NCBI RefSeq assembly: GCF_039555335.1
Contig: NC_092642.1
Location: 21,917,812 to 21,981,811 of the forward strand
Direction: 5' to 3'
Length of the DNA stretch: 64,000 bases
Source of the DNA: Amphiura filiformis
Taxonomy: Eukaryota; Echinodermata; Ophiuroidea; Amphilepidida; Amphiuridae
Both the position numbers and the translations under genes were made by a program. Positions within the stretch are counted from its first letter, which is position 1. Each line of letters opens with the position of its first letter. Of the stretch, positions 1-64,000 are shown piece after piece. Below the pieces are notes generated by a model, which worked only from the letters and a program-made list of their open reading frames with translations, was not told where the DNA came from and searched no databases.

Positions 1-159
1 ACGTGTAAACTGAACCAGTTTGAGATGGTCGATAAAGCAAGTGCTGTTTATGTTGGAGACGCAGCTGGTCGTCCTACGGACTTCAGTGATTCTGACAAAC
101 AATTTGCAGACAACGTTGGAGTCCAATTTCAAACTGAAGCAGCGTATTTCCAAGGGAAG
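1..159 (+). CDS. DNA 3'-phosphatase (PNKP/Tpp1-like) exon, partial
   Basis: Frame 1 is open from the first base and reads ...DKASAVYVGDAAGRP... then FSDSDKQFADNVGVQF. The VGDAAGR block followed by a D-x-SDSD-x-x-FA-x-NVG block is the C-terminal signature of the HAD-type polynucleotide 3'-phosphatase domain (PNKP in animals, Tpp1 in yeast). That enzyme removes 3'-phosphates from DNA ends during strand-break repair in the nucleus. The start lies outside the window, so the catalytic DxDGT motif cannot be checked. An in-frame stop follows at 171-173, but the G|GT step after base 159 (AAG|GTAGAG) looks like a splice donor, so I end the exon there. In PNKP a kinase domain follows; I could not find it in the next 2 kb. 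The exon could instead belong to a phosphatase-only protein or a decayed copy. Confidence 0.6.
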
Positions 160-173
160 GTAGAGCTGTGATG

Positions 174-2640
174 TTCTAGAAGCAAGTGCAAATATGATTA
201 TTGACAAACCTGTAGAAAAGTAGAAATGTGAAGTCATTTTCAGATATGTTATGCAGAATTTTGACCAGATTAAAATGATATCAAATTTGTATATCAAAGG
301 GAAACTTGACTTAGAGCCGGAACGCGGGCCCTATTTTGTACACAAAGTCTATGGAAAGCTATTTTGTAATATGAACCCTCTTTCATACCAATCGAGTCCA
401 TGCCATAGTTCCAGGAAATAATTAAAAGCCATGGCATCAGCCGGGAACATCGGTTGACATTTATTGGCGAATTAAATGGTTCAGTTTCATGTATACAGAT
501 AATAGCAAACTCTATATTCCCAATACATACTGCACTACCGAGCTTTTGCATGAACACGTGAGGTGCCATCCCCGGTTGGATAGATCGAGTTAGTATCATG
601 CCCAAGCATGTACTTTCTCTTTCGGTAGGTTGGAACCTTTCCTGGCTGGGGCACCGAGTACGCTTGCGCTGTGTGCAAATTGTTTGATTGAAAAACAACT
701 ACAGTCAAGACCAGTAAATCCAAAATAAGTCAAGCATTCATTTGAAAAAGAAAAGGCAACATAAAAATGGAACTATTACTATAACCAGAAAGCTGATAGA
801 GATCTTCCCGTACTTATCCCATACTTAAACATCATTACTTAACTGTGAAACGCTTAGGAAAAACAGAATTCTAAGATCTTAGACTTTCAACCTTTGAAGC
901 AAACAAAAATCCAAGTTTTGCTTAACCAGTGACAACATTCCATCAGCCACCAACAGTCAAACCTCCAGTCAAGTTCAGAAGTTCCTCCACAAGATCATTC
1001 GGCAGAACAAGAGCTAACAGAAACAGCTACCAACTCAGAGTAACGACCTCCAACAAGACCAAGTCAATAGATACGTCTAGCTGAGCAACCCCATCATAAA
1101 CCATTTACACCATCAGGAACAGATGTCGCAACAAGAACCAAAAGAAGATATTTTACCCTTCCCAGATCCCTTGGCGCAAGATATATCACTTTGTTTTCAA
1201 TTCGAGAAAAATTAAAGATAGATAGTTAAGAAATGAACATATTTTGCAACATCTGGATGTGCTCTGACTATTGAGGTTGATTTTGTCACTGTCGACCGAT
1301 GTTGCACTAGAGAGCAAATTGGTACAGGAAATTAAAATGGGAGAATTGCATTGTGGGAAGAGTAAGATATCTTCACTTTGTTGAACCTATGAATTCACAA
1401 ACTTCAGATAATGCTACTTTGAAGAAGGTATATATCAGTGTGGCCGGGTTAGCTATTTCAAATTTGTCGGATAATGCATGACACAATTTTAAGCGAGTAC
1501 TATGTCATATAAACTTATCACGATGGTGATCCTTGTTGCGCATGAAATCTAGCATTTAATTTGCTCACCGATAGCTTCACATTCGATGCTAAAGCCCGAT
1601 GCTTTCAAATTCTAGTAGTAACATGATCATAATTATAACAATTTTGCTCAAATTAAACACAACAAATGCCCTAGATTTCCTAGATTTTTCTTTGCCTTAT
1701 TTCCCGCGCTCCAACATGAATCTGCAATTTGATGTATGACTTACATTTTTATGATTCTGCAGGCTATATCAAAATGATTGAGTATCTATCAATTTACTGA
1801 AAAGCCTGCCTGTTCCAAATGCAACATTGAAAACACATGAAATGTCCAGAATGTTATTTATGACTACATTATTAATCTTCAAATTATTTGGTTTGAATTT
1901 TGATGTGTCAGAATCATCCATTATCAATGAAAACTGATGGGTACCAATCATTTTGATACAGCTTGTAAGTAAAAGCTTTTTGTATTTATAGTGGAATTTG
2001 CACCGTGTATTTTGAAAAAAAATATGATACTTATGTGTTGATCGATCGACGGAAAAAGTTTTGTATAGACAGAATTGCTTGATGTGCAGTGCAGTAAATT
2101 TGTAATTTACAAAGCGAATTTTAATGCCAGATCTTATTTTAAACTGTAAAATGGTGACTTTTAGTGAAATTATTTGTGCGTGTAAATTAACTATGATATG
2201 CCCTGTTTCAGGAGTGCACCTTTTACGAGGCAAAAAGCAACTTTTTAAGGTATTGTTGACATGATAGTTTGTATGTTTGAAGGTGAAAAATTAACAATAA
2301 GGCACGCTGTTCTAGAGCTGCGTTCAAAAAATTTAACAAATCGTTTTTGAATTTGATTGACAGGCGTCGTCAGACGCAAACTAGTATTTTGTATCTTAAT
2401 TAGAGGGAGTATAACTTGAAAGTATAGGTGCTATGCATCCTAGTTAATAAAAATGTAAAAGAGTGTACACCACAAATGCATTACCCTATGCGTTACCATG
2501 GTTACTGTGTAAAAACTGGTTTCTTCAAATGTATATTTTCTGCAAATATCAAAATCTAGAAGTCATAAGAGACGAAAAAATTAAATGGTCAAGTTATAAT
2601 GTTCCAAATCTAAAGATATTGTATCCTGCCTAGCTCTGTA
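174..2640. other. Stretch with no recognised gene
   Basis: I see no domain-like reading frame here. The longest minus frames (294-698 and 1769-2233) show no family signature, have many stops nearby and no convincing splice signals. If base 159 is a real donor, this is probably intron of the phosphatase gene. Confidence 0.3.
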
Positions 2641-3239
2641 CTAAGCCAAAAAAGAAACTTATAATTTTTCACAAGGTCCTATCTTAAAATCCTCTCCATA
2701 AAAATGAACAAAAATTGCACACAGGATTACTTCAATACTCTACTCTAAACACTGGTCAGTAACCAAACAGTTGTCCACCTGACACAACAGCAAAATGCAC
2801 TGACATGCAATACCTTCCTGGACCACATTCACAGCGCAACAGATTTCTTTGGCTGGGTTCCAATTATTCGCCTGTACATGAACAAAAATTACACACATGA
2901 TTACTTCAATACTCTACTCTAAACACATGTCAGTAACCAAGCAGTTGTCCAACTGACACAACAGTAAAATGCACTGACACGGAACAGCTTCCAGGATCAC
3001 ATTCACAGGCGAATAATTGGAACCCAGCCAAAGAAATCTGTTGCGCTGTGAATGTGGTTCAGGAAGGTGTTGCATGTCAGTGCATTTTGCTGTTGTGTCA
3101 GTTGGACAACTGCATAGTTTGTGATATGTGTTTAGAGTAGAGTATTGAGGCAATCCTGTGTGTAATTTTGGTTAATTTTGATAGACAGGATTTTAAGATA
3201 TGACCTTGTGAAAAATTATAAGTTTCTTTTTTGGCTTAG
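2641..3239. repeat. Foldback element with three copies of one ~105-bp module
   Basis: The left arm starts CTAAGCCAAAAAAGAAACTT and the right arm ends with its reverse complement at 3239. The arms stay paired for well over 150 bp. A module running from the ATGAACAAAAATT segment (about 2703) to the tgcactgaca segment (about 2805) recurs as a direct copy at about 2878-2980 and as an inverted copy at about 3070-3175. Both ends abut TA or near-TA sequence. No coding capacity is visible, so this looks like a non-autonomous inverted-repeat transposon. Confidence 0.7.
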
Positions 3240-3423
3240 TGTATATTTGGACATATCAGCAGCCTGATAATCGGGTGTTATTCAGGAAGTATGTGTGTGA
3301 AAGAATTTCAAAGGAAAAATCAATTAAAATTAAAAAAAAAATCTTAGTTCAAATTTTAGAAATAAACATTTACATATTACACTTAAATTGGAAAATAGAA
3401 AATTAACTGCGTCGACATTTGAT

Positions 3424-3631
3424 GAAGGAAGCAAAGAAGCGAATAATAATAATAATGTCGTAAAAGAATATTTATTTTATTACACGAATTTTCGGGCCTC
3501 GCCCTTCGTCAGGTGACAAAAATAGTGTTGCACTATTTTTGTCACCTGACGAAGGGCGAGGCCCGAAAATTGTAATAAAATCAATATTCTTTACGACATT
3601 ATTATTATTATTCGCTTCTTTTGTTGCCTTC
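3424..3631. repeat. Near-perfect 208-bp hairpin with hammerhead-like cores in both arms
   Basis: Arms of about 100 bp (3424-3527 and 3531-3631) are reverse complements around a 3-base centre at 3528-3530. Each arm contains CTGACGA (plus strand 3546-3552), a short GGGC/GCCC helix and GAAA (3565-3568), which is the order of the hammerhead ribozyme core. The same order occurs in the Penelope-like element at 52.4-53.65 kb. I infer two Penelope-type terminal repeats in inverted order with nothing left between them. One extra A lies between the CTGANGA box and the helix, so activity is uncertain. Confidence 0.6.
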
Positions 3632-3640
3632 TTACACTAA

Positions 3641-4696
3641 ATTGTATGCATTAATATTGATTTACTTCTTTTGAACATTGAAAATGTTCAATCGACCTTT
3701 TCATTTTCAGTAAATCCCATAAGCCTTTGCCGTTAGATGTCATGTGACGCCACGCCGATGTGCACATCGTTTAGTGAACATCGTTACTGCGCATATCAAA
3801 GCCATGAAATGCGCAGTAACGACGTGCGCATCGGCGTGACGACAGCACAGGTCTACCAGCAAAGTCTTAAGATAAACGTTTAAGATTAAGAGTTCTACAA
3901 TTGCTATAATTATTTCACATAGTAAATTAATGTTCTTTTTAAGGGATCCAAAATGAGCGTTTATTGCGTTTCGACAGTATTTTTGTGGGACATGAGAGCA
4001 CCTCAGACCTATCGAATTGCATTCTGAATACGAAGCATGTCTTTCTGATATCAAATAATTTTCATTTTTTAAAATCACAATATAATACAAATTTTATGAC
4101 AAATTTTGATATATAACAGTCCTCGAAGTAAATTATATAAATCTAATGATATATTCTTAAAGTGTATGTAGCAGGGAGGAAAAGCCGACGGTCAATTGAA
4201 AATTTTGACCTTTCATATTGAAGATATGGATTTTTCCCCCAAAACACAGACCTAATTTTTTTTTGGTGTTTTGGGAAAAAAAAAATCCATATCTTCAATA
4301 CGAAAGGTCAAAATTTTCAATTGATCGTCGGCTTTTCATTCCACCTACATACACTGTAAGTATAAATCATCAGATTTATAAAGTTTACTTCAAGTACTGT
4401 TAAATATCAATTTTTAATGATTTGCCATAAAATGTGTATTAAATTGCGAATTTCAAAAAATCAAAATTATTTGATATCAGAATGACATTCTTTGTATTCA
4501 GAATGCAATTCGATATGTCTGATGTGCTCTGATGTCCCAAAATAAATACTGTCCAAACGTTCATACCCCAGCCCTTAAGCACATGTAGACGCAAACAAGA
4601 AAATGACGATTAAAAGAATAATGACCTTTCTTGTCATGAAAAAACTTGAATTGCTGTACGGTGTGGTTCTTTTCCCTCTTTAACGTGTGAAATTAC
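3641..4696. repeat. Dispersed ~420-bp repeat, copy 1 (interrupted by a MITE)
   Basis: This segment is similar along its length to 50053-50513. Shared landmarks are the AAATCCCATAAGCCT block, the ...GCGTGACGAC block, GATTAAAAGAATAAT and ACGTGTGAA near the end. The TTAA-flanked element 3939-4578 sits inside this copy and is absent from the other. Its role is unknown; the second copy lies in a putative intron. Confidence 0.7.
3939..4578. mobile_element. TTAA-flanked long-inverted-repeat MITE, copy 1
   Basis: TTAA occurs at both ends (3939-3942 and 4575-4578), followed inward by GGG and by CCC. The whole element folds on itself: the left half contains TATCGAATTGCATTCTGAAT and the right half its reverse complement. 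The centre is an A/T-rich bulge near 4250-4285. Four relatives occur in this window. TTAA target sites with C/G triplet ends are typical of piggyBac-like elements, but there is no transposase frame, so family assignment is inference. Confidence 0.75.
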
Positions 4697-4903
4697 TTAA
4701 ATGGTACTAAGCTGTTTCAATGTTTGAACTGAATTATTTACTTGAAATAATCATTCAATCAATGATTAATTTATAAATCTACGGGTATCTATCAATCACC
4801 AATAATCAATCAATCAATCATTAATCCAATATACTACCCATGCCATTAAGCAATCATTAATTAAGCAATTTTAATTGAAATTAATTACAGGTTCATATAA
4901 TAC

Positions 4904-5069
4904 ATGCGTGTCACTTGTTGGTAGTGAAATTGTACAAAATAATGCACGTATACTGGGATGTTGATGCGTCTAACGCACAAGCCCTGAATGGGGAGTGCAT
5001 AAGACGCATCAACGTCTCAGTACAAGTGCATTATTTTGTATAATTTCTCGAGCAACAAGTGATATGCAT
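4904..5069. repeat. Palindromic repeat
   Basis: The ends ATGCGTGTCACTTGTTG and CAACAAGTGATATGCAT pair, as do internal blocks around GATGCGTCT/AGACGCATC. This is a compact foldback of about 166 bp with an internal spacer near 4975-5000. I see no coding capacity. Confidence 0.6.
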
Positions 5070-5479
5070 TTTTTAACCTATTTCATACACGAGAAAAAAA
5101 TCTCGTGATTTTTGCTATTTTTATAACAAAATTGTTACTAAAAATGTTGGAAAATGCAAGCATATGTAAATGCATCAACCCGCGAGAAAAACGAACGCGT
5201 CCAAAAGCACTGCGCGTACTACGCGGAGTGCGCGCTCGCACAATTGTACAGCATTAATGCATGCCTCGTATTTTATTAACGCTTGCTCTGATTGGTTCTC
5301 ACTATCTAGGAGTGTATGAATTTTAATTTTAATTCTTCAATCAAGCTAGCTGTGACTTCAACCCGTTGACTATTTAGAGAATAAGTAAGGACACAGACTG
5401 GAACAAAGCCGTGGTCAAAATTACCCATAGAGACAAATCAGTCAATAGAAGTGCATGACTCCGGGAGTCTCTCTCGGCT

Positions 5480-6475
5480 TGGCTTCGCTAACGAAGATCT
5501 AAAGGCTGTTGTCCATGTTTGCCGCGACGGGCTCGCTGGTGACTGACGAGGCTGATGCGCAATAGGCAGGTCCGACTGCAATAATTGCAGATAAAAGTCT
5601 CATCTGCAGTGGTGGGATTCCTAATGCTGCTCTCTTTCCGTCTCTTTCTCTTGTCTTAGGGGCGCACCATTAGATTTCCAGGGGGGGGGCATGGGAGTTT
5701 TTTGAAAAAAACAACTTCGCCCACTAGTGAGACGAAAAAAAAACTTTGCCCACTAGTGAGACGAAAAAAAAAAAATTTGCCTCACTGATGAGTACAAAAA
5801 AAAAATTTCACCCACCCAACTTTGTATAAAAATTAAAATTGAAAAAAAAAAATACTTCGCCGCCGAAGGCGGCGAAAAAAATTTTTTTGGTGCTCTCGGA
5901 GGCGAAAAAAAAAAAATTCCACCGCCTTTGGCGGCGAAAAAAAAATTCTGCCTGACCCAAACTCCCATGCCCCCCCCTGAGAATCTAATGGTGCGTCCCT
6001 TATCTGGGTTCTTCTCGTAACTTCAAAGGCAGAGACAGCTTGCTGATTGGTATGTCTCCAAACAATACGGTCAGCAGCCAGGGTAGACTAGTGACTGGGG
6101 TCTATGTTGCAGGCTTTCAAGGATGATGTAAGGCAGTTTTTGTACCTTTTAGAGGTGCCCCTACATTTTGTCGCCCCGATGACAGCTCGTCATACAGAAT
6201 TATCTTCGGTAGGCGGTGGTCTTCCATTCTATGCACATGTCCTGCCCATCGTAGTTGTGTCATATAGTCTCAGTGCTGAGGATGTCTGCTTGCTCAAGGA
6301 CTTCGACGTTGGTAATGAAGTCACTCCAGTGCTTGTTATTCAGGTGCTTGTTGTTCTACACTCGTTTGTACAGTCTGCCAAAGGCGCTGTTTGCTTTAGC
6401 CAATCTGCTGTCAATCTCTTTGTCCAGCTTGGCATCTGAGGAGATAGTAGATCCCAGGTAGGTGAACTAGTTGTT
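5480..6475 (-). pseudogene. Non-LTR retrotransposon 3' remnant (reverse transcriptase C-terminus)
   Basis: Read on the minus strand with several frameshifts and stops, this gives YLGSTISSDAKLDKEIDSRL near 6440, then a GHVHRMEDHRLPK block near 6215 and, past an inserted element, a FICNYC...SHQRA zinc-finger-like tail near 5520-5610. These blocks in this order are the C-terminal part of a widespread animal LINE reverse transcriptase polyprotein. The catalytic palm is missing. The copy is dead and is split by the MITE at 5659-5999. A plus-strand frame at 6104-6439 is only its antisense shadow. Confidence 0.7.
5659..5999. mobile_element. TWA-flanked MITE (PIF/Harbinger-like), copy 1
   Basis: The inverted ends read GGGGCGCACCATTAGAT and ATCTAATGGTGCGTCCC. 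The 3-bp repeat TTA lies directly outside both ends (5656-5658 and 6000-6002). Three-base TWA duplications are characteristic of PIF/Harbinger elements. It sits within the LINE remnant, whose sequence resumes cleanly on each side. The interior is a run of A-rich blocks separated by GGCGAA-like units. Confidence 0.75.
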
Positions 6476-7917
6476 ACGAGCCGTACTGACTCAAGGCCAA
6501 AATCACCTCTTACCCAAATTCACACGAATGCACAACACACATACACTGTTTGAAGTCTTTAATTGAAAGATATGATTGGTACAAATATATGACAACAAAT
6601 TCATATATACAAAAATAATCACACAATCACAATAATATTTTAACTACTCAGTACTTAACCAGCAGTCTTCTTGTAGGTGATCATAGAGCTTTTTGTACAC
6701 TTGCATATCCTTGCGTATAAAATCCTCACACAAATATGGTGCTGCTTTCTCCAAAGGATTATCCCCTTGGGCTGCTTTCTCCAAACTTAACTCCTTGCGC
6801 TGCTTTCTCCAAACTTAACTCCTTGCGCTGCTTTCTCCAAAAATGGTGCAATTTCCACCTTTCACACAATATCTTCAGGAAGCAGGACTGCGATGCAGTT
6901 GTCCCCACTTATATTGACAGTTGCATTCAAATGTACAAGAAGACCACCAGCTGTGTAGAAGCTGTTATGGCAGCGCGGAGGTAGTCACGTGCGTATTTAT
7001 AAATACGTGTTTATAAATAACGTAGAAGCATCTTCCACATCTTCTGAGCTTCACCGTCAGTCATTGTGATAATCACTAACCAGCTCACATATAAGTCAAA
7101 GCTTTTAATGACCTATCATATGAGCAAGATTATACTTCAAAGTTGTACGAGTGACATAAATTTGACGACGTGTAAACTCTCTGGTGTAAAACTGATCAAT
7201 GAGATTCCAAGGCGTTCAATGCGTCGTGTTTGGGAAATGTTTTCCACATGTCGCGTTGCAACGTTTGCAGTTCGAATATACATTGGAGTTAAATGTTACT
7301 TTCACATCAATCTGAAAAATTCATATTCCGAGACGAACCTTGGCGGTGCACACCGCCTAGAGTAAAAAAAAAAGAAAAGAGAAAATACCGATGTTTCATT
7401 TGTCATGACTTACTTTATATTACTTTGTATTTACTAATATTTTTCTTCATTAATGATCACGGTTTTAACTCACTAACTGCCAACATTATGTATCCAGTGT
7501 GTAAGCCTAAGCGCCCGTCCGTACGTCCGAAACAGACTATTTTGTTACCAGACGTGCTAGTATTCTAACCATGCAGCTAGTCTGGATATTTTGACCGTTA
7601 CGTCACTTGTAACTAGGCATGAAGACAATTCCTCAAGGAAGAACAGATTCCCGGAACAAATTACTTGTGTTTCATCTGGTTACACATACAATGACATAAC
7701 AAAGATGGTCAGATCTACTTTTAGGAGCAGCCTGTCCTGATGACTAGTTGCCTTTTTGCTCAACTAGCGCGTCGTCTATTCGTTGGTCCTAAGCAAGTCA
7801 TGTTTGAATAATTTACTGTTACTTTTTGACAAGAATAAAACAAGCGTAATTTTTATTAGACAGTTGGGTTACTGTTTGACTAGAATATTAACGTAATTAA
7901 TAAACAGTTGAGTTTAC
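6476..7917. other. Gene-poor stretch with a short tandem repeat
   Basis: At 6750-6845 a unit of about 33 bp built on GCTGCTTTCTCCAAA is repeated about three to four times. I see no recognisable gene. This interval lies downstream of the NLR exon, where more LRR exons would be expected on the minus strand, but I could not identify any. Confidence 0.35.
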
Positions 7918-7921
7918 TCAC

Positions 7922-10780
7922 CCAAAGTTTTCACACTTTCTTTCCCGGAATAAAAAGAGTATCTCCTGCAACTGGCTAGCACTTAAACGGATATTCAGCA
8001 AACCAAAGTTGACCAAACTAGACGTTTTCAGGTTACCAATAAGATCACTAAACACTTCTTGGGACACTTCTTCGTCAGTTGCTTCACGTGCACCTACAAT
8101 AATCCATTTGAATGATTTCATTTTTGGTAATTGAGATGAGAGACATTTTAAAACATCCTCATGATGTGCGTTAATGTTCTGTACCGATAAATTTTGCAGA
8201 TGACTTTGGGTAGCCGCCTTAAAAAATTCCAATAATCCATTGCTGTCCTTCTCTGCTTTCAATGTTATCTGGTCGAGATCGAGAGACAAACTTGTCAGGG
8301 CTTCAGTTTGAGGGACGTTCGTGATGAGTACCCGTAATCCGTTATCATCGACACTATTGTCATAAGCAAACAGTGTTTTAAGATTACGTAAGGAAGGAAT
8401 CATCTCCCACAATTCCTTGGTACTCTCTGTTGGAGCTTTGTTATCCCTAATCTCGATTGTTTCTAAGGCTAATTGCAATCTGCCCATTGACATCGCCAAG
8501 TCCGCAATACCTTTCCCTCCGTGATTTAGGGATAGGTTTAATATCTTGAGGTTTCGTAAATGGTGAAGAATTCGCGAAAGCTCGATGAAATGGTCATCAA
8601 TCATCTCCGTGTTTCGCAAATCAAGGTACGTTAACAACGGTAGGCAATTGTCTCGTATGATTGAACAGATACAATCAATCTGTGCAGACAAGTTGATGTC
8701 TTGAATTTGCAAGATATGAATTGATGTAGTTCGTCTTAAACAGTCACAAAAATGCTCTAATGATCCTTCCTCAACCGCTTGCCATTCTTCAAATATGTGC
8801 CACAGTGATACTTGTGCAAGAGCGTACGACGGGCCAGCATCTTTTTCCATTTCTTTAACGATGGGATACTTCGTTGAATGACGTGTAATAAGTTCATCTT
8901 GTACCTCTAATGGCTTTTCAGATATGTCTGCAAGTTCATTTCGAAACCTGACTGAAGTCAACATTTCATTATATTCCGATGTACTTACCCAACGGCCAAA
9001 TTTTGGAGGTCCCGTAATGCGTAAAGACTTAACGAAATCAGGAGGGGCGTTCTGCACAAAATGATTGACAGCCATTGCAGTTTCAGATGTGGTCCCATAA
9101 AATACCATTTCTCCATCGGGAAAAAGTGGCAGAAATGCTTCACACTGTTTGATTCTACCTTCGTATAGGCAAAGTAAAAGTAAATTCAAAAACTCTTGAA
9201 ATCGCTCATACTTGCTTATGTCTAGGCTTACTTTTTGGAATTGTTTTATCTCAGGCTTCATTTCTTCGTCGAAGATGCGCATTAGATACTTACAAATATT
9301 TAATGCTGAAACAGGATTGATTGTTATTCCACAAGCAAACAGCAATATCAGACGAACGTGTAAAATATCAAAAATGTTACGTAACTGACGTAAATATGCA
9401 TGGAACATCTTTTGCTCAGTATCTGCTAAGTCAGCTAGGTATACGCCAGCGCAATATTCTTGAAACGTCTTATGGAAGAACTCGTAACAAACTTTCTTTT
9501 TCAGACTCGATACTAATGTTTGACGTCGTCTGGAGTGGTTGTCTTTCCCCCCAGAAGAAGACGCTTCGTCCTTTAGTAGAAAGCCAAGTTGACAAGCCAG
9601 TGATGGGTTAAAGTCATCAGATCCAGAAGATGATGCTAACTCTTCTGAAGAAAATACTAACTGATTGTTAGGAGGCCAGAGACATTTGAGGGAGATTCTT
9701 CCTAACAACAATTGCGTAACTCGTATCACTTGTTTCGTTTGATCCTTTTCACTTTCTTTTATCGGTTGTTTGGCAAAATAATGTTCTATCATATAGTCGG
9801 AAAGATCGCAATAGAGTTCTGTCATTGTGCTCATGGTCGGAGGCTCGCCCTCACTTTCAAGTCCTTGCCAATAATGACAAAGTAGTTGTGTTACTAATGG
9901 AACACTTGCTATACCAGGGTTAAAATGGTTTGATTTTAAATAGCTTATCAAACTTTTCGCCAGACTCTGTGAATCTTTGAAGACTTTACTTATATACGTA
10001 TTCACTTGGCTCTCCGAAAAGCCAGTGATCTCGAAAACAGTATAGTCTTTACATTTCTTGGAAAAATCTGTGAGATTGTTAGGCCGTGTTGTTACTAAAA
10101 CACGGCATTTTCTCAAACTAAATTTTTAAGTAGTTTTGATAAAGAACCAGATTGATCTTCACTCATATAATTTATTCGACTTTCATCATATCCATCGATA
10201 ATGATACAAACACGATGTTCATTTGCCTTTATGATTTGAAGTAGAGATTCGGGTGAGAAGTTTGAGTCTTCCGGAAGGAGTTCATGAGCAAATATGACAT
10301 CCACAAGTTCTGCATCCTTGTCAATCCATCGAATCTTGAGCAAAAAGAGCAAATCAATGAAGTCCCACGGAGATTGATGTGCCCCTGTAGCCGTGTTTTT
10401 ATTTGGTTTACGATTTTCATCCATCTGTTCAGGGTTTAAATTTGAAACAGCCCAATCATATGCAATTTTCTCCACTACTGTGGTTTTCCCACATCCAGGT
10501 CTCCCTTTAAGAATCATTCTTGTAAATGGTTTATTTTCGTTCGACCGTCTGGTAAACATTTCTTCGTATGCCTGCAAAGGTTCTTTTGCCGATTGACAAA
10601 GTCCGGGTTTTTCTATAAGCATAGAAATATTTGTAAAAACTTCGCCTAGTGGAATCATTTCAGAGTACGAAGAGCTCCACGGATATTTCTTTATTTTACC
10701 GTACGTTCTGGTATAGTAATCTACCAATGCATCTCGGCAACCTTTGAGATCACTTTCTCCGCAGGAGTCTGTTTGGCTCC
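7922..10780 (-). CDS. NLR-type gene, main exon: NACHT ATPase plus LRR start, one frameshift
   Basis: This exon encodes the sensor/ATPase core of an NLR-like cytosolic immune receptor. It starts after a TTTTAG acceptor (10781). Visible in order: a YYTRTYGKI pre-NACHT segment, Walker A GRPGCGKTT (about 10479-10505), Walker B VCIIIDGYDE (about 10185-10215), a VLVTTRP sensor block (about 10081-10105), the NACHT helical region including FFHKTFQEYCAGVYLA (about 9430-9480), then leucine-rich repeats such as LTYLDLRNTEM (about 8600) to about 7930. The frame breaks by one base near 10117-10136, where frame 1 stops just as frame 2 takes over without losing homology. One more A in the A5 run there would rejoin the frames. 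The stop at 7918-7920 is not the true end: G|GTGAGTAAAC at 7921 is a strong donor, so further LRR exons must follow. Upstream exons at 11.3-15.0 kb share compatible phases. Confidence 0.85.
7927..8700 (-). other. Leucine-rich repeat region of the NLR gene
   Basis: Repeated L-x-x-L-x-L blocks are visible, such as LTYLDLRNTEMID, LKILNLSLNHGGKG, LKTLFAYDNSVDDNG and LTSLSLDLDQ, spaced by about 25-30 residues. This is the ligand-sensing or autoinhibitory part in NLR proteins. The exon ends inside the array, at a splice donor. Confidence 0.7.
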
Positions 10781-10863
10781 CTAAAAGGCAAAAATAATTG
10801 TATACATGATTAAAGTAGAACATATGGCTGTTGAATAATATTCACTCTTTATTAAGGGCTTTA

Positions 10864-11150
10864 TTAAGGGCTCGTTTAAGCGACGTTTTTGCGTATTTTT
10901 GTGGGATCTAAGAGCACATCAGACATATCGAATTGCATTTTGATTTTTTTCCCCACAAACAACAAAAAATGTAGGTCTTTTTAAGAAAGAAATCTATATC
11001 TTCAATATGAAAGGTGAAAATGATCAATTGAAGGTCGGCTTTTCCTCCCAGCTACATACACTTTAAGTACATATCATTAGATTTATAAAGAATTTCAAAA
11101 AATCAAAATTATATGATATCAGAAGGATATTACTCGTATTCAGAATGCAG
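10864..11150. mobile_element. TTAA MITE, copy 2, internally deleted
   Basis: It begins TTAAGGG at 10864 and shares the ACATCAGACATATCGAATTGC block and the AAAGGTGAAAATGATCAATTG block with the other copies. It lacks most of the left half and decays near 11150. It sits in the intron between the linker exon (ending 11289) and the NACHT exon (starting 10780). Confidence 0.65.
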
Positions 11151-11288
11151 TATCTTCCACACAAACGTTGCTATCCGATTCCTTAATCTACCCATATCTA
11201 ACATTTTATACTTGAACAATTTGATATCTGCGTACCTCTGCTTTCCTTCGGCTGTGCAATTTCTGTTGCTGGAATTTGTGACATCAAC

Positions 11289-11499
11289 TTTTTATTGGTT
11301 TAACTTTCTCTTCTATCATTTCTCCGAAAGCAATTTCTCTCCGTTTATTCTCTTCTCTTTCTTCTTTAAGCTGTTTAAGGACTTCATCTTCGCAAGCAGC
11401 AATTCCTTGAAATTCATCTGCTAAGAATTCCTTCATGGTTTGCGTCAGTGGAGCTTTAGCGTTTTCTGTTGCCTCAGATGTAGGCAAAGACTTTCGTAT
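11289..11499 (-). CDS. NLR-type gene, linker exon (helical)
   Basis: After the acceptor ATATAATACAG (ending 11500) the frame reads IRKSLPTSEATENAK and continues as a charged helical segment ending KQLKEEREENKRREIAFGEM. It is rich in E and K, like a coiled-coil linker. It is entered in phase 0, matching the exon upstream. The proposed donor AAAAA|GTTGAT at 11289/11288 is weak but leaves phase 1, which is exactly what the NACHT exon needs. No domain is recognised. The tie to the NLR gene rests on order, strand and phase. Confidence 0.55.
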
Positions 11500-11827
11500 C
11501 TGTATTATATAATGAGGCACAGACGGAGATCAAATTAAACATGGTAAAATGTGCTTTTATCAATTCGGTATTGATATCACGGTGTTGTTATTTTAGAAGT
11601 ACCATTTTGAAGCAATGTGTCAGATGAGTTTGTGGGTGTGTATCGGATGCTATTAATGGGGGAGGGGCCTGGGGTGTGTAGGGATGTGGTTCTGATAAGG
11701 GAGGACCTTGTGATGTGGGTAGATGGGTTACGGTTTTCGGGAACGTTTTCATTGTGTTAGTAGGTATGGTAGTGGTTTGGGGAGCTACATATATGCGTGT
11801 ATATATATACATTACAAAACGGTGTAC

Positions 11828-11998
11828 CTGGTTAAGGCGGGATTTGACGTCACCATCTTCATGTGAAATCTTGTTGACACGCGTCAGGCTTTCTATGAGA
11901 GTCTGAATATCTTGAAAATATTCGTCCATTGTCGAGTCCTCTATCCGAAACTGGTCCTTCATTTTCAAATGGCAAAGTTCATTCCGAATTTGGAACAC
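11828..11998 (-). CDS. NLR-type gene, exon with HEPN-like R-x4-H motif
   Basis: Following the acceptor CTAATTTTAAAG (ending 11999), the exon encodes 57 residues beginning VFQIRNELCHLKMKDQF and ending at a CAG|GTACAC donor. Entry and exit are both phase 0. RNELCH is an arginine, four residues and a histidine, the catalytic signature of HEPN-fold RNases. The same position in human CXorf38 carries a comparable R-x4-H. Joined to the preceding exon it gives ...YNALKQVFQIRNELCH, matching the KQ-V-x-x-x-RN-x-L-x-H pattern of that family. HEPN modules sit at the N-terminus of some invertebrate NLRs. RNase activity is inference. Confidence 0.65.
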
Positions 11999-11999
11999 C

Positions 12000-12600
12000 T
12001 TTAAAATTAGGTGAAGAATATGGCATTGAATATAAAAGTATAAATACAAATATTATACATTTTAATGCATAAATTATTTCTTGTCAATATGTTATTAACA
12101 ATTATAAATCATAACAAAAATATCGCTCAAAGTATTATTTTCAGTCACTGTCAGCTCAGGTTTTAACAGGTTTAAAGTATGTTGCCAATTAACCATGTCA
12201 TTGGATATAACAGAATGAAGGTATCGGGTACAAAATTTTGAAAACAGTGGGTCGTTTGGTATACATTTTTGAGAAGTAATCGGTTAAAAATTTCCCATGG
12301 AACAAAATTATATTTTTTTTTTTAAGTTTGCAAAATTTACAATACGAAGTTTCTGAAATAAGAGAATTTTTCCGCATTATTTTATGGCATTTTGATGATA
12401 CAGTTCTAAAAGAAAGGGGAGTCACTGGGTAGTCGAACCTAAGAATTACATAACAACAAGTTGCCATACACCAAGTGACAAACTATAATGAGCTGTGACA
12501 TTATCACCCAATTTACATCTCGCTGTCCACAGCCAATACAATTAGACATATCATTTATACACAATGCGATAGAAAATTATAATAATAGTGTATTTATTAT
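12000..12600. other. Intronic DNA with a degenerate repeat related to 39.8-40.0 kb
   Basis: Within the NLR intron, 12205-12450 shares blocks such as GGCATTTTGATGATAC and a GGGTAGTCG-like end with 39800-40010 ('...GGGTCATCGGGTAG' family). No coding signal is seen. Confidence 0.4.
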
Positions 12601-12629
12601 GCAAATAACCAGTTTCCTTGCTCATGTGT

Positions 12630-13240
12630 AATTCTCGCTATTCGCAATAAGGGCGCCGCCAGCGGTTTGCGATGTATCATGGGAAAAATCGTGATGTATC
12701 GTGGGAAAATGTGACAATTAAGTTTTTCTCTATCGATTACGAATAATACCGTTATATTGACAAACTAAACGTGACAATATTTTTTAGTTTGTCAAAATAA
12801 AGGTGTTACATATTCGATACTCAATAATACTTAATGTGATTTGAAATGTACATCAATTTTTCCCTGATACATCGATTTGCGTGCTGGCGGCCCCTTATTG
12901 ACAAACTAAAAATCCCAGACAAACAAGAACCTAGACCTATAACTTTGGTTTGCGTAGTGAAGTCAACACTGCTTAGCAACGATTTTGACAAGGACGAAAC
13001 CCGGACGCAAACAAGCAGACATGTTCGCGTCTACAGAACATTTTGCGTTTGACGCGGGCGATAACGGCGCAGCAATCACGCAAACGATCGCGTTTTTCGT
13101 TCCAGACATGAACGCTTATTTCTCCGCGTCCGACCACCCGACCAAAATCACCTTGGATACGTGGCTTCACCTACTGCCATGGTTAGTGATGGGCAGTTAC
13201 AGGTCTAGGTGGTATGTCTATGCGAATAGCGAGAATTAGC
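12630..13240. repeat. Possible inverted-repeat element
   Basis: The outer ends AATTCTCGCTATTCGCA (12630) and TGCGAATAGCGAGAATT (13224-13240) are exact reverse complements of 17 bases, about 600 bp apart. Beyond that the arms diverge quickly, and no target duplication is evident. It lies in the intron of the NLR gene. Confidence 0.45.
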
Positions 13241-13609
13241 ACCATTGGCCTGTTTGCCAAATATGGGCATTATAGCGAAAATGTATTAATATTACAAGGT
13301 ATATGAAGAGAATATATCCGGAAGGTGTCCAAATTAGGCTCGAATATACCTTATGGTCGATACTATCGAGTGAGTTTGATATTTTTAAGAATGAACTGTA
13401 GAATGAATGGTAGCAATGGCATCGGGCCTTGATTCACTACAAAACAGTCAAAATGCTTGTTTTAAACTAAATGTCACGTGATGGCACCAAAAGTGTTCAC
13501 TTGTTGTCCCTTTTTTCTCCATTTGAAACTTAACATTCCCCCTCACGGTTCAAGTAAAAAATTCAGATTCCCCCTCAAGACCTCCCCCCAATCAGAATCC
13601 CCCAACAGC

Positions 13610-13890
13610 CCAGCAAACACAAAATGTTTTACAGAAAACGTTTAAATGTCTGGTTATAGAAAGGGTATAAAAACGTTTTAATAACATTCCAAAAACATTT
13701 TTGAAAACTTGATACAAAACATTATAAACAAAATGTTATTTTGGGGTTGAAAAATTGTTTTGCGAAAAATGTTTGACCAAAATATTTGCAATAATGTTTT
13801 AAAAATGTTTCCATGACCTTTATATAACCCGACATTTAAATGTTATTAAAACGTTTTGAAAATAACAAAGAACATTTCTGTGTTTGCTGG
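13610..13890. repeat. MITE with CCAGCAAACACA ends
   Basis: The ends CCAGCAAACACAAAATGTT and AACATTTCTGTGTTTGCTGG pair. The interior repeats AAACGTTTTAA and AAAATGTTT-type words. A relative lies at about 52300-52377 and 53664-53825, where it was split by the Penelope-like insertion. Confidence 0.65.
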
Positions 13891-13960
13891 ACAGTCCCTA
13901 AGGTTCTCATGTACGTGGCGCTGGTACGTTTCACATTAGATTTGACTTCAAAATCTCGAT

Positions 13961-14420
13961 CTATAGACCTTTTTCTCACACGTCACCAATCAATCGATAT
14001 TGGGGTCCAGCATTCGAGTCATTAGCACCCAAACGCAAATACCGCGCCGGCGCGAGCGATCAACTTTGCGCCACGCTAGGCGTCCTGCGCGGAATTGCCA
14101 GCTCGCAGTACGCGTATAGTTCGCCACGGTGTAAAAAGTAAACAAAATTGTGAAACAAAACAAAGATTGAATTTTGAATAGCATCGCGGTTTTTCCGTAT
14201 CTTTTGTATTTTATAACTGGAACAAAGGTAACTAGTATACAGTTCCCGTTTAAACAATTATTTTATGGAAGCTAACGTGAAATATGACAAAACAGAGGAG
14301 AAAATACGCAGTATTTGGTGTTTTTACATCGTGGACACGTGAGAAACGCAGTGCACGTGTTGTTTGTTTACATCTCAGACCCCAATATCGATTAGGTGAC
14401 GTCATCAGAAAAAGGTCTAT
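13961..14420. repeat. MITE with ATAGACCTTTTTCT ends
   Basis: The left arm CTATAGACCTTTTTCTCACA...ATCGATATTGGGGTC pairs with the right arm GACCCCAATATCGAT...AGAAAAAGGTCTAT over about 45 bp. It sits in the intron of the NLR gene just downstream of the first recognised exon. Confidence 0.65.
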
Positions 14421-14508
14421 ATTATACGCCACTGCGTACACGCACAGTCCGCACGCAGGGGCATCTAAATGTCCAAATGCAACCCGATGTGTATTCGTAT
14501 ATGCATAC

Positions 14509-14979
14509 CTGTTTTAAGGCATTGTATACATCCATATCTTCATTATGGTATCCTCTGAAATACATCATTATTTTGAGCAAGCTACCAGAATCAAAATCAC
14601 GTAGCTGTTGTTTATGGTGGTCCTCTAGTTCGGATGGTGTTTGAAACACAAAAACTTTGGATAGCTCAATAGGATCTTGACATATATTGGACGGAGAAAC
14701 ATTCTTCCAAGAAATCTCCCAAGTCTTTGGAAAACATATTTCTTGGATTGCCTCGCCCCACTCCACGCATGACCTGCAAAACTTGTTCTTTGTGGTAGGT
14801 TTCTTCCTCAGTGGACATCTTTCAGGGGTCAGACAGGGACGTAATGTTTGTTTCTTTGCTTCATGCCATGTTTCTAGTGCGGACTGGAGGCTAGGCACCG
14901 CAACCGAAGTAACCAATTGAACAGCCGCGTGACACTTTATGAAGTTGGTCATCAACTCCATTGTAGGTATATTGATGCT
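14509..14979 (-). CDS. NLR-type gene, CXorf38-like N-terminal exon
   Basis: A clear acceptor (TTTTTATTTTCAG, ending 14980) opens a frame in which the first ATG is at 14961. The protein reads MELMTNFIKCHAAVQLV, later CRSCVEWGEAIQ, WKNVSPSNICQDPIELSKVF and a block ending DMDVYNALKQ at a CAG|GTATGC donor (14509/14508). The C-x-x-C-x-x-W, W-x-N and D-P-x-E-L-x-K-x-F spacing matches the N-terminal part of the animal CXorf38-like family, whose biochemical role is not established. Exit is phase 0 and fits the exon at 11998. The start could be ATG 14961 or lie in an upstream exon, since the open frame extends back to the acceptor. Confidence 0.7.
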
Positions 14980-14999
14980 CTGAAAATAAAAATCGAAAA

Positions 15000-16564
15000 T
15001 GATCAAAGGAAAGAAACACATTAAGGTTAAACAAAGTGTTGAAGGGCTTTACCTCCAGAAAAAATATATTATTACCTTATACGTAAGAAAATATGTCTAC
15101 TTATCATGTGCAATAAAAAAATCCGGAAAAAATTGTGTGAAAATGTGTTTTTAGCCTATTTTTTTAGCTGTTATCAAGCACTATTATTCGATTTGTTTAC
15201 AAGCGCCAAGCAACTGTCGTCTGGGAGAGTGATTGACATCTTTATTATTAGAGAAGAATGGAATCTGTATAGTTCATGAATATTCATGTAGTATTTACAC
15301 AACCTGTATCAGAGAGTTGATATTCTTGAGAGGGCACTCTATTCACGTGGTTTCTTTTCCAACGCTAAAAGATCACGAATTTTGGTGGTTTGCAAATGAA
15401 AAGTGTCCGCACTATCGATTGATTACGTAACTGTTATGAATAATGTATTAGGTTTTCAATGCAATCGCCTCGACCCATCAATACATATTATCTGTATTTA
15501 TCAAAGTACTTGGAATAGCAATCTGGTGAGTTCACTGAACTACGCCCTAATACTGATGGAGTTTTAATGGCGTTTAATGGCGCTAATCCTCTCCATACAC
15601 AGATGAACAAATACAATAGGAGAAGGTCAACACATATGACCTCCTATATGACATGTTATATGAGATGTACAACAACCTGAATATCATAAAGATCAGTGTT
15701 CGTTTGTGCATATGAACTGCATATTTACAATACTAAATATTAGTCGTTATATATTATGCCAAATATTGGTATTATGACAACACGGTATATGCATTGTATA
15801 TAAAACAACTAATAGAGCCTGCTATCATGGCGTCAGGTCATTGGTTCATCATATCCCGTATGTTTCTTAAAATTCATTCATATTTGAGACAAATTTCTGT
15901 GCCCATTTTATAGGCGTACAGGTGGATCCGGTTTTTTTGGCCATTTTCATTTCTTTTTGATGAAAGAATTAAGGTTTTCCACTGCACGGAGGCCACTATG
16001 TGATACTAATTTAATGCTATTTGTAAATGAATGCGGATTCCCGGTTGTTGTTTTTCCACAGTGTGACAACTGTCCACCCATCCAGACAACATCATAACAT
16101 AATAAAACGTCTGTATTTGTACGATGAGTAAATATTAAACTGAACTTTGCCTTGGAACATTGTGTAAGACGGTGTAAGATTTTGTGGGCGCCCTCAACAT
16201 TATTATCCTCTTTGTATCCGTAAATGACATGGCATAGACTGTGTGAATTCTATGAAGACTACTAATACATAGGGTCATATCCATGGACACAAGTACCGAT
16301 AATTGACAACACGATACGCGACTGTATTTAGGGGCTAAGCACTAATAATTAATAATGCCGGGTAGGGCCTACTCCTGGGCGACTCGTGTGGGCAAGGACG
16401 CTTAGGACGGTGACCAAATGAGTCCCAAATTTCACCGGGGGTGGGGGGGCACTCAAGTATGATAGTGTAGGCCTAAACGCATGACTTTTTAAACACCCCT
16501 AAAACGAGTTTTACCCTACCAGCAAATTTAGGATCAATAGGCCTAAGCTAACTTAATACACTAA
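15000..16564. other. Stretch with no recognised gene
   Basis: This is probably 5' flank or first intron of the NLR gene. I see no domain-like frame, RNA gene or clear repeat, apart from a short block at about 15580-15625 that resembles 17390-17420 (CTCTCCATACACA-ATGAACAAA). Confidence 0.3.
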
Positions 16565-16830
16565 AGGAAGTTTTGGATGAGAAAACGGACATTTTGATGA
16601 GAAACGGCCAAAATGGTGAGAATTTAAATTTTCTCATTCTTTTGGATGAGAAACTTCCTGGTGTGTGTGTCAATCGTTATTGTCTTATTAAAACTGGTGA
16701 AAATTGGTAATCCCTGCTGAGCTCAAAATAAACATTATTATTTTGTCATCCAAAAGAAGAATGAGAAAATTAAATTCTCATCAGTGGCCGTTTCTCATCG
16801 AAATGTCCGTTTTCTAATCCAAAACTTCCT
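16565..16830. repeat. MITE with AGGAAGTTTTGGAT ends
   Basis: The left arm AGGAAGTTTTGGATGAGAAA and following bases pair with the right arm ending ATCCAAAACTTCCT over about 75 bp, around a central spacer at about 16640-16740. It is non-coding. Confidence 0.7.
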
Positions 16831-17177
16831 CTCAGTAGTGATAGGCCTATAGGCATAGGCCTAGAATTTACCTCCTAAAGAGTTTTTGCCTAGTAAAAAT
16901 GCAACAAATGTAGGCTACCACTTTTGGACTAAAAACATTGAAAATATAGGCCTACTTCCAACTTGTTCAGTTTCAGAAAACTACCCTTATTTTTGTGTCA
17001 CGCGCGTAACTTGCCTATCATTTTGCTTCAGTCTGCTCCATGACCCAAGCGTGTGTCCAAGATAGGCCTACATGTTAAACAAAGAAAGAAATAGAGATCG
17101 AGTGGACTAACGTCCGTTTTCTTGATTACCCACCTTTGCTGTTTCCTGACACTATGATCTGTTTTTATTTTCTTCAG

Positions 17178-17241
17178 ATTTGTGATGATCACCATCAGGC
17201 TACCATCATGACCATAACTGAAGAGATATTGAAGCCTGAAG
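17178..17241 (+). CDS. Possible small internal exon, unknown protein
   Basis: A strong acceptor (TTTTTATTTTCTTCAG) and a CCTGAAG|GTGAAT donor flank 64 bases with one open frame, ICDDHHQATIMTITEEILKPE. No family is recognised and no neighbouring exon was found, so this may be chance. Confidence 0.25.
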
Positions 17242-17917
17242 GTGAATTTCTACTTTAAAACAGATAGTAATGAAACCAGTTTTTATTTTCCTTGCTCTAG
17301 CGAATTCACAGAGAAGGTGTTTCTAGTACAATACAGCGTCGGACTCTAGCTGAGAGCGTAGCCTAAGTCCAAACGGACTCCAAGAAGGGCTCTCCATACA
17401 CAAATGAACAAACACAAAGGAAGGTAGTCTCCTCCGTGACCAGCTTGATTTCGATGGAGCGAAAACAAATTGGCTGCAGAGGAGACGGGTAATTTTGCCA
17501 TGCAAATGAGGTGAGTGTCATCCCCCTGCCTGTATCCCAGCCATTTTTGCCTAGTTATCGTAATCGTTCATATAAGACGCCCATATGATCCATGGTGTTA
17601 AACTGATATTCAACAACTTTATATCTCTCGATCTTTGCGATCCGAAATATTGAATTTCAACTTTAGGCACATCTCTAGCAAGATAATAAATACCTGTCAC
17701 AAATAGAGGTCTTGAAATGTTACTTGCAACGTTAAAAATGTGAATAGAGAACAAATCGGGTTCAAACATACTTCAAAAATATGAAGGTAATTGTCAACGC
17801 CTACTACCAGAATAGCCGGAAGAGGGCAGACTTCATAAGGGAGTGTTCATATATTTTAGCGGGGGACAAAGAATTTGGAACTTATTTCGGGAAATTTGGT
17901 GGGTTTTTGGTTTTGTT

Positions 17918-18122
17918 CAGGCCCGTACGCAAAAAGTCCCAAAATTTATGAATTTGCGAGCGTAGCGAGCAAAAAAATCAGGTTTTTTACGGCTTTTTGG
18001 TCAAAAAAGGTCCAAATTTTGGGGGAAAAGTTCACTTTTCACGAAATCGCCTCCCCCCCTTTGGAAAAAGTCCACTTTTTCAAAATCAGCACCCCCAAAA
18101 AGAAATCCTGCGTACGGGCCTG
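17918..18122. mobile_element. hAT-like MITE with perfect 8-bp target duplication
   Basis: The ends CAGGCCCGTACGCA and GCGTACGGGCCTG are inverted. GTTTTGTT lies on both sides (17910-17917 and 18123-18130). An 8-bp duplication and CAG...CTG ends are hAT hallmarks. At 205 bp it has no transposase and is non-autonomous. Confidence 0.85.
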
Positions 18123-18639
18123 GTTTTGTTTTTTTTATTTTATCTTCCTGTTCGGGTGTTTCGGTTGGCACATTTTCGGGGCATTTTCATGCACTTCACA
18201 GGAGTTTTTCGTGGTTTCTCTGTAGCTGCCGTGTGTACTTTTCCCCACGTACAGGGTATAAATCCCGGGGTATAAATAAATAAATGAATAATAACATATA
18301 AAAAAACAGAATCTGGAACTTCAACGTCAAAAAACAAGACAAATTGTACCCTGCTAAAAATATCAACCCATATCCTCTCTGAGAATAAAAATAATAAGAC
18401 TCCAACCTCACCTGCAAAAAAATATTTTTTCGGGGATAATTTGGGATAAGTTCGGGCCTATTTTATTGCGACAATTTTCAAAATCTATAAGGTGAAATGT
18501 GGGAGTAACTACAGAATACCCCTCTCGGGGGTATAGTTGTATAAAGTTGTAACATGTTTGTATGTATTGGAATAGGGTGTTTTGTGCTTGAGTGGGGTAT
18601 TCTGTTTTAATGATTTGTGTATGGTAATGTTCTGAGTAT

Positions 18640-20000
18640 GGTATCCTGGAAACTAAGTATAGGTCTTGGTTTTTTTGTGGGCGCAGTCGGCACAGACATA
18701 GTTGAAAAACCGACAGAGTTGGCGTTTGACGTGGACGCAGTTTAAATTGGCGGGTTAATCAATGCAGCGTAGATGCATTATTTAAGTCGCAGTTGAAAAA
18801 AATGAAGTCTGTTTGTTTGTTTGTAATTTATAGTGTTTTTTTTGCTAGATGTACTACTCGGGAGTGTATGTGCCCGGTATAATAGGTGTCGGTTTTTAAC
18901 AAGGCGCAGTCGGCGCAGACGTAGTCAAAAAATTGACATGTTTGTTCTTTGGGGCGTGGTCGCAGTATTGCATGGGAATCAGGTGTTTTGTGCGTGAGTG
19001 GTTGATTGTGTTGTAATGAGTTGTGTATGATAATGTTGTGAGTGTGGTATTCTGGAGACTAAGTATAGGTCTTGGTTTTTTTGTGGGCGCAGTCGGCGCA
19101 GACGTTGTTGAAAATTGACAGGTTTTTTCTTTAAGCGTGGACATAGTTGAAAGTGAGGATTTTATAAATTGGGCGTGGACGTAGATTAGCGGGGGATTTG
19201 TCCCCGTTACCGTTGAAGGAGTACAAGATGTGGTACGTTTGTGTATGGTAGTAGGCCTATGTGAATTATATTTGGTACTACACGTATACCTGGACAAATT
19301 CTATGTCTAGTTTTTATGTCGGCGTAGTCGGCGCAGACGTAGTTGCAAATTAACAGGTTTAGGGCTTTGAGCTTGGACGTGGATAAAATTGGTGATTTTA
19401 TGAATGGGACATAGTGTTGGGGGATTTGTTTCCTTTACGTTAAATTAGTTTAAATGACTATAATATGTTAGTTTGTGTTTGATTGTGTGTGAATGTGGGC
19501 AGTACATGTACAGTTGGACATAGTTCTTGATTTTTATGTCGGCGCAGTCGGCGCAGCCGTAGTTGAAAGTGGCAGATTTAGCATTTGGACGTGGACGTGG
19601 TTAAAAGTGGCGATTTTATAAATGGGGCGTGGATGCAGTATTGCGAGGGAATTTGTCCGCAATGGGGTTGAAGGAGTAGGCCATCAATATGTTGCTTTGT
19701 GTTTGATAGTGTTTGAATTTTTTGTTGGTACATGTAAGTTGGACAACGTATAGATCCTGGTTTTATGGCGGCGTAGTCGGCGCAGACGTAGTTACAATTG
19801 GCAAGTTTGTGCTTTGGGCGTGGTCGTAGTTAAAATGTGATTTTATATATGGGAATGGTCGATTTGTTCCCGATGAAGCTGATTGGTATGCTATGTTGTT
19901 TGGATATAGGTCGGGGTTTTTATGTCGGCGCAGTCGGCGCAGACGTTGTTCAAATGATGGCACGTTCTGGGTTTAGGCGTGGATGTTTAAATTCAGTATG
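18640..20000. repeat. Satellite array with GCGCAGTCGGCGCAGACG core
   Basis: The core starts at 18681, 18904, 19087, 19322, 19542, 19771 and 19928, a spacing of 157-235 bp and mostly about 220-235. Units also share GGGCGTGGACGTAG, TTTATAAATGGG and ATTTGTCC words. It is a degenerate tandem array. Its core reappears inverted at 40477-40790. Small minus-strand frames across it (for example 18896-19297) merely translate the repeat. Confidence 0.8.
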
Positions 20001-20430
20001 TGAATATTGTTATATTTGATTACGTAAATGTTAATAATATGGGAACGTAATTTGTTTTGTGGATTTAATAGGATTAGGGGAAGCTAAAAGAAAGGGGTAA
20101 TCGCGTATGACGTTTTAAGAAAGGGGTCATCGGGTAGGCCTATATTCGAGTTAAAATATTTGGACCTACTCACAAGACACACATATCATCACGTTGAGTG
20201 CTGTATATGTTCCGCCCCTTTGGGCCGTGAAAAACTCTCTCCGTGGATCGGTTTCTTGGGGTGAACCCAAGCTGGCTACCTCTGAAGATCCTTAAAATAC
20301 ATTGTAGGGTATTTGCCCCGGTCTTCATTTGGTACCATATTATTGAAGGTTATCTTTGAATTTTAATGTTATCGCATCAATTAGGACCAGTCAAATTGAG
20401 AAATGATGTTAACAGGTTTGTTGAACCAGA

Positions 20431-20971
20431 ATGCTCTTCTGATATCAAATAATATTCATTTTATGACAAATTTTAAAATTTGATATTTTTCAAAATTTGG
20501 AGATATAACAGTTCTGGAAGTAAATTATATCAATTTAATGATATAGTCTTACATTCTATGTAGCTGGGAGGAAAAGCCGACGATCAATTGAAAATTGTGA
20601 CTTTTCATATTGAAGATATGGACTTATTTTCAAAAAGACCTAATTTTTTGTGTGTGTTTTGGAAAAAAAAAACAATATCTTCAATTATGAAAGGTCAAAA
20701 TTTTCAATTGATTGTCGGCTTTTCATCCCACCTACAATACTTTAGGTAGAAATCATCAGATTTATAAAGTTTATTTCGAGTACTGTTAAATATCAAAAAT
20801 ATAATTTTTTAATGTTTTGCCATAAAATGTGTATTACATTGCGAATTTAAAAAAATCATTATTAGTTGATATCAGAAGGACATTCTTCGTATTCAGAATG
20901 CAATTCGATGTGTGATGTGCGCTAATGTCCCACAATAAATACTGTCCAAGCGTTCATATCTCTTCCCTTAA
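20431..20971. mobile_element. TTAA MITE, copy 3, left end lost
   Basis: It retains GATCAATTGAAAATTGTGAC, the mirrored right half and the CCCTTAA end (TTAA at 20968-20971). The outer left arm is missing; sequence similarity begins near GAATGCTCTTCTGATATC at about 20430. Confidence 0.75.
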
Positions 20972-21311
20972 TGTATTGAAATTATGCTCTGGGCTAATCT
21001 TTATGTCTAGAAATATGTGGTATAAGGTCGATTAAGAAAATACTCGTTTAGGTTTTCCTGCTTGATTTTGTTTGGTTAGGCCCCTCTGTTGATCAAAAAA
21101 CTTCTTGAAGTGTTTCATAAACTATACAGTTGTAAGTCTATAGAACTTATGAACCATTTTCATGAAAAGGTAAAACTGAAAGTTCCGAAGATGATTTTTT
21201 TAAGCATATTTAAATAAAAGGAAGTGGGTGGGAATGCTAAACATATTTGTGTTTACTCGCCTACAAATCTTATTCCACATCGCAGCGCAGTGCGATGTTT
21301 CGATGCTTTTA

Positions 21312-21548
21312 GGGAACAAACCAAAAGATCGATGACGTCCTATAAACGTAACTAGTTTCGTTTCTCAGCCGACCCCTCCTCCCTGCCAGAAACGTAATAA
21401 TGAAATGTTGAAAATTTTGACATAATAATAATAATGATATATACTTCAGACCGATGTTTTTGTACAAACGTAATCGAGTATTTTACCCCTCCCCCTAAAC
21501 GAAACTAGTGTCGTTTATAGAACGTCATCGATCTTTTGGTTTGTTCCC
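21312..21548. mobile_element. TWA-flanked MITE with GGGAACAAACC ends
   Basis: The left arm GGGAACAAACCAAAAGATCG and the right arm CGATCTTTTGGTTTGTTCCC are perfect reverse complements for 20 bases. Pairing continues through ATGACGT and CGTTTA...ACTAGT. TTA lies on both sides (21309-21311 and 21549-21551), consistent with PIF/Harbinger. Confidence 0.8.
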
Positions 21549-21697
21549 TTACAACCTTATTTAGAAAGATATAGCAAACTTTCCATGATAGAGATTGGAC
21601 CCAAGACAAAGTACACCCAAATTAGGTGACAATTCAGAATTAAGCCATGGCTGGAAAAACACCTAAATGTTGTGACTGGTCCGGCTATGGATAGAAT

Positions 21698-22170
21698 TGG
21701 GCTATTCCAGATAAAACATGCACCCCCCCTATAGAGGGCAAAATTTTTTTTTTCTAAAATGTCTGGAATTCCAAAGCATACTTGAGGAAGAAATCTGGAT
21801 TTCCGGCCCTGTTTAGTGCATGTAAAATCTGGAAATCCATGGAGGGATATAGAGGGTTTTTAAAAATTGTCAAAAAAAAGTTGGAATTTTCAATTGACTT
21901 ACCCAAAAAAATCTGGAATTCCATCGCCCTCTATAGAGGGTTTCTAAAAATATCCAAATAAAAAGTTGGAATTTTTCAATTGACTAGCAAAAAGTCTGGA
22001 ATTCCATGGAGGGTATAGAGGGTTTTAAAAATAATTTTAAAAAGTTGGAATTTTCAATTGACTTACAAAAAAACATCTGGCATTCCATCGCCCTCTATAG
22101 AGGGTATCTAAAATTACACAAATAAGTTGGAATTTTTCAATTGACTACCAAAAAGTCTGGAATTCCATGT
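21698..22170. repeat. Tandem repeat fused to a terminal-repeat fragment
   Basis: It starts with the same GGCTATTCCAGATAAAACAT end found at 36710 and continues as about four degenerate units. Each unit contains TCTGGAATTCCAT, a CCTCTATAGAGGG half-palindrome and AAGTTGGAATTTTCAATTGAC. The unit is about 90-100 bp long. No right terminal repeat follows, so this may be a solo, expanded end. Confidence 0.65.
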
Positions 22171-22915
22171 TAGGGTTTTCAGAGTTATTTTAGGCTTGTA
22201 TAGGTGTTTATTGTTCTAAAGGTTTCATTATAATTATTGGCTTTATCTGCATTTATTCCAAGTCATCTATGATGTTTTACATGTATAATATAGGACAACC
22301 ACCAAGGCATGTGTTTAGTAGTAACGTACGCTTTTCAAAGTCGGGGACAGGGGTCTCGATTCTCTGACTGGTTTAAAATTTAATAACTAATTCCCCAGTT
22401 CCCCCCCCCCCCGATTGGGTGCATTATTTCCCCGAACTTTTTGACAAAAGTGGGGGGGGGGGGGCACATCCCCCTGTCCCCTTTGCGCACGCCACTGGTG
22501 TTGGTATCCTAGGTAGGCCTAACCACTAAAATTAAGCTTCTCTTTTGTGAAGGGTTGCTGTTCTCCTTACGGGTTTTCAATAACAATGTGTGGTATGTAT
22601 AGGCCTACTAGTTTCTATATTGGGCCTAAAAATGTTTGATTGGCGTAATTTTAACATTTTTGTTAAACTGGGTCTTTAGGTCCATGAACTGAACCACACA
22701 AAGGGACGCCTACTCTGTCGGCAGCACACATTTCGAACTATAAAAGGATTGTATTGTGAAACTCAGTTTCTTGCTTCAGCTCTTTCTAAAAATTCATTAG
22801 GGCAAAATTCGTTCTTTATGTCCTTAATTATTCTTTCATCCTGTTCTTTCTTTCTTGAGGCCTAGATCTTTTTCACTACTTTACAACTCGAATATTGGTG
22901 TATTGTCAATGGATA
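22171..22915. other. Stretch with no recognised gene
   Basis: It contains C- and G-homopolymers at 22400-22465 that probably derive from a small foldback, but no coding signal. Confidence 0.3.
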
Positions 22916-23140
22916 TACCGTAGAACGTTCGCTTAGTAATGGCGCTATGGGCCCACTTGATATAACTGGTATTTTAGACACAAACTTAAAGTGCCTCTCC
23001 TCAAAAATCCCACCAGCAAATAAGGGCACATACCCTTAATTCTTGTTGTGATTTTTAGAGGAGGTAGCTCTCTCTTTGTACATGAAATTTACCCCAAGGC
23101 AAAGGAGCCCATGTGCGCCATTAGGCGAACGTTTACGGTA
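22916..23140. repeat. MITE with TACCGTARAACGTTCGC ends
   Basis: The left end TACCGTAGAACGTTCGCTTA and the right end TAGGCGAACGTTTACGGTA pair, followed inward by ATGGCGC/GCGCCAT. It is a 225-bp foldback with no coding capacity. Confidence 0.65.
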
Positions 23141-24165
23141 CATAAGAATTAAAACTTTCTTACTTTGGTTTGAGCTGAGACTAAAATACCTAAAGCCTCA
23201 AATGTTGTTTTTTATATTAAATATATACCTGTATTTGAATGAAATAGATTTATAATAGGCTACATGATAAATACATGAAGCCACAGCAAGTAGAACGAGT
23301 CCGATCTTGTCGCGCCGAGGGTGCTTGCTAATTGCTGCAGTACCATGTACTATGCAGGTGCTCCTTTGTTAAAAGGGAATTCCCTGATTGGGGAGTGGAC
23401 GATCAAAGCGAAGTAAGAGCTCATATCTAAAAACTTCTAAATTCGTTGGGGACTGTTACTTTTTAAAGTTTAAACGTCTGTATACATACGACATGCATGA
23501 ATAAAATACGACATGAATAAAGTAATCGTCTTCCAAATCTAGGTATATCAATTTAACACCCAGATTGGGAAGATAGAGGAAATGGTCCTTTTATTGTTAC
23601 CAAAAATAAATAACTTGACTCACAAATGCTAGTATTTCGAACGCAATGCAACTTCTTTTCTAAAATTTGCAAGTTTCTTGAGTTTTCTTGAGTAAACACG
23701 ACCAAGCTGAGTTGTCCACACTTGCGTTTTACATGACTTTGTTTATGTAAATATATTCAAGGTTTTTATAATTGACACCTGTCAATTTCTTTCCTTGCCC
23801 TGTTGTATAACTATTATTATAAGATGAGCTCAAAGTGTATATTTCTACATTTTGAGCTCAAAATATTTAATAGGGATATCATATGTCTATACTACGTACC
23901 GGTATTACTATGATGCGCATGCGTTGTGTGTGCTGTGTGGGAGTGTGGGCTGTGGGAGTGAGTGTGATGCTGTTTAAAAAAATGTACAGGCCTATAAAAA
24001 CAAAATCTTCGCACAAGCTAGAATGAAGAGTGAAGACCCAAGTCAAGCTGGGGATCACCATTGCAGGGGATGAACCTATAGACCCACACCACTCTTCGTC
24101 ATACATAAATTCTCCCAGCCACATTTCCCTAACATAATATGAAATTTAAAAAAAAAAAAATTTAG
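23141..24165. other. Stretch with no recognised gene
   Basis: Apart from scattered TAGGCCTA-type words, nothing supportable is seen. Confidence 0.3.
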
Positions 24166-24262
24166 TTCGGCAGAGGTGAGGCTCGAACCCACGCTGCACC
24201 GCTATCATGTATACAGTATCGACATATTACCAGCGCCTTTACCGCTCAGCCAACTGACTTGT
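24166..24262 (-). tRNA. tRNA-Leu-like pseudogene or tRNA-derived SINE
   Basis: The minus strand has an A-box-like TGGCTGAGCGGTAAAGGCGC, a B-box GGGTTCGAGCC and a CCTCTGCC end followed by a run of about 13 T, a Pol III terminator. The length and long central region suggest a class II (Leu/Ser) tRNA. The 5' acceptor does not pair with the 3' end, so it is probably not a working tRNA. Confidence 0.45.
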
Positions 24263-27200
24263 TGGGGCCATCTTGAAAATTTGAACATATAATCACAACT
24301 TCAATTACTTCAACATACCATGTGACAAGCAAAGACAGAAAACGTACCATATTTTGGAATTTTATCTGCTTAAAAACATTAATGTGTAGAGCTACCATTA
24401 TTAAGTTCTCAGGCGCATACAGACAATACGAGGGGCCTATGATACATACACAATTGATTTCGTGCACGCACATGCTCTGCAAGGTAGGGAGCCTAGTCAG
24501 CCTACCATTTTTCTTGTAAGACTGTCTGGATTTTTGCAATTTATAGTAAAAGTCCACGTAGGTCCCCAAAGTCCTTTCAGATATTACAAGATAAAATTCC
24601 CATAAAGACGAAACAGTAATCTTTAGTGGGGACCTACGTAAGTGTTAATGTTTATTATTCAGAAAATATTTTGGCGTATATAAAATTGAAATAAAATTCT
24701 CTGCTTCCAAATTAAACCACATAAACTGAAGCATGATTGGGTATCACGAATCGTTATATATGATGTAGGCTACAGTTAATATTCAAATATTCTTTTACAC
24801 ATATGATGCTTCAGTTTTTACACAAACAAGAATTTGTCTTAAAAAAACAAGTTCACGGATCAGGTGTATAGTACATGTACTTTGAGCTACTTTGGTCTAA
24901 CATTTAATATTCATATCTAACCTACTCTGCACTTATTCGACAATAAATAAGTGATATGAGGCTTAATAATGATACATGTGTCTTGACTCTGAAAAACAAT
25001 ATTTTTTAAAAACCTCATTTTGCATTTAGTTTTTAAGCCACCGTGGAAGCCACCTACAGGATCTCATTTTGCATTTAGGGTTTTTATTGCGTCGCAAAGT
25101 AGCAAAACTTTCTTTATATATGGCCCAATCGTGCCTGGAAAAGGCTATCCCTCTTACAACCTATCAACAGGTCTGATTTCTATAATGAGGTGTCACCGGG
25201 TTTCATGAGATAATAATACCAAATCTAAACACCATGAAATTCAACACATCACGCGTCACGACCAAGCTCACATTGGGCGCCCATTCCTTTTTTAAAGGAA
25301 TTTTTTATTAAGCCACCTACAGGAAACAAATTTGGCTATAAAGTACGAAGAAAATTGTACATGTATGCAAGATGGCTTATCACTAAAGTAAACAAATTAC
25401 ACAGCCATTTGCTCTTGCTAGCTTTTGTCAGGGTCAGGGATATTTGTCTCATAGTCCTGCTTTTATGAACACCAATATTATACAAGTTTATAGGCCTACA
25501 CATGGGTTATTACAAGAGTCAATAAACATTTGACCAATTAACTATGGGCTTAGTTTTATGCAATGTAGTTATATTGAACTTTTTCTGAAGTAAGTCGCCT
25601 GCTGCATAGTTTTCTATACAGATGATATGTTTACTTTGTGATTAGGCCTGATCATGAAAAAGGCTAAAAAATTCCTACACTGAGTAGACTCTTTGCCGGG
25701 TTTAAGGGCTAAATAGTAATATGAGATGTGGGGGCAAGTGGCATCATTTCACTGCCGTGAAAAAATATTTCATTGAAAACCCTCCCACTCAGCTATTTTA
25801 AAAAGCTAATCAGGCTTCCTCAGCATGTGCAATAAATTAGCATTACATTTTTTCTTACTCATCTGGAATGGATAACAATTGAAATGGCAGACATGTTGGT
25901 TTTAAGTTCTAAGTGACAGAGGGATATTTCTCTAGTTCGATTCCACAACCATTCACACTTTAAATATCACCTGTGTTATGGTATTATTTTGCGAATTGCC
26001 CCGTGGTACTTTATGGAGGGGAGACTTTTATTTAAATATAAAGGACGAGTGGCCAGAATTCGGTAGGGTCTATACTAACTATATAGCTTTACAAATTCAG
26101 AGTCTTGCAATTATGATTTTAGAGCCAAAGGGGTAACTATATTATAAAATTATAAAAGGTTAGAAAGTCAGTATTTAAAGCAAGTCAGTAAGATACACCT
26201 CTACACTACAGGCTGCACTCCATAGTAGGCCCACAGCTAAAAACTACACTGACAGAAAAAAATTAAAAAGAGGAGAACTTTTTATTTTTATTTTTTCTAC
26301 AATGCAAAATTGATCATTAAGAGGAGGAAGCAAATTATGTTGCCAATACCGTATGTTAACTTTAATTTTCCACTTTTATGCAAGAAATAAAAGAAGAAGA
26401 TAAAATTCCTTTTAAAGGGAAAGCCAGCTTCAATGCAGAAGAGGTCTTGTAATTAGTTTGGGTGGAAGGCATTTTTAGGATAACTCTTTTTTATGATCCA
26501 TCATGTTTCATGACAGTCCACCAAACCAGGTGGTGTTCGCATTCATTCTCATCGTCAACCGTGTAATTGAACAAACATTAACTCCTATAACTTCCTGTCA
26601 ACTCTTCAATTAATTACTCCAAATTGTTCTGTCTTTTGTCTTTTCTGCCTTGCTCATTATTAATATAAAGAAATACACTGCAGTTTTTAGTTAATTGGCT
26701 AAAAACTGTCATCCTACTTGCCTTATACATGCACATTAATTTTATATTAATTTATATATTAATTTGCAATTTATGCATATCACATTATAAAATGTATAAA
26801 GACTGATATTGTTCAATAGGCCTACATGTATATAAATTATACCCATATTAAAAATGGGCCCTGAAATTACATCGAATTTTTCCCGTTGAAAAGACAAAAC
26901 TGATGTTTAAGATATCAATTATTTCATAAATTACATTTTGAGTCATTTTTATCCATAAAACGATACAGGATATAGGATATTTTTACTTTGACTTTTACGT
27001 CCATAAAGGTTTTAATCATGTTATCAATACACACATCTCATGCTGTGCTGACATGATCTCCAGGAGGTCTGATAACAAGGATACTATCATGTTCTTTCGT
27101 TGACATGCTGTGGAAACTATTATAGGCCTGGCATATAACTTTTAATGTCATATTTCCTTCAAACCATAACTTTTGAAATTCTCACTCGTTTTCATTCGTT

Positions 27201-28090
27201 GAAACGGCAAAACATACTTTCTTTTTCTTACAAATCGAATAACATGTCTTACATATATTTTCACCATAAAAATTTCCGCTAAGTAATTCAAACCAATGCT
27301 AGTACCCCGTAATCTCTTTATCAAACAAAGACGATCTCCGAATTAGATAGCCAGCTCTTAGCTGGTGAAAATCAGAATCCCTCAAAGGGACAGGGACAAT
27401 AAAATGTTTGTTTGTTGTTGTTGTTTTGGCCAAATAATTATTTTATTGTTTTGATTACGTTCGATAAATTTGGTTTTACCATAGACCACTTATTTTTCTA
27501 TTTTGGAGATTGATGACAAAAGACATAATGTACGATTTTGGTAAAATTTTAATTTTGTTCTTCAGTTTTAACTAAGCGAAAATAATGAGGTAAAAAGTAA
27601 AAAACCGACTTAGCCGCTTAACTGTGGAGCTTTGGGGGATCCCAGTTTTATTATAAAAACTCTAAATTTTACTTTGGAGGTTTAGTCCTTTACATGGTAT
27701 TTCAGATAGCATTGGGCAACTACAATCATGTAAGAAGTACAAATTTGAGCAAAATATGCAGCAAATGATAGCTTTACAGTAATACCAGAAGATGGGAGAA
27801 ATATCTCTTCTGCTGATCAAGCAGACCCCCCCATCCAAAACATAGTGACTGTGAAGACTGCGTGTATTATAAACACAAGTGTGTATAACTTTGTTTGCCA
27901 AGTCATGGAACCTTTAATGTGTTTGAAGAGCATTATTATCTTTATCCATGGTTAAACAAACAACCATGAACAAGATCTTGTTCTGTTACACATACATGTC
28001 ACGTCTATTTTGTCCCGTAATAAACTTTTTAGGCTGCGTCTTGAATGCAGCGCCTCAAGCGGTGACCTGTTTTTAATTTATAATCGTAGC
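24263..28090. other. Long AT-rich stretch with no recognised gene
   Basis: I read through both strands and found no domain-like frame or clear foldback. A block of about 45 bp (CATTTTGCATTTAG...GCCACC) occurs twice at about 25015-25080. Frames here are short and featureless. Confidence 0.3.
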
Positions 28091-28388
28091 GGCTCTGTCA
28101 TTGGTTATTATATCACTCATACATAAATTCTAGACAGTTCATTGGTTGATTACCATTTATCATTTTTACTATCACCCTCTCCGTGTGATAGTCTTTACCA
28201 TCATGTGCTCTGCCGTCGTGCGCTTGCGCCAAGCCGTGCGCTGACTCTTGGACTCGCCGATTTAGTTATGGGGTGGACCCCAAAATGTGAACTATATCAC
28301 GGCAAAACATGGTGTTATGTTGATGAAAAAATGTGTTTACTACCTTAAATAGTATTTTAGTAATAGAATTTATGCATGAGTGATATAA

Positions 28389-28557
28389 AACAAATATTAA
28401 CTGTCTTAAATTCGTGTAATGGTCGAAATATAATCACTCGGTGAAAGATGTATTGTTCCATTTCACTCGCCGTTCCGGCTCGTGGAATGGAACAATCCAT
28501 CTTTCACCTCGTGGTTATATTTCGACCATCACACTCATAGACAGTTAATATTTGTAT
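28389..28557. repeat. Palindromic repeat with GGTCGAAATATAA arms
   Basis: AACAAATATTAACTGTCT pairs with AGACAGTTAATATTTGT at the ends. Inside, GGTCGAAATATAA and GGTGAAAGATG pair with their complements around a central GTTCCGGC. Total length is about 169 bp. Confidence 0.65.
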
Positions 28558-28796
28558 ATTATCAAACAAAGCTATCGCCTCAATTCTATACAAACCACGA
28601 TTAGGGGCACAATTAGAAACTTGCTTGACAAAACTTCGAAATTCTTTTGATGGTAATCTACAGAAGATCTTATCTGATAACACATAGGCCTACATGATTC
28701 TACTATACTATGTTAAATTTTATAAGACGGATTCAATTATTATTTCTTCTTCACGAAAGAAAAAGAAAATTATCTGAATTAAAGTTCTGACGGGGT

Positions 28797-28865
28797 TCGA
28801 ACCCACAACCTCCGGTTTCACAGTCGAGCGCTTACACTACTGTGCTAGCAGTTCTGTCAGAAATG
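28797..28865 (-). tRNA. tRNA-like element (His-like loop)
   Basis: The minus strand contains GCTAGCACAGTAGTGTAAGC (D-arm/A-box-like), a CTGTGAA loop with GTG in the anticodon position, and GTGGGTTCGAACCCC (T-arm/B-box). TTCTGAC and GTCAGAA flank it and could pair, but the spacing to the D-arm is too long by about four bases. It is a pseudogene or SINE head rather than a proven tRNA. Confidence 0.45.
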
Positions 28866-29095
28866 ATTTTGTTCATTAGCTCTTATTGATTACGAAATTA
28901 AGCGCATACACTTGAAATGCTATTACCGCACTTGTCTCTTTATAGCCTACTGAATCTCCAATCAATAATGAACCGTTGCCTCTGACTATGCGGTTCATAT
29001 GCAAATGCTTATCAGTAAAAAAATTTCGGAAGTGGCAAATGCATTATACTCACGGGGGGAAGGGCACTAATAACACAAATGACCATACGGGTATG

Positions 29096-29393
29096 CTCCC
29101 CCGGAAAGACCCCCCTTTTTGGATTTCGCAGCTCCGAAAGACCCCCTATATTTGACCAAATTAGAACTCCGAAAGACCCTTGATTTTGATAAATTTAGCT
29201 CTAAAAGACCCCAAAATTGTTCATTCCTCATATTTCTGGGATTTTCAAGCAAAAAGCCAAGAAAGACCCTTGATTTTGACTATTCGCAGCTCCAAAAGTC
29301 CCCATATTTTTTACTTGTTCGCAGCTCCAAAAGACCCCCTTTACTAGTACGCCCGCATCTCCCAAAGAACCACCACCTAAAAATTCCGGGGGA
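29096..29393. repeat. Foldback-ended degenerate tandem repeat
   Basis: The ends CTCCCCCGGA and TCCGGGGGAA are inverted. The interior repeats GCTCCRAAAGACCCC units about five to six times at roughly 50-60 bp. The plus frame at 29119-29433 translates this repeat and is not a gene. Confidence 0.55.
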
Positions 29394-29399
29394 ACATAG

Positions 29400-30600
29400 G
29401 CCTACCCACCAAATATTGTTGATGTGCCTATAGGCTACTGCTGACATTTGATATAGGCCTACTATTGACTTTGTGATAGTAATACTAGTAAATTCAGTAC
29501 TTATAATATATCAACAACAAAATAATAGTCAATCTTTCTAATATTAATAATACAGATGATATTAATATATAAAGAGTTTTGTTGCAAAAGACCTTTATAC
29601 ATCTACTTTTTGACTTTTTGAAAAAAACAGCTTTTTCAAAAATTGTTCAATTATTACTAGTTCGATTTGATTCATTTTGGTTTTGAATAAAGTGTTGATA
29701 AATAGAAACTAAAAGAATAGGTTTGGTACAATTTTCAAGCCTTCCTATTTATTTTATTATTTCGTTTATATCGTGCCTTTTGTGGATGTAAGGGCTTTTG
29801 CAACAAAATAAATTTACCCCTTTTCTAGAAACCATCTTTGCAATCAAATTCGAACCCATATTTTGCACTACTTTATGTAACTTGACTAACGTTTTCAAGA
29901 GAAAAATTGAAATATCTCATTTACTTTGATTAAATTCGGCAAAATGTCATTTTTTTAGTATTTCCGAAGCTACAACCTTTGTTAATCAAAACGATTTTTT
30001 TTCAAACATAGTGACCCAAAGACAGTTTCTTTTTGGTTTTAATAGGTAAAGATTATCATGGCTAGGCCTATATACATCAAAATATTTTGACATGCCAAAA
30101 ATATTCCCCTTTTATATAGGCCTACCATTTGAATTTAGGCCTATCCTGACATGTTTCTACATCACATTCGCAATATCGAAACGGTGCAAATACCTATACC
30201 TGTGCCAATATTGCCCCCCCCCCCCCTTGTCCCGCCAAAAAAGCTTCCCCCTATAATTCAACACCCTGGGATAAGTATTGCATCACATTACCCCCTCCCC
30301 TGCACCTCATCCTGGTGCGGCACTCTTTTGGTGACAGATGATCGAATGGAACAATAGGGTGTCTTCGGGTGACAGAGCATGTGCTCGTAAAAAATATAGG
30401 GTATGTGGGTGACAGCGACGCTGAAAAGGGGGGTCTTAACAGCCCTACATACTAGTACGCGTCACCTCCAAAGTGGGAGTGCCCCCCATCAGTCTGACTA
30501 AACTTCTTTGATTGATGTAACGACCGGCCGTGACCCAAGTTATGTAATCACTTCGATGTCGAATAAACAAAATACAACACTACATGTATTGTATGTATAA
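29400..30600. other. Stretch with no recognised gene
   Basis: AT-rich sequence with a degenerate GGGTGACAG-containing repeat at about 30330-30410. No coding signal. Confidence 0.3.
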
Positions 30601-30610
30601 ACCTATATAA

Positions 30611-31111
30611 GGGACGCACCATTAGATATCAAGGTGGGGGGGGGGGCTTGGTAGTTTTTTGGAAAAGAAATTGTCACGCCATCTGATAAAAAAAATTGCT
30701 TCACCTCAGAGCCACCCCCCCCAAAAAAATGCGCATTGTCTCAATAAAAACATTTTGGCCCGGTTTTTGGAGGCTCGAAAACTTAACAGTTTATATGTAG
30801 GCCCTACAGTCTCGCTAAAAAAAACCCAGTGTATACATATCGCATTAATAATACCGGTTCAAATTGATGATTATTTTTGTATTTTCCCCCAAAACCTTTA
30901 TTTTTCCCCTCTGATCACGAAAGCTGACTACGCTCCTGATATGAACTCATTTTAACATAAGAAGAACGTTTTTCGTGCTACGCGAAATTTAGGTGCTACA
31001 AAATGTAAACTGTTTGCTTCATCGAGGCGCTAAAAATTGCTTCACCGAGGTAGGCCTACTAAAAATTGTCACGACTCAGCCCCCCCACCTTGATATCAAA
31101 TGGTGCGTCCC
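30611..31111. mobile_element. TWA-flanked MITE (PIF/Harbinger-like), copy 2
   Basis: The ends GGGACGCACCATTAGAT and ATCAAATGGTGCGTCCC match the element at 5659-5999. TAA lies on both sides (30608-30610 and 31112-31114). The interior differs from copy 1. Frames inside it show no transposase motifs. Confidence 0.75.
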
Positions 31112-31114
31112 TAA

Positions 31115-33950
31115 AATTGTACCATGCCTGCCATGTATACATGCATGCAGGGACCGTCTTTAAAATAAATTATATCAAGTTGGCAAGTTACTATTTTTGG
31201 TGAATATTTTGTATTGAACCATGATCTTTCTGACATAAACATTCAGAGAACACCTCTAAGGAAATATGAAATGTCCCATATATATCTTTACTTTAAAGTC
31301 GAAGCTGCAAGATAGCCTGAATAAAATTTAAATTTGCCGGCCAAAAATGTGATATTTTTGAACTTTTTCATGACCACTTTCATGGAAACAAAAACTTACA
31401 AAGAAACCTCGGTAAAACTGACGATTTACAAGGAATTTCAAGTCTCAAAAGAAAATCTATCCGTGTTATTTTGCACACAAAATAGTTCTTGTCTCAAAAA
31501 TCCAAAAGAAGAATGCGTTTTATCTGTACTTTTTAGAATAAAGCTTCGGGACTTTAGGTCTCAAATTTCGTACCACGACAAAAGAAGTACAGTACATACA
31601 TCTGACACAAAGCATACATCCTTTTGGCCTGATATGGAAACGTAATTAGAAGGTAGCTATTGTATTCTAACAATAAGATCGGGGTCAAATAGCTTACAAA
31701 AGGCTCCTCCGATTTATAGTGATCTACAATCAATCGGCAAGCTGCGAGTTATTGATTTTTAATCAATCACGTATTGCACTCCCCAACGGTAACAGAAGGG
31801 TTTAGCCCAGGTTGAAATCTCATCTCCTCCCAGTCGTCATAAGCGAATTATAAGTATAAATTGAAACCCTCTAGAAGTTACCAAAGTATACCGCACATGG
31901 CGCTATTTATAAACCTGAAAGATTTCTAGCACAGGTCGAATACGAAAAAGACGGATGTGATGTACTGCTCTGTGGTTAAAGTTTTGCAAATTACCAGATT
32001 TGATTTTGTTTACTTACGTTTTTTAATCTCCATGTGTTATTCAACCTTTTTATGTTCAACCAGCATGCAGGAGAATTTTAGATGTGCTAAGAACATTGTA
32101 GGTTTTACAAAAGCAAAACTTCAATTATAATTATAATGAGTTAATTAAATAAAGCCTAGTAGAAACGAGATGCAGGGTATCTTAATATTTTAATGGCATT
32201 ATCAATCAAAGTTTTTTTCCTCCATCCCTACACAAAACCCAATGGCATATAAATATTAAAATTCCTCATCAAATTTATAATATGCTAATTAATCACATCC
32301 CGTGAATAAAAGGGATGATATTTGATTACTGTATTTTGCATAACATCAGAGAAGATGTATTTCGGTTGAACATCTGCATTTTGTTCCATTCAAAGAACAG
32401 TAGTTTTAGCTAGTATGATATTGGATTCATATATGCCTATCCCTCAGAAGCCTATCCATAGAGATGAATTCGTCTGACATTTGGTTTGTAATGGAACATT
32501 TTCCAAATGCAAAACATGCAAAAAAAACCCAATGTCAGATTTTTTAGGCGGGGAGCATCATTTGATATAAACCAAAGAGTCCCTCTTTCAAATTTTATAT
32601 TTATGTGTAATCTCGCCAAAATATCACCAAAATCTGAAGAATTTTTACAAACATATTTTCTATGATTTAAGCAAAATAAATGTTTTTTTTAATTCTCAAA
32701 AACACAAATTCCAGGTCGGTTGGGCCCGTAGAGAAGGGTTTTTCATAGCCTTTGATACTATTATTAATTTTTTTTTTTTTTTTACATTTTATAAAACTTA
32801 ACTAAATATTAACAAAAACTGACGCTAAACTTAATTTGTATCCATCATTGAAAATCAATCAATTCCGGAAATTAAACTTGTTATTAAAACCCCAAGCCAC
32901 GATGGGTTGATTTGTTTTTAATACCCAAATCTGCTAAAAATATTCTAAAAGCACACAGTAAATTTGAAAACAGATACAACTGTAACACTTTGTAGGCCCC
33001 TACTTATACTGCATGGATGGAAGTGTGTGTGCACTATGTGTGCAATGTACCATGAACAAACAATTACGTAATAGTATTGGTCAGTCCAGTGCGTTTCTCT
33101 GCATGCTCCTACTATAATTACTGTTTAAGTGGTAATTTTCGCGTACAGTTATTTTTGCGATTTGGAGTTCAGTACAGAATAATTTTTGCAATTGTTATTT
33201 TCGCGATGCTTAGTCGTGCCCTATACTTGTAATACATTATTATATATACTAGTATTCGCGAGGTGTTAATTTCGCGGATGGAACTCCATTCGCGAAATCC
33301 GCGAAAATAAAACCCTCGCGAAGTGCGCTTGCTTTCTGTGAACTTGTTTTCATTAACTCTAGTGGGTAACCTGGTTGACAATCTCATCCCCCACTCAGTT
33401 ACCTCATCAAAATGCTGATTTTGGTATCAGATGAAAGCTCATATTCTTCTCATAAGGCATGATCACACGGGAGCTTACCTCCGTGTTACCGTAATACGGA
33501 GGTAGTGCAAGGACATGACTTAACATGGATACTTGTCCACACGGTCCTTCCTCGTGGTCTTTAACTCTAAGCACTCCGTGTTAGCTGCACGGCTCGGTCT
33601 TTACTTCGTGGTAAATATAGGGATTTCCTGTAAGTTATAGGGCCGTTTGCTATACTGCAAGTACACTGTGGAAGCCGATGTCTCGTAGTTTCAGGGCAAT
33701 TATGTCCTACACGTGTTCTTTAGCTGTTATTTTCTTCTCCACTCAATTTCTTCGTCTTTCAAGACACTTGTCAGCTCTTCCATTTCTTCTTTTGGCCATT
33801 TAATGTTTTGCTTTGTTAGTTTTTTTTTTCGTTTTTGTGCTGCTTCTTTCATCATGTTCATTCTCGGTGAGAAATGGAGATAAATTATTGTGAATTTATG
33901 CTAAAGAAATTTTAAATACTGCGAAATTGTAAGTGTTGTATCCATAAGGT
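31115..33950. other. Long AT-rich stretch with no recognised gene
   Basis: Nothing supportable on either strand. Near 33250-33320 the text repeats TCGCGAA/TTCGCGG words (a local palindromic cluster). The frame at 31334-31645 has no family signature. Confidence 0.3.
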
Positions 33951-33967
33951 CAAGCTTACCCGGAATC

Positions 33968-34135
33968 TTGTTCATACGGGCACTAACACGGAACGATCGC
34001 TTCGTGTTAGCGCGCTACCACAGAGATTTCTCTGTGGTAAATCTTCCGTGTTAAGCTTCGAGGTAGTTAACACGATTGATCAGACGGGCGCTAACACGAA
34101 GCTACCTCAGAGGTAGCTTCGTGTTAGCTTAACAC
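33968..34135. repeat. Cluster of small palindromes built on CTAACACG
   Basis: Three hairpins lie side by side: CTAACACG...CGTGTTAG (33992-34010), TACCACAGAGA-TT-TCTCTGTGGTA (34016-34039) and a 39-base hairpin with exact 19-base arms around one A (34090-34128). Similar AACACGGA words occur from 33470 onward. It is probably the end of a larger inverted-repeat element. Confidence 0.6.
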
Positions 34136-34550
34136 GAACTTACCCCTAAGCTAGCCTGAATCCTTCTGGCCTCTAATGGCGGCGCCTTTTTTTACCCACA
34201 AAATACTCAGATCTTTCATGGTTGAAAATTAAAAAGCCCCAAAAACATTTTGTGTCTTCATATGCAAAGTTATAACTTGTGTTCATGTTCATGTTCAAAA
34301 TACATTGGATTTGAAATCATTAAAAGACTATGATATGAACACAAATTATAACTTTAACTGCATATTAATGAAACAAAATGTTGGTTTTTTAAAGTCACCA
34401 TGAATGATTGTAGCATTTAGCTCTAGCTCGGTCCAGGAATGCGTCAAATCCGAAAAAAAAAATTTGAAAAAAAAATCCTCCCGCCCGCACATCCTCTTTC
34501 AAACCTGTGGAGGACAAACAAACAATTATTTTTTTTGGGCCTAAGGAAGC

Positions 34551-35215
34551 TTAAGGGATCTAAAATGAGCGTTTATTGCGTTTCGATAGTATTTTTTGTG
34601 GCACATGAGAGCACCTCAGACCTATCGAATTGTATTCTGAATACGAAGCATGTCTTTCTGATATGAAATAATTTTCATTTTTTGAAAATCACAATATAAT
34701 ACAAATTTTATGACAAATTATAAAAATTTGATATTTTTCGAATTTTGATATATAACAGTCCTCGAGTAAATTATATAAATCTAATGATATATTCTTAAAG
34801 TGTATGTAGCAGGGAGGAAAAGCCGACGGTCAATTGAAAATTTTGACCTTTCATATTGAAGATATGGATTTTTTCCCAAAAAGACCTAATTTTTTGGGTG
34901 TTTTGGGAAAAAAAATCCATATCTTCAATACGAAAGGTCAAAATTTTCAATTGATCGTTGGCTTTTCAACCCACCTACATACACTTTAAGTATAAATCAT
35001 CAGATTTATAAAGTTTACTTCAAGTACTGTTAAATATCAAAAATATCAATTTTAATGATTTGCCATAAAATGTGTATTAAATTGCGAATTTCAAAATTCA
35101 AAATTATTTGATATCAGAATGACATTCTTCGTATTCAGAATGCAATTCGATATGTCTGATGTGCTCTAATGTCCCAAAATAAATACTGTCCAAACGTTCA
35201 TACCCCAGCCCTTAA
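34551..35215. mobile_element. TTAA MITE, copy 4 (full length)
   Basis: TTAA occurs at both ends (34551-34554 and 35212-35215), with GGGATC inside on the left and CAGCCC on the right. It is closely similar to the copies at 3939 and 47259, including the mirrored ATATGGATTTTTT... centre. At 665 bp it is non-coding; the frame at 34439-34666 is incidental. Confidence 0.8.
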
Positions 35216-36709
35216 TATAAACATAAATTTGGAACTTGTACTATTAGTTTATTACATGTCTTGACAAATCTGTTTCGTAAAGGCCCTTAGGCCTTTCATC
35301 TTCAGAAGGCTTAATGTATAATGATGAGGGTGTTTAAAACGTGTTACTAGAATAAAAACGAACCCAAAAGTTTGATTATTGTATAAATGATTTATTTGTT
35401 ATTTATAATGAAAAGAAAACAGCAATTTTCCTGATATGTCAGAGGTCAAAGTGTCCCAAAAACCCGAAAGTTACAATGACGATTGGGCTTATTCATAGTG
35501 AGCGTGTAGAATAATTCAAATATCATAGATATACTTTTGTAGGTCCTGTGGTTTTTGAGTTATGTTGTACAGAGGGCTGAAACAACAACACTTTTTAAAA
35601 CGTACATAACTCATTATAGTAATTAACAATAAAGTAAGCAAGTTTTCCAAAGTATATGATTTATAGTAATGAACTTCTGCAAAACACAAATTAAGTGTTA
35701 TTTTTCAATAATAGGGCCTATATATTGATTCAGATAATGAAAATCTGCTTCGATCAACAATACCTTGTTACCCTTAACCCATATTCACATTCATGCTGGG
35801 CATGCTGAAAAATACCATGAATATGACCTTGTTAAGTGATAATTGTGTTTACTTTATTGATTATTGACTCAATGACCCAGTATACCTGAAATGATAATTG
35901 TCTCCTCTCTAAACTGAGAAGTTAAAAGGGCATTTCGTGATCCACAGCCTCATTCCCCCCACTTTTCTCAAAAAAAGTTGAGATTTTTATATCACTGGAA
36001 ACCTGTGGCTACATATTGTTTATGTACAAAATATTTCTTGCAGATTAATTCGTTTAGCAAAGATATCGTGAAATTTGAATTACAACGCATTGTCTATGGA
36101 GCAGTGTAATACTCATAATCATGCATAACTCGCGAGCGCAAAATCGGGATCGACTGAAATTTTGGGAATAGGTTTATTTCGTGGATATCTAAGGCAAAGT
36201 AAAAAATAAAACATGTTTCACGTCCTGGTTTTCAAAAAAAGGAGGAAGAGGGAAAGGAAAACGAGCAAGGTACACCAACTTGATGTGGGGAAACAAGTAA
36301 AATACAGACTAGACAATATGCAGGGGGGGGCAAAACCAGCAAATGTAGGCATAGGAAGTAGGCAAAGTTCGATAGCCAAAAATTACCAGTTCCAAGGCTT
36401 ACAAAAGTGCTAAACCTGCAAAAACAACAAGGATCAATGATTTGTTTTCCTTTCTGTTGTTTATATTCAAGGTATCCTCTTGTATCATTTATTGATCCTT
36501 GATGTGTTTTGTGTCCTCGTCCGTTGGATTCACCATTACCCACTTTTTTTTTTTTTTTTGGGGCCCCGGGAGGGGGCTTTTTATTTTTTATTTTGTATTG
36601 CAAAATTGGTGTAAATCCCCATACTTGGAGCTATTTTAGCGTGTACAATGTAGCAATGGAAACAGGCCTTCCTGTTGAAGTCAAATGTTTATTGCTTCGG
36701 AATGACAAT
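35216..36709. other. Stretch with no recognised gene
   Basis: A GGGCATTTCGTGATCCACAG end at 35929 recurs inverted at about 44000-44022, marking ends of one repeat family, but the bodies differ. No coding signal. Confidence 0.35.
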
Positions 36710-37049
36710 GGGCCATTCCAGATAAAACATGCACCCTCCCTATAGAGGGCGTTTAGCTATGCATGACTGAACACATCCCACAATGCTCCCTGTCCAAATA
36801 AGATTACATAATAGAGTAAATGAAACTTTGACCTCATGAATATAACAGTCCACTATGACAAGGGAATATTGACCAGTTCTTGGTTTAAGTCTATAAAAAT
36901 GATCCATGCAGCTTGATGGTGTAAAATGTAGACTGGTATGAAGACCTAGATATTGTGTAAATCACCCCCCCCCCTTCAAAAATGGAACAAAAACTTAATC
37001 AAATGTAATAATTGTCTAAACCTTAGGTCAATCCATGTAATTGTGTTAG

Positions 37050-37084
37050 CTAATCCTAATCCTAAACCTAATCCTAACCCTAAT
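37050..37084. repeat. Short interstitial telomere-like repeat
   Basis: A run of CTAATCCTAATCCTAAACCT and similar units ends in CCTAACCCTAA, about five to six degenerate copies of the animal telomere hexamer complement, flanked by inverted CATGTAATT/AATTACATG. Confidence 0.5.
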
Positions 37085-38319
37085 TTTGTGTAAAATTACA
37101 TGAAGCAATATTGAACCAAACCTGGTCAGAAGAAGAATTTCTATGCACCCCCCCCCCCCTGCCAAGATGCATCCAGTTAGTGCTGATGTGTTTTACACAA
37201 AGTGCCCGGCCCAACTTACTAATAATTAGCAGACGACGTGAGGGCCAGACCAGAGCACCACCACAAGCTTCCGAGTCAAATTGTGTAACCCGCAAAATAG
37301 GCCTCTTAAAAATTGAGCTTATTTGTTACATTTTTCAAGAAATATGTGACTCGGATACATTGTTTTGATGCCATATTAAAACTGGGATGGTGTCGGTGAA
37401 AGTACATGCTGAGAAAATGATTTTAAATCTGTTCAGCGGGACTACTTTAAATGCAATAGGGCAAACAGATATCCTTGAATATGATGGTGGTGACTTGTTT
37501 GTATACAGTACAGAGATGGTTTGAGTTCGATATGCAATATCTGGATTGATTATTCCAAAGTGCTCTTGTTTTTATTATTGTAGTCTGAAAAAAGTTGACT
37601 TGTAATCATAAATCTAAGCAGGAAAAAAAATATGTACACAAAATATCAGAAAAGACTGGATTAGGCCGATGTATTTAGAAAGACATGTAAAATATCTGTC
37701 AGCGATATGCAAACAAGACTAGTTTCCATCCTGCGCGAAATTCAATGAATTAGATTTCTCAGTGTTCGATAGTTTTTTGATGTATGATTCTTGCACAGCT
37801 ATCATGAGTAAAGCACATTTGTCACGTGTGAGTATAGAGTAAAACATGGGGAAAAGACCGAAATATGTGTAAGCTTATCAAAAAATGTTTTATATCTAGA
37901 GCCTACCTGGTTGGCTACCACCATACGTACATATACTGTACGTTCTGCATGCATGGTTGCAAAATTCAGCACTCCATGCCTGGCTGAGCTATTATCAGTC
38001 TTGCATGGTACATGAGACAGCTAAGGACTGCCTTTTGAGGAGAGCGAGAGCAATCGCTCTCTACTGCTCTCCTTAAATCTGATATAGGAGAGCAATTTTT
38101 AGCTCTCCTTAAATTAGTTGAACATAAATTATCTCCTTAACAATTAATCCATTTTAATGTAAATGCTCTTATTTAAAACAGCTCTCCTGAAAGGCTCCAG
38201 AAGAGTTATTTAATGCTCTCCTGCCAATTCCAAAACTAAGACAGTGTTGTGTGTCGGTCTCCATAGCAACACGTAACACAGCACAGACTAATCTTCAGCA
38301 TGTTCACTGTGTATAATAC

Positions 38320-38540
38320 GGGGCTGTGCAATAATTATGAGCGAGGGGGGCAACATGGTCATGCCATGGGCAAGAAATCCTAAAAATTTGGCATGTGCAA
38401 TTCAAGGGGGGGGGGGGAGATTTGTTGGCTGGCCGGGGGGGGGGAGATTTGTGGCAGGCCTAGAAGGGAAGTAAGTGATTTTTGCTGGGCCGTTCAGAAA
38501 TTTTACCCCCTGGGGCTCATAATTATATTGCACGGCCCCT
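38320..38540. repeat. Foldback nested in the 2.15-kb element
   Basis: The ends GGGGCTGTGCAATAATTATG and ATAATTATATTGCACGGCCCC are inverted. The interior is G-rich. A related pair of ends occurs at about 46807-47258. Confidence 0.6.
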
Positions 38541-38869
38541 AAGGCTTAAGTAGAATTCTGTAGAAATCCGAGAAAACAGACTGTTGAATTGTCACTGCCA
38601 AAGCGTACCCTTGCCTTGTACACAATATGCAACATTAGCACACAGCCAATTGTGTTTGCCTGTATTCACACACTATAGAGTGATCTTTATATTCACCTCG
38701 AAGGTCAAAGTTTCATTTTGATTACATAACAAGTGTTTATCTTGGCTCAACCCATTGTTTGATATGGTAATTTTATTTGGACAGGGTGCATTGTGGGATG
38801 TGTTCAGTCATGCATATATAAGCGCCCTCTATACCCCTGTGCACTCTTTATCTGGAATGGCCCAATGGG

Positions 38870-40440
38870 CTGAGATTGAACGTACCAGCCCAGAGGATGA
38901 TTTAAGGAAGCCCCATCATGCACTGTAAAAGTGTATCAGTAGAGTTTCAACTGCCACTATATTTTTCAAATCCCATCTGTGCAAAAGATGTTGTTTAAGA
39001 ATTGCCCGTGTGTCATTATTAGTTGGTCGATTTCAGATGTAAAGTGATGTATGCACGAAGGATAAATCACACCTTCTGTAGATAAGATAACATATAAAAT
39101 GTGAAATCGACCAACTTTTTGAAGGTGTTTTTATTGTAATATATCTGTCCAAATTCAAATTTAACCATGCACGTGTACGTGTGTATGCAGTGGGCGGGCA
39201 GTGGTGTCATGTTCACCCCACAGCTATGCTAACCGCAAGACTTGCTGGGAAGTGCTTAAATCATCCTCTGGTAGGCCTACCAGCCGTGGGGCGTGCAATA
39301 CAGCCTCCCCGTTTTGGGCCCGTGCTCCATAGCCAAAATTATCAAAAAAGTATCATTATCACCTTAAAAACATGCGGAATCTTCAATTACATGCTTATGA
39401 AGCTTGCATATTTTCAAAAGAAAACACAGTTAACATGAATGACACATAGCCATGCTTACCATTATCAACTCTATTGTACACCTTTCTGTATTTCTTAATA
39501 AGGCAAACAAATTCGTGTACATTCTAATCTTGTTATAACTGTATGACTACAAGCATCTCACTTATATTTGCATCCAATTTTGTAAGTATATTTTGTTATT
39601 ACTATCAATAAACCATCAAGAATGAAACAATAATTGTGTATATCTCTGTCTTTGAGTCACATTTGGATACCATATGCAACTTGGACCTGGGGGGGAGTGG
39701 GGCACTCAATTTTGGAAGTGACGGGTATGTGCCTACCGGAGTCATGAAGTATAGGGCCTATCGGGTACAAAGCGTTATTTTTAAAACTAAGGGGTCATTG
39801 GGTACAAACAAAATAAAAAAGGGGTCATCGAATATAAGATTTAAAGAAAGGGTCATCGGGTAGAAAATTGTGAGAAAATGTAGCCAAATGTTGAAACTTT
39901 CGGCATAATTTTGGACAAATGAAGCAAAATTGGACAGTTTCGGCATTTTTTATTTGCATTTTGATGATGCTATTATAGAAAAAAGGGGGTTATGGGTAGC
40001 CGCAACCAAAGACAGGGGTTCATTGGGTAGCTGCAACTAAAAAAAAAAAAAAGGGGGGCATCGGGTATGGATTGTAAAGTCCATTTTATCACGTTAAAAT
40101 TGGGAAAATAATAGAATCCAAATTATATGACTTTGGTCTTGTTGCGATGCATTGCACTATTACATATTTTCTTATACCAAGAAACAGCAAAATACATAAA
40201 AATTAATGTGACTGATTGAGACTCTTTTTATGGTTTTTACAACTCAATTAAAAATTTGACACGATTGATTCGAAATATACTACAAAAAATAAGGTCTCTC
40301 GTCCCAACGCGCAGTCGGGCTTTCTTGTTAGAACGAGCCATTCCCTCATACATTATGTTTAGTCGTGCTTTGTGTTTAAGAAAGGAACACTGCGAGTTCT
40401 CAACTATGAGGTCTATACCTACACGCAAGTGTGTCCATTA
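38870..40440. other. Stretch with no recognised gene; degenerate GGGTCATCGGGTA repeat
   Basis: Around 39690-40075 the words GGGGTCATTGGGTA, GGGTCATCGGGTAG and GGGGCATCGGGTA recur in loose tandem order. Related text occurs at 12205-12450 and 20090-20140. No coding signal. Confidence 0.4.
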
Positions 40441-40464
40441 ATTACGGAACACTGCGAATTCTCA

Positions 40465-40800
40465 ACTATGTCCACGCCGACTGCGCCAACATAAAACCAA
40501 GACCTATAAGCCCTCTATCGAATTCAGAACTACGTCTGCGCCGACTGCGCCAACATAAAACCAAGACCTACACGCAAGTGTGTCTATGTCCTGTTAAGAA
40601 GCATGCTGTTTTCAAAGCCCCATATCGAATTCAGAACTACGTCTACGCCGACTGCGCCAACATAAAACCAAGAATAAGCCCTCTATCGAATTCAGGACTA
40701 CGTCTGCGCCGACTGCGCCAACATAAAACCAAGAATAAGCCCTCTATTGAATTCAGAACTACGTCTGCGCCGACTGCGCCAACATAAAACCAAGAATTGC
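40465..40800. repeat. Minisatellite with CCGACTGCGCCAACATAAAA core
   Basis: The core starts at 40477, 40541, 40648, 40709 and 40770, i.e. units of about 61-64 bp with one spaced by 107. Each unit also has ATCGAATTCAGAACTACGTC. The core is the reverse complement of the 18.7-20.0 kb array. Frames reading LRRLRQHKTK are translations of the repeat. Confidence 0.8.
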
Positions 40801-40882
40801 GTGCATATCCTATTTGGACTTGGACGCACTTGTTTAATGGCCCATGGTGTGGAACCTTGGACGCACTCAAATAATGAGTTTT

Positions 40883-41198
40883 CAACGGCGTCTACGCCGA
40901 CCAACACCGTCGGGCTGTTTTCAACCAACACGCCCTCTCTGTCTGAAATTATTTGTCCAAATACCAGAATCCCAAAAGCCATGTCGTGACTGTAGGGGGA
41001 TTATTTGTCCAACTACTAGATAGATGGCGCTTCGTTGAAGACACTGCGTCTACGCCGACCAACACCGTCGGGCTGTTTGCAACCAACACGCCCTCTCTGT
41101 CTGAAATTGTTTGTCCAAATACCAGAATCCAAAAAGCCACGTCGTGACTCTAGGGGGATTATTTGTCCAACTACTAGATAGATGGCGCTTCGTTGAAG
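40883..41198. repeat. 158-bp tandem duplication
   Basis: Two near-identical copies (shift 158 bases: TCTACGCCGACC at 40891 and 41049; TTATTTGTCCAACTACTAG at 41001 and 41159). It contains a partial version of the neighbouring minisatellite core and then fades to 41280. Confidence 0.75.
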
Positions 41199-41279
41199 AC
41201 ATTTGTCCAAGAACCAAAATGTAAAAAGAAATTATGATGTGACTATAGGGGATTATTTGTCAAAATACAAGAAAATATC

Positions 41280-42507
41280 AAATTGAGGGGGCTATTCCCT
41301 TCGAAGCAGCTCGGGGCTGTGCCCATGGTGTGGTGGGTATTGTGTAGTTATGCCGAAATGTGTCGTGGGGATGTGCGGCAGATTTGGGGTGCATTTTCAG
41401 CCATTTAGTTTAGACTCTGTTGTATTTTTAGCCATGATTTTATTGACCCTCAGTGTCATGAAAATTCGGTTCAAGAAGGGTATTTTCAATAATTTTCTCG
41501 AAAAAGTAAAAATTTGCGAAAACTTTCAGTCCAAAAGTTGATACAATTTTGGGTCTGTTTTTTTCAAATTTGGTTTAAAATCGTACCGTAGTTTTTCGGA
41601 GTCACAGCCTCACATCCTTACCCAAACCAGCTTGAGAAGGTTCCCCAGGTGTGTGCAAATTTGTAATTTATAGGCCTACACTCGTTATTTAAGCCTAAAA
41701 TCAAAGTGTTAATACCATTAACACTGCCATGGCCCGTTTTGTCGTGATGACTGGCTTCCAAAATGTAGGCCTATTTTAAATTATAAATCTGGTCCCGCTA
41801 GAGGTGTGTTTTTACCCGCGGAGGTCTCTCCCTCGGGTTCGTGGATGTGCCACAGTTTTGGGGTAGGCCTACCTTTTCAACGACTATGATGGGTGGGTTT
41901 ACAGCGAAGACCAACTTTTGGGCGCATTTTGGCAAAAGTGCCCTTAAAAAAGCGTCAAATTAGGCCAAATTTGGATGACTTTGATCCCCGCGGTACAAAT
42001 GTTATGAAGAGACCCGCCCGAGGTGTTTTTATTTAAAAAAATTGTCGGGCCTGCTAAAAACCTCCCGGAATCAAGCATGGGTAGGCCTACCAAAATGCCT
42101 TGAGACCCCCCCAACCCAGCGCCGGGACCTACATGACATGATATTCTCCGCGAGTCCACCAGAAAATATAAAAATACAACATTTTGATAGGCCTAGGCTA
42201 CTATATTTGTCTGTATAAAGAGCTAGGCGTACCGGGATTTGCCGACTCCAATGTTCATTTTGAACCATTAATATTTGAGCCACGGCGCTCGGGAATGTGA
42301 AAAGAAAGCGGGGGGGGTAGGAGCAACAAATTATTCAGGACGATGAGATTTTACTCATTTTCCAGCTTTTTGCGTGAGATTTATTACCTAGGCGTGAGAT
42401 TGTACTACCTTGGCGTGAGACCGTGAGAAAGTGACCCAATGCGTGAGACTCACGGCCAATGCGTGAGAGTTGACAGCCCTGCTTGTAGGCCTACCGCGTA
42501 TGTCTAC
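41280..42507. other. Stretch with no recognised gene
   Basis: Unique-looking sequence rich in TAGGCCTA words. No coding signal is supportable. Confidence 0.3.
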
Positions 42508-42515
42508 CGTGATGA

Positions 42516-42831
42516 CAGTAGCGTAGCTGCCGGGGGGGCAATTGCAAAATTGCCTATTTGGGCCCCCGCCCCCTAGGGCAAGGAAAAAAAGAGGGGAAGG
42601 GGGGGGAAAGAGGGAAAAAGAGAGGAGAGGGTGAGAGGAGGGGCAGAGAGATGGGGAATCCAAACGATATGCAATACAGCTCAATAGGCCTACCATATAC
42701 GATTATGATAAGCCTGGCAAAAATTGTCTATTTGGGCCCCCGCCCCCAGTGGGAAATTTGGTGGATTTGGGCCCCGCCCCATAGGGCCTACAGTCTTGCC
42801 CCTCCTGGAAAAAATCACAGCTACGCCGCTG
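42516..42831. mobile_element. hAT-like MITE with perfect 8-bp target duplication
   Basis: The ends CAGTAGCGTAGCTG and CAGCTACGCCGCTG are inverted. CGTGATGA lies on both sides (42508-42515 and 42832-42839). The interior holds two inverted GGGCCCCCGCCCC blocks. It is non-autonomous. Confidence 0.85.
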
Positions 42832-43218
42832 CGTGATGATGTTGCAAAGTTGCGGAAGTTCATTCATAAATTTCCCATTTCCACTCGACAACAACAGACC
42901 AGCACGCAGCGCGCAGTAGCTAATCCCCGAGCTAATCAGAGACATGTGCGTTTCTCTTTCAACAGAAAATAATGTGACCATGTGACTGACACGATGTACG
43001 CTTCAAATAATTATGCTCTCGGCGTCAAAAGTATGATAATGGAAAATATTTATAATGAACACTCCTTATTTAGCCACACCTTTCTCGTGTTGCCTGGTAT
43101 ATCAGCAAAATCCTACACTATCGCCTTCCCTTGGTAAAATCCCTGATAAAAACTCGTGATATTGAAATTGAATTTCAGCGCCAGAACTTCCGTCATTCTA
43201 GCATCATGGATGGATATG

Positions 43219-43405
43219 CAGTGGCGCCGCTAGGGGGGCAGTATTTCCCCAATATTTTTTCTTTCTCATCCAGTTTTTAGGCAAAATCCCCACAATTATG
43301 TAATTTTCCACTTTTTGCGGCAATTTCAAGTGCAATAAGTGCCCCCGTCTCAAATTCACTTCCCCCCGGGCCCCATGCCCGGAAAAAATTCTGGTTCCGC
43401 CACTA
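43219..43405. mobile_element. hAT-like MITE, diverged
   Basis: The ends CAGTGGCGCCGC and TTCCGCCACTA resemble inverted hAT termini. Flanks TGGATATG and CGGGTATG agree at six of eight positions, consistent with an aged 8-bp duplication. The interior is C-rich on the right and A/T-rich on the left. Confidence 0.55.
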
Positions 43406-43409
43406 CGGG

Positions 43410-46180
43410 TATGGCTATAGCTAGGGGGCGCCCCCCGTTGCCCTTGGTTATGCTGGATGAGAAATTTAGAGCTTGTTCAATTCCGCCAATTTTAGAAATT
43501 TTAAAGGTAGGCCTATATACAGTGTAGGCATGTATATAGCCTATAGAAAAATGGATCACAGTCAAATAAAATATAAAAATCGTAGGCCCAATAATTTTAC
43601 TAATGGCATTTATTGAGCTGCTCACTTCTTGAAAATCCTATGGTTGAATATTGATATTATATAATTGAGCTCCTTGTCAAGCTCCTCAGTAGGCCTACAC
43701 ATAGGAGAGTGACTAACTGAGCTCCCGCTATTTTCAGAAATGAAGGCCTGGCCTATTAAATGAATAATTAGGATTGAGGCAGCCTTTTGTTTCATTTTAC
43801 AGAACTTTTTAATCCCCCAAAATTAGTGGGTTTTTTAATGGGGAGTAGGCTTTTTAAAACGAAATTCAAATTTGGCAATATTTTCCATTGCTTAATGAAT
43901 TGATCTGCGTGAAAATGCCTAAACATGTGGCCAGAGCAGGATGACTGGTATAAAAATCTTAACTTGTGAGAAAGGACGTAGGCCTATGGGGTTGTATGAG
44001 GCTGTGGATCACGAAATGCCCCTTTAATGTGTGCTAGGTAAAGTCATTCTTCCTTTCGACCTGCCAAAATTTAATTTTATTCCCTCCCCCGGCCCCGGCT
44101 TGCCAAAAAATTGCTTTCTCGAAAGGCTGTGCAATCAGTACCGGTATTAGCCCACTAATTATATAATTTCCAAGCGACTCGCTAAAAATCGCTTGCCTCC
44201 CGTCTCGGCCAGCCGAAAATCGCTTGTCCGCACCCCCTGGACTGCCAAATTTTTGTGGCCCCTCCCCTTGGCCTGCCAAAATACCCCATCCCTTTGCATA
44301 TAGCCTATATATAGGCATATGCCAATTTTTGGGATCCCCAATTTCCATACCCATACCCATACCTTAAATGGATTTCTAAATATCTACCTGTTGCAAGCGC
44401 AGCATTGGCGCTGGATTTTAAGCTAGAAAATACCTAAATATTTTAAAATCCAAACTCGGCAACACCACTTGCCCTCGGCAACACCACTTGGCAAATACAG
44501 CCCGTCGTAATGTCGTACGTAAACAACGTGTTTTAAAAAGAAATGAGAGTGTCACTTCTGTCCAAAAAATTTCGAATTTTGGCCTTGAGCAGCGACAATC
44601 AGAGGTAAGAAAAACACAGTATGACGCAGCTTGAAATATAGAATCACTATATCAATTTTGAAGTTTGTACTTCAAAGCACAAGCCGAAACGAGGTGAAAT
44701 GGTTCGAAAAAAAATTGATTTCGCTGTATCTTTTTATCGCGAAACTAGACAATTTGGCAGCAGCGAGTCGGAAAAATAGCAAATATCTCAATTTTCTGCT
44801 ATCGAAATGAAAATTTAAATAGCACCTGCATGCAGAAGAGGGTTTATAGAAATAATGTAGGTCAGAATTTTGTCTATGAAATCTTGCACGGAATTATTAT
44901 TACTGGTTACAAAACGACATACAAGTGGAGGCCATTTTACTTCAAATTCGGCCAACATTTTAAGCTTACATAAAAAATCGAGACAACCAATATCAAGAAT
45001 GAATATGCACATTCTTTTATTGACTTGTTTGTAATGTGCGTCGAAGTTCCCAACAAAATCGCCACTTCCAATGAGAAATTATGGCCGTGTTCCCAAAAAT
45101 CTTGATGCTCCGGATATTGAAAAAAATTTGAAATGTTTGAAAAGTACATTTCATTTTGAGCCAAGTGGAAAATTCAAGCATAATAATGACCCTTACACTT
45201 TCAGCTTTTAGACGTAGTTTGCGTTTTCTCTCTCCGATATTTATTTCCAGAAATAGATAAGTTTAAAGGGGGCTACGTGCATCCCATTTTGCTTCTGAAA
45301 ATGGCAAAATTGTGTATAACCTTAAGACATCCATTGGCAAAATTATAAAATTATGGAGTTTGAAGTATTGGCATATTTACGGCTGCTTCGTATTAGTTTA
45401 GCTTTCATCAAAACACTCTATATGCTTGTAGACGAGGTTTTACGGTATTATATTAAGTAAAAAAACATGTTTTCAAAGCCCGATAAAATGCAAATTTGTA
45501 CCGCATATGCCTATGAAGCAACATATTAAGTCATGAAACTTACACCAAATTAAACATTGCGTTTTTCTTTACACCCATTACCAGCAAGTGCCTCTAAATA
45601 CCATTGTATACTGTAAAATGTTCTTGGTAATATGAATTGTTTTAGAGCTTTTTAGAAAGCAGCAATTAAATATTACATTTTATTTGCAGTTTACGGAATT
45701 CATGTAGCAACTAAAAACTAATTTCACTTTAATAAAAGCGTTATTTCCAGCTCAACGAGTCGTTGATCTGTCCCAGGTGCTTCATAAATATTTTGCTTGC
45801 AAACAGTTCAAAGTACAATGTAATCTATGAAGGACATTGTGTGTGAATTGATATTAATATTTTATTAATTATATTAAAGGTGAGTAGTCCGATTATAACA
45901 CATGATGTTTTGTACCTCGTATTTGAGGTCCATCACCCTAACATTATTAAACCAATTTTTGAGTTTAACCCATAATGTACTATTTCCATCTCATCAAATT
46001 TCAAATATATTATTCTTTACTCTCAAAATGCTGAAATAATATTATCCCCCCGGCTACGCTACGCTACTCCATTTTTTTTATAATTGATTCCGCGCAAAGT
46101 TTGACACGGCTTACAAAATTAGCCACCGAATCCTTATTAATGGTCACACTCCAGCGATTTTACAGTTGTGGGAGGACAAG
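43410..46180. other. Stretch with no confident gene
   Basis: A minus frame at 44815-45164 and a CAGAG|GTAAGA step at about 44605 look mildly gene-like, but no family or consistent exon structure emerges. Around 44040-44290 a C-rich repeat with GCCAAAAT words is present. Confidence 0.3.
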
Positions 46181-46189
46181 AAGTTGATT

Positions 46190-46682
46190 CATCAAGCGTT
46201 CTTTGAAGAACACAATCACAAAGGTTCTTTATTGAACCTCTAAAGGTTCTCCAATTTTGTCCCGTATATGGAACCTTTCGGTTCTTCAAAGAACCTTCAT
46301 GATAAGAGTTCTTTGAAAAACCCTATCAAAACGGAACTTTTTTGAACCTTTAAAGGTTCTTCGAGTTTGTCCCCATATATGGCTCCTATGGTTTTTCCAA
46401 AGAAGCTTAACAATAAGGTTCTTTGAAATATTGTGTGTATTTGCTTGAAAATATAAAATCCGTAGTGTTAAATAGCGTTTCAGTAGTATGTAATACGTGC
46501 ACTAGGAACCCCCTTTCAAGTAAAACGGCGGTTCCTAAAGCTGTGAAGAACCTTATTTTCACTGCGATAACCCCATTGAGACTTTTAACGAACCTTTGAA
46601 GGTTCTTCAAGCGCATATGGTTCGTGAACGAACCCTATATTATTTTGAAGAACCTTTGAAGAACCCTTTTTTCTTAGAGTGT
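46190..46682. repeat. Repeat built on AAGAACCTTT/AAAGGTTCTT
   Basis: Many copies of AAGGTTCTT and its complement AAGAACCTT are interleaved from AAGCGTTCTTTGAAGAAC to GAAGAACCCTTTTTTCTTAG, giving overlapping foldbacks. It is probably one MITE with an internal repeat. Confidence 0.55.
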
Positions 46683-46806
46683 ATATAGGCCTAGTCCTTA
46701 ATAGTTTCTTAATGGTATAAAATCTTAATTTGTTTGGAGTAAGTGGGGGAAAAGCTACCCCTTTAACAGTTTAATCCTTGTAACGGTGATCAAACATGCA
46801 AACAGT

Positions 46807-47258
46807 TAGGGTGGTACAATAATTATGTGTACCCCAGGAGGTGAATTATGGGGGGAGGCAAAGATTTTTGGCAGGCCAAAATGGGGGGGCAAGCATTTTG
46901 GCAGGTCAAAGGGCGATTTTGGCAGGTCGAAGGGGGGGCAAGCGATTTTGGCACAGAAATGTTGGGCACCATTTCTATATTAGGCCCCTACACCCTAAAA
47001 AGGTTTAGGAAAACATTAGGAACACGTTCAAATATGTAACATTTCCTGTTCGCTACACTCGCATTATAAGAAAAGACAATTAAAGGGTTTAAATTCGGGT
47101 TCCCCAAATTCTTAGTGTATAATGGGGTCAAAGATTTTGGGCACGTCAAAAAGAGATGGGGGAGGTTTTTGGCAAGTCAATGGGGGAGCAAGCGATTTTG
47201 GCAGATCACTTTGAGAACTCACCAGTTACCACTTAACACAAAATTATTGCACAGCCCC
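46807..47258. repeat. Diverged foldback with GGTGGTACAATAATTAT / ATTATTGCACAGCCCC ends
   Basis: Related to 38320-38540 by its ends and by GGCAGGTC/GGCAAG words inside. The copy abuts the TTAA MITE at 47259 exactly. Confidence 0.45.
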
Positions 47259-47929
47259 TTAAGGGATCTAGAATGAGCGTTTATTGCGTTTCGACAGTAT
47301 TTTTTGAGGGACATGAGAGCACCTCAGACCTATCGAATTGCATTCTGAATACGAAGCATGTCTTTCTGATATGAAATAATTTTCATTTTTTGAAAATCAC
47401 AATATAATACAAATGTTATGACAAATTATAAAAATTTAATATTTTTCAAATTTTTGATATATAACAGTCCTCGAAGTAAATTATATAAATCTAATGATAT
47501 ATTCTTAAAGTGTATGTAGCTGGGAGGAAAAGCCGACGGTCAATTGAAAATTTTGACCTTTCATATTGAAGATACCTATGGATTTTTTTCCCAAAAAGAC
47601 CTCTTTTTTTTTTGTTTTTTTTTTAAAAAATCCATATCTCCAATACGAAAGGTCAAAATTTTCAATTGATCGTCGGCTTTTCATCCCACCTACATACACT
47701 TTAAGTATAAATCATCAGATTTGTAAAGTTTACTTCGAGTACTGTTAAATATCAAAAATATCAATATAATGATTTGCCATAAAATGTGTATTAAATTGCG
47801 AATTTCAAAAATCAAAATTATTTGATATCAGAAGGACATTCTTCGTATTCAGAATGCAATTCGATATGTCTGATGTGCTCTAATGTCCCAAAATAAATAC
47901 TGTCCAAACGTTCATACCCCAGCCCTTAA
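47259..47929. mobile_element. TTAA MITE, copy 5 (full length)
   Basis: TTAA occurs at 47259-47262 and 47926-47929, with internal order and mirrored halves as in the copies at 3939 and 34551. Its 671 bp include an A/T-rich centre with T and A runs. Confidence 0.8.
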
Positions 47930-48790
47930 CAAGCAAAAAATATTCAGAAGACTGTGCAAAAAATATTGAAAACACATAACATCGATTTAGATATACACGT
48001 ACTTACCACACGATGCCGTTAATCACGTAGGCTACTAATAGAGTTTTATCAAAATAATATTCGACATATAGGCCTAGCTTTATTTATTTAAAAAGCAAGC
48101 CCCGGGTACATGTAGTATAATTCGTCTCTCCCATATCAAAGCTGAAAGTAAAACATACACCGTTTGGATTATATTTCCCTGGTTTAATATGAACGTGTTT
48201 ACAGGCCGCGGAAAACCCCAGGTGGTGGCCGTATTGCATTCTCTAAATTCAGTAAATTTTCATCGTCAACCGTGTAATTGAATGGGATTAATTTGAAATT
48301 TTAAAACGCTTGAAATCTCACAAACAAATAGGCCTATGTTGATAAATAATATAAATACAAGCTAAAACCGTTGGGGTTCGATAATGAACCCCACAAAACT
48401 AACCGACTATATTGGAAAATGCCATACGACCGGGCGGTTTCACAAGTTGCCGGCTCGATCATGTCATCCGCCGCCTGGAAAAACCCGTCCATATTTGGCA
48501 TATCGTGACAATATTGTCGTCCCCAGTTTATTTTCTTACGTTTTACACGGACTAAATCGTATACGATATGTGACGTCAGGTGTTTTATGAACGTGCCTGA
48601 TAATACAGAAGTGTGTTACTATTTTTAACCAGTGGGAAAACTGTATTGCGACATAATGGGAAAAACCCATACGCACAGCTAATTTAAAGTGATACATTCC
48701 ACATTTATTTGCAGTATGTATAACCTGTAGCCTATTTGGCATGGCAAAACTTGGAATAAAAACTGAAATTCAAAGCTATTCAACATTCCA
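47930..48790. other. Stretch with no recognised gene
   Basis: No coding or structural signal is supportable. A plus frame at 48384-48590 lacks family motifs. Confidence 0.3.
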
Positions 48791-49720
48791 TACCCAGATA
48801 ACATATACTTATTGGGCCAATATTGGCAAAAAGTTGTATTGGCATTACATCAGTATATAATATTGGGCCAATATTGGCTCACCATTCATTGGCAGCTGAT
48901 CTCGGGCCAATAATAAACCAATCATTGGTTTAATGTTGGCCTTTTATATATCATTTGATTGGCATTACATCAGTATATAATATTGGGCCAATCTTGGCTT
49001 TCAATTGGCCATTTTTACATTGGCATCATGTTGGCAGCCAATATAGGTTATCACACCAATTTCGGTAACAAATTGGGTAACAATATGGTAATAAATAATT
49101 ATTGTGATGAGTACTAGTGTTTGGAAGACCTTATTTAAATCCTAAATATTATACTAAGTTGAAATAATAGGAAACAAAACCACGGATGATAAAACGCAGG
49201 GCAAACGCTATTTAACACCACGGATTATTTATTTTAAAGAAAATACACAAGAATTTTCGGCAATTTCAATTCTAAGACCATACTTTTAAAGATAATTTCT
49301 AAAGTACGTGTCACCATGCTATCAAATACTCTTGATGGCTATTCAACACCACGGTGATGAGTCGTGTTCCTCTCTTACCGTGAAGCGGGCAAGAGATGAT
49401 ACATATCGTCCGAGCCAATAACATCCAATAATTAAAGTAATCCATTGCATCAATATTGGCCCAATACTAAAATTACATATTGTTAAAACATTGGCAGCCA
49501 ATTGTTTGCCAATGAGAAATAGGTACAGGCCCAATGTTGGTTCAATAACTGTGACAAGGTTTGGGCCAAGCTGGGGCCAACATTGGCCCAAGCCCAATAT
49601 TGAGCCAACCTTGGGCCCATGAGCAAAACATGATTGGCCCAATACTGTCAGCCAATGTTGGGCCAATTGAACTCAAACATTGGCCCTTCTTTGGGCCACC
49701 ATTGCCATGCTATCTGGGTA
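48791..49720. repeat. MITE with TACCCAGATA ends and ATTGGCCCAAT repeats
   Basis: The ends TACCCAGATAACA and TGCTATCTGGGTA are inverted. Both flanking parts carry many ATATTGGCCCAAT-like palindromic words, and one block (GGCATTACATCAGTATATAA) is duplicated at about 48841 and 48961. The middle, about 49100-49430, differs and may be a later insertion. Confidence 0.65.
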
Positions 49721-50052
49721 GGTTGGAGATTAAAGTAAAAAGCAAACAAATATTTTCGCTAAATTCGAAAAATAGCCTAATTGTTTTAATAAAAAGTTTG
49801 TGCTCAATCTACAAATTTTTGACAATTTCGCTAACTCAAATATCTAACTGGTTAATAAAATTATAAGTGCCTCATATGAACAGGTTTGGCTACAAAAACG
49901 ATTCTTTTATAAATGCAACTACGCACAGCTTCCACCTCGTTAAACGCCTCGTGGATTATTATTCAAGAATTGAGTGAATCATAATATAATATTAGAAGGG
50001 TATTATTTCTATTTTTTCCAAGAAATATATTTAATTATTGCATTTAAATTCA

Positions 50053-50513
50053 ATTGTATATGTATTAATTGATATACTTGTTTTGAACATTGAAACCTGT
50101 TCAATTGACCTTTTCGGTAAATCCCATAAGCCTCTGCGGGTAGACCTGAGATGTCGTCATTTAATCCCATAAGCCTCTGCTGGTAGACCTCAGATGTCGT
50201 CATTTAACGTAACGAATTGCGCATTTCAAAGCCGTGAAATACGCAATGTGCGTATCAGCGTGAGTCTGCGTGACGACATTACAAGCCTTCCAGTAAAGTG
50301 TTATAGGATTTACCAACAAAGTCAAGTGCAAGATAACGTTATAGATTACGAGTTCTATAATTGCTTACAATTGTTGCACATAATAAATTGATATTGTTTT
50401 AAGCACAGATGCACACAAGAAAAGGTCGATTAAAAGAATAATTGCCTTTCTTGTTAAAAAGAAAAAGAAGCTTCAATTGATGGATTGTGTGGTTCCTTTA
50501 CGTGTGAACTTAC
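50053..50513. repeat. Dispersed ~420-bp repeat, copy 2 (uninterrupted)
   Basis: Similar to 3641-4696 but lacks the TTAA MITE: TTTTAAGCAC at 50397-50406 is the intact target site. It contains a local duplication of CCCATAAGCCTCTGC...GATGTCGTC at about 50125-50205. It ends at the splice donor of the exon at 50514. Confidence 0.7.
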
Positions 50514-50612
50514 CGAGTTGTACGGGCAACGGTCCAAATGTTTTCTTAGCATATTGAGCTACTAACACCTCAGCTATTTGGTTGTCACATGGAAAGTAAC
50601 GACCAAATGTTC
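50514..50612 (-). CDS. Second exon of an unrecognised gene
   Basis: The 99-base frame reads TFGRYFPCDNQIAEVLVAQY then AKKTFGPLPVQL. It ends at a CTCG|GTAAGT donor. Entry is phase 1 and exit is phase 1, and entry matches the exon at 50886-50709 across a 96-base GT-AG intron. The acceptor ATGAG has a weak pyrimidine tract. I do not recognise the family. Its composition is protein-like and unlike nearby repeats. Confidence 0.4.
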
Positions 50613-50708
50613 CTCATTTCTCGCCATTTAGATTTTTTTGAAACGACAACAAAATGTGCATCACCTGATTCAACTCTTCCACACGTCAATCTCTTACACA
50701 AGACATAC

Positions 50709-50886
50709 CACCACATTCTTGATTGCGCATTGAGTTTGTGACCAGTAAATATAAAATGTCTGCCGGCAGTTCTTTCAGATGAACAGATGATATTAAATAT
50801 ACGGCATGACCCGACTGACTAGTGTCAAAAAAGCCCTGTCCAGTGTATTGAGGTCCGAGAAAGGCACGGTTGTTTGATGTGATCAT
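50709..50886 (-). CDS. First coding exon of an unrecognised gene
   Basis: ATG at 50886 is immediately preceded by an in-frame stop, and no acceptor lies nearby, so it is the likely start. The frame reads AFLGPQYTGQGFFDTSQSGH, VYLISSVHLKELPADILYLL and continues to a GGTG|GTATGT donor at 50709. No signal peptide or membrane segment is evident. The next gene upstream on this strand is the GST, whose stop is about 570 bases away. No function can be assigned; the two-exon model rests on phase and splice signals only. Confidence 0.4.
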
Positions 50887-51452
50887 TTATTAAACAAAAC
50901 ATTATAAATGTCCAATTCTAGACCTGGAAAATACCAACAGGTGGTATCACAATAATATGTACATTATATTGCCAGCTCTTTTTAACATTATATTTTTTTT
51001 CCAACTTATTCATCTTTTTCTACTTTTTGTGGTATTTTCTATTCTATAAACTGTAAATTTGTGTGCAAATTGAGGGCGCTATTTACATATATTTTGAATT
51101 TAATTTAGCCAAATAATACAAGTTATTCCTAATATTTCAAGACAAAAAAAAGTCTTTTAAAAAATTTGTTGCTATTTGTTACTTTTTTCTGATGTTTTAA
51201 TGCCATTATACCCATTCTAGAGATGAAAACATGCTTTAAGATCAATAGCGCCATCAGTGTTTACCATTTCTTAAAAATGATGTAGTTTAACATGGTATCA
51301 AACAACCATGAATAGGCCATACTTTGTATTGTGAAGGCAATATTTTAATTGTCTATATCTTAAAATGTTAAAAGAGTTAAACAACTCCCATGTATGAGAA
51401 CTGATGTTTACCATGCGCCAGGGATTTAACCTATAGGGAGATTTCGTTTAGC

Positions 51453-51620
51453 TTAAAACATAGACGCAGGACGTCTCTTTTCCCAGTCACTTATTTTATC
51501 ATTTTGGCCAACACGTCGTCTTAAACCACTTAATTTGGGAAATTTGGCGAAAATGTCCTTTCCGAGCATAGTTGCTATGTTGGTATATTGGTTGTAGAAA
51601 TGGATATCGGCTAGAGTCAT
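51453..51620 (-). CDS. Sigma-class glutathione S-transferase, last exon
   Basis: A textbook acceptor (TTTTTGTCTTTCTTCCTTGCAG) opens MTLADIHFYNQYTNIATML, then FAKFPKLSGLRRRVGQNDK and a WEKRRPASMF end with a TAA stop. The LADI...FPKL...W-x-x-RP pattern is the conserved C-terminal end of sigma-class GSTs, which conjugate glutathione or, as haematopoietic prostaglandin D synthase, isomerise prostaglandin H2 in the cytosol. The upstream exon at 54658-54764 ends one base out of phase with this one, which is discussed there. Confidence 0.8.
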   Translation of the reverse strand: MTLADIHFYNQYTNIATMLGKDIFAKFPKLSGLRRRVGQNDKISDWEKRRPASMF

Positions 51621-51859
51621 CTGCAAGGAAGAAAGACAAAAAGTATTTAACAGTAATATACAGCAATCCCGTGATTTCGGCACAACACCGTTGTTGACAG
51701 AACAAGGTAGCTTGGTTTTACCAGTTGCAGTTTTTGCTTTGTTAATAATTATTGTTCTATGGGCGGTACAAAATGAGATTTTTGAAATCTGTAACCCCTG
51801 GGCGATTCGAGATATCAAAGGTCAAAGTTTATACAGGGGTCAAAATTAAACACTGGTCC

Positions 51860-52365
51860 AATTTTGTCCAGAGGAGGCTTAAAGGCATTCCTACAATGCA
51901 CTATGATTGGGAAATTTGATCAATATAACCTAATTTTAAAGGCAAAGTCCCCATTGCCACACACACAAAATGGTCATTTTAAAACTGCAGCCAACGAGCT
52001 AATAGTTGAGACTTAGGACTGATATTTGATTTTCTTACAGGAAACATTCATATTGTCCCACTGCATTAATTTTATTCCTAAGTCTCGATGTTATGAATGT
52101 TAAATAATAGGATGAAAACACCAGATATTTGCACACAATTCCAATGCAAGGCATGATCAACTGTACCATATGTGTACAAAAGCCAGACATACAAGGTCAG
52201 AAACCCCATTGGGTTGTGGGAATGTCTTTAAACATCCTCTGAATTTTGTCCAAACCTATGTCAAATTATTCCTCTTTTTTTTTTAAACGGATTAAAGTTT
52301 TGGTTTTTGGTAAAAATCGTTTTAATAACATTAAATGTCGGGTTATAATAAAGGTCATGAAAAGC
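51860..52365. other. GST intron, no recognised feature
   Basis: Intronic DNA between the last two GST exons. The last part (from about 52300) resembles the MITE at 13610 (GTTTTAATAACATTAAATGTCGGGTT). Confidence 0.4.
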
Positions 52366-52467
52366 TTTTTTAGAGTTCGTTGAATAAGTTCATCAGGTTT
52401 GTTGATTAAATAAAATAACTGACATTATGCTTGACAAAACCAAGTGAAATTATAACTCACTACAATA

Positions 52468-52498
52468 TTTCGTCCTACGCATCGGAGGACTTCATCAG
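52468..52498 (-). ncRNA. Hammerhead-ribozyme-like core, left arm of Penelope-like element
   Basis: On the minus strand: CTGATGA, one A, GTCC, an 11-base loop, GGAC, then GAAA. This is the conserved hammerhead core order; Penelope-like elements are known to carry such motifs in their terminal repeats. The extra A before helix II departs from the minimal consensus, so cleavage is unproven. Confidence 0.5.
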
Positions 52499-53560
52499 GC
52501 ATGACTGATCTGGTCATCTGATCCACTTGAGACTGGTTTCCGGTGTTGTTTAACCTCTTTTCCAGTCTTTAAAAGTGGGTCGTAAACGTGGCTTAGGAAG
52601 TATCTGACCATCTTAACACTATTGATCAAACAGACAGTATCAAATTCACTTTCGAAGAAGAGAAAGAGGGCAAAATCCCTTTTTTGGACACTCTTATAAT
52701 CAGAAAACCCGACGGATCCATAAAACTGCTTGTTTACAGAAAGCCCATACTGATCAGTACCTTGATTTTAGTTCAGAGCAATGGGAGTGATCAGAACCCT
52801 TTTTGATCGTATGAACTCTTTCGTCACAGAAACAGGTGATAAAATCAAAGAAGAAGAGCATATACGTACAGCCCTAAAAACTGTGGCTACCCGAAATGGA
52901 CGATGGACAAAGTGAAAGATCAAATGCAAAACAAAATCCAAAACGCCAATAAACCAAACCCGAAGAAAAGTAAGACCACTGAAGATCGAAGCAAAGGTAT
53001 GGTGGTTATCCCTTATGTGAATGGCTTATCAGAGCGGATACAAAGAATTTTCAAAAACATAAGGTAGATACAGCCATGAAACCCCACCAAACTCTTAGAC
53101 GCATTTTAGTCCACCCAATGGATAAACGAGATAAGGAGAAAACAGGAAATTGCATCTACGAAATTGGATGCAAAATTTGTGATCAGTCTTTTTGGCGAAA
53201 CTTCGCGCATGTTTGGAACTAGAATGGCAGAACACAAAGCTGAAGTCAATAAGGCCACCAACAAAAATACACCCGCTCAGAACGCAAGTTATCAGAAAAG
53301 GAACAGACTAAATCAGCAATATCTGATCATGTTGCACGGGCCAACCATGTAATAAATTGGGATGAATCAAAGATCCTTGGGCGGGAGCACGACAGGAGGT
53401 CTAGAGAGGTTCGAGAAGCCATGGAGATAAGAAGGGTGAGTAAGACCTTGAACAGAGAGTTCCTAAGCCACGTTTATGACCCACTTTTAAAGACTGGAAA
53501 AGAGGTTAAACAACACCGGAAACCAGTCTCAAGTGGATCAGATGACCAGATCAGTCATAC

Positions 53561-53596
53561 CTGATGATGAAGTCCTCCGATGCGTATAGGACGAAA
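53561..53596 (+). ncRNA. Hammerhead-ribozyme-like core, right arm of Penelope-like element
   Basis: The same motif on the plus strand with two small insertions relative to the left copy: TGA after CTGATGA, and TA in the loop. The insertion next to the core probably inactivates it. Confidence 0.45.
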
Positions 53597-54128
53597 TATT
53601 GTAGTGAGTTAAAATTTCACTTGGTTTTGTCAAGCATAATGTCAGTTATTTTTTTTTAGAGTTGAAAGGTATTTTGTCAACACTTTTACCATTATGTTAT
53701 AATTTCTGCAGCAAGTTGTCAAAATGTTTTTGAATGTTATTTTACATGCTCTTTACAAAACCCGACATTTAAACGTTTTTCGGCAACATTTTCTAACATT
53801 TTGCGAATAATGTTGAGAACGTTTTTTGTTTGGAACTCCACAGGAGTTAAAAGAGAAAATTGCTCAAAGTTTGATAAAAAAAAATTGCCTCAAATTGTTC
53901 GTTCTTTGATAACAACTCTAAAGAGTTTAATGATGGATCATCAGTCCATCAGCAATCGGGCATTACCTAGCCGGGACACCGGCTAGGTCTTGAAATGCTA
54001 CCGGATCTTTCTTTCTTCTGGCAACAAATTTCAAAATGCTTCTTCCCTTACATGTTACATCCTACAATGACGTCACTTGCACATATGCATCGTCTATATC
54101 CAGTGTCTATAGGGTGTTCACAGATTTG

Positions 54129-54589
54129 GGGTCAAAGGTCATTAAGGGGTCATTTCCGGTATAAAACCAAATATCTTCAAAATGCTTCTTCTTCCACAAA
54201 TTACATGTGATGGTGACATGCTTAGATCATGTGACTTGACTTTGGTCGGTGTCTATAGGGTGTTCACAGATAAGGGGTCAAAGGTCATTAAGGGGATCAT
54301 TTCCGGTTTTAAGCTAAATAACTTCAAGAATTTTTATCTCCATAATTAAGCATAGTAGATTTTTTAAATTTAAACTGTAACAATGCATTTTCTCGGTGTA
54401 TATGAGGGTTTTTTTATATTGGGGTCAAAGGTCATTAAGGAGGTCAAAACGTCAAATTTGCAAAAAAAATATTTAAAATTACGGAAAAGTAGCTGTATCT
54501 CAGCCTATGGAAGACGGATAAAGCCCCTACATGCTACAGTGATGCACCATTAATGGTGTGAGATGTCCATAATAGCCGGTCAAAGGTCA
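54129..54589 (+). promoter_or_regulatory. Four spaced GGGTCAAAGGTCA (DR1) motifs in a degenerate ~150-bp repeat
   Basis: GGGTCAAAGGTCA occurs at 54129-54141, 54275-54287 and 54422-54434, and CGGTCAAAGGTCA at 54577-54589. Spacing is 146, 147 and 155 bases. This is the direct-repeat-1 site bound by HNF4/RXR-type nuclear receptors. The motif sits in a repeat with TATAGGGTGTTCACAGAT and TTTCCGGT words. The location is the GST intron just beyond exon 4. Binding is inference. Confidence 0.4.
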
Positions 54590-54657
54590 AACTTTAAGTT
54601 AAGACTGGCATTTCCGGCCCCAGCTAGGTCCAGATCTGTAACCAGATCTAGTTATAC

Positions 54658-54764
54658 CTTTTTCCGACAAAATATCCATCGCCTCCGTCGTTCTCTGATA
54701 GTATCTTTTCCAGGTCACCAAGAACCTTTGTTGCTGTCTCTGTGAATTCAGCCACAGCCTTTTC
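54658..54764 (-). CDS. Sigma-class glutathione S-transferase, penultimate exon
   Basis: After the acceptor TTGTTTATAG the frame reads EKAVAEFTETATKVLGDLEK and GGDGYFVGK, the middle of the GST all-helical domain (L...LE..L..N.G.GYFVGKK in the family). Entry phase 0 matches the exon at 58514. The apparent donor AAAAAG|GTATAAC leaves two extra bases, whereas the next exon must be entered in phase 0. One A more in the A5 run would fix this. Either the run is miscalled, the site is polymorphic, or the gene is broken. Confidence 0.7.
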
Positions 54765-54877
54765 CTATAAACAAGGTAAATAAACACATCGAGTAAGTCA
54801 ATTTGAGATTCTCTACCATGTTGTTTCTGAGCGTTCAAAGTGTTAGCACGACTAAATATCCAGAACGTTTCATAAGG

Positions 54878-55226
54878 CCAAAAAAATTGTTGTGTTGCCC
54901 TCAAGTGGGAAAATGGGAAATTTGGGTCGGACGGTCGGATTTTTTTTTTTTTTAATTTTTTTTAAACCTTCAGTTTTTAAAATTCCCCTCAAATATTAAA
55001 TAATGCTTCTTCAATTAGGGGACATTTGTCAATTTTGACTTCTGGATTCCTGTTAGACATCAATTAAAGACTAGTCTTTCAATAAAATATTAATTTTAAG
55101 TGAAAAACATTGAGTTTTTGAACAAATCTGTAAAAATCATCATTCAAAAAAAAAAAAAAAAAATTGCGACCCTGATTTTTCAGGATTTAGGGTCGGACGG
55201 TTGAGGGCAACACAACAACTTTTTTT
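54878..55226. repeat. Foldback element with TTGTTGTGTTGCCCTCAA ends
   Basis: TTGTTGTGTTGCCCTCAA (54888-54905) and TTGAGGGCAACACAACAA (about 55202-55219) are inverted, and GGGTCGGACGGT occurs next to both. The right end forms part of the segment duplicated around the L1-like insertion, so the foldback is older than that insertion. Confidence 0.6.
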
Positions 55227-55350
55227 TTTTTGCCTAATAAGGCAAATACAGGGTGTATCGAAATTATTGGAACCATCCAGTGAGCATGTTTTTTGCGGGT
55301 GATGTGTCGGGTTTTGTTGTTGTTGTTGTTGTTGTATTTTTTTACAGAAG
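55139..55350. repeat. Long target-site duplication, 5' copy
   Basis: From ATCATTCAAAA to TTTTTTACAGAAG this equals 58242-58464 apart from homopolymer and TTG run lengths and a GCCTAATAAGG/AATTTTT difference. It immediately precedes the L1-like element. Confidence 0.75.
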
Positions 55351-56953
55351 AAAGAAACGTCTCAAAATCAATAAGACTCCGGGTTCTGATGGATTGACTC
55401 CAGAATTTTATAAAACATTTTGGGATGACATTAAATACATGTTTGTTAATGCAATCAATGAAGGTTTTCAAGAGGGACAACTGTCGTATACACAGCGTAA
55501 AGGAGTAATAACCTTACTATACAAAAAGGGTGATAGATCGAATTTAGATAATTGGCGTCCTATCTCATTGCTCAATTATGACTATAAAATATGTGCGATG
55601 GCTCTAGCACTGAGATTACACAAAGTTCTTGATAAAGTGATAAATCCGGAGCAAACAGGGTATGTGAAGGGTCGTTTTAGTGGCCAAAATATTCGTCTGA
55701 TAGAAGATGCGATAGAATTTTGTACGAATAATAAACAGGAGGGTGCAGTATTATTTGTTGACTTTCGAAAAGCTTTCGATACGCTAGAAATACCGTTTAT
55801 TGATAAATGTTTAATCAAAATGGGTTTTGGTGAACAGTTCCGAAAATGGGTATCTACTCTATATTGTAACATTAATAGTTGTGTTTCTGTAAATGGATGG
55901 TTATCCGAATCTTTTACAATCAGCAGAGGTATTAGGCAAGGATGTCCTCTCTCGGCCCTTTTATTCATAATAGCGGTAGAATTTTTATCTGGGGATATTA
56001 AACAAAACCAGAAAATACAGGGTATCGAAATTGGAAATGAGTCTGATTTAGAGATTAAGTTAGTCCAATTGGCTGACGATACTACTTTACTTGTCAGAAA
56101 TGAAACATCAGTTGTGAAAGCATTGGAAGCAATTGAAAAATTTAGTGATTCTGCGGGAATTAGGCTTAACAAAAACAAAACAGAAGGTATTTGGTTGGGA
56201 GACAGTCCCCCTAACATTCCTCAAACAACTATCTCGTGGTCAACACAACCTATTAAAAGTCTAGGTATGTACTTTGGAAAAGATATTGAGAAATGTCATA
56301 AATTGATATGGTCTGAAAAATTAAAGAAAATGGAACTTGCTTTGAACGGATGGAAAGCCAGAAAACTATCATATTATGGTAAAATATCAGTTGTCAAGAC
56401 TTTCGGTGTTTCACAACTACTATATTGTGCATATTCTATACATGTACCAGATTATGTGATAAAAGAAGCAAACAAAATGCTCTTTCAATTTATTTGGGGT
56501 TCAAAGAGGGAAAAAGTCAAAAGAACGGGATACATGGAATATGGTGGCTTGAAAATGATAGACCTGCAAAGCCAAATAAGAGCTCTAAAAATTAAATGGA
56601 TTTCAAGATTACTTTGCGAAAATGATCATGGTATTTGGATAAAAATAGCAAAATTTTGGTTTAATCAAATAGGAGGCCTAGATTTTGTACTTAATTTGGA
56701 ATGTAAGTCCTCTAATGTATCGGAAGTAACAAAAGAAAAAATTCCCAAGTTCTACACAGAGATACTAAAATCTTGGTTTATGTTGAAAAAAAAGAATGCT
56801 GATGCCTCTTTACACGAAGCAAGAGTACTTCATGATCAAATAATCTGGTACAATAATGACATAAAATTTAGAAATAAGTTGCTTATGTTTAAGAAGTGGA
56901 AAGATGCTGGTATAATGTACTTAAGTGATATTGTAATCAATAATCGTTTATAA
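55351..56953 (+). pseudogene. L1-like ORF2 reverse transcriptase domain, truncated
   Basis: An open frame covers the whole reverse transcriptase: KTPGSDGLTPEFYKTFW at the start, NWRPISLLNYDYKI, catalytic VDFRKAFD (Asp codon at 55760), RGIRQGCPLSALLF and the LADD box (Asp codons at 56075 and 56078) in place of the usual YADD. The frame reads upstream to an ATG at 55253, but those 33 residues come from flanking DNA, not from the element. After VINNRL a stop follows; the true continuation lies in another frame (YNSFELRQIV), so a one-base shift near 56950 has broken the protein. The N-terminal endonuclease is absent. Confidence 0.85.
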
Positions 56954-57470
56954 CTCTTTTGAGCTAAGACAAATAGTTCGGTGTCCAAATGATGTTTTTA
57001 ACTTGCATACATTACTGACAGCAATACCAAAAGAATGGAAAACGTTAATTTTAAATAATCATGTAGATTTCAACAAAACAAAGGGCAATGATCGATTATT
57101 TCAAGTTGGGAAAACCAAACTACACATTTCAAAGCTATCCACAAAACAAATATATAAACTTTTAATGCCATCAGAATGCGACCCAATTTGCGTTAAATAT
57201 TGGCAAGATCACTTCAATTGTAATACAAGTAAATCATCTTGGAGACAAATCTTCACTTTTAAAATAAAAAATAGAATTCGAAACAAATTTGGACACTTTC
57301 AATATAACCTTTTATATAACCTAATACCGTGTAAGAAAAACCTATTGAAATGGAAGATTAGTAATTCGGACGAATGTTGTTTCTGCAATTGTCGTGAGGA
57401 CTATGAACACTTTTTCATATCATGCAGGAAAAATACATCATTTTGGATTTTCTTTAAAGAATGCGTGTTA
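56946..57470 (+). pseudogene. L1-like ORF2 C-terminal part with zinc-knuckle-like region
   Basis: In the shifted frame the protein continues through LLTAIPKEWKTLI and ends with CCFCNCREDYEHFFISC, the Cys/His cluster typical of the ORF2 C-terminus. The frame then runs into foreign sequence near 57470. Confidence 0.7.
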
Positions 57471-57800
57471 ATTACAACACACACACTCATACTCGTAGCG
57501 CAGTCTAAATGAGGAGACAGAAAAGCATAGTGTGTGAAGTGTGTTAAACTGTGCACACTTTACATACAATACGAGGAGTTTTCACAGGAATGTGAGGAGG
57601 TGTGTGAGGAGAACTTAGCACAAATACAATTATGGATCTCCTCGAATTGAAGGCAAAAATGCCAGAAAAAGACGTCCTAACCCCCCTATAGGGTTCTCCA
57701 CTTTGAGAAGCTTCTCGAATTACTGCTTTTTGGGTCTAACCTCCTCGAATTCCTGTGTTTGTAAACACTCAACTCCTGGTTTCGCACGCGCTACACACGC
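57470..57800. repeat. ~330-bp insertion inside the L1-like element
   Basis: This block interrupts the ORF2 C-terminus. It is rich in ACACAC and GTGTGTGA words and carries CTCCTCGAATT twice (about 57637 and 57740). The element's coding sequence resumes at LEHIIYGWNKKDSHFDFVN (57818). Exact ends and family are unclear. Confidence 0.45.
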
Positions 57801-58080
57801 ACACTTGAACGTGTCTCTAGAACATATTATTTATGGTTGGAACAAGAAAGACTCACATTTTGATTTTGTAAACCTGCTCTTAATTATAGCATCGTTTTCA
57901 GTTTACAAGGCCAAAATAAGATATAGTGAAACCAATATATTTACTCCTATACCAATGCTCTTTATTAATGAAGTAGAAAGATTGAATGAAATAACAACAA
58001 ATGCAGAAAATGTGCCAACAATTATAAAAGAAAATCAAAATGTCTGGGATGAACTTAAGGTTCATTTGAATATACTGTAA
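57800..58080 (+). pseudogene. L1-like ORF2 extreme C-terminus
   Basis: The frame IIYGWNKKDSHFDFVNLLLI to DELKVHLNIL and a TAA stop is the usual ORF2 tail. It is separated from the rest by the inserted block. Confidence 0.6.
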
Positions 58081-58241
58081 TAAGTTATACATAATGTTTT
58101 GATAATGTTAATTTACATGTCGTGGCTATTGAGCCGCAATATTGTGGAATAGCAAGTTTTTGAGCTTGATATATAAACTAAATAAAATAAAGGCGTTTCG
58201 CCAACCTCACTGAGGTATAAAGAGAAAAAAAAAAAAAAAAA

Positions 58242-58248
58242 ATCATTC

Positions 58249-58280
<32 letters not shown>

Positions 58281-58464
58281 CGACCCTGATTTTTCAGGAT
58301 TTAGGGTCGGACGGTTGAGGGCAACACAACAACTTTTTTTTTTTTTTTTAATTTTTCAAATACAGGGTGTATCGAAATTTTTGGAACCATCCAGTGAGCA
58401 TGTTTTTTGCGGGTGATGTGTCGGGTTTTGTTGTTGTTGTTGTTGTTGTATTTTTTTACAGAAG
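58242..58464. repeat. Long target-site duplication, 3' copy
   Basis: The counterpart of 55139-55350, lying directly after the A tail. It contains the same GCGACCCTGATTTTTCAGG, CAGGGTGTATCGAAATT and (TTG)n stretches. Confidence 0.75.
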
Positions 58465-58513
58465 GGGCATTTGTTCGAACAATCCATAAAAACAGAGTAT
58501 TTCTTATGCTTAC

Positions 58514-58629
58514 CTTTTCTTCACCGGAGCCAGTGAGAATTACAAACATCTTAGGATAATAAAATTCGTCCAGCATGTCCACAATGGAATCAATTTGAGC
58601 GCAGTCCCAGTTAGATTCACCATAAAAAC
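58514..58629 (-). CDS. Sigma-class glutathione S-transferase, internal exon
   Basis: After the acceptor AATTGAAG the exon supplies two bases of a Gly codon, then FYGESNWDCAQIDSIVDMLD and ends EEK at a GAAAAG|GTAAGC donor. The FG-x-x-G-x-x-x-x-x-x-AQ-x-D-x-IVD pattern is the start of the GST helical domain. Entry phase 1 matches the exon at 59332; exit phase 0 matches the exon at 54764. Confidence 0.8.
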
Positions 58630-59331
58630 CTTCAATTGTGGGATTCAAAATGAAAGACCAACATTGTTATATATATCTATTTGTGTAGGTTCCACTACAT
58701 TCTAAGATTGCAAACATGAGTTTTTAAGGATTTTAGTGGAATTTTGACCGGATATCTTTATTTAAGGAAAATATTGAGGTGGCCCCCCTGTGCTAATTTT
58801 ACTAATTAAAAGTAACATACATGTCAAGGTTACGCATATACCTTGCTTTCTAACCATGCGGGCCATTATTATATTGAAACTTCATTAGTTGCAAGTCCTC
58901 TCTATGGGAGTTTCCGGCCTCAGCCCTAGCGGCCTTGATGTTTTTTTCCCAATATCAACAAAAAACATCAAGGCCGCAAATCCGGCGAAAACTCCCATAG
59001 TGAGGACAAGTTGCAACTAATGGAGTACCAATATAATAATGGTCCGCAGGGCAAGAAAGCAACAGTAATCTTAATGTAAAATTGCCAAACAGAGGGGGTA
59101 ATTTAAACGTAGAGTAACCTTAATGTAACACTGACCAACAGAGGGGGTAAATTCGACTCAATTTATTCAGTCTCATATAGGCTGATTACAAATGTGGGCT
59201 CGGTGTGATATAGACTGGTTACAATATTAGAGAGACCAGGTTGTCTTTGTTGCATGCAGAAATCAAGACGATTCCTATAAATAAAAAAAACCATGATAAT
59301 AATAACTATTTTCGGATATTTTTGAACTTAC
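58630..59331. other. GST intron with a small foldback
   Basis: Around 58850-59055, GCGGGCCATTATTATATTG...AACTTCATTAGTTGCAA pairs with TTGCAACTAATGGAGT...CAATATAATAATGGTCCGC, flanking a GGCCTTGATGTTTTT hairpin. A GTAACCTTAATGTAA-like block is repeated near 59070 and 59115. Confidence 0.6.
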
Positions 59332-59424
59332 CAAATCCTCTAGCTAGGTACCTAAAAATTGCTTTACTTTGAACTATTATTCTCCCATCTATGTCAAGCA
59401 CAGGCAGTGATCCAAACGGTGTTT
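59332..59424 (-). CDS. Sigma-class glutathione S-transferase, N-terminal-domain exon
   Basis: Between a TATATAACAG acceptor and a TTTG|GTAAGT donor the frame reads TPFGSLPVLDIDGRIIVQSK and AIFRYLARGF. This is the thioredoxin-like domain's cis-proline loop (LPVL) and the QS-x-AI-x-RYLA glutathione-binding motif. The preceding exon, which should hold the catalytic Tyr and RGRAE-like motif, was not found in the remaining 4.6 kb and may lie outside the window. Confidence 0.85.
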
Positions 59425-59449
59425 CTGTTATATATAAAAAGAAAAATTA

Positions 59450-60009
59450 TTTATTATCACTTTTGTCCAATATATATATACTTAATATAGGAAAATGAGT
59501 GATATTAGAGATTCAAATAGATTACCAGAACAATGTGATGACTTTGTTTTGACAAAATCATCACGTACACAACATACGTGATTTGTGAGGTTGCGATTCT
59601 TTGCCTTGGTGCTTATACTGCTTACGCCCGTTTAAAGCTGTATTTATACTACATAGCTGAGCGATAGCGATTGGTTTTGGCCTATGAGGAAGAGCGCCTT
59701 TTGTCACTCAGCGATAGAGTATATATTCAGCGTAACTACCACTGATCAGTGGTAACTACATGCAGGAAAGTTGCTCTCTCAACTTTCCTGATACATGTAT
59801 TCAGATTGCTCTCCAAGACGTGGAATCGAAACCTCTTAATTAGGCCAAAAATCGTTTTGCCCTCCGTGGAATGTTTGGGGTGGGTTGGTAGGTCGGTCAA
59901 TATTTATTATGTTATTATTTTATGACACATTTTCGTACATGACGATAAAGTCGGAAACGTAAGAAGCAACGTTTCTAAGAAATGTGCGGCACGATGCGTA
60001 GCCTTGTTC
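59450..60009. other. Stretch with no recognised gene
   Basis: Probably GST intron. It was searched for a first GST exon without success. Confidence 0.3.
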
Positions 60010-60562
60010 AAGGCCCTCTAATTTCCTCCCTCATGCAGCATTTGAATCCTATCGCTACTTTTGGGCTCGCCAAGCCCATGAGGGGCAGACTGCGGTTACC
60101 TATAATCACGCGTAAGTTGAACGACGGAACTCGGATTGAACCTACGAGCCTACGAGCCCGTCAGGGCGAGACGTTTTGGCGGTTCCGAGCTCGATTTGTC
60201 AGTATACACCAATCCGAGAAGCGTTTACTGTATTTGGCCCTCTATTGACGGTAACACAGATGTACCAGAGCGGGAGATTTAATTCGTAATTCAATACTTA
60301 TGATCGTGTATTGAATATCACTGTTGTGTACAATTCCCGGATACAATTCTGTGTAGCACACAATAAATAATGGGTGGAAGGTGGAACCCCCGACCTCGGG
60401 ACACCGCAGTTTTACATCGGGGACACCGCAGTAATGGCGAAGTCGGATTGGTGTATACGCACGGTCATTAATAGCCGTAATCTGTGGCCCTCACCTGCTC
60501 ACTGACTTCGCGAGCCCAAAAATAGTTCAAGCAGGGAGGAAATCTTAGAAGGCCTCTACGGG
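60010..60562. repeat. Foldback with AAGGCCTCTAATTTCCTCC-like ends
   Basis: The left arm AAGGCCCTCTAATTTCCTCC...CTACTTTTGGGCTCGC pairs with the right arm GCGAGCCCAAAAATAG...GGAGGAAATCTTAGAAGGCC. Inner blocks ACACCAATCCGA (60207) and TCGGATTGGTGT (60443) pair too. The plus frame at 59982-60248 lies within it and shows no gene signature. Confidence 0.6.
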
Positions 60563-61099
60563 CGAATTTCTCGACGGGTGGCTTAGCAATTGGCTTGTCT
60601 AGCCTCAAGGCTTAAGAGGTCGTAAGACCAGGCTTAACTGAAAACGTATTTCCCGAAGCACGGCTACCATAGCCTCGAGGCTTCGTTAGCCCGTGGGCCA
60701 GGCTTGTAGGATTAGCCCCAGGCTTCAGTAAAATTTGCATTTCTCGAAATTAGTCTTCTGTAGCCGTAGTCTACGCAAGCCTGTTAGACCAGGCTTAGAC
60801 ATACCTTAGACATACCTTAGATGCCACACCTTCACCTTCTTCTGAGATGATAATAGTGTGGCAGGGTTTGGGGGGCTTTTTTGCCCATTAAAAACCCACA
60901 GCGGCTTTTCTCGGCTCTTTAACCTCATATTTGGCCATTTTAACCCATTCAGGCCTCTATTCATACAGTGATCAGTGGGCAGTGATTTGGGTATTGTCAA
61001 AATTATCAATACTCGGTGTAGTAATCGCTACGCCTATGTTTACTGGGACTTTTTGTTGTGGCGAAGCGCGCAAAAACAAGACTATTTTAGCCCAAAATA
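60563..61099. other. AGGCTT-rich repeated stretch
   Basis: GCCTCAAGGCTTAAG, GACCAGGCTTA and similar words recur from 60590 to 60800; related words occur at 62540-62690. No gene is seen. Confidence 0.35.
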
Positions 61100-61649
61100 C
61101 AGGGGCGTAGCCAGTTTTCTTGGTCGGGGGTGAATAAAATTTCAGGGCACAGACGAAAAAAGAAATTGCAGTTGCAAATACATATACTGGTTTTGTTTTT
61201 TAGAGAGACTGATGTACATGTATTTGAGCGTAAATGTATTTGAGCTTCCAAAAAAGGCTTTATTGGGACAAAACGCGTGCAAAAATTGTGTATTTCGCCC
61301 ATGATGGGATGAAAATGCCTTTATTGTGGCCATTTTCACAATTTAAGGTTAAATAAATTGCATTTATCCCACTTTTGTACCATTGGCCTATATGTCACCA
61401 ACTTTAATAGCTTAAATATGGCATTTGTACCATAATTATTTTTCAATTCCACCTCCACCCCCCCCCATGTCAAAAAAGAAATCTACGCCAATGTTCCGGG
61501 GACACATTCCAAGCAGATCCCATAACTCCTCAGACCCACTCCACCCTTACAAACCCAAACAGCATGAACGATGCCTGCCCTCATTTATTATGTTTGCACC
61601 CGCTTTCCCCCACCCCACCCCCAAATGAAAATGTCTAGTTACGCCACTG
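61100..61649. repeat. Inverted-end element with CAGGGGCGTAGCCA / TTACGCCACTG ends
   Basis: The ends resemble hAT-type CAG...CTG termini, but flanking bases CCAAAATA and TGGGTAAA do not match, so no target duplication is preserved. The interior shows no transposase. Confidence 0.45.
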
Positions 61650-61804
61650 TGGGTAAATTGTTCGATTTAGTTGAACATTTCAGCATTTTATTTTAGTGTT
61701 CATTTGAGTTAGTTGAATTTTTTTAAGTAGCTGTTGCTATCATCATAAGACCTACACATTTTGAATGATATTTTTAACAACGAATATAATTTTTAAAACA
61801 TTCT

Positions 61805-61805
<1 letters not shown>

Positions 61806-61866
<61 letters not shown>
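61806..61866. repeat. (TCA)n microsatellite
   Basis: About 20 uninterrupted TCA units. Confidence 0.95.
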
Positions 61867-61869
61867 GAA

Positions 61870-63603
61870 CTATATGATACCACCTGTCCCTATCCAAGCC
61901 TTAATAAGTAGGCCTATTATTATTATTTTGGAGTGCCTATATTATACCAGGTTGGACATCAATTTAATACAATAGAAGAAGGACAAAATTGGTAAAGATA
62001 TAGTAAATATTTGACACGAAACAATAATGCATGCAGTATTAAAACTGAATTTACGGATAAGATGCATATAATATTGCTATATCTTCTACTTAAATAATTA
62101 TAAATATTGTACCAACAGATAACTTCATGTGAGATCTGAGAAGACTACTGATATCAGCAGTAGATAGCACGTTGGTTGCTTTCCTTTTTAGGGGAATCAC
62201 AGATTCCTTTCCATTAGGCTTACAGTTTTACCCTTTTTAGGATGCAAAGAAAAAATCACGAGTATAAAGCATAGACGTATCATTCATACAAGTTGGACTC
62301 ATAAAAAGCCAAGTGGAAATAAAATAATACATAAAAGACACAAAAACAGACACAATATTCTTGCATCAAGTTGTGTACGGTATAAGCCCAAGCACAAGAC
62401 CGCGGGTCCAGGCTAGTCTTTGCGCCGGGAACATTGCGATAATGAGACGGCAACCTTGTTAGTACGGTAAACCGTGAGGACCGCAGCTTATATACATCTA
62501 CCTCCAACAGCTTATACAATTAAGTCGCTGGTTGAAAGGGACGAGGTTGTCAAGCGTTAAGCCTGGAAGGCCACTAAGACTAGGTTGAATTTGCGTTGAA
62601 GAAATCCGGCTAGAGTTAAGACTCGGGCTTCGAGAGCGGGCTAGGCTTAGTAGCCTCAAGGCCACCTTAAGACTACGGCTTAACGGGTTATGCCATTTTA
62701 AATCGACTTTCGAAAAGTTTTTTGATACATTCATTGATTTCTCAAAAGGTAAAAATCGCAGTTTAACAAATAACGGTTCAAATGAAAGCCGTTATTGGGG
62801 GCTAATTGTTGTATCACTATGATAGGCAGCTATAGGCCTGACACCAATATAAACACTTGTTTCGGTGACCCAAGTTCATGGTCATTTCTGCTCACGCACT
62901 TTTTTACAGATGGCCTGGAATTTCATATTTCGGTTTCAGCGATTGCCCGAAAAAGGTGGTATGTTTTTGAAAAGCGTTTCCGCTTGGAATGTAGATAGTT
63001 ATTGTTGCTATTACTCTTCGCGATTTTAATTTATGCCCTCTTTAGCCGACAATTTTCAATGCACTTTACACAATAGATACGTCGCTTGCATAAATACCGC
63101 TATTTTTAACAGTATCGTTTTGTTAACCAACATAACATCAAAAAGAGTTCTCAAGACTTTGATGAGACCATAGATACCAAATCGGACTACATGTGATGAA
63201 CAGATTTTACACTAGAATCAAAAGAAGCAGCGTAGGCCCTCTCAAAATGTACTTTTTAATAATATCGCGTGGTGATAAAAATGACTGCCTTTTCCTTGTT
63301 TTTTATAACAAGGAAAAGCTTTACTTACCTCAAACTTCAAACGTAGTGCTGTCTCGGTGTCCGTTACTGGTTAGTATTATTCCGATTAAGCGATTTTCAT
63401 GATTTAGGCCTACTTAGCCTACAGTTGAGCAACTATTTGCCCACACCGTGTACGAATATATTCCAAATATGGCGCTGCATTCAGTATCACGCTAACGACA
63501 AGGTTATACTAAGATGTGTAAGACTTTCTGACACTATATTCACGGTTGTTCTAATGGCTATTCAAACTTATGACAAATTTGGCTGGTTTGCGTTGTTCAA
63601 TAC
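61870..63603. other. Stretch with no recognised gene
   Basis: No domain-like frame on either strand; a first GST exon was looked for and not found. Confidence 0.3.
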
Positions 63604-63700
63604 CATTTCACCTAGTCTTGGTACCAGCCGGTTTGTGCTCCTCCGTCACTAACGGTGACGGAGGAGCACAAACCGGCTGGTACCAAGACTACATTTCACC
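63604..63700. repeat. 79-base hairpin with perfect 37-base arms, flanked by 9-bp direct repeats
   Basis: Arms 63613-63649 and 63655-63691 are exact reverse complements (left arm starts TAGTCTTGGTACCAGCCGG) around TAACG. CATTTCACC lies on both sides (63604-63612 and 63692-63700). A 9-bp duplication is typical of Mutator-like elements. The GC-rich stem contrasts with its surroundings. A gene on either strand across it is not evident. Confidence 0.85.
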
Positions 63701-64000
63701 CTGATGTGACAGTGACGTCACATCCGGGGTCACGTCACACACCGACACCGCCTGGCTAATAATTATTTGGTGCAGAAGGGACACTAAAATGAATACACGG
63801 GATCGATACACGTGAATTGCTATGCACGATTTTGATATCAGACGAAAATCTTCTGATACCGGGTTAGAAAATGATGAATATCTCCCGTCATGATTTTTTC
63901 TCAAGAAACCAGATTTGGTCTCATAAACTTGGAAATACGTGTTGAACAGATATGATAGTCGCTAGAATGCGCTTTGAAAATTGGCCGTGCGCTTTGAACT

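Follow-up and report, generated by a model that had tools for sequence, protein, structure and literature searches.

A probable CXorf38-HEPN/NACHT/LRR fusion gene, frame-broken as assembled, in Amphiura filiformis

A minus-strand locus in Amphiura filiformis probably represents a CXorf38-HEPN/NACHT/LRR gene, a fusion of parts that is frame-broken as assembled. The locus lies within a 64,000-nucleotide stretch of contig NC_092642.1 (hereafter the window, whose positions are used throughout), and the four exons that a sequence-only reading had placed there were confirmed on the minus strand; the picture that it drew, of a CXorf38-like HEPN module joined to a NACHT-LRR receptor, largely holds, partly as described. 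The domain order is visible at the DNA level, with the Walker and R-x4-H residues intact, and profile matches to the joined model support a predicted protein ordered CXorf38/DUF4559, NACHT and LRR, for which we infer that exons 1-4 are transcribed as a single message. We consider it fairly probable that this is an invertebrate-type NLR gene encoding an N-terminal CXorf38-family (DUF4559) HEPN domain with zinc-ribbon-like cysteines, a linker, a NACHT ATPase and LRRs, and acting by the mechanism proposed below. Other animals are already reported to have this domain combination, so the locus adds one more case to an established type of receptor.

The CXorf38-like N-terminus proposed by the sequence-only reading was borne out by profile searches, in which exons 1-3, once joined, matched DUF4559 (PF15112) with 75.5 bits over profile positions 8-248 of 305, well above the curated Pfam cut-off of 27 bits. 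DUF4559 is the domain that occurs in human CXorf38, according to the available text of PMC4554924. Exon 1 (14509-14979, minus strand; likely start codon, the ATG at 14961) holds the N-terminal part of the domain (42.5 bits, profile 8-143), is flanked by an acceptor (TTTTCAG/A, with the slash at the exon boundary) and a donor (CAG/GTATGC), and carries two cysteine pairs (CLTPERC ... CRSC) that are consistent with the published inserted Zn ribbon and would form a putative ribbon here. Exon 2 (11828-11998, minus strand), in phase 0 on both sides, holds the remainder of the predicted HEPN core; its open reading frame alone scored 21.6 bits (profile 145-205), below the cut-off, with a profile stretch that follows consecutively on that of exon 1. 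Exon 3 (11289-11499, minus strand, possibly reaching 11236) is a charged linker lying partly within the DUF4559 profile and had no Pfam match when searched alone, and the joined score exceeds the 64.1-bit sum of exons 1 and 2 by a surplus that includes exon 3 positions. The frame stays open across junctions 1-2 and 2-3, each of them phase 0, and the donors of exons 1 and 2 stand at the 99.7th and 96.7th percentiles of the 396 GT sites between 15500 and 7900, as ranked by approximate tables. Med16_bridge (E 0.004) and the weaker Pfam hits that the joined N-terminal part also drew all fell below their own cut-offs; for exons 1-2, four GCN4-named PDB entries matched by sequence (E 0.15 or worse) and a single NCBIfam match (E 0.17) were judged to be chance.

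That CXorf38 is a HEPN protein had been offered by the sequence-only reading as its own inference, and it has been in print since 2013 together with the NACHT fusions: the available text of that survey (PMC3710099) assigns the CXorf38 family to the Swt1-like group within the HEPN superfamily, describes a Zn ribbon set into its HEPN domain, and predicts the family to be active. At this locus the signature is RNELCH (R-x4-H), which lies in exon 2 inside the DUF4559 profile match and has the polar residue N after R, in agreement with the R-x4-6-H rule given in the survey text, where a polar residue follows R in HEPN families that retain the motif (PMC3710099). As text alone the signature is weak, and we rejected it as stand-alone evidence, with R[NDH]xxxH found 34 times across the six frames of the window and the motif alone not significant. 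For the helical HEPN fold, which carries the motif where helix 3 ends, a prediction from exon 1 alone with no alignment as input told little (mean pLDDT 34.7), so that the HEPN assignment rests here on family membership and the literature. Among HEPN-named families, HEPN_DZIP3 (PF18738) gave only a subthreshold match to the exon 2 open reading frame (12.5 bits against a cut-off of 27, E 0.13) and was not listed for the joined protein; Pfam returned no HEPN-named family for the joined protein, and NCBIfam returned none for exons 1-2.

RNase activity of the CXorf38-type domain is a prediction from the R-x4-H motif, and our search of the open-access literature, as far as its text was available, found no RNase test of such a domain. 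A working fusion in which the N-terminal domain serves as a non-catalytic adaptor or RNA-binding module, with no RNase, is an alternative that we regard as rather unlikely. It would fit the frequency of R-x4-H text by chance and, from term counts, the absence of the words HEPN, RNase and nuclease from the available text of two human CXorf38 papers, but the R-N-x3-H here falls inside the DUF4559 match and resembles motif-keeping HEPN families in having a polar residue directly after R, and the 2013 survey, in its available text, predicts activity for the CXorf38 family (PMC3710099).

Exon 4 (7918-10780, minus strand) follows a pyrimidine-rich acceptor (TTTTTGCCTTTTAG/G) and encodes a NACHT domain, a helical region and probable LRRs. 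As the sequence-only reading had stated, the NACHT has an intact Walker A (GRPGCGKTT) and an intact Walker B (CIIIDGYDE), as expected of an NLR; what that reading missed is a frame break within the domain, at 10113-10125, where two overlapping open frames each match NACHT. The first frame (10116-10780) holds both Walker motifs, scored 45.6 bits against the NACHT Pfam cut-off of 26.7 bits, had NLRP6 among two PDB sequence matches (E 8e-4), and stops at 10113-10115. The rest of the domain (profile 118-166, 26.8 bits) continues in the other frame, open from 10125, which runs over 7918-10125 through the helical region and the probable LRRs to a stop at 7918-7920; its 735 codons far exceed the longest frame (195) in 500 first-order Markov simulations of 7000-11000. 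Joined with an X at the break, the two frames scored 77.8 bits, and no single continuous reading frame runs through the NACHT in the assembled copy. An intron spanning the break was rejected by eye, as the nearby GT sites inspected offered no matching phase and splicing would remove NACHT sequence.

With one frame break or more in the assembled copy, the locus is read either as a functional gene that carries an assembly error or as a recent pseudogene. Degradation of an NLR copy, in which the NACHT break, and perhaps a second break in exon 3, would block the full product, is compatible with the fusion and is a serious possibility, though short of probable. The frame break itself speaks for decay, as does the finding that the better exon 3 donor lies only past a stop; yet the Walker and R-x4-H residues are intact, both frames of exon 4 stay open over long stretches apart from the break, and both problem sites sit at short A runs. 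Base-count errors are common at short A runs in assemblies. Elsewhere in the window, a LINE at 55-57.5 kb was examined as another possible instance of frame breakage and gave no useful information.

Signs of the LRRs claimed by the sequence-only reading came from structure modelling and not from profiles, with no LRR family in Pfam above cut-off for either the open reading frames or the joined model. A single-sequence AlphaFold model of the 735 residues had low confidence overall (mean pLDDT 42.2; 607 of 735 residues below 50), with block means of 51-80 only from about residue 631 on, and contained six LRR-like strand-helix repeats from residue 556 on. With this low-confidence query, the best Foldseek matches in the PDB were NLRP2, NAIP/NLRC4, NLRP14 and the NLRP1 LRR, followed at lower rank by ribonuclease inhibitor and axonemal LRR proteins, although TM-scores were low and only 2 of the 675 matches had E ≤0.001. 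The repeats and these matches lend support, short of proof, to a modelled C-terminus of NLR type. Past the stop codon by approximately 60 bases, an AATAAA at 7852-7857 (minus strand; motif scan of 7960-6500, motif only) may mark the gene end.

The fusion depends on the junction between exons 3 and 4, which is the weakest link of the model and qualifies the claim of the sequence-only reading that all four exons join in compatible phases. Exon 3 holds four GT sites before its stop, and the phase of exon 4 fits only the one after 11289, a weak donor (37.6th percentile of the 396 GT sites), whereas a strong donor (99.0th percentile of the same 396) stands after 11236 but past the stop; therefore, either a poor donor is used or exon 3 contains a second frame break. 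Skipping of exon 3 was rejected because the phases clash, with phase 0 at the end of exon 2 and phase 1 required by exon 4.

Further sequence features around the last intron bear on whether one gene or two are present. A pair of AATAAA motifs (10865 and 10853, spanning 10848-10865 on the minus strand) lies in that intron, directly upstream of the NACHT exon, where a CXorf38-like transcript standing alone could end early; these are motifs only, and the same scan (11830-10700) also turned up AATAAA within exon 3, at 11349 and 11296. Ahead of the exon 4 acceptor, an ATG at 10821-10823 (minus strand) shares the reading frame of the NACHT, within an open reading frame at 10841-10113, and would, if used, allow a NACHT protein to be made without the DUF4559 exons. 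When exon 3 is read through, its stop (11284-11286) falls after about 279 residues, near the 305-position length of the DUF4559 profile. Separate CXorf38-like and NACHT-LRR products are possible because of these AATAAA motifs, the ATG and the stop, which, together with the weak in-frame donor of exon 3, suit a locus of two genes or two transcript ends, in which exons 1-3 form a stand-alone CXorf38-like unit with its polyadenylation site at about 10.85 kb, and the NACHT-LRR exon is part of a different transcript or is joined by alternative splicing only. We judge this arrangement unlikely, given the pyrimidine-rich acceptor at the NACHT exon, the strong donor that ends the extended exon 3, and the DUF4559 and NACHT fusions published for other animals.

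For the fusion that we prefer, the most likely mechanism would have the LRRs hold the NACHT closed until ligand binding, which would trigger nucleotide exchange by the NACHT and oligomerisation; clustering would then pair the HEPN domains into predicted active, metal-independent RNases through R-x4-H, and these might, on the model of RNase L, cleave RNA of viral or host origin. In its specific form, with the CXorf38-type HEPN as the direct effector of the NLR within this lineage, oligomerisation as the RNase switch, no death-fold adaptor and a zinc-ribbon insert that helps to select RNA, the proposal is one that we advance tentatively. The RNase-receptor idea is attractive, and the hypothesis is already in print: the available text of the 2013 survey suggests a defence role for CXorf38-type fusions by analogy with RNase L (PMC3710099). 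The likeness to RNase L would lie in the proposed logic, in which an immune response activates an RNase of the HEPN superfamily, whereas RNase L itself pairs a KEN-type HEPN with ankyrin repeats in place of the NACHT-LRR architecture here. If the predicted RNase is real, the protein would combine detection and execution in a single animal receptor, like the bacterial HEPN-STAND proteins named in the available text of PMC3710099, and the locus would provide a lead to the function of human CXorf38.

The biology of a CXorf38-HEPN/NACHT/LRR protein is plausible, and it is not new. Within the window the gene had no paralogues (best match outside the gene, E 0.27), and a pattern search for relatives of exons 1-2 joined returned 19 matches in viral contigs and 54 in genome contigs, of which tblastn confirmed none; as both contig collections are viral or prokaryotic, this null result tells little about animals. 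Published relatives place the locus as one more gene in a group known from sequence surveys. The available text of Anantharaman et al. 2013 (PMC3710099) describes, for cephalochordates and cnidarians, CXorf38 domains joined to NACHT and to DEATH, so that fusions of CXorf38 with NACHT date in print from that year. The proteins described there share with this locus the CXorf38 domain with R-x4-H and the fusion to NACHT, and their inserted Zn ribbon would have a putative counterpart in the cysteine pairs of exon 1, whereas family members in that text carry DEATH, CARD, ankyrin or dsRBD where this locus has NACHT with probable LRRs and a broken frame. In the clam Corbicula fluminea, 45 of the 99 NLRP members contain DUF4559 according to the available text of PMC8298618, where DUF4559 and NACHT likewise occur within the same predicted proteins; unlike our account, that text does not term DUF4559 a HEPN domain, propose RNA cutting or give a domain order. 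A fusion of HEPN to NACHT is also seen in the DZIP3/hRUL138-like receptors of the pearl oyster (PMC9646362) and cnidarians (PMC8260672), which differ in drawing on another HEPN family (PF18738), matched only below threshold by exon 2 here (E 0.13). These DZIP3-type HEPN-NACHT proteins number more than 50 in the pearl oyster, where the HEPN domain is N-terminal and most copies have Rx4-6H (PMC9646362), and the expansions in anthozoans comprise between 17 and 83 of them (PMC8260672).

Elsewhere in the window, a LINE-type element was found on the plus strand (55241-57509), in which an RVT_1 reverse transcriptase domain (126.7 bits) is followed downstream by a zf-RVT domain (34.8 bits), the frames of the two overlapping. 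On the minus strand, an open reading frame at 51456-51821 matched GST_C_3, the glutathione S-transferase C-terminal domain (28.5 bits), and it also matched a glutathione transferase in the PDB (9p6k; E = 1.8 × 10−4). A U3 snoRNA match at 49274-49389 on the plus strand scored 36.9 bits, with the gathering score of the model set at 34; because it spans 116 bases of sequence compared with a 219-position model, it may represent a decayed copy or have arisen by chance.

Two adjoining tandem repeats, with units of 61 and 158 bases and copies 95-96% alike, occupy 40615-41201. GC skew reached +0.32 in a single 2-kb stretch (18001-20000), compared with 0.021 and 0.066 in the neighbouring stretches.
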